The notes beneath the pieces were generated by a model. It was not told the origin of the DNA. It saw only the letters and a list, made by a program, of their open reading frames with translations, and made no database searches. The position numbers were made by a program, and so were the translations under genes. A stretch of 64,000 nucleotides of DNA from Thermovirga lienii DSM 17291 (lineage in GTDB: Bacteria > Synergistota > Synergistia > Synergistales > Thermovirgaceae). Every line of letters starts with the position of its first letter. Position 1 is the stretch's first letter. This document shows, one piece after another, positions 1-64,000 of this stretch. The stretch covers positions 1,328,501 to 1,392,500 of the forward strand of contig CP003096.1 of the NCBI GenBank assembly GCA_000233775.1. The letters run 5' to 3'.

Positions 1-787
1 CAATCTCTTTGGCCTTCTCCTTACCAGGCGGACAACCACCAAAGGCATAAGCTTGGGGGATTACCTCACCTAACATCCGGTCAGCAGCCAGGGCATCCAT
101 CATGTAACGCAACACAGGGTCATTAATACTATAACCAACAAAACAAACAATATAATTTCGGAATAATTCACTAACGAACCGAGCTGCCCAGCGTTCTGTG
201 AGGTATGCTAGACCAAAATCACCGCTGGTCAGCACCAACTGATTCAAGGCAACTTCATCATCCTTGTCCATTGGCAACCGTCCATGCAAATATACAAGTC
301 CATTCCATCGGCTTTTTTTTGGGATTGGCAGCATAGGCGCAACAAAGGAGTTGAATGAATGCTTATTCTTTCTGCGTAGAGCAATATGTTCAAAGATAAG
401 ATCAAAATTTGTGGTTACTAGACGTAGGTTCCCTTCACGATCTTTAGCTAGTTGCAACAAGGCTTCGTGGGTATGGGTCGCACCTTTACGGCGCAGTTTC
501 GGTTCCAAAATCTTAGGCAGTACCCGTCGCATTGCCTGGCGCTGGCCTGGCAACCGTCGCTCCAGTAGATCTAACGTGACATCATATTGTCCGCGCTGAT
601 AAACCTTATCTTCTGGAGGTGTTAGAGTTGTTCCGATGAGTTTATAAATCTCATCCACCAATTCTTTAAACCCGGGTAACCCCGCTGGATAAGAGATCCC
701 AGCACCACAAAAGAAAACGACACGTCCTTCCTCGTGTGCATCCAACAATGTTTCTGGTATATCCGGACCGTTAGATATAAACTGTAT
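1..787 (-). CDS. SIR2-domain protein, C-terminus outside window, apparent ATA start
   Basis: The minus-strand frame is open from 787 to the window edge (262 codons) with no stop. It reads as a SIR2-like NAD-binding domain: the N-terminus has VVFFCGAGIS (about residues 23-32), followed by VTTNFD, a YLHG histidine motif, SGDFG and FVGYSINDP. SIR2 domains of this kind in bacterial defence genes (for example ThsA, Dsr) degrade NAD+ on infection; that role here is inferred from its place beside a restriction locus. No ATG, GTG or TTG lies at the expected start. A strong GGAGGAG (794-800) sits six bases before ATA (785-787), and the frame is closed by TAG just upstream. Either AUA is used as a rare initiator or an ancestral ATG has been lost. 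The C-terminal partner domain cannot be seen. The domain call is firm; start and activity are uncertain. Confidence 0.8.
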   Translation of the reverse strand, partial: MQFISNGPDIPETLLDAHEEGRVVFFCGAGISYPAGLPGFKELVDEIYKLIGTTLTPPEDKVYQRGQYDVTLDLLERRLPGQRQAMRRVLPKILEPKLRRKGATHTHEALLQLAKDREGNLRLVTTNFDLIFEHIALRRKNKHSFNSFVAPMLPIPKKSRWNGLVYLHGRLPMDKDDEVALNQLVLTSGDFGLAYLTERWAARFVSELFRNYIVCFVGYSINDPVLRYMMDALAADRMLGEVIPQAYAFGGCPPGKEKAKEI

Positions 788-1013
788 TTTCTACTCCTCC
801 TTAAAAAATATTATCGTTGCCTCAACGCCGGATTGGTTAAGGACATTAATCTACTCAGCAGTATTTCACCCAAAAAACTGCATGGACATCATTGGTTTCC
901 ATATCCTTTCTCCCCAAATTTCACACCAAAACATCCTTTTAAAATTTCTTACTTCAAGAGATTAAGTCCTTCGCCTATATCCGACTTGACAACCTTGAAA
1001 GCAATAATCTAAC

Positions 1014-4000
1014 TCATGAGCTCTTATCACTGTGCATTTGGGCCTTAGGATTTGTCGTGCGTGGTGATTTATGCGATAGCACATCCGCAAACTTGTTCGC
1101 AACAATATATTTCGCATGGTTTTCATGAATTTGGGCAATTGCATTAAAATGTTTCTCTCCACAGTTTATCTTGGCTCTTTCTGTATTCCGCAGATCACTT
1201 TTATAAGCGGAACCCTTAGTTTCCACCACAAAATAGAGCTTCTCGCCCTCTTCTGTGTCTACCAACACTGCCCAATCAGGAGTATAGCTCCCTAATGGCG
1301 TCGGTACCTTGAACCAACCTGGCAGCTTGGCATAGAGTTTTACCGCCTCATGCCTTTCCATGTCTTCCGCAAACCGACGCTCGACATCAGATTCGCATAT
1401 CACATGCTCATATAGTGATTTCTTAGTATTCTCAAGCATGTTCTTCAGATAACCAGAAAGTTCTTCCTGTTCAAATAGTTCTTGGGCATAATATTTGCCC
1501 AATCGCTGGTATTTGATTCCATCCACCAACGCCAGTTGTTTAGTTTTATTGATGGCATCGGCCACTATGTCTATAAATGCTTGGGGGTTTCGTCTAAAAT
1601 CATCCAGCCGTCCGCTCTCCATGACAATCTTTAACAAAGAGCGGCGGGTAAGTTGAGTGCGATCTTGAAGCACAGTTAGCAAGTCTGGAAGCTCAATATC
1701 CTGCTCATTCATAGTGGCAGAATCCGCACCTTCTTTTTCTTTTCCTTCAACTCCAGCCTTGCCAATGGCAATGTCAGCCTTACGCCATTCAAGGCGAGTT
1801 TCTCTGATTTGCGGAGCCTCCCGAACAGCTTTAACACAATCAGCAATCAATTTGTCATTGTCAAACCACACGCGATAGGTAGTCTTATGTTTGATGCGCT
1901 CCCACAACGCTTTGAAATCTTCGCTCAAATACACTTCCTTACGAAGTTTGACGGTACGACGCTCGTCGGCATTTTTGATTTCCAACCTTCCTGCGGCCTT
2001 TTTAAGAATTGCTGTGATCTCCTCACGATAAGATTCCATTTCTTTGGGCAATTCCAGGGTCTCGTTTTTCAAGGCTACCCGGAGGGTATCCTGCACCCGG
2101 TCCTTATTGTCTAGATAACCCTTATCTTTGAAGAATCGCCAAAGCTCCTCGGACTGTTCTGCACCTAGCGGCTGCTCGTTATCCTGTTCGTCCACTACGT
2201 GCATAGCCGCAAACTGGTGTTTTTCAACTACACCAAAACGAATCCCAGTATCTTCTTCTATCTCTTGTTGCAAATTACGGGCAAAATCCTCATAACTTTC
2301 ATTGGCAATTACCGTCAAAGTGTTTACATCAAATCCATGCACCCTACGACCAGACTGATCAACGCATAAACGCAGGCCTCGTCCAATTGTCTGGCGACGT
2401 TCCCGCTCAGTACGGATATCCCGCAAGGTACAAATCTGGAAGACATTGGGATTGTCCCAACCCTCTCTAAGGGCAGAATGGGAAAAAACAAAACGCAGTG
2501 GCTCGTCCAAAGAAAGCAGTTTTTCCTTGTCTCGCATGATCAAATTGTATGTGTCTTCGTCCGCTTTGCTTTCGCCAGTGGTATCCTTAAAAAGCTCCAC
2601 TGTTTTCCCGCCAATCCGCTTACGGTCAATGGAAAAATAACCATTGTGAATCCTCTCAACCAGCAGGTCTATATTCTCGCCCTCAAACAGCTTTCGATAC
2701 TTAGGTTGCCTAACCGCTCGTTTGAATTCTTCCTCAAAGATCTGCGCATAATCACCCTTTATCGGGTTGCCGTCTTCATCGTATTTACGGTATTTTGCCA
2801 CTTCGTCGATGAAAAATAGAGACAACACCTTAATTCCTCGCTCACGTAGTCGTAACTCTTTATCCAGATGTTCTTTGATGGTACGGCGAATCATATGCCG
2901 GGCTAACTCATTTTTATCAACATCTCCATAAGATTGACCTGGCTGCAAGAATTCTTCCCCACCTGGGAAGCGGAGTTCCATGTACTGGTTATCCCTAGCA
3001 ACGGATATCTCGCCAATTATGTAGTTCTCATACAGATTGCGGCCCGTCGTTTGCTTCAGATCGTCCCCGTCATAGACGGTGACTTCTTTGCGTTTGACAC
3101 CAGATCGAGTCTGCACATCGAGCTCTACCACGGCAGAAATAACATTGCCCTTGTTTTGCACCTTTATCAAGCGAACGTAGGGTTTGTTGTACCCCGCCTC
3201 AACCGTGGCAGCGGCTACTTCGATCTGCTTGACCAGCTTGCGTTCATAGGCATCGACAGCATCCAGACGATAAACCATGTGATATTTGTGCACGTGGGTG
3301 GCTGAATAGCGCAAAGTACAAAGGGGATTCATCGCCTCCAACGCCTCTTTGCCCTTTCCTTTGAGACCTCCATCTACGCTTTGCGGTTCGTCAACGATCA
3401 GAATGGGGCGAGTTGCCCTAATAAGATCAATAGGTTTTTCTCCACCAGTCTTTTCACTGTCCTTATAGAGGTTGTTTACGTCCCTTTTGTTTATAGCCCC
3501 CACCGTTACTATCATGATCTTAACATTTGGACTGGTTGCAAAATTACGCACTTGTCCAAGCTTGGCCGAATCATAGATAAAGTACTCGAAAGGGACACCG
3601 GCATAAAGGCTCTTAAAGTGATCTTCGGTAATCTGTAGAGTTTTATAGACTCCTTCCTTGATGGCCACTGAAGGTACTACGATCACAAACTTGGTAAAGC
3701 CATAACGCTTGTTGAGCTCAAAGATAGTGCGCAGATAAACATAGGTTTTACCCGTGCCAGTCTCCATCTCCACAGTAAAGTCACCGGAACGAAGAGTAGA
3801 GTCAATAGGCAAGCCATTGCGTAGCTGTACCGCCTGCAGGTTTTTTAGGATCTCATCATCAAGCAAGGTCAGTCGATTGCCAATGCCAAGTGCATCACCT
3901 TGGTATTCCAGTGCCAATTGACCATCTATCGCTCCTTGAGTTACAGTAAATTCCGTACGGCAAATCTCCTGTCCGCGAAAGAGGTCACACACTGCTTCAA

Positions 4001-4046
4001 TGGCTTGAAGTTGATAGTCAAGGTTTGACTCAAAATGCAGTCTCAT
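1014..4046 (-). CDS. res: Type III restriction enzyme Res subunit (helicase-nuclease)
   Basis: A 1010-residue protein with the two parts expected of type III Res. The superfamily 2 translocase core has Walker A TGTGKT at residues 96-101, motif II DEPQ at 219-222, an SATH motif, and later a GWDNPNVF/QTIGRGLR region (motifs V and VI). The C-terminal PD-(D/E)xK nuclease shows PD at 923-924 and ExK (ETK) at 942-944, so it looks catalytically intact. Res works in complex with Mod to cut DNA between two unmethylated sites after ATP-dependent translocation. The start is supported by AGGAGG upstream of ATG. The gene begins 11 bases after the mod stop, so the two are probably co-transcribed. Length is at the upper end for the family. 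Confidence 0.93.
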   Translation of the reverse strand: MRLHFESNLDYQLQAIEAVCDLFRGQEICRTEFTVTQGAIDGQLALEYQGDALGIGNRLTLLDDEILKNLQAVQLRNGLPIDSTLRSGDFTVEMETGTGKTYVYLRTIFELNKRYGFTKFVIVVPSVAIKEGVYKTLQITEDHFKSLYAGVPFEYFIYDSAKLGQVRNFATSPNVKIMIVTVGAINKRDVNNLYKDSEKTGGEKPIDLIRATRPILIVDEPQSVDGGLKGKGKEALEAMNPLCTLRYSATHVHKYHMVYRLDAVDAYERKLVKQIEVAAATVEAGYNKPYVRLIKVQNKGNVISAVVELDVQTRSGVKRKEVTVYDGDDLKQTTGRNLYENYIIGEISVARDNQYMELRFPGGEEFLQPGQSYGDVDKNELARHMIRRTIKEHLDKELRLRERGIKVLSLFFIDEVAKYRKYDEDGNPIKGDYAQIFEEEFKRAVRQPKYRKLFEGENIDLLVERIHNGYFSIDRKRIGGKTVELFKDTTGESKADEDTYNLIMRDKEKLLSLDEPLRFVFSHSALREGWDNPNVFQICTLRDIRTERERRQTIGRGLRLCVDQSGRRVHGFDVNTLTVIANESYEDFARNLQQEIEEDTGIRFGVVEKHQFAAMHVVDEQDNEQPLGAEQSEELWRFFKDKGYLDNKDRVQDTLRVALKNETLELPKEMESYREEITAILKKAAGRLEIKNADERRTVKLRKEVYLSEDFKALWERIKHKTTYRVWFDNDKLIADCVKAVREAPQIRETRLEWRKADIAIGKAGVEGKEKEGADSATMNEQDIELPDLLTVLQDRTQLTRRSLLKIVMESGRLDDFRRNPQAFIDIVADAINKTKQLALVDGIKYQRLGKYYAQELFEQEELSGYLKNMLENTKKSLYEHVICESDVERRFAEDMERHEAVKLYAKLPGWFKVPTPLGSYTPDWAVLVDTEEGEKLYFVVETKGSAYKSDLRNTERAKINCGEKHFNAIAQIHENHAKYIVANKFADVLSHKSPRTTNPKAQMHSDKSS

Positions 4047-4057
4047 ACCGGTCCCTC

Positions 4058-5962
4058 CTAGAGGCTTCGCACATTAGGGATGCCGCCTTGCTCTAGAATA
4101 GAGGCAAGGTTGGACTTTGCAACATCGTTCTCAAAGGCATTATCGAGAAAAACACAGGTAGTATCCCCAGCTGGCGCAAGTTCCTTGTGCCATTCCACTA
4201 TACCTTGGCCCAAAGCCTCGGTTTGCTCAGTGGTGATTGTGTTATCCAGGCAGGCCATGAGCACGCCGCCTCCAATGGAATAAACGGTTTTACCGGCAAT
4301 TTGCCTTTGCTCAATGGGCACACATAAATCCAGCCCCAACTTCAGCAACAATTCGTAAAGCAGATCTGCCTCAGTGCGACCTTCTTCTATATGTTCTACA
4401 CTGTCCAACAGACTCGCTTCCAGGTCCTCAGGTCTGGGGTTCCAGGCCTTGATATTGGAACTGTCAAGTTTGAAGACGCGAAAGCCGGTATCTCCATTCC
4501 AATCAGGATATTCTTCTTTAATCTTTTTTGCGGCGCGGCGGAGGCGCTCCTTGGTGAGTTCCGCAATGGTGCGGGGTTTCCCCAGCTTGTCACAATATTC
4601 TGCAGCAACTTTTTGTTCTTTCTTTTCCGGATCAAGTGGCTCAGGAAGCTGAACCAGGATGTAGCGACGGTTGCCTCCGTCGGCTGCGTTCTGAGCCATG
4701 ACAACATGACCGGTTGTGCCGGAACCAGCAAAGAAATCCACAACTATGTCTTTGTCCGTTGATAGCTGCTCAACAATGAATTTGATAAGACTCAATGGTT
4801 TCGGAAAATCAAACACCTTTTGTTGATCAAACATTGCCATAAGCTGCTTTGTGGAATTTTCGGTTGAATGCCACCCAAGTGCAGTAATGGCAGCCTTTGT
4901 TTCATTTGTATACGAATCGAAAAATTTCTTCTGCCGTGGCACCCCATCCTTAGATTTCGGGAATAACACGAGCCCATCATCAATCATCTTCTTTACAGTC
5001 GATTCTGAAAACGCCCAATTGCCATAAAACTTGTTACCAGTTTTAGGATCCGTTATGGTGAAGTAGTTATCCTGACTACCAGTTGCTTTCATACTCTCTG
5101 AACGCCACAGGCCGCGCGGATCATTGTCTGGGTTAGCAAAATCAGATTCATCTCGATCTAATCCCCTAAACCTGACATTGTCCGCTATACGCGCATAACA
5201 GATAATATACTCGTGTGTATGCATCAATAGATTCTTTGGTGGCACACCGCGCGCCGCCCGCTTGGTTTCCCACGTGAACTGTGCAACAAACTGTTCCTCC
5301 CCGAATACTTCGTCACAAACTTTCCGCAGGTTGCTTGCTTCACTATCGTCTGCTGATATGCATATCACACCATCATCTCGTAACAAATTACGTGCCAATT
5401 TCAACCTTGGGTACATCATATTCAACCAATCTGTATGAAACCGCCCACTTGTCTCGGTATTTGTGGTCAATGGCGAGCCTTCCTCGTCCACCTGTCCAGT
5501 AAGCCGCTTGTAGTTTTTAATATTGTCTCGGAAGTCATCCTTGTAAACGAAATCCTTGCCTGTGTTGTAAGGGGGATCAATGTAAATGAGCTTCACCTTG
5601 CCTGCGTAGCTCTTTTGCAGTAATTTGAGAACCTCAAGGTTGTCTCCTTCAATAAAAATATTTTGGGTGGTATCCCAATTTTCGCTATCCTCTGGTGCTG
5701 GTCGTAGGGTTCCTGTGCTGGGAGTCAACGCAAGCTGGCGGGCGCGACGCTTGCCAAACCAGTTAAGGCCGTATTTTTCATCACAATCAGTGACAGTCTT
5801 ATCTCCTACCAATTGTTTAAGCACATCTACGTTGACTGAAATTCCTTCTGGACCTTCAGTGATCAGTTCTGGGAACAGAGTTTTCAGTTTTTCAATATTC
5901 TCAGCAATCAGGTCAGCTGACTTAGCTTCCGGGCTATCCGGTGTAATTTTCTTCAAACTCAT
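4058..5962 (-). CDS. mod: Type III restriction-modification methyltransferase Mod
   Basis: A 634-residue beta-class amino-methyltransferase: the catalytic DPPY motif (129-132, in YIDPPYNTG) precedes the AdoMet-binding FAGSG motif (411-415), with the long target-recognition region between them, as in type III Mod and other beta-class enzymes. It should methylate adenine in a short asymmetric site and supply specificity to Res; the site cannot be read from the sequence. Its ATG overlaps the TAA of the upstream DUF4391 gene by one base (TAATG), so translation is likely coupled. No phase-variable simple repeat was seen in the frame. Followed directly by res. Confidence 0.94.
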   Translation of the reverse strand: MSLKKITPDSPEAKSADLIAENIEKLKTLFPELITEGPEGISVNVDVLKQLVGDKTVTDCDEKYGLNWFGKRRARQLALTPSTGTLRPAPEDSENWDTTQNIFIEGDNLEVLKLLQKSYAGKVKLIYIDPPYNTGKDFVYKDDFRDNIKNYKRLTGQVDEEGSPLTTNTETSGRFHTDWLNMMYPRLKLARNLLRDDGVICISADDSEASNLRKVCDEVFGEEQFVAQFTWETKRAARGVPPKNLLMHTHEYIICYARIADNVRFRGLDRDESDFANPDNDPRGLWRSESMKATGSQDNYFTITDPKTGNKFYGNWAFSESTVKKMIDDGLVLFPKSKDGVPRQKKFFDSYTNETKAAITALGWHSTENSTKQLMAMFDQQKVFDFPKPLSLIKFIVEQLSTDKDIVVDFFAGSGTTGHVVMAQNAADGGNRRYILVQLPEPLDPEKKEQKVAAEYCDKLGKPRTIAELTKERLRRAAKKIKEEYPDWNGDTGFRVFKLDSSNIKAWNPRPEDLEASLLDSVEHIEEGRTEADLLYELLLKLGLDLCVPIEQRQIAGKTVYSIGGGVLMACLDNTITTEQTEALGQGIVEWHKELAPAGDTTCVFLDNAFENDVAKSNLASILEQGGIPNVRSL

Positions 5963-6735
5963 TAATGGACTCCTCCCCTTAAACTATTTAACAGGGCTTT
6001 TCGTTCGGCCTCAAGCCGTTTTATTTGCAAATTCAACTCCACCTGCCGGGCAATTTGGCGCTCTTTGGTTGCCTGTTTGCGCAACCGGGCGATTTCATTG
6101 GCCAGTTCGCGTACCTCATGCAACTGTTGTCGTTGTTGCGGTAGTTGATCAATATCTCGAAACAAACAGTAACGGCCGGTTTCGCGCCATGCATCCAACG
6201 CCACTAAACAGGCGAGCCAGCCTTGATATAGAGCCAGCAGACTTGCCTTAGGTTGACGATCCAGCGCTAGGTCTCCCCAGAATGCTTCTGGAACATTCTC
6301 AGTAATAACCGAGCTGTGCGGATAATTGTCTTCCAGCACCATTTTGTCTTTTTCGTTCTGTGACCACCGCTTATGTGCAACAGATAAAAAGGTTTCCTCT
6401 CCTTCGACAATCAGCAACACCGGGTATGGAATAGCGCGGTGCAACAACTCCGTCACTCGCGTCAAACCCGCTCCTTTGCTTGCCAAATCGCGAGTTCGCA
6501 ATTGCAAAATAGCAATTTCCAAATACTCCCTTTGGTCATCAACATAGCTAGGCACACCGATATTGCTAGGCTTGAGACTGACCAGCCAGATTAGAGAATC
6601 GATGCCGTCCTTGACCAGACGCCGGTCAGAAGCTGTTGCAGCAGCTTGATCGGAAAGTACGTCCTTAGGCACGCGCTGATCTATCCTAGTGTTTACGGGA
6701 AGTCCCAAACAATCGATAATACGCTCGCAGATCAT
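5962..6735 (-). CDS. DUF4391 domain protein of the restriction locus
   Basis: A 257-residue soluble protein that I recognise as the DUF4391 type. These proteins are commonly encoded between a HepA/SNF2-like helicase and a type III Mod, which is exactly the position here. It overlaps the helicase stop by four bases (ATGA) and the mod start by one base. The C-terminal third (about residues 205-250) is rich in Arg, Lys, Glu and Gln with heptad-like leucines and is probably a coiled coil, suggesting a scaffold or interaction role. No catalytic motif is evident and the biochemical function is unknown. The tight packing argues that it belongs to the same functional complex as the helicase, Mod and Res. 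Confidence 0.75.
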   Translation of the reverse strand: MICERIIDCLGLPVNTRIDQRVPKDVLSDQAAATASDRRLVKDGIDSLIWLVSLKPSNIGVPSYVDDQREYLEIAILQLRTRDLASKGAGLTRVTELLHRAIPYPVLLIVEGEETFLSVAHKRWSQNEKDKMVLEDNYPHSSVITENVPEAFWGDLALDRQPKASLLALYQGWLACLVALDAWRETGRYCLFRDIDQLPQQRQQLHEVRELANEIARLRKQATKERQIARQVELNLQIKRLEAERKALLNSLRGGVH

Positions 6736-9700
6736 CCTTCGTCCTCCGGAAGTATAACTAACCAGGCAACAACTTCAATGTCATCCTGACCAGCAAACTC
6801 ACCTTTTTGTGCGTACGTACCACCCGGCTTGAATAGGCTTTCAATAGCCCGCTCTTGGCTTTTTCCAGCAATGGAAGTAACAGCCTCGGCCAGAAGTTTT
6901 TGCGCTTTTCGCATGTCGGCACCGTTTTTAGTCTGGCGCATCCAGCGGTCAATAGTTTTTTGGTCCGGCAAATCCTTGCCTATGCAGGTATGCTTTAAGA
7001 CATCGAGAATCTGTTTGGCCTGTGTGTATGGCAAGTGCACAACGCCATCCATGGAAACATGTACAAGAGCATAAGGCGCCAGCGGATAGTTGGGTTCAAA
7101 AGCACGGCCGGCCGCGTCGCCAACAACCTGAAGGCAAAAGACAATTCCCGGCGGGACATCTAAATCTGCAGTGGTTGTAACAGCAAAGGCACCGAGTGGT
7201 ATATCATCCAGGATATCTGGATGTTCTTTTAGGTATTCCGCCAACTCCATGCGATAGTCAGATAAGGTGAGGTCAGTGATGGATATACCGGAGGATAGGT
7301 CTTCAAGATCGATCACTGTCTCCTGCAATTTAAGGAGCTGTCTGCGGCGATATTCAAGGTCGTTCATAGGATCGCCGGCCTCCACCTCAATAAGGTTTTC
7401 CTCACCAGTGGCAGAGACATCAAGCAGTACCATACGACCACTTACACGGGCCTCCAGGTTTATGTATTCGTCCAGTTCCATGTTAGGCCAGAAATTGACC
7501 AGTTGGATTTGGGTGTTGGGTGAACCAATTCGATCAATGCGCCCAAAGCGCTGAATAATTCTAACCGGGTTCCAATGGATATCGTAATTGATTAGCCAGT
7601 CACAGTCTTGAAGGTTCTGTCCCTCGGAGATGCAGTCAGTGGCAATGAGCAGGTCTATTTCACCTTGGCTTGCAAACTCTATCGGCCGCTCCTTAGCACG
7701 TGGTGCAAATGCCGTCAGCACACTAATCATGTCCTTACGCAAATTTGGAAGTGTAGTCTTAATACCGCTGGAACCTGTAACCAGAGCACTATTCAAGCCA
7801 AACTCAGTTTGCGCCCAGTGCGCTAGATGCTGATACAGATAGTTGGCTGTATCAGCGAAAGCAGAAAAAATTAACACTTTGCGGTTACCAGGGTTGATCG
7901 GGTTTTCAATTTTTTGCCGAATAACCTCTTTTAGCGCACAGAGCTTGGCATCTAGCTCCGGCGTCACCGCATGCGCCGCCGCCAGTAAAGTCTTGAGTCG
8001 ATTTCGGTCCTCTAAGAGATCTTGCTTCCACCTGATGAGGTCTACATCGGACAACAACACTTTGACCTTTCTCCCAGCCAACAGGCTCTCAAAGGTGGGA
8101 TCGTCAATATCAATATCATTAATATCCAGTTCTTCAATTTCTCGGGTATCCAAATTATCGATTTTCTCCAGCAATGCCTCAATGTCGGCAATTTGCCGTG
8201 CAACAGTAAGGGCAAAGGCGTGAACTGAGCTTTCCATGCGTTTAAGCAAATTGACTCGCATTAATTGAATTAAGCTTTCTTCTCTGTCTACTTGACGGAA
8301 AATGGACTCTCCACCACGCACCTTCGTGCTATATTTCGCATCATACTCTTCGCGCTTGCTCTCAAGCAAATATCGTAATGGTGCGTAAGCAGCTAAGTTG
8401 AGTTTACGGATTTCTCTATTTACCTGTTCGATCGATGGGAAGACACCTTGGGTATCCACGTCTGTCTTAACGTTTATTGGTTTTAGTCGTTCTGGGAATT
8501 TTCCCGTCTCAGCAATCCCATAATATTTTTCGATGTGTTTACGTGAGCGAGCGATGGTGAGTAGGTCTAGTAATTTGAAGTAATCAAAACCTAACATCTC
8601 TATTAGCCGTCCGGGGGTGCGCTCGCCTTCTGGCAAACCCATCCAGCGGTTGAACTGCTTCTGAGCATTACGCGTAGTAACCTCAATGCTCTTGATACCG
8701 TAATCCCACAAGGCATCATCCTTTCCTTCAGTAATGAAGGCAATTTGGTTTTTAAGGTCCGCCAAACGATTATTAACCGGGGTAGCAGAAAGCATCAGAA
8801 CCCTAGTCTTCACCCCTTCACGAATAATACGTCGCATAAGGCGATCATAGCGGCTTTCACGATCTTTGTAGGTAACCTTGTTGCGGAAATTATGCGACTC
8901 ATCAATAACCACCAGGTCATAGTTGCCCCAGTTGACGTGTTCTAGATCAACATCACCTGACATGCCACGATCACGAGACAGGTCTGTATGGTTAAGCACA
9001 TCGTAATTGAACCGATCAGCCACTAGTGGGTTGCGCTTGTCGTTGGCACGATATAATGTCCAGTTCTCTCTAAGACGTTTGGGCGTCAAAACAAGCACCC
9101 GGTCATTACGCAGTTCGTAATATTTGATAATCGCCAAGGCCTCAAAGGTTTTGCCCAATCCTACGCTGTCAGCAATAATACATCCACCGTAACGATTAAG
9201 TTTATCTATAGCTCCTACTACGGCATCCTTCTGGAACTTGTAGAGTTTCCTCCATACAGTGGTTTGATGGATACCTGTAGCGGATTTGACAACGCTCTCT
9301 TCGTCCATAATGTCGCCACGGTCCTGAAAGAGTCGTTTTAATATCAAAGCAAAAATAGTACCTGCCGAATTCAACTGGCACAGTTTTTCCAACTTTTGAA
9401 TGAGGTTTACCTTTTCAATCGGCGAATTTGGTAGTAATGACCATTGGTTGTCAAACCATTGCAATAAGGGCTTAATTTCTTCCGGAGAACTGGTTACTTG
9501 AATAATCCCTAAAGTATTTGCAGGGGTAATGCCCAAACCACACGTCGTCAGTTCTAACGATCCAATAGCACCAAATAACGGATTCTCCCGGTTTTCTGAA
9601 AGGATAATCACCCCTTGTTGAATTGAGCTGTTCGACTCCCTAACATCTGCCACGCGCTTGAGCTTATCAAGTATACGTCTAGCTATCCAATGACTTTGCA

Positions 9701-9929
9701 ACATATTTCTGAAACGCCGATCTGATTCATTACCCTGGATCATGGGCAGGGTTATATTTGTTGGAACAATTAGCCGCAATTGTTGAAGTTTATTTAGGGA
9801 AGACAGAAAACGCTCCAAACCGAACACACTTACATCAGAAGCTGCTACTGAAGCTTGTTTCGCTGCAGGCGACTCTTCATTAAAAGCACTGAAGAACCGA
9901 TGCCCTTCTCCGGCGCTAATTAATTCCAT
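6732..9929 (-). CDS. SNF2/HepA-family helicase with PLD-like N-terminal region
   Basis: A 1065-residue protein. The N-terminal 200 residues resemble a phospholipase-D-like domain (GSLELTTCGLGI near residue 123) but no HxK catalytic pair is visible, so it may be inactive. The SF2 helicase core follows: SVGLGKT (about 255-261), DESH (343-346), MLSATPVNNR (about 379), and C-terminal ATDCISEGQNL and QRFGRIDRIGS motifs, close to the RapA/HepA group. It probably translocates on DNA for the associated restriction system. I place the start at ATG 9929: GGAGG (9938-9942) lies eight bases upstream. A longer frame from GTG 9965 overlaps a truncated brxF-like gene and has no comparable ribosome site. First intact gene of the minus-strand defence operon. 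Confidence 0.88.
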   Translation of the reverse strand: MELISAGEGHRFFSAFNEESPAAKQASVAASDVSVFGLERFLSSLNKLQQLRLIVPTNITLPMIQGNESDRRFRNMLQSHWIARRILDKLKRVADVRESNSSIQQGVIILSENRENPLFGAIGSLELTTCGLGITPANTLGIIQVTSSPEEIKPLLQWFDNQWSLLPNSPIEKVNLIQKLEKLCQLNSAGTIFALILKRLFQDRGDIMDEESVVKSATGIHQTTVWRKLYKFQKDAVVGAIDKLNRYGGCIIADSVGLGKTFEALAIIKYYELRNDRVLVLTPKRLRENWTLYRANDKRNPLVADRFNYDVLNHTDLSRDRGMSGDVDLEHVNWGNYDLVVIDESHNFRNKVTYKDRESRYDRLMRRIIREGVKTRVLMLSATPVNNRLADLKNQIAFITEGKDDALWDYGIKSIEVTTRNAQKQFNRWMGLPEGERTPGRLIEMLGFDYFKLLDLLTIARSRKHIEKYYGIAETGKFPERLKPINVKTDVDTQGVFPSIEQVNREIRKLNLAAYAPLRYLLESKREEYDAKYSTKVRGGESIFRQVDREESLIQLMRVNLLKRMESSVHAFALTVARQIADIEALLEKIDNLDTREIEELDINDIDIDDPTFESLLAGRKVKVLLSDVDLIRWKQDLLEDRNRLKTLLAAAHAVTPELDAKLCALKEVIRQKIENPINPGNRKVLIFSAFADTANYLYQHLAHWAQTEFGLNSALVTGSSGIKTTLPNLRKDMISVLTAFAPRAKERPIEFASQGEIDLLIATDCISEGQNLQDCDWLINYDIHWNPVRIIQRFGRIDRIGSPNTQIQLVNFWPNMELDEYINLEARVSGRMVLLDVSATGEENLIEVEAGDPMNDLEYRRRQLLKLQETVIDLEDLSSGISITDLTLSDYRMELAEYLKEHPDILDDIPLGAFAVTTTADLDVPPGIVFCLQVVGDAAGRAFEPNYPLAPYALVHVSMDGVVHLPYTQAKQILDVLKHTCIGKDLPDQKTIDRWMRQTKNGADMRKAQKLLAEAVTSIAGKSQERAIESLFKPGGTYAQKGEFAGQDDIEVVAWLVILPEDEG

Positions 9930-10129
9930 GCAACTATCCTCCAATTTGACATTGGTTTGTACCACAAGATAAAAACGTTAACAAGTGCCGCAGAGGTATT
10001 TCTCGACACTTTCTGTATTACGGACGTTTTTCCACTTCTTGCTGGACCCACTATCAGGATCAGACGATGATAGAGGCAACATGCCTCGCCAATCATTTGC
10101 AGAATCTTATCCACCATGGACTCCATCAT
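9920..10129 (-). pseudogene. Truncated brxF-like (BREX) P-loop gene
   Basis: A 69-codon frame whose first about 52 residues look like the start of BrxF, the small P-loop ATPase of type 3 BREX systems: LYHRLILIVGPARSGKT is a BrxF-like Walker A region, then ALVNV. BrxF is normally about 150 residues. Here the similarity, judged by eye, stops at about 9974, and the rest (FILWYKP onward) is out-of-frame sequence running into the helicase start, ending at TAA 9920-9922. The frame keeps a plausible ribosome site (AGGGG, nine bases before ATG 10129). No brxC, pglX, pglZ or brxA is present nearby. It reads as a deletion scar where a BREX cassette was cut back to this restriction operon. It might still be translated as a leader for the helicase. 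Confidence 0.6.
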
Positions 10130-10557
10130 TGCTTGTTTCCCCTGCTTTTTGCATTACCTCTTATTCTACCTGCGCAGCCCTAGCAGAACAGGCAGGTCCT
10201 CCAACCAACGGATAACCTTCTGAGTATATCTAGTATAAATTTCGACATATTCCAGAAGTCAGATAACTTCAATGCCCAGGGCGTAGCTTCGTTTTTCACA
10301 CACCAAAATAAACCTCTGGCTCTATACCTGTTGCGCTCCATTGCAAATCATTTGTTTTTAATATAATATTAACCAAGTCATGTGTCAAGAAAATTCTGTA
10401 AGCAATATATAGGCTTGTCTAAAAGACTTTATCAATGTTATACCTCCATCCTTCAACTTGCGCTTCGGCTTGTTCATCTTGGCGCAAGGATGCAATTGTG
10501 CTATAACTTTCACTGGTCGTTATTCAAAAATTTTTAAAAATGTTGGGGGGAAAACCT
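10130..10557. other. Intergenic boundary between defence island and galE
   Basis: No convincing gene. On the minus strand, two TATACT hexamers nine bases apart (plus positions 10223-10228 and 10232-10237) could be -10 boxes for the defence operon, but no good -35 is visible. On the plus strand TATAAT at 10362-10367 may serve galE, with TTGCAA at 10341-10346 only 15 bases upstream. An imperfect hairpin (CTTGCGC at about 10458, GCGCAAG at about 10482, 18-base loop) lies before galE; its role is unknown. The galE ribosome site GGGGGG is at 10545-10550. Confidence 0.35.
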
Positions 10558-11532
10558 TTGATACTCGTTACAGGCGGCGCAGGGTACGTGGGAAGCCACA
10601 CCGTTCTGGCGCTTTTGGATAAAGGAAAAGATGTAGTGGTTTTGGACAATCTATCGACTGGGCATAGGGACCTCGTTGGTAAAGCCCACTTGGTAGTAGG
10701 AGACCTAACCGACAGAAGCTCTGTTGAGGCAGTTTTCCAAAAATTCCCCATTGAGGGAGTTTTTCATTTCGCAGCAAAGAGCATCGTTCCTGAGTCTATG
10801 AAACAACCCGACCTTTATTATGTGAACAACGTTACTGGCACCATAAACCTCCTGTCCACAATGGTAAAATACGGCGTTAAAAACCTGGTGTTTTCATCCA
10901 CTGCCGCAGTGTACGGTGAACCAGAACACGTTCCCATAACTGAAGATTCGCCTAAAAACCCCCAAAACGTCTACGGCCATACAAAACTCGTCATAGAAGA
11001 GATGTTAAGAAACTACTTCGCAGCTTACTCCCTGAAGAGCGTTTCCCTGCGGTACTTCAACGCTGCAGGAGCAGACCCCGAAGGTAGGGCCGGGGAAGAT
11101 CACGATCCCGAAACTCACTTGCTGCCCATAGCTTTCAACACGGCCTTGGGCAAAAGGAAGGAATTTACCGTATACGGCACCGACTACCCCACCTCTGACG
11201 GGACCTGCATAAGGGACTTCATCCATGTAAGCGATTTGGCGGAGGCCCACTTGCTGGCCTTCGAGAAACTCCAAAAGGGCGAACTGGATTGTGAGTCCTT
11301 CAACCTGGGAAGTGAAAAAGGCTACAGCGTCAATCAAATAGTGCAAGTTGTAAAAAAGGTTACGGGTATCGACTTCCCCGTGTCATATGGAAACCGAAGG
11401 GAAGGCGACCCGGCAGTATTAATAGCCTCTTCGCAGCGGGCCCAAGAAAAATTACAATGGAAGATGAAACATTCGGACCTCGAAACTATAGTATCGACAG
11501 CTTGGGCTTGGCACCAAAAACGATTTAGATAG
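10558..11532 (+). CDS. galE: UDP-glucose 4-epimerase
   Basis: A 324-residue extended short-chain dehydrogenase. The N-terminal Rossmann motif VTGGAGYVGSH, the catalytic SSTAAVYG serine and YGHTK (YxxxK) and the RYFNAAGADP segment are those of GalE, which interconverts UDP-glucose and UDP-galactose with tightly bound NAD+ for cell-surface glycans. I choose TTG 10558 as start: GGGGGG lies seven bases upstream and the protein then begins MILVTGG as in the family. An ATG at 10540 has no ribosome site before it. It stands alone on the plus strand and its end overlaps the convergent aminopeptidase gene by eight bases. Confidence 0.95.
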   Translation: MILVTGGAGYVGSHTVLALLDKGKDVVVLDNLSTGHRDLVGKAHLVVGDLTDRSSVEAVFQKFPIEGVFHFAAKSIVPESMKQPDLYYVNNVTGTINLLSTMVKYGVKNLVFSSTAAVYGEPEHVPITEDSPKNPQNVYGHTKLVIEEMLRNYFAAYSLKSVSLRYFNAAGADPEGRAGEDHDPETHLLPIAFNTALGKRKEFTVYGTDYPTSDGTCIRDFIHVSDLAEAHLLAFEKLQKGELDCESFNLGSEKGYSVNQIVQVVKKVTGIDFPVSYGNRREGDPAVLIASSQRAQEKLQWKMKHSDLETIVSTAWAWHQKRFR

Positions 11533-12631
11533 AAACCATAAAAACCTTGGGTACTGCGCTGGATATACATTCTGCACCTTGAGGCGTTATGACATAGTTG
11601 TCTTCTACCCTCATGCCTCCTACACCCTCAATGTATATCCCTGGCTCTATAGTTACTACGTCCCCTACAACGAGCACGTCCTTGGAAGAAGGGGATAAAG
11701 TCGGCGCCTCATGAACGTCAAGACCTATCCCATGGCCGGTTCCATGGGTAAATGCGCTCCCATACCCTGCCTTCTCAATAACATTTCTTGCTGCTGCATC
11801 TACATCTGCACATCGGGCACCTGGCCTTAAAACCTGAGCAGCAGCCCTTTGGGCCTCCAATAGTATTTCATGACGATCTTTCCATTCCTCTGGAATGTCA
11901 CCTAGGAAAACGTTCCTGGTTATGTCGCTCACATACCCCTTGTACCTAGCACCAAAATCAACGGTTATCCATTCCCCTACAGAAAATGCCTTATCAGAAG
12001 CCCTCCCATGGGGAAGAGCGCTTCTTGCACCAGAAGCTACAATAAACTTGTGGTCCTGCCAACCTCCATCGGCACCGATCTTGGCCAAATTGTATTCCAA
12101 AAGGGCATCAAACTCTTTCTCCGTTCTTACGTCCTTCATGGAAGCTACTGTGTCTTTCAACGCACAGGCTGCCAAGTCACACGCTTTTTTTATCAGATCG
12201 ACTTCCTCTTTTGTTTTCTCCCGCCTTATAGAAGAAACATCTTGGGAAACATCGAACATCTCAAACTCCTTTGCCAGCGAAAAATACAAGGAAACGGACA
12301 TCTTATCTTCCTGGACGCCCAGTCTCTTGACCGAAAGCTTCTTCATCAGCTCGATTGCCCCATCTATCAGCCTGCTTCCCTTACGATCCACAACATCAAA
12401 GGGAACCTCAAAAGCTGCCTGAGTGGTGTACCGGGCATCTGTTATAAAAAAAGCATCCCTTTGGGTCACTACTACTGCTCCACTGGACCCTGTAAATCCA
12501 GAGAAATAGTAACAGCTTTGCCAGTTGTAGCCTTCTATTACGGGAATAAACACAGCATCTGATGCCTTTTTTAGAGTTTTTTCCCGTAATTTATCCAGCC
12601 TCTTGTTTATCAATGCTCCAGAAAAAACCAT
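11525..12631 (-). CDS. Xaa-Pro aminopeptidase / proline dipeptidase (M24B)
   Basis: A 368-residue creatinase-like protein with an N-terminal creatinase_N domain and C-terminal pita-bread metallopeptidase. Metal and catalytic residues appear in order: VDFGARYKGYVSDITR (two Asp), GTGHGIGLDVHE (His), EPGIYIEG (Glu) and GGMRVEDNYVIT (Glu). It removes N-terminal residues before proline or splits X-Pro dipeptides, fitting peptide and amino acid fermentation. Start at ATG 12631, ten bases after GGAGG and two bases after the upstream stop; a longer frame exists but would lie inside the neighbour. Last gene of the trmI-queH-AIR synthase-like operon. Whether it acts as PepP or PepQ cannot be decided from sequence alone. 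Confidence 0.9.
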   Translation of the reverse strand: MVFSGALINKRLDKLREKTLKKASDAVFIPVIEGYNWQSCYYFSGFTGSSGAVVVTQRDAFFITDARYTTQAAFEVPFDVVDRKGSRLIDGAIELMKKLSVKRLGVQEDKMSVSLYFSLAKEFEMFDVSQDVSSIRREKTKEEVDLIKKACDLAACALKDTVASMKDVRTEKEFDALLEYNLAKIGADGGWQDHKFIVASGARSALPHGRASDKAFSVGEWITVDFGARYKGYVSDITRNVFLGDIPEEWKDRHEILLEAQRAAAQVLRPGARCADVDAAARNVIEKAGYGSAFTHGTGHGIGLDVHEAPTLSPSSKDVLVVGDVVTIEPGIYIEGVGGMRVEDNYVITPQGAECISSAVPKVFMVSI

Positions 12632-12633
12632 TT

Positions 12634-13620
12634 TTACTTGACCTCCATTAACCTCCACAGCTCTTCGGTATAATCGACCTCAATGTTGCCCTTTCCTTCC
12701 ACAAAGCGACCTACAACAGCGCAATCTATTCCTGCACAAGAAAAATCCTCCAAGACGGCCTCTGCATCTTTAGCTGAAACCACAGCTATCAGCACTCCTG
12801 AAGAGATAAGATGAAGAGGATCAAATTCCAACAGTTCAGAGAGCTTTCTTGTCACGGGATGTATGGGAAGACTTTCCCTGAACAGCTCTATTCCCAACCC
12901 CGCCAGCTCCATGAGCTCCGAAAGGCCTCCCAATACTCCCCCTTCCGTGGGGTCGTGCATGAACTTAGCGTATTTTCTAAATATCCTAGCTTCCCTCAAT
13001 ACGCTGGTTTCGGAAACCCAGCTCTTTACTTCTTCTATTTCGGAAGGTGACAAAAACCTGGACAACAAATCGGGCCTGTCTGAAGCCAAAATGGACATGC
13101 CCTCCAATCCGACATGCTTGGACATCAATATTACATCCGTAGGCCTTATCTGATCTGCCGAGAAAAGTCTATTTGCCTTTCCTATCATCGTCCCGCATAT
13201 AACCGGTGAAGAATACCTCGTATTGACCTCAGTATGGCCAGTAACCACGGCCACATTGATCTCCTTACAGGCTTCATGTATTTCCTTCGCCAACTCCTGT
13301 ATTGACTCCTTGGTAGTATGCTTAGGAAAGATCATGGTAGTAGCCAGGTAGTAGGGCTCTCCCCCCTTAGCTGCCACGTCGTTGGAGTTCACCGTGACCA
13401 GAAGTCTACCAGCGCCCTTCGTCGCCCCTACTATGGGGTCCGTGGTGACGATGAGATACTCATCTTCTTTCAACTTTATAACCGCGGCATCTTCGCCAAC
13501 CCTTGGCCCCACAAGAACCTCTGGCCTTTTGAAACCACAAAAGGAAAGCACCGAACTTTCCAGAGCCTCTGGAGGCAGCTTGCCGCTAGGAAGCTCGTGC
13601 AGCGCCTTGTTTTTTATCAT
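12634..13620 (-). CDS. AIR synthase-related protein (HypE/ThiL-like fold)
   Basis: A 328-residue member of the PurM/HypE/ThiL/SelD superfamily. The N-terminal half contains VGPRVGEDAAVI and VTTDPIVGATKGAG, the ATP and metal-binding segments, and HDPTEGGVLGGLSELMELAG is the hallmark of the C-terminal half. It lacks the Cys/Sec-containing glycine-rich loop of SelD and the C-terminal Cys of HypE (a true hypE lies at 38243), so the substrate is unknown. It probably forms a phosphorylated intermediate on some small molecule. Start at ATG 13620 (AGGGG eight bases upstream); it overlaps queH by 35 bases. Confidence 0.8.
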   Translation of the reverse strand: MIKNKALHELPSGKLPPEALESSVLSFCGFKRPEVLVGPRVGEDAAVIKLKEDEYLIVTTDPIVGATKGAGRLLVTVNSNDVAAKGGEPYYLATTMIFPKHTTKESIQELAKEIHEACKEINVAVVTGHTEVNTRYSSPVICGTMIGKANRLFSADQIRPTDVILMSKHVGLEGMSILASDRPDLLSRFLSPSEIEEVKSWVSETSVLREARIFRKYAKFMHDPTEGGVLGGLSELMELAGLGIELFRESLPIHPVTRKLSELLEFDPLHLISSGVLIAVVSAKDAEAVLEDFSCAGIDCAVVGRFVEGKGNIEVDYTEELWRLMEVK

Positions 13621-14173
13621 GTCTTTCACCCCTAAAACTTAAAATACAACCACAATAGTTTTGCCGGTATAAGCCTAACCTCTTGCTCATCTCAACAGAA
13701 CGCAAGAAACCATTATTCTTTCGCCAAACCACGTCCAACCACTTAAGGCCGTATCTCCGGGATATTGCCCTTCCCATGGCATTGATAAGGTCTGGTTTCT
13801 TATGAGGACTTATGGTGAGAGTGGTACCTAAGTAGGCAAAGTTTCCCTCACGTGCAACCTGGGCAGCGCTATCCAACTGGGCCCTTATACAAAGGGCGCA
13901 CCTTACCCCTCCTTCTGGGTAGTAAAGATGGCCGCGCAAACTTAAAAGCCAGGACAAAGGGCTATAACGCTGTTCCACCAACAAAGGCGCCCCCAAGGTC
14001 TCAGAAAGTTGTATTACAGCGTTTAGCCGCCTGTCATGCTCCTCCTTCGGATGTATGTTGGATCCATAAAAATATCCCCATACATCCTCATTTTCCTTGA
14101 GGAGCTCCGTCCAGGGCACCGTTGCATCTGGGGCACAGCATATGTGCAAAAGAACCCGCCCTTGTGTTTTCAT
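13586..14173 (-). CDS. queH: Epoxyqueuosine reductase QueH
   Basis: A 195-residue DUF208/QueH protein. Conserved cysteine clusters are visible: LLHICCAPD at the N-terminus, GGVRCALC in the middle and YCGC near the C-terminus, which bind the iron-sulfur cluster and metal. QueH performs the last step of queuosine synthesis, reducing epoxyqueuosine to queuosine in tRNA, and replaces the unrelated QueG in many anaerobes. Its ATG follows the trmI stop directly. queD and folE2 for the early pathway are at 47.4-48.5 kb. No queG is seen in this window. Confidence 0.9.
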   Translation of the reverse strand: MKTQGRVLLHICCAPDATVPWTELLKENEDVWGYFYGSNIHPKEEHDRRLNAVIQLSETLGAPLLVEQRYSPLSWLLSLRGHLYYPEGGVRCALCIRAQLDSAAQVAREGNFAYLGTTLTISPHKKPDLINAMGRAISRRYGLKWLDVVWRKNNGFLRSVEMSKRLGLYRQNYCGCILSFRGERHDKKQGAARAS

Positions 14174-14947
14174 CTACGTTATATCCCTCACAGTGGAAGC
14201 GAATATAAGATAACCCGTGTGGCCTACCATAATATCCTCCGGCCTTATTCTTTTCGCATTAGTTTTGTAATAACGCAAGAAAAGTTCCATAACTTGAATA
14301 TCCACATAACCGTGATCGTTAAGGCCCTCAAGGGTTTTCTCTATTTGGTTCGTGGTGGGAACCAGGATTCCCAGCCTACTGCCAGGAGAGAGAGCTTCCT
14401 TAGCCTGTCTTAGATAATCCCAAGGAGTAGGCACATCCAAGAAAAGAGCATCTGCGTCTCGCTCGTCAAATCCCTCAGCGATGTCTTTTACTTTGAATTC
14501 CACTCTATGGGCAACGTTCCACTTTTCGCAGTTGCGCCTCGCAAGAAGGGAAAACTCCTCTCTTCTATCATATGTATATACTTTGCCCTCGTCCCCCACG
14601 AAATGTGCCAAAGCCGCAGTCAAACTACCCGAACCTGTCCCACACTCAACCACTTTTGATCCTGGTCCAACACCAAGGGCCACGATGATCATACCTATTT
14701 CCTTGGGGAAAATAATTTGGGTTTTTCTTTTTATCCTCCGACTGAACTCAAGAACATTGGGTCTTAATATGTAGAACATGCTCCCCAGGTGAGTCCTCAC
14801 TCCGTCCCCGTAGGAGCGACCTATTATGTCATTATGATTGATCACGCCAAGTCTGCTATCCAACTTGGCACCTTCCTCCAAATTCAACAAAAAAGTATCG
14901 CCTTTTTCTGGCGACCACAAAAACACAACATCTTTATCCTTAAGCAT
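14174..14947 (-). CDS. trmI: tRNA (adenine-N1)-methyltransferase TrmI
   Basis: A 257-residue class I AdoMet methyltransferase. The N-terminal beta domain includes HNDIIGRSYGDGV, typical of TrmI, and motif I is VVECGTGSGSLT. The FLDVPTPWDYL segment matches the conserved aspartate-proline region. TrmI methylates A58 in the T loop, strengthening tRNA structure; it is common in thermophiles, archaea and some mesophilic bacteria. Heads the operon trmI-queH-AIR synthase-like-aminopeptidase, with the first two genes being tRNA modification enzymes. Confidence 0.9.
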   Translation of the reverse strand: MLKDKDVVFLWSPEKGDTFLLNLEEGAKLDSRLGVINHNDIIGRSYGDGVRTHLGSMFYILRPNVLEFSRRIKRKTQIIFPKEIGMIIVALGVGPGSKVVECGTGSGSLTAALAHFVGDEGKVYTYDRREEFSLLARRNCEKWNVAHRVEFKVKDIAEGFDERDADALFLDVPTPWDYLRQAKEALSPGSRLGILVPTTNQIEKTLEGLNDHGYVDIQVMELFLRYYKTNAKRIRPEDIMVGHTGYLIFASTVRDIT

Positions 14948-14986
14948 GTAATCAACCTCGCACGTTAAATTTTTGTCTTTATAGGC

Positions 14987-17131
14987 TCAAAGGCTTATTA
15001 CACCCTCTGGTTCTTCGAAAGAATTATATATTTCATCGAAACTCTGCTCAATTTCGACAAACAAAGAAAGCAGCGTAGGGTCGAAATGGAATGGCTCTAT
15101 TCTTCCATCCCCTTTCGTTATTATCTCACAAGCTTTTTCGTGAGAGAGGGGCTCCTTGTATGCTCTTCTTGAACGGAGAGCATCATATGTATCAGCAAGG
15201 GCAACTACCCTAGCTTCAACTGGGATATCCTCACCCGCTAATCCATATGGATATCCGCTGCCATCCCATTTCTCATGATGATACAAACATATAGCTCTGC
15301 CTATCCGAAGCCAAGGAGCATCGCCTAATATCTCCGCACCCCATATGGTATGTTTTTTTATAATATCGAACTCTTCCTCTGCAAGGGCATCACGTTTGGT
15401 CAGCAAATCCAAAGGGACCTTCATCTTGCCTATATCGTGGAGTCGAGAAAACAGCGCTATATCCTCGACTTGATCTGCAGGAAGGGATAAAGATTTGGCA
15501 AGCAAAAAACAGTATTTTTCGACCCTCTCCAAATGGGCAGAGGTTTCCTCGTGGAAGATCGATGTTATTGTTTGGATCCTCTCAACCATATACTGATAGG
15601 ACTGCCTCAACCCCTGCAGCGCGCTCTTTGAATCTATCATTCCTCCTATATAAGACGCTATGGGCAAAAGGAGATCCAAAACCTCCTGACTTTCCTTCTT
15701 GGGCTTGGCCCATCCCAGGTAAATAACTCCAACGGGTCTGCCTAAATGAAACACAGGGAAAATGGCCTCGCTCTTGACTGGAGCTCCCATAGCCAACGAC
15801 AATGGATCAGTATACACATCCTCTATCCACAAAACCTTGTCTTCTTTGAACGAAGCATCCTTTAGTCTAAGGTCTAAGCTCCTCTTTACGTCAGAAAGCT
15901 TGACCCCGTAGCCGCTTTCCGTGTAAGGCAGATATTCGTTACCCTCTTTCTTTGAAATAACCACCTCACTTGCGCCTGTTACCTCTCGTATTATATCTGC
16001 AATCCTGCCTAATCCCTTATTGAAACCTGTTGTCATGGTGACTGTTTTGGAGATCTCTATTATCCTCCTCCATGCCCTATCCCTTGTGATCAGAGCTTCA
16101 TTGGTAGCCTGTAACGTTTTATTGAGCTCAGCCATTTTTTCTCCGCTAGCTAGTAGTTTCTCCTGCTGATAAACATAACTCTGGAGGGCGCTAGATAGAG
16201 CTTGACAAAGTATTCCTACCTCCTCAAGCTTGCTACGGGAAATTATCTCTCGTACCCCCCTTGCCACTTTAGAAACCGTTATGGATAGATCCTTCGGTGT
16301 TGTAGCGGCAAACAGTTTATCCTGCATATCCGAGGCCAATACCGTAATCTCTTCCATTGGAGCCAATACATATTTGAAGACTAAAAAACCAATCCCCACT
16401 ATTATGATGAGCAAAGAAACATCAAAGGCCGCCATGCTTAGAATGTTGCCACAAAGCAAGTAGAAGAAACGCCTCAGAGGAATCAATACGTAAAGCCTGA
16501 CACTGCCTCCCATGATGGGACTATACTTACCCCAATACAGCCTGCCGTTAAGGTCCTTAAACCACGGCCCTTTGACATTGTAGATTATAGGACCATGAAG
16601 GTTTTCGGTACCTTTCAAGAAATACGATGGACTCTTCCACAACACCTCACCGCCAGGCCCTACGAAAATCAAAAACTCTTTGTTGTCGCTCAAGTGCAAG
16701 GTTCGCCTCAGCCATTGGAAATTAGGCTCCATGGCCCACGTTAAGATCCTGCCCTCTGGATGCCTCCACAATAAAAAGGTGTTATCCTTTCCTTTGCGGG
16801 GGACACGATAGATAGCGTATCCTTCAGCCAAAGGAGAAGACTTATCGTGGGATTCCCAAAAATCCGATAAACGAGTCTCTTCTTTGAGAGAAAAATTGAA
16901 GGCTGTAGAAAAAGTCGCAGCATTTGAATCTCCATTTGTAAATATGGAATTTTTCAGTAAGGAAAGCTCTTTATCAATCTGCTGAGATATACCATCAAGC
17001 TCGCTGGACATGGTCCTATCAAGCTGATTATATTTCCACTTTATCTGAGCATAATAATTTAGCACTAAGTTGCCGAAAATGATAAGTACCAAGAATCCGA
17101 TAGCTACCGTAAAGAGCTTACGGATACTCAT
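14987..17131 (-). CDS. Membrane sensor with GAF-like and HD-GYP domains
   Basis: A 714-residue protein. A first membrane helix (about residues 8-27) is followed by an extracytoplasmic sensor region, a second helix (about 235-255) and a HAMP-like or coiled segment. A GAF-like region follows at about 370-500 (signal or cofactor binding). The C-terminal HD-GYP domain has HDIGKMKVP, KKHTIWGAEIL, HHEKWDGSGYPYGL and LADTYDALRSRRAYK. HD-GYP proteins usually hydrolyse cyclic di-GMP and all key motifs are present, so activity is likely. GGAGG lies seven bases before ATG. The signal sensed is unknown. It is downstream of tonB with a 157-base gap and may be transcribed separately. Confidence 0.88.
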   Translation of the reverse strand: MSIRKLFTVAIGFLVLIIFGNLVLNYYAQIKWKYNQLDRTMSSELDGISQQIDKELSLLKNSIFTNGDSNAATFSTAFNFSLKEETRLSDFWESHDKSSPLAEGYAIYRVPRKGKDNTFLLWRHPEGRILTWAMEPNFQWLRRTLHLSDNKEFLIFVGPGGEVLWKSPSYFLKGTENLHGPIIYNVKGPWFKDLNGRLYWGKYSPIMGGSVRLYVLIPLRRFFYLLCGNILSMAAFDVSLLIIIVGIGFLVFKYVLAPMEEITVLASDMQDKLFAATTPKDLSITVSKVARGVREIISRSKLEEVGILCQALSSALQSYVYQQEKLLASGEKMAELNKTLQATNEALITRDRAWRRIIEISKTVTMTTGFNKGLGRIADIIREVTGASEVVISKKEGNEYLPYTESGYGVKLSDVKRSLDLRLKDASFKEDKVLWIEDVYTDPLSLAMGAPVKSEAIFPVFHLGRPVGVIYLGWAKPKKESQEVLDLLLPIASYIGGMIDSKSALQGLRQSYQYMVERIQTITSIFHEETSAHLERVEKYCFLLAKSLSLPADQVEDIALFSRLHDIGKMKVPLDLLTKRDALAEEEFDIIKKHTIWGAEILGDAPWLRIGRAICLYHHEKWDGSGYPYGLAGEDIPVEARVVALADTYDALRSRRAYKEPLSHEKACEIITKGDGRIEPFHFDPTLLSLFVEIEQSFDEIYNSFEEPEGVISL

Positions 17132-17288
17132 CTAGAGGCCTCCCAATTTCGTAGAGCATAAAATCATCATTTTTACATTGTACACCAATAACATCCCCTT
17201 GGTAACCAATCATTTTAGAAATAAGCTACAGCAAGTAATCACTCATGTGCAAAACTTCCTAAGGCAAGCAAAGTATGTATTAGGAAGG

Positions 17289-18035
17289 TTATTTTAATTC
17301 AAAAACCACTGGGACAATGACAGTGTTTCTTATATTAGGAGCGAAAATCCACCTCTTTACGGCACTTAACGCTGCTTTATCTAAAATATCGTACCCACTA
17401 CTTTTTTTTACCGCTATGTTTGCTATGCTGCCGTCCTTGTTAAGCTTCACCATCAAAAGAACTTCTCCATAAAGGCCTTTCCTTCTTGCTAACAGGGGAT
17501 AAATAGGAGAGACCTTCTTTAAAACCATCTCCTCGCTCACAAATACATGTTTTTCGGACTCGTTTCCCCTTTCAGATACTTGAAGACTGCCAACTGGTGC
17601 TTTTTCCCCCAAAGCTTCTTGGGGCTTTTCCTCCGCATTTTCGCCGCTACGTGGAGTTTCTTTGATCTTTTTTGTCTCTTTTTGTGCATTGAGTTGTTTG
17701 GTTTCCGGCTTTGTCTTGGTTTCCTTTTGCAATGCCTGTTGGACTGTTTTTTTATTTGTTATTTTTTTTTCGTCTACAGCCTTGGTTTCATTGGCTTTGC
17801 TTTCATTTGTTTCGACCATTTTAGGGGATTGCTTTTCTTCTAGCGGCTCTGCAACACTTGAAACGGTCTTTCGCTCTTCTTTCACTACCTTTTGGGGTTT
17901 TAGAAATTCCAGCTTTACTACTATCCTATCCTCCGCTTTTACTCGCTCACGGGAGGGGGAAATTTTAGGTATGAAGTAAAACAACAAACCATGAACTAGG
18001 GAACTTGCTATTATAAATACAATAATGCGCTTCAA
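17289..18035 (-). CDS. tonB: TonB-family energy transducer
   Basis: A 248-residue protein. A short N-terminal membrane anchor (about residues 4-22) is followed by a long Lys/Glu/Pro-rich periplasmic spacer (about 30-150). The TonB C-terminal domain (about 165-248) contains SPIYPLLARRKGLYGEVLLMV and the WIFAP segment. TonB carries proton-motive energy from ExbBD to outer-membrane receptors, so the cell has an outer membrane. The start is TTG overlapping the exbD stop. It ends the operon exbB-binding protein-exbD-tonB. The spacer uses repeated Lys-Glu-Thr words, which is low-complexity but normal for this family. Confidence 0.9.
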   Translation of the reverse strand: MKRIIVFIIASSLVHGLLFYFIPKISPSRERVKAEDRIVVKLEFLKPQKVVKEERKTVSSVAEPLEEKQSPKMVETNESKANETKAVDEKKITNKKTVQQALQKETKTKPETKQLNAQKETKKIKETPRSGENAEEKPQEALGEKAPVGSLQVSERGNESEKHVFVSEEMVLKKVSPIYPLLARRKGLYGEVLLMVKLNKDGSIANIAVKKSSGYDILDKAALSAVKRWIFAPNIRNTVIVPVVFELK

Positions 18036-18427
18036 TTTTCCCTTCGCTCCTCCACTAACAGTCCCGCTTCAGAAATTCCTGCCTCCTTAAGGAGATCTAA
18101 AAGAGATATAACCTTTTCATAGGGCAAACGCTTATCTGCCGCAACAGCCACACTTCTTTTGTTAATTTTCATGTTTTCTATAAGCGGTAGGAGGTCTTTT
18201 TCATCCACAACTTTGTCATCTACCTTAAAATCTCCATCCGCCAAAATTTCGATTATTACCGGTTCTACTGAAGAGGTCTCCCCTTTCGCTTCAGGTAAAG
18301 CGACACCTAACTGACTTTTGGCGAAAGTTGTAGTTAAGACCAAAAAAACCACCAACAAGAAAAGGACATCTATTAGAGGAGTAAGCTCCACTTCCGGAGA
18401 AGTTCTTGTTCTTGGTCTTCTTTTCAT
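18032..18427 (-). CDS. exbD: ExbD/TolR biopolymer transport protein
   Basis: A 131-residue protein with a short cytoplasmic N-terminus, one membrane helix (LTPLIDVLFLLVVFLVLTTT) containing the conserved aspartate of the proton path, and a small periplasmic domain ending in LLDLLKEAGI. It partners ExbB in the inner-membrane motor that drives TonB. ATG overlaps the stop of the binding-protein gene by four bases. ExbD versus TolR is decided by the neighbouring tonB and the absence of tolA, tolB and pal. Confidence 0.9.
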   Translation of the reverse strand: MKRRPRTRTSPEVELTPLIDVLFLLVVFLVLTTTFAKSQLGVALPEAKGETSSVEPVIIEILADGDFKVDDKVVDEKDLLPLIENMKINKRSVAVAADKRLPYEKVISLLDLLKEAGISEAGLLVEERREN

Positions 18428-19323
18428 TTTTTGACCTTCTTTCCATAAAGGTTAGCCGTCGCTTCCAGTACGAGCATGGCAGTTTCCGGTGCCTTAGGCC
18501 CAGGATGAAATAAAAGGTCACTTTTAACAAGAGCTACTTTTCCCTTCTTGATCGCGTCAATCGGCAGCTTGCCAAATTCACTTAAAAAATCTTGGACCCC
18601 CATGGACATGCCTGTCTCTGCAGATGCGATCAATATTACATCAGGATCCATCAAAAGAAGTCTTTCTCTATCTATGTTGGGGAAAGTAAATTTTATCGCT
18701 TCCGCCGCGTTACGTATACCAATCCAGTCCAAGATATCGTCTATGTAGTTGTATCCACCAACGACAGTCAAAGGGTCATGCCATACGACAATAAGCACAG
18801 AAGGACTGCCTTCAGGAAAGGTCTCCTTTACGAGAGCCCTTATTTTGTCCAACTTGACTACGACGTTATGCCAAGTTTCTTCAGCTTTTCGAAGACAACC
18901 AAGGGCATCTCCGATCCTGTAAAAGCTTTTTTCTACCTCCATCAGGCGCCGGTGAGGCTCTATCTCAAGAGCCCCCACTCCAAAGGCCTTTATCCTTTCC
19001 AATATCTCATGGTGAAACGTAGAGACACCTATAACTAAATCGGGATCCAGCGACATGATCTTCTCCAGCGACGGATTGGAGAATCCACCAACAGAATCAA
19101 CATTTCCCTTTTCTCTTAGCGGGTCGTAACTTGTAACTCCCGCTATTTTAGACGTATAACCTAAAAGCTCTAGCGATTCAGTCACGCTGGGAGCCAAAGA
19201 CACGATCCTGTTGATTCCCTCGTCTGCCTCTGCTGAATCCGCGGCAAGCCACCCCACAAAAACCAATACGACGGCTAGGAAAAATATTATTGGAGGACTT
19301 TTATGAGTTTTGTCCTTCCACAT
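18424..19323 (-). CDS. Periplasmic B12/iron-complex binding protein (BtuF-like)
   Basis: A 299-residue protein with a signal peptide (residues 1-31, hydrophobic FFLAVVLVFVGWLAA then Ala-rich cleavage zone) and a helical-backbone metal receptor fold. RIVSLAPSVTESLELLGY is the classic N-terminal motif of BtuF/FhuD-type proteins, and a second lobe begins after the long connecting helix. It would deliver cobalamin or a ferric chelate to an ABC importer; no permease or ATPase genes are present here. It overlaps exbB by 23 bases and exbD by four bases, so it is embedded inside the Ton motor operon, suggesting that this TonB system serves the same cargo. Confidence 0.85.
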   Translation of the reverse strand: MWKDKTHKSPPIIFFLAVVLVFVGWLAADSAEADEGINRIVSLAPSVTESLELLGYTSKIAGVTSYDPLREKGNVDSVGGFSNPSLEKIMSLDPDLVIGVSTFHHEILERIKAFGVGALEIEPHRRLMEVEKSFYRIGDALGCLRKAEETWHNVVVKLDKIRALVKETFPEGSPSVLIVVWHDPLTVVGGYNYIDDILDWIGIRNAAEAIKFTFPNIDRERLLLMDPDVILIASAETGMSMGVQDFLSEFGKLPIDAIKKGKVALVKSDLLFHPGPKAPETAMLVLEATANLYGKKVKK

Positions 19324-19930
19324 TCTCGCCTCTCCCTAACAATTTTTCCCTTATGATGAAATCCACGCCTCTAGAAAGAGTCTCTTCCATGTCTTCCACC
19401 TTCGATTGAAGGTACGTTAAGCTCAATATGACAGGAATGGCAAGAGAAAGACCGGCAACCGTGGTAATTAAAGCTTTCCATATTCCTTCAGCCATCATTG
19501 CCATATTTGCCCCGCTAAATCCAGGCAAATTGCGAAATACGTCTATCATCCCCAATATGGTACCTAAAAGCCCTAAAAGAGGGGCAATTCTTGAGACCAC
19601 TGCCAAAAAGCTCAAGCCCCTTTCAAGCTTGAAAAGCTCCCTTCTTACCTCTTGTTCCAGTAAGATCTGAAGGGCATCTGAATCAGCTTTCCAATGGTCT
19701 ACAGCTACCTTAAGAACTCTATGGAGAGACGATTTTCCAGACATCAAAAGTTCCGCTGCGCCCTTATGATCCCCAAGATACAGCCTCTCTCCCAAAGCAG
19801 TTTCCAACTTCTGAGGGTCAGTGGACTGTACCTTGAAAAACCAGAGTCTCTCCAAAATTATTGCCAAGGACAAAACCGACAATATGGTCAACACCCATAA
19901 TATGGGTCCCCCGTAGGTAAAAATTTCCAT
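19301..19930 (-). CDS. exbB: MotA/TolQ/ExbB proton channel protein
   Basis: A 209-residue protein with three predicted membrane helices: one near the N-terminus (GGPILWVLTILSVLSLAIIL) and two in the C-terminal half around ISRIAPLLGLLGTILGMI and LAIPVILSLTYLQSK, with the conserved APLLGLLGTV-type motif and the following threonine-rich helix. ExbB is the channel subunit of the ExbBD motor. I choose ATG 19930, eight bases after AAGGAG, rather than GTG 19936. It starts 28 bases after the transketolase stop, so the Ton genes may share that transcript. Confidence 0.9.
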   Translation of the reverse strand: MEIFTYGGPILWVLTILSVLSLAIILERLWFFKVQSTDPQKLETALGERLYLGDHKGAAELLMSGKSSLHRVLKVAVDHWKADSDALQILLEQEVRRELFKLERGLSFLAVVSRIAPLLGLLGTILGMIDVFRNLPGFSGANMAMMAEGIWKALITTVAGLSLAIPVILSLTYLQSKVEDMEETLSRGVDFIIREKLLGRGENVEGQNS

Positions 19931-19958
19931 ATCCACAGCTCCTTTTGAAAGTTTTTGC

Positions 19959-21908
19959 CTACTTTAGGTTACTCTCTATTACCTCCACCAGATTATCAGG
20001 GGACAACCCCATCAAGGAGATTACCTCTTCAGCGGTTCCTGAATCTCCATATCTATGGACTCCTAGCTTCACAAATTTGGAAACACACCCCAACTCCAAC
20101 ATTTTTTCAGCAACTATGGAACCCAGTCCGCTTCGCCAGTGGTGATCTTCGTAAGTAACAACCAATCCTGTCTTGGTTGCCTCTTCTATAGTGGCTTTAT
20201 CTATCGCTAGTGGCGCGCTAACGTTGAAAATCTTGACGGAGATTCCCTTGGCCTTGAGTTTTTCCCAGGCTTCTATGGCCCTGTAAACCATGTGCCCACA
20301 GCACAAAATCGCCCCATCGGTACCATCACGAAGCAAATCTGACTTCCCATACTCAAACTCATATTCCTCATCATAGTAGCAAGTTCCGTCCTCTTTGGTT
20401 ATCACTGGTACTTTGCTCCTACCCATGGCAACACATACGTTACCGTGAGAACCTATGGCCCACCTTACCACCCTGTCCGTTTGGTTGGGATCCGCAGGCA
20501 AAACCAGCTTCCACCCGAACATGTTCCGCATTAGTCCAATGTAATCTATACACTGGTGAGTCTTACCGTCTTCTCCTACGTCAAGCCCTATATGAGTCAA
20601 TATCAGCTTGAGGTTTGTCTCATTTATATCGTTGAGCCTCTGCTGGTTATAAACCTCTGTCAAGCCGAAAACACCGAAGTCCGCCCACACACTCACAACC
20701 CCTCCGCAGGAAGCTGCGCCTGCGACCGTTGCCGTTGCATGCTCTTGGATTCCCATTTCAAAGAACCAATCTGGGCAGCTCTTAGCAAAACCATTGACCT
20801 TAACTGACCCTGCCAAGTCACAATCGAATACCAAAATTGGCGTTCTCCCTGGAATTTTATAGTTTGCCAGCCCTATGTCCATGAGAGCCTCACCGAAAGC
20901 GGATCTACAGTCAGTCTTGACATCTGGAAGATATGTTCTGGGCTTACCCAGCTCAACGAACACGCCAAAATCCTTGCGAAGGGATTCAATCGTTTTTTTG
21001 CCAGCCATTTGGATTCTACTTACCTTAGCACGATCCAATAGTTCCGGTGTTCCGCCTAGCTCCATAACGGCCTTCTTGTATTGTTCCTCTGACGCTGCTT
21101 TTCCGTGAAAATCAGGAGTCCCCTCCATGAACGAAACGCCTTTACCCATGGTCGTCCTGCACAAAACCACAGAGGGCAAGTCATCTTCCATAGCTTGTCT
21201 TACAACTCTATAAATAGATGCAAAGTCGTGCCCATCAGCCTCGTAAACCTTCCAACCATCAGCTTCCCAAAGGGAAACTATGTTAAACGGCATTACTTCT
21301 TCCAGTTTCCCCGAAATTTGTATATCATTCCAATCTACCAAAACGGTTATGTTATCCAAAGCATTTTTCACAGCCACCCGCCTGGCTTCTGCGACTTGAC
21401 CCTTTACTTGCTCTCCATCTCCCATTAATACGAACACATGATCCTTTGATTTCTTCGCCTTCTTAGCCAAGGCAAAACCTACACCAGCAGCTAAGCCCTG
21501 TCCCAAATTGCCGCTGCTCCAATCTATCCCAGGGACCTCCCTTTCTACATGACCAGGGAAAGGACTGCCCCCCTTCCTGAAGAGAGCCATAACCTCCTCT
21601 GCATCAATAAAACCATAGTATGCCAAAGCTGCATATGCTCCGGGAGATGTGTGCCCATGGCTTATCACCACATGGTCTCTGTCGGTGCTTCTTGCATTTT
21701 GCGGCGTTAAGTTCGCAAGACCATAGATGAGAAGATACATTTCCATGCTGGACAAGGAACCGCCTATATGTCCACTTTTGGCTGCCGTGGTCATGGTCAA
21801 AGCCCAAAGGCGACATTTCCTGGCTGCATCTTTCAGAGCCTCTATAAGCTCCTCGTTTAGTTCCCTTTCTTTATAATCGCGCAGAACCTCTTTTATGTTT
21901 ATCTCCAT
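19959..21908 (-). CDS. tkt: Transketolase
   Basis: A 649-residue single-chain transketolase. The N-terminal thiamine diphosphate domain has SGHIGGSLSSMEMY, HGHTSPGAYA and the GDGEQVKGQVAEA...DWNDIQ motif. The pyrimidine-binding domain has a GIQEHATATVAGAASCGG motif, and a C-terminal transketolase_C domain follows. It moves two-carbon units between sugar phosphates, linking glycolytic and pentose intermediates. In many bacteria of this kind the enzyme is split in two; here it is one chain. GGGGAG lies eight bases before ATG. It is first in a run leading into the exbB operon. Confidence 0.93.
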   Translation of the reverse strand: MEINIKEVLRDYKERELNEELIEALKDAARKCRLWALTMTTAAKSGHIGGSLSSMEMYLLIYGLANLTPQNARSTDRDHVVISHGHTSPGAYAALAYYGFIDAEEVMALFRKGGSPFPGHVEREVPGIDWSSGNLGQGLAAGVGFALAKKAKKSKDHVFVLMGDGEQVKGQVAEARRVAVKNALDNITVLVDWNDIQISGKLEEVMPFNIVSLWEADGWKVYEADGHDFASIYRVVRQAMEDDLPSVVLCRTTMGKGVSFMEGTPDFHGKAASEEQYKKAVMELGGTPELLDRAKVSRIQMAGKKTIESLRKDFGVFVELGKPRTYLPDVKTDCRSAFGEALMDIGLANYKIPGRTPILVFDCDLAGSVKVNGFAKSCPDWFFEMGIQEHATATVAGAASCGGVVSVWADFGVFGLTEVYNQQRLNDINETNLKLILTHIGLDVGEDGKTHQCIDYIGLMRNMFGWKLVLPADPNQTDRVVRWAIGSHGNVCVAMGRSKVPVITKEDGTCYYDEEYEFEYGKSDLLRDGTDGAILCCGHMVYRAIEAWEKLKAKGISVKIFNVSAPLAIDKATIEEATKTGLVVTYEDHHWRSGLGSIVAEKMLELGCVSKFVKLGVHRYGDSGTAEEVISLMGLSPDNLVEVIESNLK

Positions 21909-21966
21909 ACCAAACTCTCCCCTTTCGTTTATGCACTGAAATTATACCCTCTATCAGCAAACAAAA

Positions 21967-21994
21967 AAACGGCGGCCTTGAAAGGCCGCCGTTT
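21967..21994 (-). terminator. Rho-independent terminator of ald
   Basis: Perfect 11-bp stem AAACGGCGGCC / GGCCGCCGTTT with a six-base loop. Read on the minus strand it is followed by a run of seven T. It sits 18 bases after the ald stop and before transketolase. Confidence 0.9.
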
Positions 21995-22011
21995 GTTATT
22001 GCAAATTTACC

Positions 22012-23127
22012 TTAACCCAGAACTTCCTCTGCAGGTGTATAAGGCAGACCCCATGCCTCCGCGACAGCCTTGCAAGTGACCTTGCCTTTGTACATGTTCA
22101 GGCCTTTCAAGAGGGCTGGGCTTTCTTTACATGCAGCCTCCACGCCCTTGTTCGCCAGAGGTAGACCATAACGTATGGTGTAGTTGTTCAAGGCAAAGCT
22201 TGCAGTCCTTGCATAAGCTCCCGGCATGTTAGCAACACAGTAATGTATCACTCCATCCACAACATAGATAGGATCACTGTGGGTCGTAGCCTTTGAAGTT
22301 TCGGTGCAGCCACCCTGGTCTATAGCCACATCGACTATCACTGAGCCTGGCTTCATCATCTTCAGATGGTCCTTCTTGATAAGCTTAGGAGCCTTGGCTC
22401 CAGGAATCAGAACTGCTCCCACCGTTATATCCGCCTCCTGGAGGGCTTTTTCCAAATTGACCTTGTCGCTGTAAACAGGGAAGACGTTGGCCGGCATTAT
22501 GGTCTCCAGGTACTCAAGCCTATCTGGGTTTATATCCAGTATGGTCACCTTGCATCCCAGGCCAGCAGCTACTTTGGCTGCATTGGTTCCCACCGTTCCG
22601 CCACCAATTATGGTAACGTTCGCAGGTGCTACGCCAGGAACACCCGTTGGGAGCAAGCCCTCTCCGCCATAAGGCTTGGCAAGGTAGTACGCTCCCATGA
22701 GAACGGACATTCTACCTGCTATCTCGCTCATGGGTTTGAGGAGAGGCAGCGAACCGTTGGCTTCTGTAACGGTTTCGTATGCTAAAGCTATTATCTTTTT
22801 TTCCATGCAGGCTTTGGTCAGCTCTTCATCGGCCGCAAAGTGGAAATACGTATAAATGAGCTGTCCCTCTTTCATTCTGTCGTATTCCTCAGGAAGAGGC
22901 TCCTTGACCTTAACTATCATATCTGCTACGTTCCAAACCTCATCTGCCGTATCCAAAATCTTGGCACCAACGGCTACATACTCATCATCAGTTATACCAG
23001 ACCCCAATCCTGCACCCTTCTGAATGAACACTTCATGACCTGCAGCCACGTAAGCGTGCACTGCAGCGGGTATCAACCCAACCCTGTATTCGTGGTTTTT
23101 GACTTCCTTAGGGCACCCTATTTTCAT
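22012..23127 (-). CDS. ald: Alanine dehydrogenase
   Basis: A 371-residue protein starting MKIGCPKEVKNHEYRVGL, the family N-terminus with the substrate-binding arginine. The NAD-binding loop is GGGTVGTNAAKVAAGLG, and the C-terminal part has VDVAIDQGGC and HYCVANMPGAYARTAS. It oxidises L-alanine to pyruvate and ammonia with NAD+, and in an amino acid fermenter would supply reducing power and pyruvate. Flanked by its own promoter (TTGAAG, 17 bases, TACAAT) and terminator. With alr and agcS next door it forms an alanine-use cluster, next to the glycine reductase operon. Confidence 0.95.
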   Translation of the reverse strand: MKIGCPKEVKNHEYRVGLIPAAVHAYVAAGHEVFIQKGAGLGSGITDDEYVAVGAKILDTADEVWNVADMIVKVKEPLPEEYDRMKEGQLIYTYFHFAADEELTKACMEKKIIALAYETVTEANGSLPLLKPMSEIAGRMSVLMGAYYLAKPYGGEGLLPTGVPGVAPANVTIIGGGTVGTNAAKVAAGLGCKVTILDINPDRLEYLETIMPANVFPVYSDKVNLEKALQEADITVGAVLIPGAKAPKLIKKDHLKMMKPGSVIVDVAIDQGGCTETSKATTHSDPIYVVDGVIHYCVANMPGAYARTASFALNNYTIRYGLPLANKGVEAACKESPALLKGLNMYKGKVTCKAVAEAWGLPYTPAEEVLG

Positions 23128-23178
23128 TAAAATTACGCCTCCTCTTTAACTTGATAGATTCCGCTAGCCGCAGTGTAT

Positions 23179-23207
23179 ATTGTATATCTTACAGCAAAAA
23201 CCTTCAA
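23179..23207 (-). promoter_or_regulatory. Promoter of ald
   Basis: On the minus strand TTGAAG (23202-23207) and TACAAT (23179-23184) are separated by exactly 17 bases, about 50 bases before the ald start. Confidence 0.65.
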
Positions 23208-23240
23208 CCCCTTACACCTTTATTTTATCTATTTCTCCAT

Positions 23241-24356
23241 TTAAACGTAGACCCTGGGAACCCTGGGTGTAAACAAATTCGGTATTTCGTAGTTAATGGT
23301 CCCCAAGTGCTTCGCTATTTCCTCGGGAGTTATTTCTTCATTCCCTTGCGGCCCTACCAAAACCACCTCGTCTCCTACCTTTACATCAGGGATATGGGTG
23401 ACATCCACCATTGTTTGATCCATGCAGATGTTGCCCACTATCGGTGCTCTTTGGCCTTTTATCAGGACTTCGGTCTTCATTGAGAGACTCCTAGGATACC
23501 CATCATGATATCCTATGGGCAATACAGCTATTCTCTCCTCTCCTCTAGTCATATATCTCAATCCATAACTTATGCCACTACCTTGCGGTAGAGTTCTAAC
23601 GCATGCCACTGCAGTAACAACCTTAAAGGCTCTTTTAAGCTTTATCTTTTTTTTGCACCATTCAGAGGGCCACATACCATAGAGAATTATTCCCGGCCTT
23701 ACTGCATCCATGTGCATGTGACTAAAGTTCAACGTCCCTGCGCTATTGCAGCAATGCCTCAACCTAAAGTGAACGTTCTTCGTTCTCAAAACATCAAGTA
23801 CGTCACAGAATCGCTTAAATTGTGTCTCGGTGTACGACCCGTTTCGCTCATCAGCCGTAGCAAAATGAGTGAATATCCCCTCGATTTCAAGTCCCTTCAT
23901 TAAAAGGAGCCTCTCTACTACTTCAGGAACCTCTTCAGGCAAAAAGCCGATACGGCCCATACCTGTATCGACTTTGATGTGAACTCTTGCTCTCTTACCC
24001 AAGTCGATAGCTGCTTTGCTTAGTGCGTCGGCAAAAGACAGGTCCGTTATCGTGGATGATATATCCTTGTTTACGTACTCCTCTGCTACTGACGCCGGGG
24101 AAGGCCCCAAAACTAGTAGTGGAAGATAGATTCCATTTTCTCTGAGAATGATAGCTTCATCAGGAGTCGCAACAGCCAATCTTGAGCACCCTGCTTCTAT
24201 GAGAGTCTTTGCTACCTGAACCATACCCATTCCGTAGCCATTGGCCTTTACTACCCCTATAATTTGGGATTTTTCCTTCAACAGCCCCTTGACCTGTAAG
24301 AAGTTATGCTTGATATTCTCGAGGTTAACTTCCATCCTGGTTGGGCGAAAATTCAA
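23241..24356 (-). CDS. alr: Alanine racemase
   Basis: A 371-residue fold type III PLP enzyme. VVKANGYGMG carries the PLP lysine, ACVRTLPQGSGISYG carries the catalytic tyrosine of the C-terminal domain, and DTGMGRIGF and GIFTHFATAD are typical. It interconverts L- and D-alanine for peptidoglycan and, beside Ald, probably also for D-alanine catabolism. I choose TTG 24356 as start, eight bases after AGGGGG; an upstream GTG (24365) lies too close to the same ribosome site. Gap to ald 113 bases. Confidence 0.93.
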   Translation of the reverse strand: MNFRPTRMEVNLENIKHNFLQVKGLLKEKSQIIGVVKANGYGMGMVQVAKTLIEAGCSRLAVATPDEAIILRENGIYLPLLVLGPSPASVAEEYVNKDISSTITDLSFADALSKAAIDLGKRARVHIKVDTGMGRIGFLPEEVPEVVERLLLMKGLEIEGIFTHFATADERNGSYTETQFKRFCDVLDVLRTKNVHFRLRHCCNSAGTLNFSHMHMDAVRPGIILYGMWPSEWCKKKIKLKRAFKVVTAVACVRTLPQGSGISYGLRYMTRGEERIAVLPIGYHDGYPRSLSMKTEVLIKGQRAPIVGNICMDQTMVDVTHIPDVKVGDEVVLVGPQGNEEITPEEIAKHLGTINYEIPNLFTPRVPRVYV

Positions 24357-24383
24357 GGCACTCACCCCCTCTGATTAATATCT

Positions 24384-24406
24384 GCGGGGGACATTTTGTC
24401 CCCCGC
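24384..24406 (-). terminator. GC-rich hairpin between agcS and alr
   Basis: Perfect 10-bp stem GCGGGGGACA / TGTCCCCCGC with a three-base loop, 31 bases after the agcS stop. No T run follows on either strand, so it may be a weak terminator or an mRNA-stabilising hairpin. Confidence 0.45.
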
Positions 24407-24436
24407 GCGTCGCTATATCAGTGCAAAACAAATTAC

Positions 24437-25813
24437 TTATTTTATTAACCCCTGCTTCCTCTTCGCGTCAAAATCCTTCACCAACTTGCGCATCTCGTTG
24501 GACAACCACAAAAGGGCTATCAAGTTAGGTGCGGCCATCAAACCGTTCATTGTATCTGAAAGGTTCCATATATTGGAGAGGAACTCACCCCCTCCTCCCC
24601 AAGCTCCCACGACAACAACCAAAATCCAAAGGGCTTTGTATATGGGGGTTATTTTAAGGCCAAAGATGTATGTGGCTCCGGTCTCACCGTACCAGTACCA
24701 CCCCAAAATGGTTGAGAAGGCAAACATTGCCAAACCAGCGGAGAGAACCATGACTCCGGTTTTCCCTAAAACAGACTGGAAAGCTGTCAGTGTTAGCTGA
24801 GCCCCCGTAAGGTCAGGAGAACCAGTTAGAGTGCCGGTGGCCAAAATGCTTATGCCAGTTATGGAACACACTACCAAGGTGTCAGTAAACACTTCGAAAA
24901 GGCCATAGCAACCCTGCCTCACAGGGTGATCAACTATGGCGGTAGCATGAACCATTGGAGCAGAACCCAATCCTGCTTCGTTGGAGAAGACACCCCTGGC
25001 AACACCCTTGGTCAGAGCCATCTTAACAGACCATCCTGCTATGGCTCCAGGCATAGCCATGGGATCATTGAAAGCATATTTAACGGCTTGCCCTATAGCA
25101 GCAGGAACCATATCTATGTGCATGAAAACTACGATAAGTCCACCTACAATGTAAAAGATAGCCATGAAGGGAACAAGGTATGTCGTGACGTCGGAGATCC
25201 TCTTCAAACCTCCCAGTATAACCAAAGCAACCAAAACAGCTACGACTATCCCCGACACCCAGTGGGGGACGCCATATCCCAAATAAAGAGCTTCAGCGGT
25301 TGAATTAGCCTGGATGGCGTTACCTATACCGAAAGCTGCAAAGGTGGTAAAAAAGGCAAATAGCCAAGCCAGCCACTTCTGCCCTAGGCCTTTCTCCATA
25401 ACATACATGGTTCCGCCGCGCCAGTTGCCTGCAGCGTCCTTTTCACGGAACCTCACGGCAAGCGCAACTTCGGTCATCTTAGTGGTCATACCGAACACAG
25501 CGGTAACCCACATCCAGAATAGGGCACCCGGTCCGCCCAAATGCAAGGCTGTCGCGACCCCGGCAACATTTCCTGAACCCACAGTTGAAGCCAAAGCAGT
25601 GGCCAGAGCACCAAAAGAAGAAATGGTACCCTCACCTTCTGCTTTCTTTCCTAGCTTACCTAGCACCTCTTTAAACATAAATCCAAAATACCTAACCTGC
25701 GGAAAACCCAAAATGATCGTGAGGTATATGCCCGTTCCCACCAGCAAAGCTAACATGGGTGGTCCCCACACAAAACCATTAACCACACTGTTGATCCTCA
25801 TTAAGGTCTCCAA
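24437..25813 (-). CDS. Sodium:alanine/glycine symporter (AGCS family)
   Basis: A 458-residue polytopic membrane protein with about 10-11 helices. Family signatures are visible: GGPGALFWMWVTAVFGMTTKM near the first third and FSNEAGLGSAPMVHA in the middle. AGCS proteins import alanine or glycine with sodium. Start is TTG with AGGAGG eight bases upstream. Lying between alr/ald and the glycine reductase operon, it is a natural supplier of either amino acid; which one cannot be told from sequence. A TATAAT box lies about 120 bases upstream, after the terminator of the grd operon. Confidence 0.92.
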   Translation of the reverse strand: METLMRINSVVNGFVWGPPMLALLVGTGIYLTIILGFPQVRYFGFMFKEVLGKLGKKAEGEGTISSFGALATALASTVGSGNVAGVATALHLGGPGALFWMWVTAVFGMTTKMTEVALAVRFREKDAAGNWRGGTMYVMEKGLGQKWLAWLFAFFTTFAAFGIGNAIQANSTAEALYLGYGVPHWVSGIVVAVLVALVILGGLKRISDVTTYLVPFMAIFYIVGGLIVVFMHIDMVPAAIGQAVKYAFNDPMAMPGAIAGWSVKMALTKGVARGVFSNEAGLGSAPMVHATAIVDHPVRQGCYGLFEVFTDTLVVCSITGISILATGTLTGSPDLTGAQLTLTAFQSVLGKTGVMVLSAGLAMFAFSTILGWYWYGETGATYIFGLKITPIYKALWILVVVVGAWGGGGEFLSNIWNLSDTMNGLMAAPNLIALLWLSNEMRKLVKDFDAKRKQGLIK

Positions 25814-25931
25814 CTGTAATCCCTCCTCTTCTTAACCCACACGACTTCCCCTACAACTTTACGCCGAATCGCAGGAAAACCAAGCACCTCGACTTTTATT
25901 AATCACCTCCTTCACAAACAACTACGCCCTA

Positions 25932-25937
25932 ATTATA
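25932..25937 (-). promoter_or_regulatory. Probable -10 box of agcS
   Basis: Minus-strand TATAAT in GATATAATTAGG, between the grd terminator and the agcS ribosome site. No good -35 hexamer is visible at normal spacing. Confidence 0.4.
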
Positions 25938-25953
25938 TCATCAAGCTAAACAC

Positions 25954-26023
25954 AAAAAAGAGGTGCATCCCCTTTACAAGCGGTTACCACGCTCAACTAA
26001 TAACCAGGGACAACACCTCTTTT
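25954..26023 (-). terminator. Structured terminator at the end of the grd operon
   Basis: Outer stem AAAAGAGGTG / CACCTCTTTT closes a loop of about 48 bases that has further complementary pieces (GGTTA/TAACC, CCC/GGG). On the minus strand the outer stem ends in a T6 run. The flanking CAC/GTG words extend the symmetry. The long internal segment is unusual for a plain terminator. It lies 40 bases after grdD and before the agcS promoter. Confidence 0.65.
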
Positions 26024-26062
26024 CGTGTTAAGTTTGATATTACAAAGCTACAAAGTTTTTAC

Positions 26063-27214
26063 TTATATATATCCCTTTTCCTTTAACACCTCTGTAGCCT
26101 TAGCTAGCTTCTGTGCCGACACCTTTACAACTGGCCCCGTGCATCCCATGGCAGATTCGGCATAAATGCCATTTTTCCAGAGTTCCTTTACCGCATCCTC
26201 TATAGATAAGACGTCGATGCCATGGACTTCTTCTTCCGTAGGTTCTGCCGGTGGTGGCGTCACTTCTTCTTTCGTCGTTGGAGTACTTTGTCGCATAGAA
26301 TCAAGCACCCCAGAAAGACCTGCCTGCTCGGCCAATTTCAATTCTCTTTCAACTACGTTCCCAAGTTTCCCTCTGGCTGCTTCCGCTGTGAATTCTATGG
26401 CGTTGCATATCACCGGAGCACCCGATGCTCTGGAGATTATGGATACTATGTAGGGCCAGCCTTTTCCTACGGAAGGCCCATATCCCCATCCCAGAGCCTC
26501 GTAGCTTCCACCTGTGTTGAACGCTGAAAAAAGTTTTATCAGTACGTTCCCGGTTAAGGTATCGGTCACACAGACGTCAACAGCACCAGCCAAAAGGTCG
26601 TTACCTCTTAAGATAGCTCCCCCATCTTTGCGGACGCTCTCTCCAAAGGTCAAAGGATAGCCATGTTCAACGAGCTCTGATAGCTTTCTATAGACCACTT
26701 GAGCTCCTTCAACGTTCAGAATACCAATTTTAGGATTCTCTATTCCCACGGCCTTTGCCACGGCGTTTCCATAAATAGCGTTGAGTACCATAGCTTCCAG
26801 CCTGGAAGTAGAGCTCGTTCCTGTCGTGGAAGCGATAAACATGGCCTTGCCCTTGGCTGGGGTCACCACCCTACCTATAGTTGTAACCCCCAATGGGAAT
26901 GGATAGTGCAAAGCCACTGCACCATCTATGGTACCTGAGCTCAAAGCTTCTTCCATGGCCTTTGCGACTTCGCCTTCATCTTTTGAAGTCTCGATCCATT
27001 CAAAGCCATGATCGTCTGCAGGCTTAGGACCTATCATAACAACCTCTACGCCCTTGTTTTTGGCCCTAGCAAGGAGCGCTCCTTCCAGCAACTCCTGGTC
27101 TCCATGCTCACTACCAGAAGCCATGAGCCCCACTCTCATCGGCTTTTCGCCGTATCTGGCTTTCTGAACTATCTCAGAAAGCTCTTCTCCTATTATCCTT
27201 TTTAAGCTATCCAT
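26063..27214 (-). CDS. grdD: Glycine reductase complex component C, alpha subunit
   Basis: A 383-residue PlsX-like protein. With GrdC it forms component C, which converts the protein-bound carboxymethyl-selenoether/acetyl thioester into acetyl phosphate. The conserved ESAMGCTGPVV motif places the active cysteine at residue 358, corresponding to Cys359 known for the Eubacterium acidaminophilum enzyme. A Pro/Glu/Thr-rich linker (around residues 307-330) joins the PlsX-like domain to this C-terminal cysteine segment. Start at ATG 27214, nine bases after AGGAG; a longer frame reaches into grdC. Last gene of the operon. Confidence 0.94.
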   Translation of the reverse strand: MDSLKRIIGEELSEIVQKARYGEKPMRVGLMASGSEHGDQELLEGALLARAKNKGVEVVMIGPKPADDHGFEWIETSKDEGEVAKAMEEALSSGTIDGAVALHYPFPLGVTTIGRVVTPAKGKAMFIASTTGTSSTSRLEAMVLNAIYGNAVAKAVGIENPKIGILNVEGAQVVYRKLSELVEHGYPLTFGESVRKDGGAILRGNDLLAGAVDVCVTDTLTGNVLIKLFSAFNTGGSYEALGWGYGPSVGKGWPYIVSIISRASGAPVICNAIEFTAEAARGKLGNVVERELKLAEQAGLSGVLDSMRQSTPTTKEEVTPPPAEPTEEEVHGIDVLSIEDAVKELWKNGIYAESAMGCTGPVVKVSAQKLAKATEVLKEKGYI

Positions 27215-27227
27215 GAGACAACACTCC

Positions 27228-28766
27228 TCATTGCTCCTTCTTAAGGTCGTCTGCCAGTTCCTGCAGCACATCCAGAATGGTTTCCCTTATCTCTTCTCTC
27301 GTGAGCGCCGCCTTCTCTTCCTCCTTCTGATCCTGTTCTATAACGAAGGAAGCTCCATCGGAGAGGTTAGTCAACCTTGCCAAGAACAAACTACCTTTAC
27401 CAATGATCATAGCCCTTTTCATTTCATTGGCCTTTATGGCATCACAAGCATGTCCTATGAAGGGAACACCCGAAGGAATATGCCCTTGAGTATGGGCAAA
27501 CCCTGGAATGCCCTTCGCTTTGACGAATTCGTTCATGGCGCTCTTCTCCAAACGCCCTTTCATGACAGCGAGTGCTGCAATCATTTTGAAATTAGCCAGA
27601 GGCACATCTCCTGCTCCAGCAGGCAACGTGATCTCAGGTATCTGCAACTCCGCTGCGTATTTGTCTACGTCGTTAAAATCCAGTCCCAATTTCTGAAGGG
27701 GCTCCCAGACCAAGGCGCTGGTTATGGCTTGCGGAGAGGCACCGGCTCCAACAGAGTGTTTCCCCAGTGCATCGAGCCTTATTACAGGATTTTCTCCATC
27801 TGATGGCCCCAAAAGAACGGCAAATCCGCCAAGACAATCCTCTAAAGCTGGCATACCTTTCTTCACGTGATCTCGGCTGTTCATGTAAAGCTTGGGCACT
27901 GCACCCCCTGCCAAGACAACCACGTTTTTCCTGGCTCCGCATGCAACCTGGCATGCGCCTGCAATGATCGCGTTCACGGGACCAGCGCAGAAGCTTCTGA
28001 CATCGCAGCCAGAGGCGTTGCTGCATCCAGCTATCTCCGCCACAGCCTTGGCGAAGTTGCCTCCACCTCTCTGGTTGGCATCTCCAGCTGCCTCCTCTGA
28101 GCACTCTATGACATAATCAATTTCTTCCGGTTTCAAACCTGCATTCTTCATCAAATGGAGCAAGGAAAGCACTCCTCCGGCCTTACAAGCTATGTTCTCC
28201 AGGAGGACATACGATGAAAGACACTCATCCGTCTCGTGCCCCCTCCTGCAGCATCCCACAAGCCTTTCACCCAAATATAAAGGAAGAGCCTCCTGCTCGC
28301 TTACTTCTTTTGATATCTCTTCTTCGGCATGTCCACTTTCAAGTCTCTTTAAGTGAGATTCATTCAAAAGGGGGTGTTTCTCCAACTTTCCCCTTATTTC
28401 TGCAGCGAAACTTTGCTCTAGCCATATTATGTCGAAGACATCACATATATCCATCAGCCCAATGAATTCGTCCTCGGGCATTATTTCCCCATATTTGCCA
28501 AAACGGTCGAAACTCTTCAATCTATTTTCGTACATAGGGCTAGGCTGCTGCTCCAGATCCGTTAAAGAAATGCCACCTATGTAGGCCTGGTTGGGAGCAT
28601 ATGCGCAAGCCTCTTCGAAACTTTGCATTTTACCCTTAAGGTTTCCTAAGAACTCCGTCTCTCCTCTCAAAACTCTCTCCGTGAAAGGAGTATTGCCGTA
28701 ATGAAAAGCCAGATTTGGAACGTGATTTAAGCAGTAAGAATAGCCTTTTATCGATGCTTTAGCCAT
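27228..28766 (-). CDS. grdC: Glycine reductase complex component C, beta subunit
   Basis: A 512-residue protein beginning MAKASIKGYSYCLNHVPNL, characteristic of GrdC. The body is related to beta-ketoacyl synthase III/thiolase folds, with a cysteine-containing segment GCDVRSFCAGPVNAI. Together with GrdD it releases acetyl phosphate, conserving energy from glycine reduction. GGAGGAGG lies just before ATG. A strong hairpin with a T run separates it from grdB and may lower read-through into grdCD. The C-terminal tail is Glu/Lys-rich. Confidence 0.94.
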   Translation of the reverse strand: MAKASIKGYSYCLNHVPNLAFHYGNTPFTERVLRGETEFLGNLKGKMQSFEEACAYAPNQAYIGGISLTDLEQQPSPMYENRLKSFDRFGKYGEIMPEDEFIGLMDICDVFDIIWLEQSFAAEIRGKLEKHPLLNESHLKRLESGHAEEEISKEVSEQEALPLYLGERLVGCCRRGHETDECLSSYVLLENIACKAGGVLSLLHLMKNAGLKPEEIDYVIECSEEAAGDANQRGGGNFAKAVAEIAGCSNASGCDVRSFCAGPVNAIIAGACQVACGARKNVVVLAGGAVPKLYMNSRDHVKKGMPALEDCLGGFAVLLGPSDGENPVIRLDALGKHSVGAGASPQAITSALVWEPLQKLGLDFNDVDKYAAELQIPEITLPAGAGDVPLANFKMIAALAVMKGRLEKSAMNEFVKAKGIPGFAHTQGHIPSGVPFIGHACDAIKANEMKRAMIIGKGSLFLARLTNLSDGASFVIEQDQKEEEKAALTREEIRETILDVLQELADDLKKEQ

Positions 28767-28785
28767 TTTGATTTCCTCCTCCTAA

Positions 28786-28822
28786 AAAAGGGAGGGGAAA
28801 GACACACTTCCCCCTCCCTTTT
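28786..28822 (-). terminator. Intercistronic hairpin between grdB and grdC
   Basis: Near-perfect stem AAAAGGGAGGGG / CCCCTCCCTTTT, loop of about 13 bases, with TTTTTT at its 3' side on the minus strand. It follows the grdB stop by six bases and precedes the grdC ribosome site. It could be a partial terminator or an mRNA-processing/stability element setting component B to component C ratio. Confidence 0.65.
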
Positions 28823-28827
28823 AAATG

Positions 28828-30135
28828 TTAATCATTAAACACAGTTTGGTCTTCCACCTCTGTCTGAAGAGCCTTGAGGGCCTTCATTACGAGATGCTTG
28901 CGTATCGCTTTCTCTTCTTCTTTGGTTTTTGTTGGATCTCCTAAAGGATGAGGTATAGCAACGGCAGGAACTATTCTGTTAGCTCCTACAGTCAAGGAAA
29001 TGGGTACTATCGTGCAGACATGAACCACAGGCAAACCTGCTCTTTCAATTTCTTTTACGATCGTTGCACCGCAACGAGTACAGGTTCCTCAGGTCGAAGT
29101 CACTATTACTGCATTGACGTTGGCATCTTTCAGTTTCTGCGCAATCTCGGCTCCAAATTTCTTAGCGTTCGCAACAGAAGTTCCGTTACCAACTGTTGAA
29201 TAGTATACCTCATGGAACTTTTTAATGACCCCTTCTTTCTCCAACTCCCTCATGACATCCACCGGAAGAACCCGGTTAGGATCCTCATTGGCATACGTGG
29301 GATCATATCCGCCATGAGCAGTCTCATGAGTCTCAGAGGTGATAGTCTCCATTCCTGCCAGACTGTACTCACCATACTTGGACGCGCTGGACGCCTCAAT
29401 ATGATCGGGGTTGCCCTTGGGAACAATTCCTCCCGATGTCACCAAAGCCACAGTGGCTTCGGCCATATTTGTTATAGGAGGATTGGGTGGCACCCTATCA
29501 AACACGGGCATTGGATACTCCGTAACGTACGGCTCGCCCTTAAGTTTTTTCACGAACATCTCCACTGCCCTTGCAGCGCCTATTTTGTCTGCAAAGTAGT
29601 TGATCCTTACGCCCTTAGGAATATAACCCTCTTCCTCTGGTCTCCCTATGGGCTCTCCACGAAGCTGTTTGAGTAGGAGCTTAGCCATTACAGGTATGGC
29701 ATCCTTCATGCCCCTGGCGCTATCCGCCGTCTTTACTATGTATGTTGCCTTCCTGAACATATCGACACCGGGGTTCTCCTCGTACATACCAGTGACAGTG
29801 GGTATGCCAAGCTCTTTGGCAACAGCTTCGCAAACTGCGCCGCAGGCCGTACCGTACCTACCGGCATTAAAAGCCGGACCTGCTACCAGGGCATCTGGCT
29901 TGAATCCCGCAATAAGCTCAAGAATCTGCTTCTTTGCCTCCTCTATATTGTCGGCAAAGTAGGAATCTCCACATATAATCGTTCCTACAATTTCTGCCTC
30001 ACCGCCAAGGGCAGCATTAAGCGCCATCCCGGGCCCTACTGCACCATCTCGTGCCTCAGGCTTGTAGTCAGCTTTTTCTTCTCCTCCAACACCAGCAAAA
30101 AACTGGTTTATGTAATGCACTACTCGATACGCCAT
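28828..30135 (-). CDS. grdB: Glycine reductase component B gamma subunit, selenoprotein
   Basis: A 435-residue selenoprotein read through an in-frame TGA at 29089-29091 (codon 349). The context is VTST-Sec-GTCTRCG, matching the known Sec position of GrdB (about 350). Upstream it begins MAYRVVHYINQFFAGVGGEE; downstream it continues PVVHVCTIVPISLTVGANRI. Conventional gene finding splits it into two pieces, but the reading frame is continuous and the sequence after TGA is conserved GrdB. A 7-bp hairpin 11 bases after TGA is a plausible bacterial SECIS. GrdB with the GrdE-derived subunits binds glycine as a Schiff base and passes the carboxymethyl group to GrdA. The neighbouring grdE fits glycine rather than sarcosine or betaine reductase. 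Confidence 0.95.
29061..29077 (-). promoter_or_regulatory. SECIS-like hairpin of grdB
   Basis: Minus strand TCGTTGC-GGT-GCAACGA: perfect 7-bp stem, three-base GGU loop, starting 11 bases after the Sec TGA. Bacterial SECIS elements lie within the coding sequence just after UGA and need a G in the apical loop for SelB. Confidence 0.75.
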
Positions 30136-30166
30136 TCTTCCCCCCCCTTCCGCAGATATCTGTTGT

Positions 30167-30643
30167 CTAAAGGGAATATTTGCTGTACTGCTCTCTTATC
30201 TTTTTAACCGCTTCAGCAAGTGCTTCAGTGTCAAGGACCATCTCCATCATGCCAATCTGTTCTTCCCAGATGGAGGGGTCAGCCTCTTCCTTGATTTCCT
30301 GCTCGAAAACATGATATACGGCGAGTCCCAACGAGACTCCTGCCAATGGACCTGCAAAGGTCGGATCACCGTTTGTGACGGTCTCAGCATATATCTCGGC
30401 CCCTTCTGGATCGGAAGAACCCAATACCACAACTACGTTCTCTGGGCCAAATTTTTCTGCTGCATCCTTAACCCTCTGCTGGTTCTGCAGGTCCATCGCT
30501 CCTGCAGCCGTTCAGACGAAACATTCTGTTACGGAGAAAACTATATCAGCACCGCTGTTTTTCAAGCTCTCCTCCATAGCCGGCCCGGCGACGCCGTCGC
30601 GCTCTCCTAGGAGGATCAGCTTTTTCCCCGCTAGCTTACCCAT
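30167..30643 (-). CDS. grdA: Glycine reductase selenoprotein A
   Basis: A 158-residue selenoprotein with in-frame TGA at 30512-30514, codon 44. The motif is CFV[11 protein letters not shown], exactly the CxxU redox site of GrdA, where Sec44 is known. Translation begins [17 protein letters not shown] at ATG 30643 with AGGAGGTG six bases upstream. GrdA accepts the carboxymethyl group from component B on selenium, hands it to component C as a thioester and is re-reduced by thioredoxin. Without Sec decoding only a 109-residue C-terminal piece would be called, missing the active site. Followed by a SECIS-like hairpin. Confidence 0.96.
30485..30507 (-). promoter_or_regulatory. SECIS-like hairpin of grdA
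   Basis: Minus strand CTGCAGG-AGCGATGGA-CCTGCAG: perfect 7-bp stem with a nine-base, G-containing loop, four bases after the Sec TGA. Confidence 0.7.
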
Positions 30644-30689
30644 GACTTACACCTCCTGTCTTTAATCTTTAAAGTCCTAACCTAAAACA

Positions 30690-31976
30690 TTAACCTGTGT
30701 AAGCAGCTATCCTATTGAAACCAAGCTCACTGGTGGCACCAGTTATTGCCTGAATTTCCGTTTCAATGGAGCCGTCTTCTCTAAGGGAGCCGTCGAAACC
30801 TCCTGCTATTACGTCAGCATACTCTGGGAAACCAATGACCTTGTCCATCTTCGGTAGCACAACCACTTCGTTTGCGTTACCAGCGGTAACCACTGCATCA
30901 GCCTCAGGGCAGGCATCAGCAAGGGATTGGCTTGCACCATCCCTACCTGCATATTCATCAGTCAAAAGAACCGTTTTGATGCCCGCCTTTTCTGCCTTGC
31001 GACAGTTCATTATCAGGTCTGTATCTGGGTTCCCAAATCCTTCTTCGGTGATTATGAGCCCATCAACCCCTAAAAGCCTGGCAAGTTTTACCGCATAGGA
31101 GGAGCTTCTCTTCTTATCTGCAAGTGTAGTGTTCTCGTTGGTGATTATGCACCCAACAAAATTGAAATCCTTGCCATGCCTTGCGTACATTTCCTTTATA
31201 ACAGGGTTGTTGAGATGAGAATAAGTGTTGTTCTTGTCGCAGGCGGAGACGCAGTTGCCAGAAATAATTGCTCCATCCATTACTTCGTTGGGGTGTATTA
31301 GCGTGGGCAATATCTTTTTAGCATCTACTCCATAAACATAGGTGTCATGGAGCAACCCCTGGGATTGCAGCATGTAAAGATATGCCACCTTAGGAAGGCC
31401 CTCATGGGACTTCATGGCCTCGGCAAAGCAAGGTAGCTCATAAACCTCCACATCATCGGCCTTTGCCCCTTTTGCGGCACAGGCCAAATAATAAGCCACC
31501 TTCAAACCGGCCACGCGGCAAGCAGCTTCATAGTCATGCTTCTCAAGCCCTTCTTTGGGTTCAAAAACCAAAACAACGTTATTTGTCTTGGAGAAAGGAG
31601 TGTACTCCGCGCCAGGGCCTGACATGTCGATGATTCCTTCCTGGAACCCGACTATTTTGCCACATGTCACGACTGCAGCGCCGGAAAGCACCAAAGTTTT
31701 ACCATAACCCACTGTATCCACATCGCCTATGAATCCAGGGAAAACTTCGTTCTCCCCTTCGAGTTTGCATCGGGGTTCAACGACATCCTTTACAGGCATG
31801 ATCCTTACGCTTTCTCCAGGTCTAGCGAGGTCGACAGATACTTTAACGAAACGTTCATCCTCTAAAAGCATTTTTTCTATTTCTTCTTTGTTAATGTATA
31901 GTACGCCCCCATCAAAAGAAGTCTTCTCCCCCCACTGTAAATCCTTTACTTTCACCTTATGCAGTTCTAACCTCAA
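30690..31976 (-). CDS. grdE: Glycine reductase component B alpha/beta proprotein
   Basis: A 428-residue GrdE proprotein. It is known to be cleaved before a cysteine that becomes the pyruvoyl group binding glycine. The site SGN-CVSACDKN is present, and with the start chosen here the cysteine is residue 242, the position reported for the clostridial proteins. Start: TTG 31976, eight bases after GGAGG, giving MRLELHKVKVKDLQ, which resembles known GrdE N-termini; a TTG two codons earlier is too close to the ribosome site. The C-terminal QAITGATSELGFNRIAAYTG is typical. Substrate specificity: glycine. Confidence 0.94.
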   Translation of the reverse strand: MRLELHKVKVKDLQWGEKTSFDGGVLYINKEEIEKMLLEDERFVKVSVDLARPGESVRIMPVKDVVEPRCKLEGENEVFPGFIGDVDTVGYGKTLVLSGAAVVTCGKIVGFQEGIIDMSGPGAEYTPFSKTNNVVLVFEPKEGLEKHDYEAACRVAGLKVAYYLACAAKGAKADDVEVYELPCFAEAMKSHEGLPKVAYLYMLQSQGLLHDTYVYGVDAKKILPTLIHPNEVMDGAIISGNCVSACDKNNTYSHLNNPVIKEMYARHGKDFNFVGCIITNENTTLADKKRSSSYAVKLARLLGVDGLIITEEGFGNPDTDLIMNCRKAEKAGIKTVLLTDEYAGRDGASQSLADACPEADAVVTAGNANEVVVLPKMDKVIGFPEYADVIAGGFDGSLREDGSIETEIQAITGATSELGFNRIAAYTG

Positions 31977-32011
31977 ACTCAATCCCTCCTTTCATTGTCG
32001 TATTCTTTCTA

Positions 32012-32329
32012 CTAGAGCAGCTTTTCCACTCTCTCCCTTATGGCCTCAGGTGTAACATCCCCGCCTGTGATCCTGTCCTTCAATTCCCCATCTTTGTAGA
32101 AAAGGAACGTAGGAACGCCCATCACTCTGAGGGAAATCACCAATCTCCTGTTTTCTGCCACATTGAGCTTGCAAAACTTAACCTTGCCTTCGTATTCCTT
32201 TGCAAGCTCCTCAACCTGAGGCATCAACGCCAAACAAGGACCGCACTTTGGCCCCCACAGGTCTACCACTACTGGCAGTTCGCTTTTGATAACTTCGTCC
32301 TCAAAATTATCCTTGTTTACCTCTATCAT
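32012..32329 (-). CDS. trxA: Thioredoxin of the glycine reductase system
   Basis: A 105-residue thioredoxin. The redox site is WGPKCGPC (CGPC), preceded by the usual hydrophobic strand VVVDLW, and the cis-proline motif MGVPTFLFY is present. It supplies electrons to re-reduce GrdA after acetyl transfer, which explains its place between grdX and grdE. Start ATG 32329 is eight bases after AGGAGG. No thioredoxin reductase gene is in this operon or window, so the electron donor must be encoded elsewhere. Confidence 0.93.
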   Translation of the reverse strand: MIEVNKDNFEDEVIKSELPVVVDLWGPKCGPCLALMPQVEELAKEYEGKVKFCKLNVAENRRLVISLRVMGVPTFLFYKDGELKDRITGGDVTPEAIRERVEKLL

Positions 32330-32395
32330 CTCTTTCACCTCCTTTTAAAAATCTTTCTGATCGCTCCACATCGGAGCGCCTTTTAACAATTCCAG

Positions 32396-32830
32396 CTATG
32401 CTGTATTAAGCTTTATCCCGTATCTTTCCAAGTTAACTGACACAAGGTACAAATCTAGGGTAGCAAAATCATCAAGAATCTCTTGGGAAAAATGTTTGAA
32501 CGAAAGGGGATTTGCTCCCTCAGGGAAACCAGAGGAAAATCGTTGGATACTACCTTCTATTAGCTGCAGTGATTCCAAATCCACCTGATGAAACTTGTGA
32601 TCCTCTACCGCTTTGCGGCCAAGAAGTATAGTTCTGTAAGGTTGCTGTTTCGGAGTAAAATTACCGTAAAGGGGATGATTTAGAAGGGTCCACCCTAAGT
32701 GTATGTAGTCTCTCGCTTTCTCAAAAACAGATAAAGCACCACCACTGACTAGCTCGAGGCAAGAAGAAACCTTACCTTCGAGCAGAGGATTGTTCGAAAC
32801 GACCTTATATTCTTTGTATTCGTCGAACAT
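32396..32830 (-). CDS. grdX: GrdX protein
   Basis: A 144-residue protein recognised as GrdX by its N-terminal YKVVSNNPL, the HPLYGNFTPKQQPYRT segment and its position as first gene of a grd operon. Its function is not established; regulation or assembly of the glycine reductase complex has been suggested from gene order only. Its ribosome site (GGGGG, 32838-32842) lies in one arm of a helix that the riboswitch could open or close. ATG 32830. Confidence 0.88.
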   Translation of the reverse strand: MFDEYKEYKVVSNNPLLEGKVSSCLELVSGGALSVFEKARDYIHLGWTLLNHPLYGNFTPKQQPYRTILLGRKAVEDHKFHQVDLESLQLIEGSIQRFSSGFPEGANPLSFKHFSQEILDDFATLDLYLVSVNLERYGIKLNTA

Positions 32831-32835
32831 TGGAA

Positions 32836-32863
32836 AACCCCCTATTACTTGAATAGGTGGGTT
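32836..32863 (-). promoter_or_regulatory. Helix masking the grdX ribosome-binding site
   Basis: Minus strand AACCCACCTATT and AATAGGGGGTT pair over 11 bp with one bulge and a five-base loop. The 3' arm contains the grdX Shine-Dalgarno. No T run follows, so control is probably at translation start rather than termination. Confidence 0.6.
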
Positions 32864-33023
32864 CTCTGTTCCTGCGATGCCACAAGAGACAGAGGGGCAT
32901 CGTGTTCAGAGACTCGTCCAGCCGCAATCCTTTAGCCTGAGAGTTTCCCCCAGCAACCTTCCGCTAGGGTTGCACCTTCGGCGCCTCTTTTATCCCTTAC
33001 AGGGCAGAGGTCTCTCTTGCGGC
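32862..33023 (-). promoter_or_regulatory. Glycine riboswitch, one full aptamer plus degenerate second stem
   Basis: On the minus strand the leader of grdX has the glycine aptamer core: outer stem GCCGCAA / TTGCGGC (33017-33023 with 32921-32927), GAGAGACC, GCGCCGAAGGTGCAA (32970-32984) and GGAAACTCTCAGGC (32935-32948). Only one complete aptamer is present. Downstream a stem TCTCTG / CAGAGA enclosing GATGCC / GGCATC (32863-32912) lacks the core bases and looks like the ghost aptamer found in single-aptamer glycine riboswitches. It is followed by the helix masking the grdX ribosome site. Glycine binding would be expected to switch the operon on. Confidence 0.9.
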
Positions 33024-33046
33024 CTTCATCCGAACCTAGCAAGTGT

Positions 33047-33075
33047 ATTTTTGCACAAATACCTCTGTCGGTCAA
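33047..33075 (-). promoter_or_regulatory. Promoter of the grd operon
   Basis: Minus strand TTGACC (33070-33075) and AAAAAT (33047-33052) with 17 bases between and an extended TG just before the -10. Transcription would begin shortly before the riboswitch. The IS element begins 20 bases upstream of the -35. Confidence 0.5.
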
Positions 33076-33079
33076 CCGA

Positions 33080-33094
33080 TTTTGTTGAATTTAA
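33080..33094. repeat. Left target-site duplication of the IS
   Basis: TTTTGTTGAATTTAA, repeated identically at 34375-34389 on the other side of the element. Confidence 0.85.
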
Positions 33095-34374
33095 TGTAGA
33101 TGAGCCTATATTTCGTTCCGTCTACTTTGGTAAAGTGAAAGAGATAATGGAAAAGGCGGGTACCTCTCCTTTATACTGGTGCTGCAACAACAACCAAAAC
33201 AAAGGAAAAAGGAGGTAACCCGCCATGACTTCATTATACCAGCGACTAAAGGAATCAGGGAATCCCAAAGCCCCTATGGAAGTTATATGCGACTTGATAG
33301 AAAAAGGTAAAACAGCCAAAGAAATAGCTAACATCATGGGAATTACTGAAAGATGGGTTAGAACATTGATGAAACGGAAAAAAGATGGCCTATCTGCCAA
33401 AGAATTATTGCACAAAAAAGGTCCCAGATCCCCTCATCCAAAAAGAACTAAACCTCACATCGAAGCTTTGGTTATTGAAACTCAACAGAAAACCAACATG
33501 GGTCCTAGAAGACTTGCAAGAGAGCTGAAAAGAACCCTCAATCTGAATATATCTTCCTACACCATCAGAAACATCTTACGCAGAAACAACGTTAAAACTA
33601 AAAAAGTACGTTCTAGAAACGGAAATAAACGCTACTATGCCAACCTAAACCACTGGGAAGCCCTACAATACTTCCAGATCGATTCAAAACATATAGCAGA
33701 CGCAAAGACTCTCCCACCAAAAGCATATGCTGCCCTGTTTAAATACAGGCTTCCCAAATACCAATTTACCGCTATCGATATCAAAACAAGAATGAGAATC
33801 TTATGCTTCTCCGATGAATGCTCTTTCGCAAATGGCTTCTCCTTCATACTTTACATCGCCTTCCTCATGCGGGCTTTGGGCATCAGACATAGAATGTTCT
33901 TCCAAACTGACAACGGGAGCGAATTCGGCGGATCTGAAGAAAGCAGAAAAAGAAAAATATTGCAGGAAAAATTCCTAGAACCCTTAGGCGTTACTCTCCT
34001 CTCCATACCAAAAGGAGAAAAAGAAGCCCAAGGTTTTGTGGAACGAAGTCATCGCACCGATGATGAGGAATTCTACATACCTGCACTACCTCACATAACA
34101 TCCCGAAAGGTCTTTATGACTTCTGCCGCAAGCTGGGTAAAATATTACAATCAAAAACGATCTCATGGAGGCAGAGATATGAACGGGAAAACTCCAAAGG
34201 AAAAAATATTTGAACTCTCACTAGTCAGTTCTAAAGCCGCTACTTCCATACCCCCTATACTCTTGGACAAAGTAAACACCTTTATACTAAAAATGGTGGG
34301 AGCTCAAAACATCTCCTGGGACTCCCACCATCTCCTTCAACTAATTAAACGGAAGCAATTTGTGGCCCCTTACA
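33095..34374 (+). mobile_element. IS481-like insertion sequence, 1280 bp
   Basis: Ends are imperfect inverted repeats of about 30 bp: TGTAGATGAGCC at 33095 and TGTAAGGGGCC inward from 34374, about two thirds identical when one gap is allowed. The element is flanked by a perfect 15-bp direct repeat. It carries one DDE transposase. TGT termini and a long target duplication fit the IS481 group; the family name is inferred. The perfect duplication implies recent insertion. It lies between the terminator of the NSS transporter and the grd promoter. Confidence 0.85.
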
Positions 34375-34397
34375 TTTTGTTGAATTTAAAAACGTAA
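33225..34397 (+). CDS. DDE transposase, IS481-like
   Basis: A 390-residue transposase. An N-terminal helix-turn-helix region (KEIANIMGITERWVRTL) is followed by an integrase core with acidic residues in FQIDSKH, QTDNGSEF and GFVERSHRT. The second D and E are separated by 43 residues, more than the usual 34-35, because of a charged insertion after GSEFGG. AGGAGG lies nine bases before ATG. The stop lies outside the right inverted repeat: the last six residues (LLNLKT) are encoded by the target duplication and flanking DNA. It is otherwise intact and probably active. Confidence 0.9.
   Translation: MTSLYQRLKESGNPKAPMEVICDLIEKGKTAKEIANIMGITERWVRTLMKRKKDGLSAKELLHKKGPRSPHPKRTKPHIEALVIETQQKTNMGPRRLARELKRTLNLNISSYTIRNILRRNNVKTKKVRSRNGNKRYYANLNHWEALQYFQIDSKHIADAKTLPPKAYAALFKYRLPKYQFTAIDIKTRMRILCFSDECSFANGFSFILYIAFLMRALGIRHRMFFQTDNGSEFGGSEESRKRKILQEKFLEPLGVTLLSIPKGEKEAQGFVERSHRTDDEEFYIPALPHITSRKVFMTSAASWVKYYNQKRSHGGRDMNGKTPKEKIFELSLVSSKAATSIPPILLDKVNTFILKMVGAQNISWDSHHLLQLIKRKQFVAPYILLNLKT
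34375..34389. repeat. Right target-site duplication of the IS
   Basis: TTTTGTTGAATTTAA, identical to 33080-33094. It also encodes the end of the transposase frame. Confidence 0.85.
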
Positions 34398-34426
34398 GAG
34401 CCGGCCCTTCTAGGGCCGGCTCTTAC
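34394..34426 (-). terminator. Terminator of the NSS transporter gene
   Basis: Perfect 15-bp stem GTAAGAGCCGGCCCT / AGGGCCGGCTCTTAC with a three-base loop, followed on the minus strand by GTTTTT. It lies 22 bases after the stop at 34448. On the plus strand it would also stop transcripts leaving the IS only weakly, as no T run follows. Confidence 0.88.
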
Positions 34427-34447
34427 ACGGCTATGACTACTTTTTCA

Positions 34448-35788
34448 TTACCATTTCAGGCCAGTGATGAATATGTAAGCGATAGCGATAGGGGCAATCA
34501 CTCTGCACACCCAGAGCCATGCAGTGTGAAGGGCAAAAGGTTTTGTGCCATTGTTGGTAACTTCTTTCTCTGCTCCTTCCGTCCAGACCCAGCCCACGAA
34601 CAAAGCTATAAACAGTCCGCCCAAGGGCAAGAGGACGTTGGAGGCTATGAAGTCCGCGGAGTCGAGGAAATCCCTTCCAGCAAACTTGGGAAGCTTACCC
34701 GCCAAGCCGAGCACAGAAGGGATACCCAGCAGGAATATAACAAGCCCATTAATCCACGCGGCTTTCGCTCTCGACCATTTCATTTCATCAATGAAATACG
34801 CGGATACCACTTCCAGAAGAGATATAGCAGAAGTCAACGCTGCAACGAAAAGAAGCAAGAAGAACAATCCTGACCATATGGCTCCCCCAGGCATCTTAGC
34901 GAATACGTTGGGAAGAGTGATGAAAGTAAGCCCAGGTCCTGCACCAGGCTCTACTCCAAACGCAAAAACTGCCGGGAAGATGACCAAACCGGCCAGGAAG
35001 GCTACCAAAGTATCCAGGAAACAAACCTGAGCTGCAGCACCAGGCAGGGCTTCTTTCTTATCCAGGTAGCTGCCATAGGTGATCATACACCCCATACCTA
35101 AAGACAAAGAGAAGAAGGCCTGCCCCAAAGCGGCACCCAAGGTCCCTCCGGTTATCTTGGAGAAATCAGGCTTTAGATAAAAATCGATACCGGCTCCTGC
35201 ACCCGGCAGGGTAACAGCTCTTACGATCAAAACAAGCAAAATAATGAAAAGGGCGGGCATCAAAACCCTACAATACTTTTCTATCCCTTCTCCTATACCT
35301 TTGTAAACTATATAAATCGTCACCAGCATGAACAGAGCCTGCCATGCTATAACCAAACCGGGATTGGTTATGAATCCTACGAAGAAGTCCGCTGTTTTGC
35401 CTTGCTCCGCAATTTGCATTAGACCAGTAAAAGATTTGATGAAATAAGCTATGGTCCAACCTGCGATTACACCGTAATAGGAAAGAATTATGAAACCTGC
35501 GGCCACACCCATCCAACCAACAATCGTCCAAGCTCCACCCTTAAGCTTCTTAAAAGAGCCAACGGCGTTAAGCTGGGCAGCCCTACCAATTGCTATCTCG
35601 GCCAACATGACAGAGAAGCCTATAATAAACACCAAAGCCACGTAAAGCAGAACAAAGGCAGCCCCACCGTTTTGTCCTGTTATGTAAGGGAACCTCCATA
35701 TATTCCCAAGACCTACAGCCGAGCCTGCCGCTGCCAAGATGAATCCCAACCTGGAACCCCACTGTTCTCTTTCCGCTCCGTTACTCAT
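34448..35788 (-). CDS. Sodium-dependent transporter, NSS family
   Basis: A 446-residue neurotransmitter:sodium symporter homologue. The first helix has GFILAAAGSAVGLGNIWRFPY, the sodium and substrate-binding signature, followed by GGAAFVLLY. About 11-12 membrane helices are predicted, as in bacterial transporters such as LeuT, MhsT and TnaT. It most likely imports an amino acid with sodium; the substrate is not known. Own promoter (TTGCAT, 18 bases, TATAAT) and terminator. AGGAGG lies seven bases before ATG. The 90-base leader holds two tiny reading frames. Confidence 0.92.
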   Translation of the reverse strand: MSNGAEREQWGSRLGFILAAAGSAVGLGNIWRFPYITGQNGGAAFVLLYVALVFIIGFSVMLAEIAIGRAAQLNAVGSFKKLKGGAWTIVGWMGVAAGFIILSYYGVIAGWTIAYFIKSFTGLMQIAEQGKTADFFVGFITNPGLVIAWQALFMLVTIYIVYKGIGEGIEKYCRVLMPALFIILLVLIVRAVTLPGAGAGIDFYLKPDFSKITGGTLGAALGQAFFSLSLGMGCMITYGSYLDKKEALPGAAAQVCFLDTLVAFLAGLVIFPAVFAFGVEPGAGPGLTFITLPNVFAKMPGGAIWSGLFFLLLFVAALTSAISLLEVVSAYFIDEMKWSRAKAAWINGLVIFLLGIPSVLGLAGKLPKFAGRDFLDSADFIASNVLLPLGGLFIALFVGWVWTEGAEKEVTNNGTKPFALHTAWLWVCRVIAPIAIAYIFITGLKW

Positions 35789-35881
35789 ACTATCCCTCCT
35801 ATCATCTATTTATAGCCTCTACCATTTGCCTCCTACATCTCTGCCCTGGCCATCACCTCCCCTTCATAAAAGGCCCTTTAT

Positions 35882-35911
35882 ATTATAAGTATTTTTTGAA
35901 TTTTCATGCAA
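35882..35911 (-). promoter_or_regulatory. Promoter of the NSS transporter gene
   Basis: Minus strand TTGCAT (35906-35911) and TATAAT (35882-35887) with 18 bases between, about 95 bases before the start codon. Confidence 0.7.
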
Positions 35912-35999
35912 TACCTTGGGTTGATTTTTAAAAAACCTTGTAACCTAAATTCAACTTTCCTTTCCTCAGCAACTCCTTATTTTGCATGCTATTATATTT

Positions 36000-36782
36000 T
36001 TATTTCCACTTTCGGTAAAGAGCGGGTCTTTTGGAGGACACAATCGAATTTTTCCTCCTGGCTTCATCCACCAAGCTCAAATCTAGCGACACACTCTCTA
36101 TGGTTTGATTTTCGCCCAAATGTACCAATACATCACCAAAGGGATCAATTATCATGCTTTGCCCGCCGAAAGAAAAGTTCTTGCCCTTATCGCATCTATT
36201 GACTCCTACGACAAACACTTGGTTCTCTATTGCCCTTGCTATAAGCAGAGTTCTCCAAAGGCGAATATGCTCTCTTCGCCAAGCGCCTGGAACAAAAAAC
36301 ACCACTGCACCCTTTTCTCCCAAAGCCCTGGGAACTTCCGGGAACTCCATGTCGAAACATATCATCACTCCACACAAAATTCCCGCTATTGGCACAATCC
36401 CTAAAGATGATCCGCCACTGAACAAGTTAGGCTCTTTCATTCCTGGGTACAAGTGAATTTTGTCGTAAAATACCCTATCGCCATCAGGAGAGTATACATA
36501 GCATCTGTTCCTGTTTCCCCTTTTAGTAGCAATAGCCATGGAACCAGCCACTATCCAAGCTTTATGTCTTTTCGCCAGTCTTCCAATGGTGTCAAGCACA
36601 TGTGAATTATCCTTGACAAGAATACGAGGGTCAGTTACTGGGTAGGTGGCATTCCAAAGTTCAGGCAACACCACAACATCGCATCTTCTTTTGAGAGCAC
36701 TCTCCAAGGTATTGATGACCATGCGTATGTTTTTTTCAGGGTCTCCGTGAGAAACTGCAAGCTGGACTATGCTCACCTTCAA
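36000..36782 (-). CDS. Carbon-nitrogen hydrolase (nitrilase family)
   Basis: A 260-residue nitrilase-superfamily protein. The catalytic triad is visible: Glu in VVVLPELW, Lys in YDKIHLYPG and Cys in GVMICFDMEFPE. Members cleave non-peptide C-N bonds; candidates include omega-amidase (deaminated glutamine or asparagine) and YafV-like activity, which cannot be separated here. It stands alone between the NSS transporter and divergent hypC. Confidence 0.88.
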   Translation of the reverse strand: MKVSIVQLAVSHGDPEKNIRMVINTLESALKRRCDVVVLPELWNATYPVTDPRILVKDNSHVLDTIGRLAKRHKAWIVAGSMAIATKRGNRNRCYVYSPDGDRVFYDKIHLYPGMKEPNLFSGGSSLGIVPIAGILCGVMICFDMEFPEVPRALGEKGAVVFFVPGAWRREHIRLWRTLLIARAIENQVFVVGVNRCDKGKNFSFGGQSMIIDPFGDVLVHLGENQTIESVSLDLSLVDEARRKNSIVSSKRPALYRKWK

Positions 36783-36913
36783 TTCCTTTCATCCCTCTCA
36801 AAAAGCTTCTTTATTTATAATAACAAAGACAGAGGATCCTAACACTTCCTAATTCTTCCATTTAAGGATAGAATGTTTAACGACTTACAACCTCTTATGG
36901 AAGGAGCACCGAT

Positions 36914-37162
36914 ATGTGTCTTGCAGTACCTCACGAAATAATAAAAATACTGGACGAAAACAGGGCCATAGCCGCAGCGGGACCGGTTGAGGTTGAAATA
37001 CGAACAGATATGGTATCCGACATCTCGATTGGCGACAAGGTTCTAGTTCATGCTGGCTTCGCCATAGAAAAACTTCAAGGAAGCGAAGGAGAAGAAATAT
37101 GCAGCTTATGGGAAGAGCTAAGGGAAGTGATGGAAAATGAAAACGCCTCAAACAGAAAATAA
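36914..37162 (+). CDS. hypC: Hydrogenase maturation factor HypC
   Basis: An 82-residue HypC/HybG protein. The N-terminal MCLAVP carries the essential cysteine that holds the Fe(CN)2CO precursor and binds the hydrogenase large subunit, and DKVLVHAGFAIEKL is conserved. GGAGC precedes ATG. It overlaps hypD by 26 bases in another frame. First gene of hypCDE; no hypA, hypB, hypF or hydrogenase structural genes are in the window. Confidence 0.95.
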   Translation: MCLAVPHEIIKILDENRAIAAAGPVEVEIRTDMVSDISIGDKVLVHAGFAIEKLQGSEGEEICSLWEELREVMENENASNRK

Positions 37163-38243
37163 AGAAAAAATAGTTCCTATACTATCCCACGCCTTAAACT
37201 CTCTCCTAGAGGAAGCTGCTACGAAATCCATTACCGTCATGGAAGTATGCGGGACTCACACAGTTGCCATATTCCGCCACGGCCTAAAGGCACTACTACC
37301 TAAATCCTTCAAACTCGTATCAGGGCCTGGATGCCCCGTATGCGTAACAGACCAATCGGAGATAGATGCAGCTATTTCCATAGCAGAAAGGGAAGATTCC
37401 ATAGTGGCCACATATGGTGATATGTTGCGGGTCCCAGGAAGCTGGACCTCTCTTCAAGAATGTAGGGCTAGAGGAAGATCTGTAAAGGTAGTAACCTCTG
37501 TCACTCAAGCCCTCGACCTTGCCGAAGAGAACCCAGATAAAAACGTGGTTTTTTTGGGAGTCGGGTTTGAGACGACAGCACCAGCAACAGCTTTGGCTTT
37601 GATTGAGGCAAAAAAAAGAAAGCTCGATAATTTTTTGGTTCTTTGCATGCATAAAACTGTCCCCCTCGCACTGGAAGCCTTAGCCAACTCCGAAGAGCTG
37701 TCTTTAGACGGATTCCTACTTCCAGGACATGTGAGCGTAATCATAGGATTAAACCCATACCGCTTCATACCTGAAAAATACGGAAAAGCCTGTGCTATTG
37801 CAGGATTTGAACCCTTCGAAATAATGGCCGGTCTTCTAGAAATAGCCAGGCAGGTAATAAAAGGAGAACCTACAATTAAATCAATGTACCCAAGAGCGGT
37901 AAGGCCGGAGGGCAATAAGACCGCACAAGAGCTTCTCGACAAAGTCTTCGAACCATGCAACGCCTATTGGAGAGGACTAGGAGAGATACCTCTTTCTGGT
38001 TATAAGATACGCCCAGAGTTCGAAATCCACGACGCGTCACTCCGCCTAAACATAGAAAAGAAGCCTTCACCCCTCCCAACGGGCTGCCGATGCGGCGACG
38101 TCTTGAAGGGCCTCATAAGCCCAATAGAATGTCCTCTCTTCGGCAGGGCTTGTACCCCCATGAAGCCCGTAGGGCCATGCATGGTGTCAAGCGAAGGTAG
38201 CTGCGCTGCACAATACAAGTACGACAGGAAGGGGCAATTATAA
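37137..38243 (+). CDS. hypD: Hydrogenase maturation protein HypD
   Basis: A 368-residue iron-sulfur scaffold. MEVCGTHT, SGPGCPVCVT and the C-terminal cysteine cluster (GCRCGDV, IECPLFGRACTP, SEGSCAAQY) are the conserved cofactor-binding motifs. With HypC and HypE it assembles the iron-dicyanide-carbonyl group of [NiFe] hydrogenases. Its stop overlaps the hypE start by one base. Confidence 0.96.
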   Translation: MKTPQTENKEKIVPILSHALNSLLEEAATKSITVMEVCGTHTVAIFRHGLKALLPKSFKLVSGPGCPVCVTDQSEIDAAISIAEREDSIVATYGDMLRVPGSWTSLQECRARGRSVKVVTSVTQALDLAEENPDKNVVFLGVGFETTAPATALALIEAKKRKLDNFLVLCMHKTVPLALEALANSEELSLDGFLLPGHVSVIIGLNPYRFIPEKYGKACAIAGFEPFEIMAGLLEIARQVIKGEPTIKSMYPRAVRPEGNKTAQELLDKVFEPCNAYWRGLGEIPLSGYKIRPEFEIHDASLRLNIEKKPSPLPTGCRCGDVLKGLISPIECPLFGRACTPMKPVGPCMVSSEGSCAAQYKYDRKGQL

Positions 38244-39235
38244 TGGAGAAACTGCACATAGGACATGGAACCGGCGGAAGGCTGACCTCAGAAATAATAT
38301 CCGAAATATTGAGGCCTTTCCAAAAGACCTCCTCCAGCCCCTATCTGGAGGACTGTGCAATCGTCGACGGTAATATCGCTGTAACTATAGACGGATACAC
38401 CGTATCTCCAAGGACGTTCCCTGGGGGCGACATAGGGAAACTTGCAATCTGTGGCTCCGTAAACGACCTAGCCATGAGAGGGGCTAAACCCAAATTCATC
38501 GCTATGGGCTTGATAGCAGAAGAAGGACTTGATAAAAATGAGCTTTTATCCTACATGGAAAGCGCTGCAAATACATGCGCTGAACTCTCAATACAGCTTG
38601 TGACAGGAGATACCAAGGTGCTACCGAAAGGTCAAGTCGACGGACTATATATAACTACTTGTGCTATAGGCACTCCGCCTTTGGACAGGGAGCCTCTGGG
38701 CATGGTGCGCCTTGTTCCTGGCGACGTACTAATAGTCACCACAGAGATAGGTCAACACGAAGCAACTATAGCGGCCGCAAGATACGGACTGACAGTGCCC
38801 TCTCTAAAATCCGATTGTGCCCCGTTATGGCCCTTGGTGGAGCAAATAATAGAGATGAAAGGCATAAAATGCATGAGGGACTGCACCAGGGGCGGTTTAG
38901 GGACAGTCTTATGTGAGTGGGCCGAATCCACATCCTTGGGAATAGACATTTATGAAGAAAAGATCCCAATCTCCAGTGAAGTCTCTTCCATATGCGACAT
39001 TTTAGGTTTCGATCCCCTTTACTTAGCATGCGAGGGCTGTGCCGTGATAGCTGTCGCCCCAGAAGATGCTGAAAAGGTTCTTTCGAAGTTAAAAGCCCAC
39101 GAGCTCGGGAAAAAGGCACAAATAATTGGACAAATCACTGAAGAACACAAAGGTTATGTGGGAATGAACACAAAAGCTGGGGGAAAACGACTCGTAGATA
39201 TGCCCGTAGGAGAGATGCTCCCGCGAATCTGCTGA
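38243..39235 (+). CDS. hypE: Hydrogenase maturation protein HypE
   Basis: A 330-residue PurM-fold ATPase beginning HIGHGTGGRLTSEII. The C-terminus ends MLPRIC, the cysteine that receives the carbamoyl group and is dehydrated to thiocyanate, the source of the cyanide ligands. The RDCTRGGLGTVLCE segment is conserved. Coupled to hypD by a one-base overlap and followed by a strong terminator. Confidence 0.96.
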   Translation: MEKLHIGHGTGGRLTSEIISEILRPFQKTSSSPYLEDCAIVDGNIAVTIDGYTVSPRTFPGGDIGKLAICGSVNDLAMRGAKPKFIAMGLIAEEGLDKNELLSYMESAANTCAELSIQLVTGDTKVLPKGQVDGLYITTCAIGTPPLDREPLGMVRLVPGDVLIVTTEIGQHEATIAAARYGLTVPSLKSDCAPLWPLVEQIIEMKGIKCMRDCTRGGLGTVLCEWAESTSLGIDIYEEKIPISSEVSSICDILGFDPLYLACEGCAVIAVAPEDAEKVLSKLKAHELGKKAQIIGQITEEHKGYVGMNTKAGGKRLVDMPVGEMLPRIC

Positions 39236-39244
39236 GCTAGACAA

Positions 39245-39284
39245 AAAAATGAGAGGCGGGAGAATTCTCCCGCCTCTCATTTTT
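39245..39284. terminator. Bidirectional terminator between hypE and ymdB
   Basis: A perfect 40-base palindrome (AAAAATGAGAGGCGGGAGAA and its complement) centred on GAATTC, with A and T runs at the ends so that it works on both strands. The ymdB stop codon lies inside it. Confidence 0.92.
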
Positions 39285-40059
39285 CGTAAACTTCATAAAT
39301 CCTTAAAATATTGGTTGCCTTCCCTGTGGTTTCATCTACTTCCACCACCACTGCGTTCAATATCAATCCCTCTTTGCATACCTCAAACTTGGAAGGCGTA
39401 CCCTTGAGAAACCTTTCCATGACTCCTGACTTCTCCATGCCTATAACTCCAGCATGACCGCCTGTCATACCCACATCGGTTATGTAAGCCGTCCCGTTGG
39501 GCAATATTTGCTCATCTGCCGTCTGAACGTGCGTATGAGTACCCAGGACGCAAGATACTTTTCCGTCTAGAAACAGCCCCATCGCCTTTTTTTCTGAGGT
39601 CGCCTCTGCATGAAAGTCAACTACAACTACTTCAGCATTGCTATCTCTAATGATCTCCTCGGCCTTTCTGAAGGGACAATCAATTGGAGGCATAAATACT
39701 CTGCCTTGTAAATTTACAACCAACACCCTAGTACCCTTATCTGAGAGGAAAAAACCATACCCCTGCCCATGAACCCCCGGAGGGTAATTGGCAGGCCTCA
39801 GCAGCCTTCTTTCGCTGTCCAGAACCTCGAGAAAGTCTTTCTTGTCCCATATATGATTCCCACTAGTTAGGCAGTGGAAACCCATACTGAAAAGCTCGTT
39901 CATCACCTTCTCTGTAAGCCCAAACCCCCCGGCAGCGTTTTCTGCATTGGCAATGCGAAAATCAAAGGGGCCAAACCGAGATTCCAGCTGCTTTAAGTTT
40001 TCACGAAGGAGCACTCTTCCCGGTCTTCCGACTATGTCCCCCACAAAAAGAATCTTCAT
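39277..40059 (-). CDS. ymdB: YmdB-family metallophosphoesterase
   Basis: A 260-residue protein beginning MKILFVGDIVGRPGR, with NAENAAGG, TSGNHIWD, DFHAEATSEKKA and LGTHTHVQTAD metal-binding motifs. Family members hydrolyse 2',3'-cyclic nucleotides and influence RNA turnover. It follows rny by 19 bases, the usual partnership in Firmicutes and related groups. AGGAG lies six bases before ATG. Confidence 0.94.
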   Translation of the reverse strand: MKILFVGDIVGRPGRVLLRENLKQLESRFGPFDFRIANAENAAGGFGLTEKVMNELFSMGFHCLTSGNHIWDKKDFLEVLDSERRLLRPANYPPGVHGQGYGFFLSDKGTRVLVVNLQGRVFMPPIDCPFRKAEEIIRDSNAEVVVVDFHAEATSEKKAMGLFLDGKVSCVLGTHTHVQTADEQILPNGTAYITDVGMTGGHAGVIGMEKSGVMERFLKGTPSKFEVCKEGLILNAVVVEVDETTGKATNILRIYEVYEK

Positions 40060-40078
40060 TGCTTTCTCCTATCTTTCC

Positions 40079-41608
40079 CTATTTTGCGTACTCAACGGAC
40101 CTGGTCTCTCTTACCACGACAACTTTTATCTGGCCTGGATATTTCATCTCTTCTTCTATTTTTCTGGCTATATCAAAGGCTATTTTATGTATGGCCTCGT
40201 CGTCAGCAACGTTAGGAGAGACCATGACCCTAACTTCCCTTCCAGCCTGAATTGCATATGCCTTGCTTACTCCCTTGAAGGATTTTGCCAGAGATTCAAG
40301 TTTCTCAAGCCTTCTGATATACGACTCCAGGCTTTCCCTTCTAGCACCAGGCCTTGAGGCACTTACAGCATCAGCAGCAGCCACTAAGACATCGTAGACA
40401 GAAGTCATTTCCTCATCTTCATGGTGAGAAGCTATAGCGCTGACGACTTCGGGAGGTTCCCCATAGCGCTTGGCTAAATCCCTTCCAATCAGTGCATGGG
40501 GACCTTCCATTTTGTGATCCACAGCCTTGCCTATGTCGTGCAGCAAGCCAGCACGCTTAGCCAGAGTTTCGTCCAGATTGAGCTCTGCCGCCATCATTCC
40601 AGCTAGGTGTGCGACCTCCAAGCTATGAGAGAGAACATTTTGTCCGTAGCTCGTCCTGAACTTAAGTTGTCCCAGTAGCTTAACCAACTCAGGATGGATG
40701 GATTTTATCCCCACGTCCAGTAAAGCTTCCTCTCCCGCCTCAAGTATCGTCTCTTCTACATCTTTTTGAGCTTTCGCTACGACCTCTTCTATCCTGGCAG
40801 GATGAATGCGACCATCCGTGACCAACCTCTCCAAGGATAACCTCGCGACCTCTCTCCTTACCGGGTCAAAGCTGCTCAGAGCAACCGCCTCAGGGGTATC
40901 ATCTACAATCAAGTCTACCCCCGTGTAAGTCTCGAAGGCTCTTATGTTTCTGCCTTCACGACCTATTATCCTTCCTTTCATCTCGTCAGATGGCAAATTT
41001 ACCACGCTGACCGCCATCTCCGAGGTTTGATCTACTGCACACCTCTGTATCGCGCTAACAACTATCTCTCTTGCTCGCTTTTCAGCTTCTCTTTTAGCCT
41101 TTTCTTCCAACTCTTTAATTTTTGCTCCGATAAAATATGCTGCTTCCTCTTCGGCCTCTTTCAGCAATAGATCCTTGGCCTCTTCCCTCGTCATACCTAC
41201 TATCTCTTCCAATTTCTTCAGTTGTTCCTTATGCAAGACATCAATTTCTTCGCTCTTCTTTCTAAGTTCTTCTTGTTTCTGCCTTATTTCGTCCTCGCGC
41301 CTCTGAAGAATGTCCAGCCTCTTCTCTAAATTTTCCTCTTTCTGTTCTATTTTCCTCTCCGCTCTTTGCAGCTCTATTCGCCTTTCCCTAATCTCCTTCT
41401 CAGTTTCTTGGCGCAACCTTATTATTTCTTCCTTAGCTTCCGTTAATATCTCTCTTTTCTGCCTTTCGGCTTCCTGCTGGGCCTCTTTAAGGATTCTCTC
41501 TCGCTCTTCTTCCGCAGTTCTTATTTTTTTCGTTATGAGAATCCTGTAAGCAAAAAAGCCGGCAGCAACGCCTACGACAGCGCCCGCTACGAGCACAAAT
41601 GGTAGCAT
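40079..41608 (-). CDS. rny: Ribonuclease Y
   Basis: A 509-residue membrane-anchored endoribonuclease. An N-terminal helix (about residues 3-25) is followed by a long Glu/Arg/Lys coiled coil (about 30-190). Then come a KH RNA-binding domain ([15 protein letters not shown]) and an HD domain ([28 protein letters not shown]). It starts mRNA decay at the membrane. Co-transcribed with ymdB. Confidence 0.96.
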
Positions 41609-41706
41609 GTAAACATCACCCCTTATTCCATTGTCAAGTTACATAATAGTAATTACAGGATATTCCATATCTTACGAGTGCTTTCGCACCAACCGTATTC
41701 TACCCA

Positions 41707-42144
41707 TTAAACTAAATCTTCACAAGTTGCGTCTAAGACCTTCCTTATTGTTGAAGGGGCAAACCCCCTTCTTAGCAGCCTAGCTGTCATTTGTTCCTTG
41801 CTCAGGAGACCGTTCCATTCAGAAGCCAACCTGAGACATTTTTCAAACTCCTCCTCGCCAAACCGCTCTTTCACCTCTTCCATATCTCTTTGCGATATTC
41901 CCCTTCTACGAAGCTCCAGCAAAATCCTTCTCAGACCCCACTCCTGGTGGGTTTCAGCAAAACACACAGCATAAAATTTATCATCTATTAAACCATATTC
42001 TTCCAGAATTTCTACTACCCTTGTCGAAACTTCTTCTTTAAAGTTTTTCCTTCTGAGCTTATCTATCACTCCCTTTCGGGTGTATGCCCTTTTACTTAAC
42101 AGCCTCATTGCAAACTCTTTGGCTTTTCTCTCTTCTTCGTTCAT
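41707..42144 (-). CDS. recX: Regulatory protein RecX
   Basis: A 145-residue helical protein with three RecX-type repeats: AMRLLSKRAYTRKGVIDKLRR, GLRRILLELRRRGIS and TARLLRRGFAPSTIRKVL. RecX limits RecA filament growth. Four-base ATGA overlap with recG, so translation is coupled. Pairing with recG rather than recA is less usual. Confidence 0.85.
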   Translation of the reverse strand: MNEEERKAKEFAMRLLSKRAYTRKGVIDKLRRKNFKEEVSTRVVEILEEYGLIDDKFYAVCFAETHQEWGLRRILLELRRRGISQRDMEEVKERFGEEEFEKCLRLASEWNGLLSKEQMTARLLRRGFAPSTIRKVLDATCEDLV

Positions 42145-44222
42145 GCCGTTATCACCAAATCCAATTTATCTCCCAGCTGTCTCAATAATAATTCTTTCAG
42201 TTTGGGGTATCCCTCCAGCTTGGGATCCTTTTCTATCAAAGAGAAAGCTTCTTTTCTGGCCAAGTTAAGTATTTTCCTGTCACGAAGCAAGTTGGCAACC
42301 CTAAAATCTGTTACTCCATGCTGTCTTGTTCCACACACTTCACCTGGCCCCCTTATGGCAAGGTCCGCCTCAGCGATCTTGAAGCCATCGTTAGTGGAAC
42401 ACATTGCTGCAATCTTCCTTTTTCCATCATAATCGTCCGGCCGGCCCAAAAGGAAACAATATCCCTGCTTATTGCCTCTGCCGACCCTACCCCTCAACTG
42501 GTGCAATTGCGATAGTCCAAACCTCCACGGATCTTCAATCACCATGACAGTCGCATTGGGCACATCAATTCCCACCTCTATAACAGTTGTGGACACCAAA
42601 ACATCAATATGCCCCTTTTCGAAATCTCTCATTATCTGTTCTTTCTCCCTATAGGGTTTCTTTCCATGGAGAAGGGCAACGGTCTCTTCCTTAAATATCT
42701 CCCTCAAATGAGAAAACCGACTCTCTGCTGACGCTATGCTCAACTCCTCATTTTCATCTATCATAGGGCATATCCAGTAGACCTGCCCACCTGCTTTTAT
42801 CTCTTCTTTCAAAAAACTTAAGAGTTCTGACTCCTGCTCCTTTTTCACGCTTTTAGTTATTATATCTTTCCTGCCAGGCGGCATTTCATCTATGACAGAC
42901 ACGGACAAATCACCATAAACCGAAAGCGTCAAAGTCCTTGGAATAGGAGTCGCAGTCATAACCAGAACATGGGGATGTTCCCCCTTATCAGCCAAGATGC
43001 CCCTTTGCAATACCCCAAACCTATGCTGTTCATCTATGACAACAGCACCTAGATTCCTGAAAGCCAAATTGTCCTGTATTAGGGCATGGGTACCTACGAC
43101 GATGTTCACCAATCCATTAGAAACTTCCTCGTAAATTATCCTTTTCTCTGCGGAAGGCACAGAACCTGTCAACAAAGAAACCTTTACTCCCAAGGGGGTC
43201 AACCATTTATGAATCTTTTCGAAATGCTGCTTGGCAAGAACCTCGGTAGGGGCCATAAAAGCAGCCTGATATCCGCTGTCTATAGCACAGAGCATGAAAA
43301 GTATCGCAATAACCGTTTTACCAGATCCTACGTCTCCCTGCAAAAGCCTGTTCATTGGTATTTCTTTCGACACATCATCCCTTATCTCTGAAAACACTCT
43401 TTTTTGGGCATCCGTTAACTTAAAGGGTAGCACTTTGTGAATGAACGCATCCACCAAAGGACCGTTTACGTTGAATTTATGTCCCTTATTGTCCTCAACG
43501 TAAGACCTTCTCCTCACAGCAAGTCCCAGTTGCAACAAGAAAAGCTCCTGGAAGGCCAACCTGTTACGGGCAGCCAACCAACTCTCCCTGGAGCTTGGGA
43601 AGTGCATTTCCTTAATAGCTCGGAAAAAGTCGGGATAATCGTATTTAGTCAAGATGTCTATGGGCAAAGGGTCTTCCACTTCTTCCTCTATCAAACGCAA
43701 AGCTTCCTTCACTATTTTCCTAATCCACTTTTGAACCAATCCCTGAGTTCCGGGATATACAGGCACGATCATTCCCACGTTCTCGGGAGATGAATCCTCG
43801 TCCAACACCTCAAATTCACCGTTATTGACCTGTTTTATTCCTTCCCTTATTTCGATTTTTCCATAAACAGCCACTTTAGTGCCAGGCTCTAAGACACTCT
43901 TCAACCCTGGGCGATTGAACCAAACTGCCTGGACAAATGATGAACCATCAGTGAGCAAAGCAGTGCTGATAGTAAGATTCCTTCTCTTGGCTTTCCTCTC
44001 TTCTATGCTTACAACACGGGCCAAAAAGGCCTTTGTCTCTCCTGGTTCCAGGGAGGACAAATTCGATAACTTGCTCCTATCCTCATACCTTCTCGGCATA
44101 AACCACAGCAAATCTTCTACAGTTTCAACCCCAAGCTTTCTAAACTTTCTTGCCCTTACTGGACCTACTCCCTTAAGGTACTGAATAGGAGAACTAAGAT
44201 CAATTTTTCTCAACTTTTCCAA
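42141..44222 (-). CDS. recG: ATP-dependent DNA helicase RecG
   Basis: A 693-residue protein. The N-terminal wedge/OB domain begins near IQYLKGVGPVRARKFRKLG. Helicase motifs follow in order: GDVGSGKTVIA (Walker A), APTEVLAKQH, DEQHRFG (DEQH), MTATPIPRT, STTVIEVGIDVPNA and QLRGRVGRG. It remodels stalled replication forks and Holliday junctions. The likely start is TTG 44222, though its ribosome site (GAGGAGG) is farther away than normal, leaving the first few residues uncertain. Confidence 0.95.
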   Translation of the reverse strand: MEKLRKIDLSSPIQYLKGVGPVRARKFRKLGVETVEDLLWFMPRRYEDRSKLSNLSSLEPGETKAFLARVVSIEERKAKRRNLTISTALLTDGSSFVQAVWFNRPGLKSVLEPGTKVAVYGKIEIREGIKQVNNGEFEVLDEDSSPENVGMIVPVYPGTQGLVQKWIRKIVKEALRLIEEEVEDPLPIDILTKYDYPDFFRAIKEMHFPSSRESWLAARNRLAFQELFLLQLGLAVRRRSYVEDNKGHKFNVNGPLVDAFIHKVLPFKLTDAQKRVFSEIRDDVSKEIPMNRLLQGDVGSGKTVIAILFMLCAIDSGYQAAFMAPTEVLAKQHFEKIHKWLTPLGVKVSLLTGSVPSAEKRIIYEEVSNGLVNIVVGTHALIQDNLAFRNLGAVVIDEQHRFGVLQRGILADKGEHPHVLVMTATPIPRTLTLSVYGDLSVSVIDEMPPGRKDIITKSVKKEQESELLSFLKEEIKAGGQVYWICPMIDENEELSIASAESRFSHLREIFKEETVALLHGKKPYREKEQIMRDFEKGHIDVLVSTTVIEVGIDVPNATVMVIEDPWRFGLSQLHQLRGRVGRGNKQGYCFLLGRPDDYDGKRKIAAMCSTNDGFKIAEADLAIRGPGEVCGTRQHGVTDFRVANLLRDRKILNLARKEAFSLIEKDPKLEGYPKLKELLLRQLGDKLDLVITA

Positions 44223-44230
44223 ATGCGCTT

Positions 44231-44722
44231 TTATGCCTCCTCAGATAAAACTTCTTCCTTCTCGATGTTCGTCGCCTCCAAAGAATTGAGCAACGATCCA
44301 TATTTTGATATCAAGCCCTTGAATTCTGCTATGAACTGGTACCTTACCTGCTTTAGACGTTCAATATCTCTCCTGTATGCTTCAGCTTTCTCTCTGGCAT
44401 CCATGACGATCTTATGGGCCTCGGCCTCCGCTTCGGCTATTATAACCTCTGCCTTGCTCTCTGCATTGCTCACCCGCTCCTCGGCACTTTTCTGCGCAAG
44501 GATGAGGGCGTCCTGCAGAGATTTCTTTAACTCGTTGTACTCCCTCAACTGATCTTCCATCCTTGCAACCGTTGTTTCAAGGACCTTAACCTTTTCAGCG
44601 TAGTCCTGAACAGTAGCTATAACCTTTTCGATGAAATCCTCCACCTCTTCCGGGTTGTATCCCCGCAATGACCTGCTGAAAGAAATGTTCTCGATGTCCA
44701 GCACCGTCATAATAGTTCCCAT
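44231..44722 (-). CDS. DivIVA-domain protein
   Basis: A 163-residue protein with the DivIVA N-terminal membrane-targeting motif (ISFSRSLRGYNPEEVEDFIEKV) and a long coiled coil (about 35-145). DivIVA proteins gather at curved membranes and organise division or polar growth. Start at ATG 44722, seven bases after AGGAGG; a longer frame would include the ribosome site. Next to yggS, as often seen in division-linked clusters. Confidence 0.9.
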   Translation of the reverse strand: MGTIMTVLDIENISFSRSLRGYNPEEVEDFIEKVIATVQDYAEKVKVLETTVARMEDQLREYNELKKSLQDALILAQKSAEERVSNAESKAEVIIAEAEAEAHKIVMDAREKAEAYRRDIERLKQVRYQFIAEFKGLISKYGSLLNSLEATNIEKEEVLSEEA

Positions 44723-44757
44723 GCCGTTCCCTCCTTTCCTCACCTTTCTTCACAAGC

Positions 44758-45435
44758 TCACCTTCTTGGACCAAAAAGAGCCGTGCCTATTCTAACCATG
44801 GTGCTACCTTCCATTATCGCATATTCGAAATCATCACTCATTCCCATTGAAAGCTCCGGCAACCTTATTTGTAATGACTCTTCAAGCTTAGAACAAAGCT
44901 CCCTAAGAAGCGCAAAAGATCTTCTGATCTCGAACTCTTTCTCAGTTAAAGGGGCCATGCCCATCAATCCTATGAGTTTAAGGCAATCACAGTCGTTCAA
45001 TACATGTTCCACCAACGCCTCAACGTCCCCTGGATCTACTCCCTGTTTGCTTTCCTCGCCTGATATGTTCACTTCAACCATGCACTCCAGCTTCTTATTT
45101 TTTTCCTTGGCTATGCGCTGGAGCGTATCAGCCAAGGTAGAGCTGTTCACACTCTGAATACAGTCAAATATGTCTATGGCCTTTCTGGCCTTGTTCCTTT
45201 GAAGGGTACCAATGAAATGCCACGGTATACGGACATCTTCGGGCCAGCTATTCTTTTTCGCCATGGCTTCTTGAACCCTATTCTCACCTATGGCGTAAAC
45301 TCCGCTTTTTGCAACCGCGATCATTTCCTCCAATGTCCTCGTCTTCGTGGCTGCTACTATTTTGATTTCCTCAGGCTTTCTGCCGGCCTTGATGGCAGCA
45401 TCCGCTATCCTCTCTTTTATCTTCGCTACATTCAT
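44758..45435 (-). CDS. YggS-family PLP homeostasis protein
   Basis: A 225-residue fold type III PLP-binding protein. VAATKTRTLEEM carries the PLP lysine, and GENRVQEA, WHFIGTLQRNKAR and LSMGMSDDFEYAI are signature motifs. It has no enzymatic activity in known cases but keeps pyridoxal phosphate and amino acid pools in balance. Start ATG 45435 gives MNVAKIKERI as in relatives, with AGAGG eight bases upstream; an ATG at 45456 overlapping the previous gene is possible. Confidence 0.92.
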   Translation of the reverse strand: MNVAKIKERIADAAIKAGRKPEEIKIVAATKTRTLEEMIAVAKSGVYAIGENRVQEAMAKKNSWPEDVRIPWHFIGTLQRNKARKAIDIFDCIQSVNSSTLADTLQRIAKEKNKKLECMVEVNISGEESKQGVDPGDVEALVEHVLNDCDCLKLIGLMGMAPLTEKEFEIRRSFALLRELCSKLEESLQIRLPELSMGMSDDFEYAIMEGSTMVRIGTALFGPRR

Positions 45436-45449
45436 CGATATAACCTCTA

Positions 45450-46406
45450 TCACCATAATCTGATCACTCCCTCCCTGGCCTTTGAAGCGTTCTTAACCAC
45501 GACTTCGCCCGGTTTAAGTCCATTAGTGACCATAAACTTCCCTTTGCCAACAGGAAGGCCTTCTATTTCGTGTCTTATTACTTCATCTCCTTCAACTTTG
45601 TAAACCCACAGCTTCCCATCCTGCATAAGAACAGAGCTTTCTGGTACAACTACACCTCTTCTCTCCCCCATACACAAAATTAAACTGGTACCCCTTGAAT
45701 AAATATACTCCAAAGGGAAAAAAGGTAATGTAACATAAACCTTACTCAGAGAACCAGTCTGGCTTATTGCCTCTATGTCTGCATCAAACATAAAACTATC
45801 TTTGTTCATCTTAATGCTCATCTTTCTACCCTTAATCAACTCATTCAATAGCGGGAAATGACCCAAATATACGATCGCTCGCAAACGTTGGGGTTGGGGT
45901 ATTAACTTGCCTATAGGTGTCCCTTTAGAGACAACCGCACCATCCCTCATAAGTTTTAGTTTCTTCTCTACCGATATCCCAGGATGATTCCATAGATTGA
46001 TATAATTCCATTTATCTTCATATCCATCTGTTCCTGCAACAAAGTAGCCTGGTTCTTTGGCCTTAATTTGCACCTTACTGCCAGAATCCAACTCTATAAA
46101 TGCTAAGGTCTCGTTCTCTCCAACGAAGAACGGTCCCACTCCCTTAGGATAAAAGACCCTACCTACGTTTGGGGAGTAAATAACCTTTTCATTCCACAAC
46201 AGCACGGCCTTTAAAGGTGTCTCGTCGATATAAAAAGATCCTTCCGCCAGTGCCAAAGCAGGCCTTGCAGCAGAATAGCGCTCATACCACTTGATATATA
46301 CGTAAACGGCCCCCGCCACTATGCCTGCAAAGCATATGACGTAAAGCAATTTCAAGAATATCTTGTCAGTGGCTTTATGTTTGTTCTTCCTTCTATTCCT
46401 TCTCAT
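45450..46406 (-). CDS. HlyD-like membrane-anchored protein
   Basis: A 318-residue protein. A basic N-terminus (MRRNRRKNKHK) and one membrane helix (about 20-40) precede an extracytoplasmic region with a barrel-sandwich/HlyD-like layout: DGAVVSKGTPIGKLIPQ in the middle and a C-terminal beta domain with RRGVVVPESSVLMQDGKLWVYKV. It resembles periplasmic adaptor proteins, but no transporter or outer-membrane channel is nearby. Its place beside yggS and divIVA suggests an envelope or division role, which is inference. Confidence 0.7.
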   Translation of the reverse strand: MRRNRRKNKHKATDKIFLKLLYVICFAGIVAGAVYVYIKWYERYSAARPALALAEGSFYIDETPLKAVLLWNEKVIYSPNVGRVFYPKGVGPFFVGENETLAFIELDSGSKVQIKAKEPGYFVAGTDGYEDKWNYINLWNHPGISVEKKLKLMRDGAVVSKGTPIGKLIPQPQRLRAIVYLGHFPLLNELIKGRKMSIKMNKDSFMFDADIEAISQTGSLSKVYVTLPFFPLEYIYSRGTSLILCMGERRGVVVPESSVLMQDGKLWVYKVEGDEVIRHEIEGLPVGKGKFMVTNGLKPGEVVVKNASKAREGVIRLW

Positions 46407-46421
46407 ATCAGGTACAGACCT

Positions 46422-47387
46422 TCAGTTCTCATTACCACGTGTCAGTAAAGATTTTAATTCTTCGCCTCCGTAGAAACGTCTTATGTTATCTGCAATAAAA
46501 TTGGCAACTCCCTTCACGGCTTCATCTGTTACCCCTCCTATATGAGGGGTAACCAAGACTCTAGGATCGGCTAACAGAGGGTCTTCAGGATCTGCAGGCT
46601 CATCCCAAAAGACATCCAAACCTATACCCGCAAGCTTGCCTCCCTCAAGAGCTTTCTCTAAAGCGCTTCTTTTCACAAGTTCCGCCCGCGCCACATTGAT
46701 TAGGTAAGTTCCTTCAGAGACAGCGTCGAAAAATGATTCATCAACTATGTTCATGGTTTCCTTATTAAGCTCCAATGCCAAAACTATAAAATTGCTTCTG
46801 GGAAGGACCCGATGCAAGTCCTTCAGCAGGCAGAACTCGTCTAGCATTAAAGAGTCGAATTCCGGCCTGAAAGACCTGTTCACTCCTATTACATTCATAC
46901 CAAAACCTTTAACCCTCTGGATGACACATTGGCCCACATTTCCAAGTCCTATTACTGTCACCGTCTTTTTCCACAAGGCCACACCTCTAGGGGCATACAG
47001 CCTTTTTTTACGTAAGTTCTCCTGGGTACGGTTCCACCTCCGAGCTAAAAGAAGCATGTGCATTATCGCCAATTCTCCAACACCCTCTGCGTTTCCTGTG
47101 CCTTTGGCCGGAACATTGCAAACCTTTACCCCTCGCTCGGCACAAGCTGTCAGATCTATTTTCTCTACGCCTACACCCCATTGATGTATAAATTTGAGAT
47201 TCGGGGCCTTATTCAAAAGGGCTTCGTCGACTTTCATAGGTCCTATCACCATTACCTCAGTTGAGGGAAGGTAATTCAAGAGCTCTTCTTCCGAGCACAC
47301 ATCTACCTCCAGACCATCAAAAACACTCTCCACTTCTGGAAAAAGCTTCTTGAAAGCCTTGCCTACCAATAACACCTTACTTCCCAT
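46422..47387 (-). CDS. D-isomer-specific 2-hydroxyacid dehydrogenase
   Basis: A 321-residue protein with the NAD loop VIGLGNVGQCVIQRVKGFG, catalytic arginine in NVARAELV, glutamate in DVFWDEPADPEDPL and histidine in TPHIGGVTDEA. It probably interconverts a 2-oxoacid and a D-2-hydroxyacid (glyoxylate, phosphoglycerate or branched-chain types cannot be told apart). Start ATG 47387, nine bases after GAGGAG. Follows folE2 closely. Confidence 0.88.
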   Translation of the reverse strand: MGSKVLLVGKAFKKLFPEVESVFDGLEVDVCSEEELLNYLPSTEVMVIGPMKVDEALLNKAPNLKFIHQWGVGVEKIDLTACAERGVKVCNVPAKGTGNAEGVGELAIMHMLLLARRWNRTQENLRKKRLYAPRGVALWKKTVTVIGLGNVGQCVIQRVKGFGMNVIGVNRSFRPEFDSLMLDEFCLLKDLHRVLPRSNFIVLALELNKETMNIVDESFFDAVSEGTYLINVARAELVKRSALEKALEGGKLAGIGLDVFWDEPADPEDPLLADPRVLVTPHIGGVTDEAVKGVANFIADNIRRFYGGEELKSLLTRGNEN

Positions 47388-47392
47388 GGGCT

Positions 47393-48166
47393 TCAACTCC
47401 TCTTATCCCTTACTAGACTCGCAAAGGCATCATGATTGTGGATGCTCTCCTGACTTACTACTGAAACGGAGAACCAATCCACTCTGTCATCCTGATCTAA
47501 TTTTAGGGCCACGTCTCTGACTACATCTTCTACGAATCTAGGATTGGAATATGCCTGCTCCGTTACAAATTTTTCATCTTTTCTTTTAAGCAGGGTATAG
47601 ACTGGGGAGGAGGCGCAACTCTCTGCTACATCCACTAACTCCTCTATCCAAATGCGTTTGTTCATTCTCACCTCAATGGAAACTTTTGCCCTCTGGTTGT
47701 GAGCACCATACTCGGATATCTCTTTCGAGCAAGGACATAGGGTCTGAACTGGGACTGTGACTTTCATCGTAAAATCAAAATGTTCATCGTAGGAGGCCCA
47801 GAAAACCACATCGTACCTTGTGTAACTAGTGGATCCGCTAACGGGAGCCTTTCTGTTTATAAAATAGGGGAATTCTATTTTCACCTCTGATCCACTTGCA
47901 TTCAATTTTCTTTTTAAGTCGACGGTAACCTGCTCAAGGCTCTCAAGAGTTACCCTTCCCTTGAATTCGTTGAGGACCTCAAGGAACCTGCTCATATGAG
48001 TGCCCCTGAATTTACGGGGTAACGACACCGCCATGGTGACGTTAGCGACCGTGTGTTGCAGGTTCTCCTTAGGGTCCAAAACGACGATGGGATAGGAGAC
48101 GGAAGTAACTCCTACCCTATCTATTGGGATATTGCGAGTATCTTTTTCGTTCTGAACGTCCTTCAT
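47393..48166 (-). CDS. folE2: GTP cyclohydrolase IB (FolE2)
   Basis: A 257-residue member of the FolE2 family with the cysteine-containing TLCPCSKEISEYGAHNQR motif. It converts GTP to dihydroneopterin triphosphate, the first step of folate and queuosine precursors, and tolerates metals other than zinc. It lies two bases after queD, so the product feeds directly into queuosine synthesis. Confidence 0.95.
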   Translation of the reverse strand: MKDVQNEKDTRNIPIDRVGVTSVSYPIVVLDPKENLQHTVANVTMAVSLPRKFRGTHMSRFLEVLNEFKGRVTLESLEQVTVDLKRKLNASGSEVKIEFPYFINRKAPVSGSTSYTRYDVVFWASYDEHFDFTMKVTVPVQTLCPCSKEISEYGAHNQRAKVSIEVRMNKRIWIEELVDVAESCASSPVYTLLKRKDEKFVTEQAYSNPRFVEDVVRDVALKLDQDDRVDWFSVSVVSQESIHNHDAFASLVRDKRS

Positions 48167-48167
48167 G

Positions 48168-48539
48168 TCAAATCTTCTCCAGCCTCAATATAACGGAACT
48201 GCCCGGACTCTCCCAAAGCTCTATTTCGGCAAGGGAGCAGCTCTTCCCTTTAAATTCAGGTTCCAACTTTTCCTTTATCCATAAAACCATGTTCTCCGTC
48301 GTCGGTTGGGCTACCAGATCGTTCAAGCAAGAATGGTCAAGGGCTGACAATACTTTTTCCTGCACGATTGCCTTGAGCTCCAAGAAATCCATCACCATAC
48401 CTTCACTGTCGGGTTCTCCCTTTACAGTGACTGCCAGCCTGTATGTATGCCCATGAAGGCGTTCGCATTTTCCGTGATATTTCCCTAGATAATGAGCTGC
48501 ATCAAAAGTAAATTCTTTCTTAACGTACATAACTGTCAA
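48168..48539 (-). CDS. queD: 6-carboxy-tetrahydropterin synthase QueD
   Basis: A 123-residue 6-pyruvoyl-tetrahydropterin synthase family protein. Zinc ligands are in FDAAHYL and ERLHGHTYRL, and DHSCLND and a C-terminal glutamate complete the site. It makes 6-carboxytetrahydropterin for queuosine. The start is TTG 48539 with GGGGG eight bases upstream. With folE2 here and queH at 13.6 kb, three queuosine genes lie in the window; queC and queE are not seen. Confidence 0.93.
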   Translation of the reverse strand: MTVMYVKKEFTFDAAHYLGKYHGKCERLHGHTYRLAVTVKGEPDSEGMVMDFLELKAIVQEKVLSALDHSCLNDLVAQPTTENMVLWIKEKLEPEFKGKSCSLAEIELWESPGSSVILRLEKI

Positions 48540-48598
48540 CTATCACACCCCCAAAATCTTATAAAACTCAGGACGTTAACTTCATAATAGCCTTTAGC

Positions 48599-49534
48599 TC
48601 AATCCATGGGAAGATTTTTTTGCTCAACTTCTAAAGTGCTTCCTCCCCCCATACCTAAATAACGTTTCATCTGGAGAGCATTCTTGACAGCAAAATCTCT
48701 AAAACAGTTGTTGAACATGACGTAGGCTGATGGAACTTGTTCTATTCTAGCTGCTACTTCTTCTGCTATCGACCTTAGTTCCGCCTCGTCATATCTATAG
48801 GCAAAGCGTTCCGCAACAGAGATATTCTTTTTCATCCATGCCTCACTGTTTCTTCCGTGCAACCTCAACACCGTTCCCCAGCTTGCAGTCACGGGCCATT
48901 CAAACGGCACGGTCCATACCAACTTGGGCTCATCAACGGCTACATAAGCCAAGTTTTCATCCTCCAGCAATTTCAGGAAAGCTGCCTTGTTATCATCTTC
49001 TAGCCAAGACCTGTGCCTGATCTCCACCGCAACCTTAAACGGCCTGCTCTTTTTAGCCAAGAACCTTATATACTCCAAAGTCTTAGCTTCATACTTGAAC
49101 CAGGGCGGAAACTGAAACAAAAGATATCCTAAACGTCCCATATTATGCAGAACATATATCCTACGATAAAAAACCTCCCAAAGTAAACTCCTGACAGACC
49201 TTTCAAGGTCGAACAACTTAACTCGGTCCCTCCTGGCTAAATTTATGCCGTCTCTTATCTCTAGAGGCAAAGATTTGAGCGATATGGCATGAAAAGTGAA
49301 CAATCCAAAGGCCTTCACGTTGAACAAAAAATTAGGAGGGGTTCTCAACGCCCATGCATAAATAGATTTTTCCTTGGGGATGGCGTAAAAGGAGCTGTCT
49401 ACCTCCACAGTGTCAAAGTGCTGGGAATAAAACTTCAGCTTATCCTCGGGATCCTTCGCACTTTTGGGATACCACCCGCTTGCCACCAGCGAGCGGTCCA
49501 TCCACGAACATGTCCCAATTCTAATCTCGGACAT
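48599..49534 (-). CDS. DUF72 domain protein
   Basis: A 311-residue TIM-barrel-like DUF72 protein: RIGTCSWMDRSLVASGWYP at the N-terminus, FDTVEVDSSFYAIP and VAVEIRHRSWLED are the family landmarks, and YVMFNNCFRDFAVKNA lies near the end. The biochemical role is unknown; conserved acidic and histidine residues suggest an enzyme. Precedes queD with a 59-base gap. Confidence 0.88.
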   Translation of the reverse strand: MSEIRIGTCSWMDRSLVASGWYPKSAKDPEDKLKFYSQHFDTVEVDSSFYAIPKEKSIYAWALRTPPNFLFNVKAFGLFTFHAISLKSLPLEIRDGINLARRDRVKLFDLERSVRSLLWEVFYRRIYVLHNMGRLGYLLFQFPPWFKYEAKTLEYIRFLAKKSRPFKVAVEIRHRSWLEDDNKAAFLKLLEDENLAYVAVDEPKLVWTVPFEWPVTASWGTVLRLHGRNSEAWMKKNISVAERFAYRYDEAELRSIAEEVAARIEQVPSAYVMFNNCFRDFAVKNALQMKRYLGMGGGSTLEVEQKNLPMD

Positions 49535-49659
49535 GAATATCAGACCACCTCTTTTTGTACATCTATGTCTGTATGCTCATCACCTCTATAGTATAATAAC
49601 TTAAGTGGATAAAATTTATATTGAACGCAGTTTTCTAAAATTTGGAAGGAGTAGTGAAA

Positions 49660-50559
49660 ATGAAGCTTGAAGGAATTTTCGCACCCATACCAACACCTTT
49701 TGACGACAACTATGAACTTGACCTGAATGCTTTGAAGAAAAACATGGATTACTGGCTAACCACACCACTAGACGGAATCGTGGCGGCAGGATCCAACGGT
49801 GAATGGCCTCTTCTTACTTACGAGGAGAAAATAAAACTTTTCGAAGCCTGCGTCAAATACGCTGGAGGAAAAGTTAAGGTCATAGCTGGAACCCACTGCC
49901 CATCAACCCAAGAGACTATAGCACTGTCAAAAGAAGCTGCAAGGGTAGGTTGTGACGCTGTGCTAGTTCTTCCCCCTCATTATTATAAGGGACAAAATAC
50001 CCAAGAATCCCTTAAAAGGTACTTTTTTGAGCTAGCAGATAATACGCCCATACCTGTAGTCTTATACAACATGCCTGCCAACACTGGCTTCAACATGGAT
50101 CACAAAACAGTGAAAACCTTATCAGAGCACCCAAACATAATCGGCATCAAAGACAGCTCCGCCGACATAGTTCAGATATGCCAAATATGCAAAAACACTC
50201 CTTCAGATTTCAACGTATTTGCTGGATCGGGAAGCTATTTCTTGCCCTCCCTTGCAGTGGGATGCAGTGGAGGAACCATGGCAGTGGCCAACATATTCGC
50301 AAAACCATGCAAAGAAATATTTGAGCACTTCAACAACGGAGATATAAAGAATGCTCAAAAAATACAACTGGCCCTGGTGGATATAAACCAAGCTGTTACC
50401 AAACGATATGGCGTTCCTGGATTGAAGGCCGCAATGGAGATCGCTGGGCTCTACGGAGGGCCGCCAAGACCTCCGCTTTTGCCCGTTTCAAAGGAGATAA
50501 GAGAGGAAATAAAAGGTATCTACAACGATTTCAAGAACTTTTATGAAGGGGGTAAATAG
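49660..50559 (+). CDS. DapA-like class I aldolase (DHDPS/NAL family)
   Basis: A 299-residue TIM-barrel lyase. GSNGEWPLLTYEEK, VLYNMPANTGFNM (catalytic tyrosine) and IIGIKDSSAD (Schiff-base lysine) are the family motifs. True dihydrodipicolinate synthases usually have GTTGE at the first site; here it is SNGEW, so another pyruvate aldolase role (for example 4-hydroxy-2-oxoglutarate or a sugar acid) is possible. Start ATG 49660, eight bases after AAGGAG. Followed one base later by a flavodoxin-like gene, in one operon. Confidence 0.85.
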   Translation: MKLEGIFAPIPTPFDDNYELDLNALKKNMDYWLTTPLDGIVAAGSNGEWPLLTYEEKIKLFEACVKYAGGKVKVIAGTHCPSTQETIALSKEAARVGCDAVLVLPPHYYKGQNTQESLKRYFFELADNTPIPVVLYNMPANTGFNMDHKTVKTLSEHPNIIGIKDSSADIVQICQICKNTPSDFNVFAGSGSYFLPSLAVGCSGGTMAVANIFAKPCKEIFEHFNNGDIKNAQKIQLALVDINQAVTKRYGVPGLKAAMEIAGLYGGPPRPPLLPVSKEIREEIKGIYNDFKNFYEGGK

Positions 50560-50560
50560 C

Positions 50561-51118
50561 ATGAAAAACCTTTTGGTTCTTCTAGGAAGTCCAAGAACCG
50601 AGGGTAACAGTGAAAAACTGGCCAAGGCTTTTATAAAAGGAGCCAATAAAAATACCTCCAACGTTGAGATCATAAGGTTGGCAGAGAAAGAGCTCAAAGG
50701 TTGTAAGGATTGCAGAATGTGCTGGAACAACGGTAAACATTGTGTAGTTCCAGATCAAATGCACGAAATATATGAAGCCTTGGATAAAGCGGACATCGTA
50801 GTATTTGCAACGCCTCTCTACTGGTATACTTGGAGCACCCAAATTAAACCCGTATGGGACAGGTTGTTGCCGTATGTCTCAAATAAGGCTCCAAGGACTC
50901 TCGCCGGAAAAGAAGCGATACTTCTAGCTGTTGCGGGAGATTCCTCTGAAGAAGTGTTTAAAGGGCTTGTTTACTCTTTCGAAAAATCGTGTTCTCTCTT
51001 AGGCATGAAAATTGCCGCGAAAATCACCGTGCCCAACGTGTACGAACCAAGTGACATCGACGGCTCTCCTAGTTTAACAGAAGCAGAGAGACTAGGAGAG
51101 AGCTTGACAAAAGACTAA
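50561..51118 (+). CDS. Flavodoxin-fold NAD(P)H-dependent oxidoreductase
   Basis: A 185-residue protein. LLGSPRTEGNSEKLAKAF is the FMN phosphate loop, CKDCRMCWNNGKHCVVPDQM is a cysteine motif typical of this flavoprotein group (iron-sulfur flavoprotein/NADPH-dependent FMN reductase type), and ATPLYWYTWSTQIK binds the isoalloxazine ring. Substrate unknown. Start ATG 50561, eight bases after GGGGG, directly after the DapA-like stop. Confidence 0.85.
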   Translation: MKNLLVLLGSPRTEGNSEKLAKAFIKGANKNTSNVEIIRLAEKELKGCKDCRMCWNNGKHCVVPDQMHEIYEALDKADIVVFATPLYWYTWSTQIKPVWDRLLPYVSNKAPRTLAGKEAILLAVAGDSSEEVFKGLVYSFEKSCSLLGMKIAAKITVPNVYEPSDIDGSPSLTEAERLGESLTKD

Positions 51119-51121
51119 AAA

Positions 51122-51151
51122 TAGAGGCTTGAGGAGCACCTCAAGCCTCTA
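51122..51151 (-). terminator. Terminator after the SDR-gcvP operon
   Basis: 13-bp perfect stem TAGAGGCTTGAGG / CCTCAAGCCTCTA, four-base loop; on the minus strand it ends in TTTTT. It sits between the convergent flavodoxin and ATP-NAD-kinase-like genes and includes the stop codon of the latter. Confidence 0.85.
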
Positions 51152-52274
51152 CTCTATAAAAAATCTTTTCTCTGTATCCTGTAATGACTGGATATACTCC
51201 TACAAGAGCCATGTCCAAGGAGGAGTCTCCTGTATCCACCAAAAGAGGTGCACCGTGCAGAGACGCTATCTTTTGGGGCGTGGCGACTATGATGATGTTT
51301 TCTTTTCCCACATTCCTTATTACTCTTGGGCTAAGCTGGAGATTGCCCCTGCCCAATATGTAACCCTGCCCGCCGATAGGTGAAACTACAGTCTTTACCT
51401 TTGGATACTCATCCAACAGTTTCAATATGTCCTTTTCCGCGAGATCGCGACCTAAGGACATCCCGTCTAGGACAGCATCAACCCCCAGGAGGCTTTTTTC
51501 AATGCCTAACCTATCAGCTATGGCCTTTACTGTTGTGCCAGGCCCCAGCAAATATAGTACCCCCTCATCCATGGTACTAACCACTTCTTCCGCTATGGCT
51601 TGCTGAACGACCCTTTCAGTCATCATAGAGCCCGACTTCCTGCATTGGACCTTGCTTCTTTCCCAAGGCACTAACAGGTAGCCAAAAAGCCTGGCCTTTA
51701 CCTCTCCCTTTCTGTAAGCTTCCTCATCTATGTCCATTACTTCCGATTCCTTCAAGTTCCTTACTTTGCCGTCCAAAAACCTAGCAGCAAGTTCACCTGC
51801 TTTTTTCGGGGTCACCGCAAAAACTGCTGAATGGATCTTTACGCCAGCAGGAATACCCAAAACCGGAACCCTCAGGCCCACGGCCTCGCATATATCTCGA
51901 GCAGTGCCATCTCCTCCAGCAAACAGTATGAGCTCCACTCCCAGCTCCTCCATGCGTTTTGCAGCCCTCAAAGTATCTTGCCTACTGGAAGCCTTCTCTT
52001 TAAAGTGAGGGAAAACCAGCTCGTATTCTTTGGTATATTCCTTTAGCACGTTCTCTCCCATATCTTGAGGACAGGTGTAAAAAAATGCCTCTGTGCCACA
52101 ACGAAAAAACATATCCAAAGCCTCCCGCGCCCGCTCTGGGGCGCGGGGACTTGCTCCTAGGGATAGGGCCTTCTCCAAAGTGTCCTTGCCGTCGGTACCT
52201 TTCAATCCAACAGCTCCACCCATTCCCGCTATAGGGTTTATTATCAGTCCTATCTTCTTTGCTGTGCTAACCAT
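51141..52274 (-). CDS. ATP-NAD kinase-like protein
   Basis: A 377-residue protein of the NAD kinase/AcoX-related group: INPIAGMGGAVGLKGTDG at the N-terminus and the kinase loop LFAGGDGTARDI. The C-terminal half has GRGNLQLSPRVIRN. It may phosphorylate NAD or a related molecule; relatives are found in catabolic operons and their substrate is often unproven. Start ATG 52274 overlaps gcvPB by eight bases; a longer frame has no ribosome site. Last gene of the SDR-gcvPA-gcvPB operon. Confidence 0.8.
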   Translation of the reverse strand: MVSTAKKIGLIINPIAGMGGAVGLKGTDGKDTLEKALSLGASPRAPERAREALDMFFRCGTEAFFYTCPQDMGENVLKEYTKEYELVFPHFKEKASSRQDTLRAAKRMEELGVELILFAGGDGTARDICEAVGLRVPVLGIPAGVKIHSAVFAVTPKKAGELAARFLDGKVRNLKESEVMDIDEEAYRKGEVKARLFGYLLVPWERSKVQCRKSGSMMTERVVQQAIAEEVVSTMDEGVLYLLGPGTTVKAIADRLGIEKSLLGVDAVLDGMSLGRDLAEKDILKLLDEYPKVKTVVSPIGGQGYILGRGNLQLSPRVIRNVGKENIIIVATPQKIASLHGAPLLVDTGDSSLDMALVGVYPVITGYREKIFYRVEA

Positions 52275-53856
52275 CTTTTCTCTCTTTGGGTTCGAAATAT
52301 CCCGTGTACTTTTTCTTATAGGCTCTCCAAGTGATAGCCCACTTTTTGGGATCATCCAGGTAGTCGTGATCTATGTGATGTATTACGCTTCTATGAGGAG
52401 CTGTCTTGACTATTTCAGGGTTGGTGTAAGCTTCATTGGCCACATGTCTCAATATCGCCAAGAACTCGTCCAATTCGTCCTTCGAATAAGACTCCGTAGG
52501 CTCTATGGTGAAGGGCTCCGGAACTATCCATGGCTCATGGCTGGTCCAGTAATGGACACCGAAATCAAACATCCTGTTTTGGATGTCCGTAGTCGTTACT
52601 CCTGTGTCCTTGGTAAGCTTTTCCCAACTGTAACGAACCTGCTCCATTCTCAATTCGCCTTCAGCATAAGGTGCACTAGCCCCTTTTATCTTCAATATCT
52701 CCTTAAAGACGTAGTTGTTGTTTAGCAGAGCTACCCTGGCTACTTCTTTCAATCCTTCATCGCCAAGGCTTCTAATCCATGCGTATGCTCTTAGGATCAC
52801 AGGTATTACTCCGTAGAAATCCTTCACCTTGCCAATGGTGCAGGGAACATCATAATCCAAGAAATATCTACCAGATCCCTCGTCAAAGGATACCAAGGGT
52901 ACCGGCAGGAATTTAGCTAACTCCTCTGTCACCCCTACTACTCCTCCACCAGGGCCTCCACAACCGTGAGGGGAGGAAAAGGTCTTGTGAAGGTTGTAGA
53001 AGCAAAGATCGAACCCAGCCTCTCTTGCTCTAGTCAGCCCTAATATGCCGTTCAAGTTTGCTTGGTCGTAGCTGCATAATCCCCCTACAGAATGAACGAT
53101 ATCGGTGAACTCTTTTATCCTGGAATTATATATTCCTATGTCCTCTGGATTCGTTATGAAAAGCGCTGCTGTCCTCTCCGAAACTGCAGCTTTCAATGCC
53201 TCAATGTCAGGCCTTCCATCCGGCCCTGGATAGATAGTAATAATTTTAAACCCTTTCAATTTACTGGCTGCAGCGTTTGAAGGATGTGAGAATATAGTGG
53301 TTATTATCTCATCTCGCTTATCTGATTCTCCTCTGCTATCGACCCACGCCCTAACTATGGACGCAATGGTGAAGATAGCATGAGATCCACCTCCTGGGTG
53401 GAGGGAGAAGCGATCCATGCCCGAGATGGCCTTGAGATACTGTTCCGTCTCATACATCATCTTAAGCAAACCCTGGGCCGTTTCTTCTGGTTGGCAAGGA
53501 TGAAGTTCTGAAACCTTAGGATTGGCTGCTAGTTGGTCATTTATCTTGGGGCTGTATTTCATGGTACAAGTTCCCTGGCCAATGTCTATGTTCAAATCAG
53601 CACCTAGGTTTTCTTGAGATAGCCTAAGGTAGTGTTTCAGCACCCTCATTTGACCCATCTCAGGCAAGTTTGGTGGCTCTTTGCGATGCAATCCCTCTGG
53701 GATATCACCTAACCCCTCATCAGGAGACTGCATTACTTGATCTGCCTCAGGAACCAATATACCTCTTTCTCCTTTTCGTGAAAGTTCATATATTATAGGC
53801 TCATCCCATCTTGCCTGGTGGAAATCCCGCAATTTGGTATTCATGTCCATGCCCAT
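52267..53856 (-). CDS. gcvPB: Glycine dehydrogenase (decarboxylating) subunit 2
   Basis: A 529-residue C-terminal-type subunit of the split P-protein. The PLP lysine is in FYNLHKTFSSPHGCGGPGGG. With GcvPA it decarboxylates glycine, passing the aminomethyl group to lipoyl-GcvH. No gcvT, gcvH or lipoamide dehydrogenase is in the window. Start ATG 53856, nine bases after AAGGAG. 25 bases after gcvPA. Confidence 0.93.
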   Translation of the reverse strand: MGMDMNTKLRDFHQARWDEPIIYELSRKGERGILVPEADQVMQSPDEGLGDIPEGLHRKEPPNLPEMGQMRVLKHYLRLSQENLGADLNIDIGQGTCTMKYSPKINDQLAANPKVSELHPCQPEETAQGLLKMMYETEQYLKAISGMDRFSLHPGGGSHAIFTIASIVRAWVDSRGESDKRDEIITTIFSHPSNAAASKLKGFKIITIYPGPDGRPDIEALKAAVSERTAALFITNPEDIGIYNSRIKEFTDIVHSVGGLCSYDQANLNGILGLTRAREAGFDLCFYNLHKTFSSPHGCGGPGGGVVGVTEELAKFLPVPLVSFDEGSGRYFLDYDVPCTIGKVKDFYGVIPVILRAYAWIRSLGDEGLKEVARVALLNNNYVFKEILKIKGASAPYAEGELRMEQVRYSWEKLTKDTGVTTTDIQNRMFDFGVHYWTSHEPWIVPEPFTIEPTESYSKDELDEFLAILRHVANEAYTNPEIVKTAPHRSVIHHIDHDYLDDPKKWAITWRAYKKKYTGYFEPKERKDG

Positions 53857-53881
53857 ATAGCACATCTCCTTTCTTGTAAAT

Positions 53882-55273
53882 CTAGCTTATTACCTTTGCT
53901 AGCGCTTTTGCCAAACGCTCTATGTCACCTGCAGAGTGAATTTCGGTAACACAGAACAAACCACTGAAACCCAAGGATGGGAATCTTTTCGACAGGTCAA
54001 TACATCCAAATATCTTTTCTTCCAGTAATCTTTGGTTTATCTCTTCAACATCCATTCCGGTATCGTCGAAATTCAGCACAAACTCCCTATAAGCTGGAGT
54101 CTGGGGGAAAACAGGCTTTACTCCAGGTATCTCCGAGAGCAGTTTTCTGGCGTAACGAGTCCTCTGCAAGATTCCCTTTCCAAGGTCCTCCATGCCTTGG
54201 GGCCCCATCAACGCCAAATAGACTCCAGCGGTTATGGCCCACAGCGCTGCGGCTGTACCCACAAACTCCTTGGCGTTCTCTCGTTTAGCAAAGGACGTCC
54301 TTTCCCAGGCAACGTCGCCGAAACCCCATTCTTTATGAGATGTAGGAGCTATTCCAAAAAGCCTGGAAGGATACTCCATCACAAATCTTTCTTCATCCGG
54401 AGTAGCTATGAAACCTGCTCTGGCCCCTCCGTAGTACATGTGAAGCCCCAAAGACTGAAGATCTCCACATACTATGTCGGCCCCGTACCTACTGGGAGGA
54501 GCCAAAACTCCTAGCGAGTTGGGCTCTACGAAAACAACCAAAAGTCCTCCTGCGTCGTGCACTAAATCAGCGATTTCTTGGCCCTTTGCCTCTACGGTTC
54601 CAAAGAAAGAGGGATTCTCGAAGTATACCGCAGCTACGTTTTCATCAACCTTTTGCTTCAGTAAATCCAAATTGGCGGTCCCAGTCTCCAAATCAAAAGG
54701 AAGGACTTCAACTTCCACTCCCGGATGACAATAGTTCTTTATTATGCGAAGTCTGTCGGGATTGGAATTTCCTAAAACCAGCACCTTGTCTCTTTTGGTT
54801 ATTCTAGAGGCCATGCGCAAGGACGTTGCGGCAGCCTGAGAACCATCGTAAGTAGGAACGTTCACCACGTCCATTTCCAACAGCTCTGCCATCATGCTCG
54901 CATACTCGAAAAGAGCCTGGAAGCGGCCGTGATCCTCATATGGCTCCCCTGCGTAGGCAGTCAAAAACTCCGACCTTCTGTTTACTTCATCACATATAGC
55001 AGGCACATAATGCTGGTAACATCCCCCACCTAGAAAACTCAAATACTCCAGGCAGGATGCGTTCTCTTGCATCATACCATCTACATGTCGCTTAAGCTCC
55101 CACTCGGAAAGCAGAGGTTTCGGAAGGTTCAAAGGGCCTTTAAATTTCAATTCGTCAGGTATGCACTTGTAAAGCTCCTCTATATCATTTATTCCTATGG
55201 CCTCCATCATCTCTTTTTGAACTTCAGGTACTGAGTTGGGAATATAAGGGTGTACTACTTTTCGTTTCTCCAT
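53882..55273 (-). CDS. gcvPA: Glycine dehydrogenase (decarboxylating) subunit 1
   Basis: A 463-residue N-terminal-type subunit of the split P-protein. HPYIPNSVPEVQKEM near the start, FLGGGCYQHYVPAI and YTPYQ-like PYEDHGRFQALFEYASMM segments, and NVPTYDGSQAAATSLRMA are typical. It forms the active heteromer with GcvPB. Start ATG 55273, nine bases after AGGAGG; an upstream TTG frame contains the ribosome site. Confidence 0.93.
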   Translation of the reverse strand: MEKRKVVHPYIPNSVPEVQKEMMEAIGINDIEELYKCIPDELKFKGPLNLPKPLLSEWELKRHVDGMMQENASCLEYLSFLGGGCYQHYVPAICDEVNRRSEFLTAYAGEPYEDHGRFQALFEYASMMAELLEMDVVNVPTYDGSQAAATSLRMASRITKRDKVLVLGNSNPDRLRIIKNYCHPGVEVEVLPFDLETGTANLDLLKQKVDENVAAVYFENPSFFGTVEAKGQEIADLVHDAGGLLVVFVEPNSLGVLAPPSRYGADIVCGDLQSLGLHMYYGGARAGFIATPDEERFVMEYPSRLFGIAPTSHKEWGFGDVAWERTSFAKRENAKEFVGTAAALWAITAGVYLALMGPQGMEDLGKGILQRTRYARKLLSEIPGVKPVFPQTPAYREFVLNFDDTGMDVEEINQRLLEEKIFGCIDLSKRFPSLGFSGLFCVTEIHSAGDIERLAKALAKVIS

Positions 55274-55300
55274 CAGTTCATTCCTCCTTTTTGACAACTC

Positions 55301-56065
55301 TTAAGCCGTTCCGCCGCCGTCTACGACAAGGTTGGCTCCTGTTATCCATCTTGATAGATCGCTAGCAAGGAAGTAAACGGCCATAGCTATATCCAGGGGT
55401 TCACCTAACCTAGCCAGAGGCCTCTGAGCGCTCTCTTCAAGCCATTTATTCTCGTCTATCCCCAGTTGTCTCGCCTCGTCCCTCAAAAGGGGAGTATCGG
55501 TGTCTCCTGGGCTTACGCAATTTACCCGAATGTTCTGAGGCCCATGGTCTATCGCCATGGCCCTAGTGAGGTTGACCACTCCTCCTTTTGCGGCACAGTA
55601 CGCCGCTGCTTTCGGCCCTCCCTTGATACCCCATCCGGAACCTATGTTAACGATGCTGCCACCGCCTCTTTTTTCCATTTGGGGTATTACGTACTTTGAC
55701 ACCAGGAAAGTCCCTTTGAGGCTCACATCCAACACTGCATCCCAATCTTTTTCCTCAAGTTCAACTACGCTTTTCCGCCGAATAACGCCCGCGCAATTCA
55801 CCAAGATGTCGATGCCTCCAAAGTGGTCTATGACATTTTGCACCATATCTGCGCAGCTTTGCTCTGCAGTAACATCGCAAAAAAAGTACTTTGCTCGATC
55901 CTTAAGTTTTAGCGCAACCTCTTCTCCTTTATCCCGGGAGACATCCACAATAGCAACTGCTGCCCCCATCTCATGAAGAAACTCCGCGCAGCCTCTTCCT
56001 ATACCTGAGGCAGCTCCTGTTACAACTGCAACCTTACCACTCAAACTGAAAAGTTCTTCCCTCAT
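55301..56065 (-). CDS. Short-chain dehydrogenase/reductase
   Basis: A 254-residue classical SDR: cofactor loop VVTGAASGIGRG, NCAGV, catalytic serine in NIGSGWG and AAYCAAKG (YxxxK), C-terminal GANLVVDGGG. An aspartate after the second strand (IVDVSR) suggests NAD(H). Substrate unknown, likely a secondary alcohol or hydroxyacid. Second gene of the GntR-controlled operon. AGGAGG precedes ATG. Confidence 0.9.
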   Translation of the reverse strand: MREELFSLSGKVAVVTGAASGIGRGCAEFLHEMGAAVAIVDVSRDKGEEVALKLKDRAKYFFCDVTAEQSCADMVQNVIDHFGGIDILVNCAGVIRRKSVVELEEKDWDAVLDVSLKGTFLVSKYVIPQMEKRGGGSIVNIGSGWGIKGGPKAAAYCAAKGGVVNLTRAMAIDHGPQNIRVNCVSPGDTDTPLLRDEARQLGIDENKWLEESAQRPLARLGEPLDIAMAVYFLASDLSRWITGANLVVDGGGTA

Positions 56066-56089
56066 CGGCTTTACCCTCCTACCGCTAAT

Positions 56090-56836
56090 TTAGACCAAAC
56101 CTGCAGTTTCTCCCCCATCAATGGGAATATTTGCACCAGTAATGTACGAAGCTTCCGAGGAAGCCAAAAAAGCAAACAACGCAGCAACCTCCTCTGGTTG
56201 TGCATGTCTTTTGAAAGGTATTTTTTTATTTACTTCCTCCAACATCTCAGGCGTATATTCAGCCTTCTGCATGGGAGTAAGAACATATCCGGGACTTACT
56301 GAATTGACCCTTATGATAGGTGCGAACTCTAAAGCCAGCGTCTTTGTCAAAAGGATCACTCCGGCCTTCGAAGCGTTGTAATCCGCGTACAGAGGATGCC
56401 CCTCCATTCCATTAGTAGAGGCTGTCATTAGTATCACACCTTTACCTTGATCCAACATCCTTTTAGCAGCTTCCCTGGAGCACAGGAACATGCCTTTGAG
56501 GTTTACGCTCAAAACCTTGTCCCACTGGGAAGCTCCAATGTTGATGAATTTATTCCTTACGCTTATACCTGCATTAGAAATTAGGATGTCAACTCCGCCA
56601 AACGCTTGATCCAAAACCGCGAAAGCTCTTTCAACCTCAGCTTCAGAGCTAACATCAGCTTTTATCCCCAACTCCAAGCCAGACAATGTCCTTTTGGTAT
56701 GTTCCAAAGCCTCCTCATCCCTGTCGAACACAGCAACCCTGCACCCCTCAAGGATGAACCTTTCCGCAGTTGCAAAGCCTATCCCGCTTGCGCCTCCTGT
56801 CACTACTACGCGCTTCCCCTTCAAGTCTGGATACAC
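56090..56836 (-). CDS. Short-chain dehydrogenase/reductase
   Basis: A 248-residue classical SDR with VVTGGASGIGFA, SNAGISV, catalytic serine in MTASTNGME and YADYNASKAG (YxxxK), and GANIPIDGGET at the end. The aspartate in AVFDRDEE suggests NAD(H). I choose GTG 56836, eight bases after GGGGGG, giving MYPDLKGKRVVVTGG; ATG 56881 has no ribosome site and lies right at the operator. First gene of the operon SDR-SDR-gcvPA-gcvPB-kinase-like. Confidence 0.88.
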   Translation of the reverse strand: MYPDLKGKRVVVTGGASGIGFATAERFILEGCRVAVFDRDEEALEHTKRTLSGLELGIKADVSSEAEVERAFAVLDQAFGGVDILISNAGISVRNKFINIGASQWDKVLSVNLKGMFLCSREAAKRMLDQGKGVILMTASTNGMEGHPLYADYNASKAGVILLTKTLALEFAPIIRVNSVSPGYVLTPMQKAEYTPEMLEEVNKKIPFKRHAQPEEVAALFAFLASSEASYITGANIPIDGGETAGLV

Positions 56837-56882
56837 ATCAATCACCCCCCGAAACAAACCTTTCAAAAAATTTGCATACATG

Positions 56883-56897
56883 GTATACTGTGTATAC
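56883..56897. promoter_or_regulatory. Operator for the GntR-family regulator
   Basis: Palindrome GTATAC-TGT-GTATAC placed just downstream of the SDR-operon -10 box, in the divergent region next to the gntR gene. GTATAC half-sites are typical of FCD-type GntR proteins. A further GTATAC lies at 57652-57657, after gntR and before glnN. Confidence 0.65.
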
Positions 56898-56901
56898 GTT
56901 C

Positions 56902-56930
56902 GTTTTACAATACTTTTTTCCTCATGTCAA
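56902..56930 (-). promoter_or_regulatory. Promoter of the SDR-gcvP operon
   Basis: Minus strand TTGACA (56925-56930, perfect -35) and TAAAAC (56902-56907) with 17 bases between. The operator begins four bases after the -10, so bound regulator would block transcription start. Confidence 0.7.
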
Positions 56931-56984
56931 GAGATAAGGTTTTGTTGTAGAATTTTTGCTCGTAAGAAGAAAGGAAGGGCGAAC

Positions 56985-57635
56985 ATGAACAACCCACAAG
57001 TTAATTACGAAACGGCAGCAGAGTATGTTTACAGAGCAATAAAAAAAGACATATTTACAAAGAAGCTAAAGGCAGGCCAGAGACTACCTGAAGCAGCGAT
57101 AGCAAAAGAGCTGCAAGTGAGCAGAACTCCTGTCAGAGAGGCCCTTAGAAAATTGGCAAACGAGGGATTAGTCATCATAACCCCCAACGCTGGAGCAAGG
57201 CTAGTCTCTCCTTCTTTGCAGGAAATAAACGATGCATTCGAACTTCGCAATTATCTCGAACAATTGGCCATAGCCAAGGCCATCCATAAAATAACCCCCC
57301 TTCAGATCTGCAGGCTTGAAGAAGCCATAGAGGAAGAAGAGAGAATATTCGAAAGAAAAGATCTTGAAGATTATCTACGAATAAACATACAGTTTCACCA
57401 TATAATCGCAGAGGCTACGGGTAACAGCTTGCTTGTGGAATACGTGGACAACGTGCTTTCTCGGATCTATGTATTCATGGTCTTTTACGAATCATTTTTT
57501 GATTTCGACACAAATCCCAGCCTTGATGAGCATAGAGAGCTAGTGAAAGCTTTCAAGCTCAGGGACAAAAAACTTGCGCAAAAATTGATGGAACACCACA
57601 TATTACACTCTGCTGAGGCACTTAAGGTCGAATAA
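56985..57635 (+). CDS. GntR-family regulator, FCD subgroup
   Basis: A 216-residue regulator. The N-terminal winged helix has AAEYVYRAIKKDIF, RLPEAAIAKELQVSRTPVREALRKLANEGLV, and the C-terminal all-helical FCD ligand domain (about 90-210) has INIQFHHIIAEATGN and DEHRELVKAF metal-binding histidines. Start ATG 56985 follows GGAAGGG; a long upstream frame is not supported. Divergent from the SDR-gcvPA-gcvPB operon whose promoter carries a matching operator, so it probably controls that operon and itself. FCD ligands are often small carboxylic acids; the effector is unknown. Confidence 0.92.
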   Translation: MNNPQVNYETAAEYVYRAIKKDIFTKKLKAGQRLPEAAIAKELQVSRTPVREALRKLANEGLVIITPNAGARLVSPSLQEINDAFELRNYLEQLAIAKAIHKITPLQICRLEEAIEEEERIFERKDLEDYLRINIQFHHIIAEATGNSLLVEYVDNVLSRIYVFMVFYESFFDFDTNPSLDEHRELVKAFKLRDKKLAQKLMEHHILHSAEALKVE

Positions 57636-57720
57636 AACACCTCTTGCTTGCGTATACACAAAAAAACACATTTTTTGCAACCTAATTTCTTTGATTTTGC
57701 GCTTTTTGAGCAGATAGTTG

Positions 57721-57749
57721 TTGCAAAAAGTCAAATTATGTAGTATAAA
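57721..57749 (+). promoter_or_regulatory. Promoter of glnN
   Basis: TTGCAA (57721-57726) and TATAAA (57744-57749) with 17 bases between, 47 bases before the start codon. Confidence 0.6.
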
Positions 57750-57795
57750 AACCCCCATAATATTCTAACTATTTCCCATAAAGGGGGTTACCGCA

Positions 57796-59907
57796 ATGGC
57801 AGATACAAGAACCATAAAGAATTTTGCTACTAACGTCTTTGACGATCGAGCAATGCTTGAACGACTTCCCAAGCAAATATACAAAAAACTAAAAAGCGCA
57901 ATAGAGGAAGGAAATCGCCTGGAAGAAGATGTCGCTGAAGTAGTAGCGACGGCCATGAAGGAGTGGGCTATTTCCAGGGGGGCGACATACTACACTCACT
58001 GGTTTCATCCTCGAACTGAACTGACCGCTGAAAAGCATTCGTCCTTCCTGAGCATAGACACCAAAAAAGGCATACCCCTTGAGACTTTCTCAGGAGAGGA
58101 CTTGATACAAAGTGAACCCGATGCCTCTTCCTTACCTTCGGGGGGAATGAGGTCTACCTTCGAAGCTAGAGGCTATACTGCATGGGATCCTTCAAGCCCT
58201 GCGTTCGTCATTCCTTCAGAGAAAGGAGGCACTCTCTGCATACCTTCGGTCTTTATAAGCAACGACGGTACTCCCCTTGATATGAAAACCCCCCTACTCA
58301 AAGCACTAACCGCCGTGGAAAACAGAGCTCTCAAAATCCTGAAAATTTTCGGGAATCGAAACGTAAAGTGGGTAAAGGTGACCATGGGACCTGAACAAGA
58401 ATTTTTTCTCGTTGATGCAGAAAAGAGCTTAAAGAGGCCAGATATCCTCTTTTGCGGCAGGACGCTAATGGGAGTTCTTCCCCCTAAAGGACAACAGATG
58501 GAAGATCACTACTTTGGCTCCATTCACCCACGGGCATTATCCTTCATGGAAGATGTGGCTGAAATGATGGGATCCCTGGGAATGGTGGTTAAAACCAGAC
58601 ACAACGAAGTAGCTCCCTGCCAATTCGAGTTCGCCCCCCAATTCTCGGAGGCAAACCTCGCGGTGGATCAAAACCAGATACTAATGGAGCAGATGAGGAG
58701 ATTAGCTAGACAGCATGGCCTCAGGTTGCTACTCCATGAAAAACCCTTCCCCAGCATAAACGGAAGCGGGAAACACATGAACTTCTCCCTAGTGGACAGC
58801 GAAGGCAGAAACTTGCTAAAACCTCCAACGAACCAAAGAAAAAGCCTGCAATTTTTGACCCTGCTGTCCTCACTGCTTATTGGCGTAGCCAAATATGGTG
58901 GATTGTTGCGAGCCTCGGTAGCAACGCCGGGTAACATGCATCGCTTAGGAGGAAATGAAGCACCTCCAGCCATAATAAGCGTTTACTTGGGAGATGTCTT
59001 GACTCAAATAATGACACAGATAGAAAAAGGCCTTCCAGATGAGATGCCTTCAAAGGGCTTACTGGATATCGGACTAAGCCGACTACCCACTATCAGAAAA
59101 GAAAACACCGACAGAAATAGAACCGCCCCCCTGGCTTTCACCGGCGACAAGTTTGAGTTCAGAGCTCCAGGAGCATCCCAGTCTCCAGCGGGCCCCCTTA
59201 CCATGATCTTGGCAGTATGGGCATGGGGTATGGATCAATTGCTGGGTAAAATCGAATCAAGGCTGGGCTCAACAGACATAGCCGATGCTGCTCTGGACGC
59301 AATCCGGTGGGCAATAGTAGAGAGCAAGAACATAAGATTTGAAGGAAACTGCTACTCCCCTGAGTGGGTAATAGAGGCAAAGCGAAGGGGACTACCCATA
59401 GCAGAAACAACTTACGATGCCTTGAGGCTTTACCTGGAACCTGAGCACATGGAGCTATTAAGCTCCCTCGGAATAATGACAGAAAAGGAAATAGCGTCTC
59501 TTTTTGAGACAAAAATAGAACAATACAACAAAACGCTGGAAATTGAGATGACCGTAATGGAGTCAATGGTCTGGGAAGGGGTCCTTCCTGCCATATCAAA
59601 GCAGATATGCTTGGAAGGCAATGCTTTAAAGGCCATAGAACATTTAAACACCAATCTCCAAGAATGGCAGGAGCAACTAGGCAGCATTTGCGAAATCAAA
59701 AACAACCTACTGAAATCCATTCAGATGTTATCCAACATCCGGGTCAAAGCTCAAGAGATGTCATCAGACGAGCAGTCGGAATTTTTAACGAACGAAGCTC
59801 TTCCTTTCATGGAAGGCATACGGGGCATGTGCGACGCGGCAGAAAAAACCATAGCATCAGAGTACTGGCCCTATCCCCGATATAGGGAACTTCTAACTCT
59901 AGACTAA
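57796..59907 (+). CDS. glnN: Glutamine synthetase type III
   Basis: A 703-residue GSIII, much longer than the 440-470 residues of type I. HWFHPRTELTAEKHSSF and the GSIII N-terminal segment GGMRSTFEARGYTAWDPSSP are diagnostic. The catalytic domain has MGPEQEFFLVD, RHNEVAPCQFEFAPQF, NGSGKHMNFSL and EFRAPGASQSPAGP. It makes glutamine from glutamate, ammonia and ATP as a dodecamer. GGGGG precedes ATG. Monocistronic between its promoter and a strong terminator. Confidence 0.96.
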   Translation: MADTRTIKNFATNVFDDRAMLERLPKQIYKKLKSAIEEGNRLEEDVAEVVATAMKEWAISRGATYYTHWFHPRTELTAEKHSSFLSIDTKKGIPLETFSGEDLIQSEPDASSLPSGGMRSTFEARGYTAWDPSSPAFVIPSEKGGTLCIPSVFISNDGTPLDMKTPLLKALTAVENRALKILKIFGNRNVKWVKVTMGPEQEFFLVDAEKSLKRPDILFCGRTLMGVLPPKGQQMEDHYFGSIHPRALSFMEDVAEMMGSLGMVVKTRHNEVAPCQFEFAPQFSEANLAVDQNQILMEQMRRLARQHGLRLLLHEKPFPSINGSGKHMNFSLVDSEGRNLLKPPTNQRKSLQFLTLLSSLLIGVAKYGGLLRASVATPGNMHRLGGNEAPPAIISVYLGDVLTQIMTQIEKGLPDEMPSKGLLDIGLSRLPTIRKENTDRNRTAPLAFTGDKFEFRAPGASQSPAGPLTMILAVWAWGMDQLLGKIESRLGSTDIADAALDAIRWAIVESKNIRFEGNCYSPEWVIEAKRRGLPIAETTYDALRLYLEPEHMELLSSLGIMTEKEIASLFETKIEQYNKTLEIEMTVMESMVWEGVLPAISKQICLEGNALKAIEHLNTNLQEWQEQLGSICEIKNNLLKSIQMLSNIRVKAQEMSSDEQSEFLTNEALPFMEGIRGMCDAAEKTIASEYWPYPRYRELLTLD

Positions 59908-59917
59908 AAAGGCACAA

Positions 59918-59954
59918 AAAGTAGGAGATGGCTCAAGGAGCCATCTCCTACTTT
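59918..59954. terminator. Terminator between glnN and the O-antigen ligase-like gene
   Basis: Perfect 17-bp stem AAAGTAGGAGATGGCTC / GAGCCATCTCCTACTTT, three-base loop, with A/T runs at the ends so it can serve both convergent genes. Confidence 0.85.
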
Positions 59955-61720
59955 AAAATTTCGTCCAAGCTGGATGGATTAGCATAGCCAATTAGGCTGT
60001 CCAGCATCTTTTTGTCTCCAAAAGCCTTGTATAAATAAATCAAACGATAAAGCTCCCGCGACTGAGGTTCCTTATTGAAGTAAGTCTGTAACCTGTTTAT
60101 CCCTTCAACCAGGTCTTCCACGTTGCCTGAATATTTGGCTTTTTCGAGGTAGTGATAGGCTATCAGCTTTTCAGCAAGATCTTGCACCATGAGGTGCTCT
60201 TGGGCCTCTTCCAAGAGTCGTCTTGCGACCTCAGGATCCTTGGATCTCAATGCACGAACCATTAGCTTGTCGGCCACCATCGCCCCTCCAAAGGAAAAGA
60301 TCCCCAACAAGCTGAAACAGAGAATAGCACCACCCAAAGCCCTCACCATGTAATCTCTTCTTATCTTCGTCCATTGAAAATTCTTAGGCAAAATCTCCCT
60401 GTTGACGATAGCAAATGCAAAGGCCATCCAAAGGGCATCCTCTATTCTATGGAATGGTCTTGTCCATAAAGCATCAAACCATATAAGAAACAGCAATCCG
60501 CAGGCCCACAAAGCCTCAAGGGATAGGGCTTTCTTGCTTAAGACAGCTCTTGCAAAACACCAAAGCCACCATCCCCCCAGAGCGACTAGCACCATTCCTC
60601 CAAACAGGCCCGTCTCGCAAAACCACTGGAAAATTTCATTGTGAGCCCAAAGAGTAAACTTCCACTCCTTGCCGGGGTAGACCTTGAGCATTTCTTTCTG
60701 GGCTTCCAGGTAATTCCACTTAAAGTGCCCTAGCCCCACCCCCGTCAGGGGATGCATCTTGAACATAGTCAAGGCGGTGGCCCATATGCTGTCTCTTTTG
60801 CCCACTTCTTCCACCTGGGTTAGCATGTTGTTGGCCTTGTCCAAGAAGGCTCCTCCCCTTCCATAGAGGATGGTACCAACCAAGGTAGTAACCAAAATCA
60901 CCCCCAACAAGATGGCACGCTTCCAAACTCTGCCTTCAACTGAAATGTGCTCTTTAAGTCTAGATGCAGTCAGCAGCAAAACGCCAAAACCTACCACGAA
61001 AGACAATATTGCAGATCTGCTGGTGGTGTTCCACAACCCCCAACTCAGAAGGAAAAGAATGACTATGTTAGCCCATTGCAGTCCTTGTGATACTTTGCCT
61101 CCCCTTTTGAACAAAAACATGAAACTTGAGGAAAAAAGCATCATTGCAACCCAAAGGCCAAGCATGTTCTGCTGCCCTGTATTTCCTATATACTTCCCCG
61201 GCGTGGGCAATATGAACCAAAGATCCTTAATAAGGTCCCGATATTGCAGCTCAGCAAAAATAACGTTTAACGCTGCGTTCAGAGCACCGAACCAAAGCAG
61301 GATAACTAGTTTTCTGTTATCAAAATCATGATAGGTCAAAAAATATGTGATCCACAAAGCAGCAAAGAAAAACCATTCTCTAACAAAGGTAGGGACGGAG
61401 GTTATTGGAGCCCACAGAGGTTGAACGGTCAAAAACAAGATCAAAAACAGCCACACTACACCGAAGGGCTCCATCTCTAAGTTCAATTTTTTCTTGCCCT
61501 TTAGCAACATATTGGTTCCTGCCCAAGCCGCAGCCAAGGCTATAGGCGCAAAGGCTACCGCCCATTTCATAAGATGTAGCGACTGATACCACCCTGCACC
61601 AGAAAATATAACGTTAGGGATGGTCAAAGAAACCAAAAGACATAAAAAAAGCACGGTACTATTTATCAACTTCCCTTTGTTCTCTATCTTGGGTTCCTTT
61701 GCTCTTTTAGCTGAGATCAA
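59948..61720 (-). CDS. O-antigen ligase-like membrane protein
   Basis: A 590-residue protein with about 11-12 membrane helices and the Wzy_C/O-antigen ligase region. Landmarks are NTTSRSAILSF, then a periplasmic loop with HPLTGVGLGHFKW and WAHNEIFQWFCETGLFGG, whose histidine is typical of WaaL/PglL-type enzymes. After the last helix (about 470-490) about 100 residues form a helical, TPR-like tail (LEEAQEHLMVQDLAEKL). It probably transfers or polymerises glycans at the periplasmic face: lipopolysaccharide ligase or protein O-glycosyltransferase. Start TTG with GGGGGG eight bases upstream. No glycan gene cluster is nearby apart from galE at 10.5 kb. Confidence 0.82.
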   Translation of the reverse strand: MISAKRAKEPKIENKGKLINSTVLFLCLLVSLTIPNVIFSGAGWYQSLHLMKWAVAFAPIALAAAWAGTNMLLKGKKKLNLEMEPFGVVWLFLILFLTVQPLWAPITSVPTFVREWFFFAALWITYFLTYHDFDNRKLVILLWFGALNAALNVIFAELQYRDLIKDLWFILPTPGKYIGNTGQQNMLGLWVAMMLFSSSFMFLFKRGGKVSQGLQWANIVILFLLSWGLWNTTSRSAILSFVVGFGVLLLTASRLKEHISVEGRVWKRAILLGVILVTTLVGTILYGRGGAFLDKANNMLTQVEEVGKRDSIWATALTMFKMHPLTGVGLGHFKWNYLEAQKEMLKVYPGKEWKFTLWAHNEIFQWFCETGLFGGMVLVALGGWWLWCFARAVLSKKALSLEALWACGLLFLIWFDALWTRPFHRIEDALWMAFAFAIVNREILPKNFQWTKIRRDYMVRALGGAILCFSLLGIFSFGGAMVADKLMVRALRSKDPEVARRLLEEAQEHLMVQDLAEKLIAYHYLEKAKYSGNVEDLVEGINRLQTYFNKEPQSRELYRLIYLYKAFGDKKMLDSLIGYANPSSLDEILK

Positions 61721-61749
61721 GGCGCTATCCCCCCAAAAGTTGATAGGCT

Positions 61750-63105
61750 CTAATAGGACTCGTAAGCCTTGTTTACGAACCTTGCGTACTCTTTCTGGAA
61801 AATCAGGCTTACCGTTCCGGTAGGTCCGTTCCTGTGCTTGGCTATTATGACCTCAGCAGTAGGATCTTCTGCTTCACTACCTGGGGCTTCATAATAACCT
61901 GGTCTGTAAAGCAGTATAACCAAGTCAGCGTCCTGCTCTATGGCCCCGCTATCTCTGAGATCCGAAAGTTGAGGCCTTTTTTCATTTCTCTGCTCTACTG
62001 CCCTTGAAAGCTGAGAAAGGGCTATCACCGGCATGTCCAGTTCTCTGGCTACAGCTTTCAGCGAACGAGATATCTCGGCTACCTCCTGCTGCTTACTCTC
62101 TATTCTCCTGGGTAAGTGCATCAACTGGAGGTAGTCCACTATTATCAAACCCAAGCCGTCCTTTGCGTACTGGGATTTGAAACGACGGCTACGGGCCCTA
62201 AGCTCTAGCGTTGAAAGAACGGAGCTGTCATCTATGAAAATGGGTGCGCTCGAAAGCTCTCCCGCTGCCTCTGCTAGGTCATGCCAACTGTTCTCATGAA
62301 AGACTCCAGTCTTCAAATCATGTATGTTTATCCTGGCTCTTGATCCCAGCATCCTTAAAACTAGCTGCTCGGCACTCATCTCAAGACTAAATATCAAAAC
62401 AGGAATGGAGTGCTCCACTGCAGCATTAAGGGCTATACCAAGGGCAAAAGCCGTTTTTCCCATGGAAGGCCTTGCCGCCAAAATATTAAGGCTTCCAGGC
62501 TGAAAGCCTCCAGTTATCCTCTCAAAGTCGTCAAATCCTGAAGGAACACCGTTTACTTTTGCAGCAGGAGAATGAAAACGTTCCTCTATATCCTTGAAGG
62601 TAGGAGCAAGAACGTCACTGATCTTTCTGAAAAAGGCCTTATTACCACTTTGGGTGACCTCAAAAACGGCCCTCTCCGCATCGTCCAAGATCTCCTCTAA
62701 CTCCTTATCCTCTGCATACCCCATCTTGGCAATTTCCGTTCCTACCTGAATAAGCCTTCTGTGAACTGCCTTATCTTTCACGATTCGTATGTGGTGTTCC
62801 ACATTCGCAGTTGTAGGTACGGCATCGACCAGTTCCGCTATGAAGGCCTGCCCTCCTACTGATTCCAGAAGACCTTTTTTGGACAATTCCTCCATGACAG
62901 TCAAGGGGTCCACTGCCTTGGACTTGGACGACATCTCACAAATAATCTCGAAAATCAATCTGTGAACTGCATCGTAGAAATCGTCGCTCCTCAGAGAATC
63001 GACTGCCAAAGTGAGGGCATCAGCATCCAGCAAGCAGTCGCCCAAAACCGCCCTTTCCGCTTCGAGATTATGCGGGGGGACCTTCTCAAAGAGTTTATCC
63101 GACAA
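61750..63105 (-). CDS. dnaB: Replicative DNA helicase DnaB
   Basis: A 451-residue protein. N-terminal domain VPPHNLEAERAVLGDCL, then the RecA-like core with LNILAARPSMGKTAFAL (Walker A), IIVDYLQLMH (Walker B), ALSQLSRAVEQR and the C-terminal arginine-finger region. It unwinds DNA at the fork. Start TTG 63105, nine bases after GGAGG and one base after the rplI stop; no intein is present. Confidence 0.96.
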   Translation of the reverse strand: MSDKLFEKVPPHNLEAERAVLGDCLLDADALTLAVDSLRSDDFYDAVHRLIFEIICEMSSKSKAVDPLTVMEELSKKGLLESVGGQAFIAELVDAVPTTANVEHHIRIVKDKAVHRRLIQVGTEIAKMGYAEDKELEEILDDAERAVFEVTQSGNKAFFRKISDVLAPTFKDIEERFHSPAAKVNGVPSGFDDFERITGGFQPGSLNILAARPSMGKTAFALGIALNAAVEHSIPVLIFSLEMSAEQLVLRMLGSRARINIHDLKTGVFHENSWHDLAEAAGELSSAPIFIDDSSVLSTLELRARSRRFKSQYAKDGLGLIIVDYLQLMHLPRRIESKQQEVAEISRSLKAVARELDMPVIALSQLSRAVEQRNEKRPQLSDLRDSGAIEQDADLVILLYRPGYYEAPGSEAEDPTAEVIIAKHRNGPTGTVSLIFQKEYARFVNKAYESY

Positions 63106-63106
63106 C

Positions 63107-63553
63107 TTATTCAGCCTCCACAAGCATGGTCATTTGAGCTTCCACTCCGGGATAAAGTTTAACCACAAAGGGATGCTCTCCAGTTTCTTTTACCGCTCCC
63201 TCGATCTTTATATCTTTTTTGCTTATCTTGACACCCAATTGTTCTTCCAAAGCCTTTGCCAAATGAGCTGTTGTAACACTGCCAAACAACTTGCCCCTTT
63301 CTCCAGCACTTAAAGCAATCTTTACAACCTTGCCGTTCAGCTTTTTCTGAAGGGCAAGGGCCTCTTCTTTGAGCTTTTTTTCCCTTATCTCCATGGATTT
63401 TTGCTTTTGTTTCCACTCTGCCAGTTTCGCGGGAGTTGCCTCTTCGGCGAGGCCCCTAGGTATCAAATAGTTCCTGGCGTAACCATCAGAAACCTCTATA
63501 AGCTCTCCTTTTTTTCCCAACTTTGAAACATCTGACAACAAGATGCACTTCAT
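63107..63553 (-). CDS. rplI: 50S ribosomal protein L9
   Basis: A 148-residue L9. N-terminal [30 protein letters not shown] is the family signature (two short segments: LGKKGE and GYARNYLIP), then the long central helix and a C-terminal rRNA-binding domain with [13 protein letters not shown]. Order DUF2232-rplI-dnaB is common in Firmicutes-like genomes. Confidence 0.96.
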
Positions 63554-63560
63554 AGCACCT

Positions 63561-64000
63561 CTACCTCCCTATTCTAGATCTCAAATCAAGCCACATATCT
63601 ATAATACCCAAAATTAGGGCTATTTGAGTCAATAACGGAAACAACATTACCATTCCAACAAGAATCCACCTTATAACCTTCTTGACATTCTTGTAGGAAA
63701 GATAAAACCAAAAAACCGACAACCCCTGCAGCATTAAAAGGCCACTGGAAAGGAGCCTCAGGTTTAACCCTATCCGCAAAAAAATCTCCGGGAAAGTGCC
63801 ACTTAGTCCCATAAAACTCAAAACACCAGAAAGTATAAAAACCCAAAAAACGCTCTTGGGGAAGGACCATCTTGCAAACGGCCTTATAGGAGGCAGTTCA
63901 TTGCTGCCCAACCTGTATAGCACCGTCCTGCTTATGACATAACTCAAAAAACAGTCCACTGCCGAAGCCATTATTAGTAAAGCAGGAAATATTTTGGGGA
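63561..64000 (-). CDS. DUF2232 (YybS-like) membrane protein, C-terminal part
   Basis: The frame is open to the right window edge, so only the last 146 codons are seen. Three or four hydrophobic helices are visible ([59 protein letters not shown]). The position directly upstream of rplI-dnaB and the helix pattern match the DUF2232/YybS family of unknown function, possibly a transporter-like protein. An ATG at 63971 is internal, not the start. Confidence 0.7.

What the first reader, a model, noticed from the sequence alone, without database searches (positions are those of the whole stretch)
1..9929. Five-gene defence island: helicase, DUF4391, Mod, Res and SIR2
A type III Mod-Res pair is normally a two-gene system. 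Here it is translationally coupled (ATGA, then a one-base overlap) to a HepA-like helicase with a degenerate PLD-like domain and to DUF4391, and a SIR2-domain gene follows on the same strand. The coupling suggests one machine in which the extra helicase and DUF4391 alter how Mod-Res senses or processes invading DNA. SIR2 could be a second, NAD-depleting layer. I know helicase-DUF4391-Mod-Res as a recurrent neighbourhood, but not a described mechanism for the full set.
Basis: partly seen in the sequence, partly recalled or inferred. Interest (0 to 1): 0.65.

Follow-up and report, generated by a model that had tools for sequence, protein, structure and literature searches.

The report
Type III restriction cassette with extra helicase
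A bacterial phage-defence island holds a widespread but apparently undescribed four-gene form of the classical type III restriction system, in which a motor protein and a small, possibly adaptor, protein travel with the DNA-marking and DNA-cutting enzymes, while the neighbouring NAD-destroying gene is a separate system.

Summary
In detail: helicase, DUF4391, Mod and Res lie on the minus strand (9929-1014), coupled as described. The fifth gene, cut by the window edge, is a full-length DSR1 relative.

The five are not one machine. The unit is helicase-DUF4391-Mod-Res. Among 188 genomes of the phylum, all 17 with DUF4391 also carry the helicase, and the four-gene order recurs in bacteria, an archaeon, plasmids and viral contigs. 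The four proteins co-diverge in 63 cassettes (rho 0.71-0.86), while Mod's central region is swapped independently. DSR1 occurs in 3 of the 188 genomes and sits inside a BREX operon in one.

Two findings point to a mechanism. The helicase's nuclease motif (HxK) is absent at the aligned position in all ~96 helicases of the Mod-Res clade, but intact in all 5 sister helicases without Res and in all 6 outgroups. In three of those five loci a DUF4391-like domain is detected at the N-terminus of an unrelated methyltransferase. I infer that DUF4391 docks a non-cutting DNA motor onto Mod, and Res does the cutting.

About half of complete cassettes carry extra genes, many of defence families, in two slots. 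The island (~14.3 kb without an IS) lies between carA and galE and contains a brxF remnant.

The parts
6732..9929 (-). Snf2/RapA-type helicase with an N-terminal PLD-like domain that lacks HxK (ORF reaches GTG 9965; likely start ATG 9929)
   Evidence: (PADLOC C3a139 'HKD+Snf2' 388 bits); best solved-structure match RapA; Walker A, DESH and QRFGRIDRIGS intact
5962..6735 (-). DUF4391 protein, 257 aa, proposed adaptor; alpha/beta core plus C-terminal helical hairpin
   Evidence: PF14335 236 bits; AlphaFold2 pLDDT 94.3, pTM 0.90; no solved or viral fold match at E<=0.001
4058..5962 (-). Mod, type III N6-adenine/N4-cytosine-class DNA methyltransferase
   Evidence: PADLOC MTase_III 770 bits; 6k0w Mod 296 bits and EcoP15I Mod 206 bits; DPPY motif
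1014..4046 (-). Res, type III restriction subunit: SF2 ATPase plus PD-(D/E)xK endonuclease
   Evidence: PF19778, PADLOC REase_III 1329 bits; EcoP15I Res 4zcf matched in both ATPase and nuclease regions; TGTGKT and TPDW...ETK motifs
1..787 (-). 5' part of a DSR1-type SIR2 gene (separate system); continues outside the window to G000:C1:1325466. The position of the homologues' ATG start reads ATA (787-785)
   Evidence: PADLOC Dsr1 1999 bits, full length; start compared with L056 and L057 homologues
9974..10129 (-). Remnant of brxF (first ~52-54 codons), scar of a former BREX type 3 operon, directly upstream of the helicase
   Evidence: PADLOC BrxF 60 bits, residues 1-54 of 158; 40% identity to BrxF of G029
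10477..10491 (+). Right boundary repeat of the island, TCTTGGCGCAAGGAT; left copies lie outside the window at G000:C1:1324707 and 1323412
   Evidence: the 12-base core occurs only at these 3 places in the genome; homology to the empty site breaks near these repeats

Best explanation
Helicase, DUF4391, Mod and Res form an extended type III restriction-modification system. Mod methylates an asymmetric site to mark self. Mod-Res recognises unmethylated sites, and Res supplies the nuclease. DUF4391 is an adaptor that docks a Snf2-type double-strand DNA translocase, whose own PLD nuclease motif has been lost, onto the conserved part of the methyltransferase, not onto its target-recognition domain. 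The motor then drives or remodels the DNA-bound complex, most plausibly easing the usual need of type III enzymes for two inversely oriented sites or clearing roadblocks. DSR1, one intergenic gap downstream, is a separate NADase defence system sharing the island. Shown: conservation, order, co-divergence, swapping of Mod's central region independent of the motor, absence of the HKD motif in the Res-bearing clade. Inferred: physical docking, translocation and its effect on cleavage.
For: All 17 DUF4391 genomes are among the 18 with the close helicase, of 188; the 15 on contigs long enough also have Res. A helicase-only scan of viral contigs found DUF4391+Mod+Res downstream in most loci. Co-divergence rho 0.71-0.86, permutation maximum 0.28. 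HxK absent at the aligned position in ~96 Mod-Res-clade helicases, kept in 5/5 Res-less sisters and 6/6 outgroups; the helicase tree separates the three groups. A DUF4391-like domain sits at the N-terminus of the Eco57I-type methyltransferase next to three of the Res-less helicases (Pfam E 9e-5 to 1e-3; profile-profile E 7e-6). Mod's central region falls to 10-30% identity between cassettes whose helicase and Res are 89-99% identical.
Against: No experiment bears on the motor or the docking. The DUF4391-like hits are below Pfam's curated cut-off. DUF4391 has no recognisable solved fold. Plain Mod-Res lineages nest among cassette Res proteins, so Mod-Res can persist without the other two. Only five HKD-intact close relatives were found, all from viral contigs, and the Mod-Res helicase clade has moderate support (83).
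Confidence: 0.55

Rival explanations
1. Helicase-DUF4391 is a defence module in its own right that only borrows Mod's methylation as the self mark and blocks phage by translocation; Res is a parallel, partly redundant effector in the same operon.
For: Relatives pair the same kind of helicase with a methyltransferase and no Res; methyltransferase plus Snf2 motor is the layout of BREX-related systems (PMC12839542). Genomes with Mod-Res alone exist.
Against: In those Res-less relatives the helicase has an intact HKD nuclease motif; in the cassette it does not. In the phylum no helicase-DUF4391 pair was found without Res on an adequate contig.
Confidence: 0.2
2. Helicase-DUF4391 is a safeguard: it controls or dislodges Mod-Res on the host chromosome (establishment in a new host, replication forks, repair of accidental cuts) and does not add to attack.
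For: The cassette is common on mobile elements that must enter unmethylated hosts; RapA, the nearest solved relative, is a remodeller that recycles RNA polymerase.
Against: 28 of 43 Res-positive genomes in the phylum manage without DUF4391, so it is not generally required for safety.
Confidence: 0.15
3. One reading: all five genes, with SIR2, are one machine with NAD depletion as a dedicated second layer.
For: Same strand, about 226 bp apart, between the same boundary repeats. SIR2 genes do occur inside one related cassette (SIR2-HerA in L050).
Against: DSR1 is in 3/188 genomes, once inside a BREX operon and once on another contig than the cassette; not found in 11 other cassette records; separate ribosome-binding site; its expected ATG reads ATA.
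Confidence: 0.05
4. Mere gene hitch-hiking in a defence island with no functional link among the four genes.
For: Defence genes cluster generally; the cassette slots carry unrelated defence genes.
Against: Fixed order, overlapping reading frames and co-divergence across bacteria and an archaeon, against interchangeable slot genes.
Confidence: 0.03

Closest known systems
Classical type III restriction-modification (EcoP1I, EcoP15I Mod-Res)
   Same: Mod and Res are full relatives with the core motifs; EcoP15I structures match
   Different: Two extra, co-diverging genes upstream; accessory slots between DUF4391 and mod and between mod and res
Type-2 BREX-related (BR) systems with HKD-Swi2/Snf2 helicase (PMC12839542)
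   Same: Snf2 motor with N-terminal HKD-type domain, N6 methyltransferase and a small alpha/beta protein of unknown function (there DUF3780)
   Different: No DUF499 ATPase or DUF3780 among the Pfam hits of the cassette; type III Mod; Res as nuclease; the HKD domain lacks HxK; small protein is DUF4391
DISARM and BREX helicases (DrmD, BrxHI/HII)
   Same: Related Snf2 helicase (126 and 92 bits); also coupled to a methyltransferase
   Different: BREX core proteins are absent from the island apart from a truncated brxF remnant; none of the other three cassette proteins matches a DISARM component among the hits listed
Defence-associated sirtuin 1 (DSR1)
   Same: The fifth gene matches over its full length; SIR2 motifs TTNFD and YLHG present
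   Different: Start codon position reads ATA; separate from the cassette; triggers and phages unknown

Membership tests
Type III restriction-modification | Mod methyltransferase of the N6/N4 class with DPPY | tested here: met
   DPPY in 90/90 Mods of the set
Type III restriction-modification | Res with SF2 ATPase motifs and C-terminal PD-(D/E)xK nuclease | tested here: met
   motifs in 87-89 of 89
Type III restriction-modification | Composed of mod and res only | tested here: not met
   helicase and DUF4391 are co-inherited members; filed as a variant, not as a classical two-gene system
Type III restriction-modification | Asymmetric site, one-strand methylation, two inverted sites for cleavage | not testable with these tools
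   needs methylome and cleavage assays
Active HKD (phospholipase D-type) nuclease in the helicase | HxK...GSxN...E in the N-terminal domain | tested here: not met
   window reads IQQGVIIL...GAIGSLELT; no HxK at the aligned position in the Mod-Res clade
DSR1 | Full-length match incl. SIR2 domain and C-terminal region | tested here: met
   1999 bits over model positions 14-1275
DSR1 | NAD depletion on phage recognition | not testable with these tools
   expression itself uncertain (ATA at start position)
BREX type 3 | brxF, brxC, pglXI, brxHII, pglZ, brxA | tested here: not met
   only the first ~54 codons of brxF in the island
Type-2 BREX-related system | DUF499 ATPase and DUF3780 | tested here: not met
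   no such Pfam hit for the four cassette proteins

The most novel reading that the evidence does not exclude
Snf2 helicase plus DUF4391 is a portable motor-and-adaptor module that plugs onto unrelated DNA methyltransferases. In one branch (Eco57I-type methyltransferase with a DUF4391-like N-terminal domain, no Res) the motor is itself the HKD nuclease; in the other it adopted a type III Mod-Res, ceded cutting to Res and kept only the motor. The result is a distinct restriction class whose operon also serves as a landing platform for nested defence genes in two fixed slots.
Probability: 0.4. Interest if true: 0.75.

Novelty: new variant of a known kind. Interest (0 to 1): 0.6.

Why it matters
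Such loci are annotated gene by gene or as plain type III restriction, yet in this phylum 15 of 43 genomes with a Res gene carry the four-gene form, and so do many plasmids, including ones from E. coli and Enterococcus. If the motor changes how type III enzymes find or cut DNA, the textbook two-site rule need not hold for them. The natural contrast (nuclease motif present without Res, absent with Res) gives a directly testable account of how restriction systems exchange effector parts. DUF4391, a family of unknown function, would gain one.

Tried and rejected
Five-gene machine: rejected on DSR1's independent distribution. Active PLD nuclease in the helicase: rejected, HxK absent. DUF4391 as an enzyme by fold: no solved or viral structure matches at E<=0.001 and no catalytic-looking set of invariant residues. 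Monophyly of cassette Res: not found; plain Mod-Res nest inside. Promoters and terminators: promoter-like sites do not exceed shuffles (14 against 16.1); not used. The helicase model is only fair (pLDDT 76.5). Literature: DUF4391 occurs in one held paper, seen only by title and abstract and not read further; other searches found no description of the four-gene form; the library lacks most subscription journals, and REBASE was not searched. Not examined: the rest of the window beyond about 17 kb.

Full report
WHAT IS THERE. The window is G000:C1:1328501-1392500 of a 2.0-Mb genome. The four coupled genes are confirmed: helicase 9929-6732, DUF4391 6735-5962, Mod 5962-4058, Res 4046-1014, all minus. 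The SIR2 gene runs off the edge; read from the genome it is a full-length DSR1 relative (1999 bits) with its own ribosome-binding site about 226 bp after res. In two homologues the reading frame starts ATG CA(G/A) TTT ATA...; here the same position reads ATA CAG TTT ATA, so translation is either weak, from an unusual start, or impaired. This rests on one assembly.

THE ISLAND. In a genome of the same genus (G183) and one of the same family (G187), carA and galE are neighbours, about 192 and 417 bp apart. Here about 15.7 kb lie between them. Homology to the empty site breaks near a 15-bp sequence (TCTTGGCGCAAG[A/G]AT) whose 12-base core occurs only three times in the genome: either side of a 1.28-kb insertion sequence on the left, and on the right at window 10477-10491. 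Without the insertion sequence the island is about 14.3 kb. Just upstream of the helicase is a fragment with the first ~54 codons of brxF. So the island holds an extended type III cassette, DSR1 and the scar of a BREX type 3 operon. In G029 the DSR1 homologue sits inside a BREX operon (BrxC, PglXI, helicase, DSR1, PglZ, BrxA), which suggests, but does not prove, that DSR1 here is also a leftover of a BREX locus.

THE UNIT IS FOUR GENES. In the phylum (188 genomes) DUF4391 is in 17, the close helicase in 18 including all 17, Res (PF19778) in 43, DSR1 in 3. The two DUF4391 genomes without a Res hit have it on contigs under 5 kb. Plasmids from Paraburkholderia, Shewanella, Vibrio, Acinetobacter, Enterobacter, Levilactobacillus, Enterococcus, E. 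coli, Citrobacter and the archaeon Methanomethylovorans carry the same order, often after a small HTH or WYL regulator gene. A helicase-only scan of viral contigs returned 76 loci; over all 71 loci with at least 9.5 kb downstream, 57 have DUF4391, Mod and Res by automatic calling, several others fail by ORF calling or breakage, and 4 lack all three. The viral-contig label is the collection's; I did not verify that each contig is viral. Distances of the four proteins across 63 cassettes correlate at 0.71-0.86, against a permutation maximum of 0.28; joint inheritance and transfer produce this as well as interaction does.

SPECIFICITY IS SEPARATE. Between close cassettes Mod's central region drops to about 10-30% identity while helicase (92-99%) and Res (89-99%) stay put. 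I take this region to be the target-recognition domain, from its position in known type III Mods. The helicase and Res therefore do not track the target sequence. DUF4391 varies faster, but about equally whether or not that region is swapped (compare L135/L128 with L135/L134).

LOSS OF THE NUCLEASE MOTIF. Five helicases without Res (L149, L159, L161, L162, L169) keep the canonical HGK...GSSNFT...N.EL motif. Six more distant Snf2 helicases of the phylum also keep it. In the roughly 96 remaining helicases no HxK stands at the aligned position; the five pattern hits among them lie elsewhere in the segment (one search lists all ten hits). The tree separates Mod-Res (support 83), Eco57I-associated (98) and outgroup (100) helicases with one change each. 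The simplest reading is one loss on the branch that took up Mod-Res.

THE ADAPTOR. In four of those Res-less loci a 1200-1560-aa Eco57I-type methyltransferase lies downstream in the same direction (in L162 the contig ends); in three its N-terminus gives a DUF4391 match (E 9e-5, 1e-4, 1e-3, below Pfam's cut-off), and profile-profile comparison of the four N-termini with DUF4391 gives E 7e-6 over 92 columns. Fusion of such a domain to a methyltransferase is the basis for proposing that DUF4391 contacts Mod. Its model is confident (pLDDT 94.3) but matches no solved or viral fold; AlphaFold DB of cellular proteins was not available.

SLOTS. 37 of 73 complete cassettes carry extra ORFs between DUF4391 and mod or between mod and res. 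Pfam finds RhuM, GmrSD, AAA_21, Schlafen AlbA_2, YhcG/DUF1016, Abi_C, TIR, SIR2 with HerA, HEPN and a reverse transcriptase. Some ORFs have no family match. The window cassette has no insert.

NOVELTY. Mod and Res are ordinary type III subunits, so this is a variant of a known kind. I found no description of the four-gene form in the held literature, which is incomplete. What is established is the genomics; the motor-adaptor mechanism is inference.

Noticed in passing
window 787-785 (minus), L056 and L057 for comparison: DSR1's expected ATG start reads ATA behind an intact AAGGAGG; the next usable TTG (748) would drop 13 conserved residues.
   Followed up: partly
window 10129-9974 (minus): Truncated brxF remnant directly upstream of the helicase.
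   Followed up: yes
G000:C1:1323427-1324706; another copy at about window 33095-34379: A 1.28-kb insertion sequence present in about 17 near-identical copies in this genome, here flanked by a 15-bp direct repeat; unusually long if it is a target-site duplication.
   Followed up: partly
L056 7413-16877: DSR1 homologue embedded in a BREX type 3-like operon between helicase and pglZ.
   Followed up: yes
L050 10214-13295: SIR2 and HerA genes nested inside the cassette between DUF4391 and mod.
   Followed up: yes
L114 13931-15457: Reverse-transcriptase gene between DUF4391 and mod.
   Followed up: no
L176 539-6496: Helicase and DUF4391 followed by a Piwi-domain gene, with a Res fragment upstream.
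   Followed up: no
L089 3953-11717: A shorter, different helicase (684 aa) directly upstream of Mod-Res without DUF4391.
   Followed up: no
L034, L035 (E. coli and Citrobacter IncFIB plasmids): Near-identical helicase and Res with swapped Mod central region; the gene content (own DNA polymerase III alpha, exonuclease) recalls phage-plasmids, from memory. A close form is in 10 of 5426 complete E. coli genomes.
   Followed up: partly
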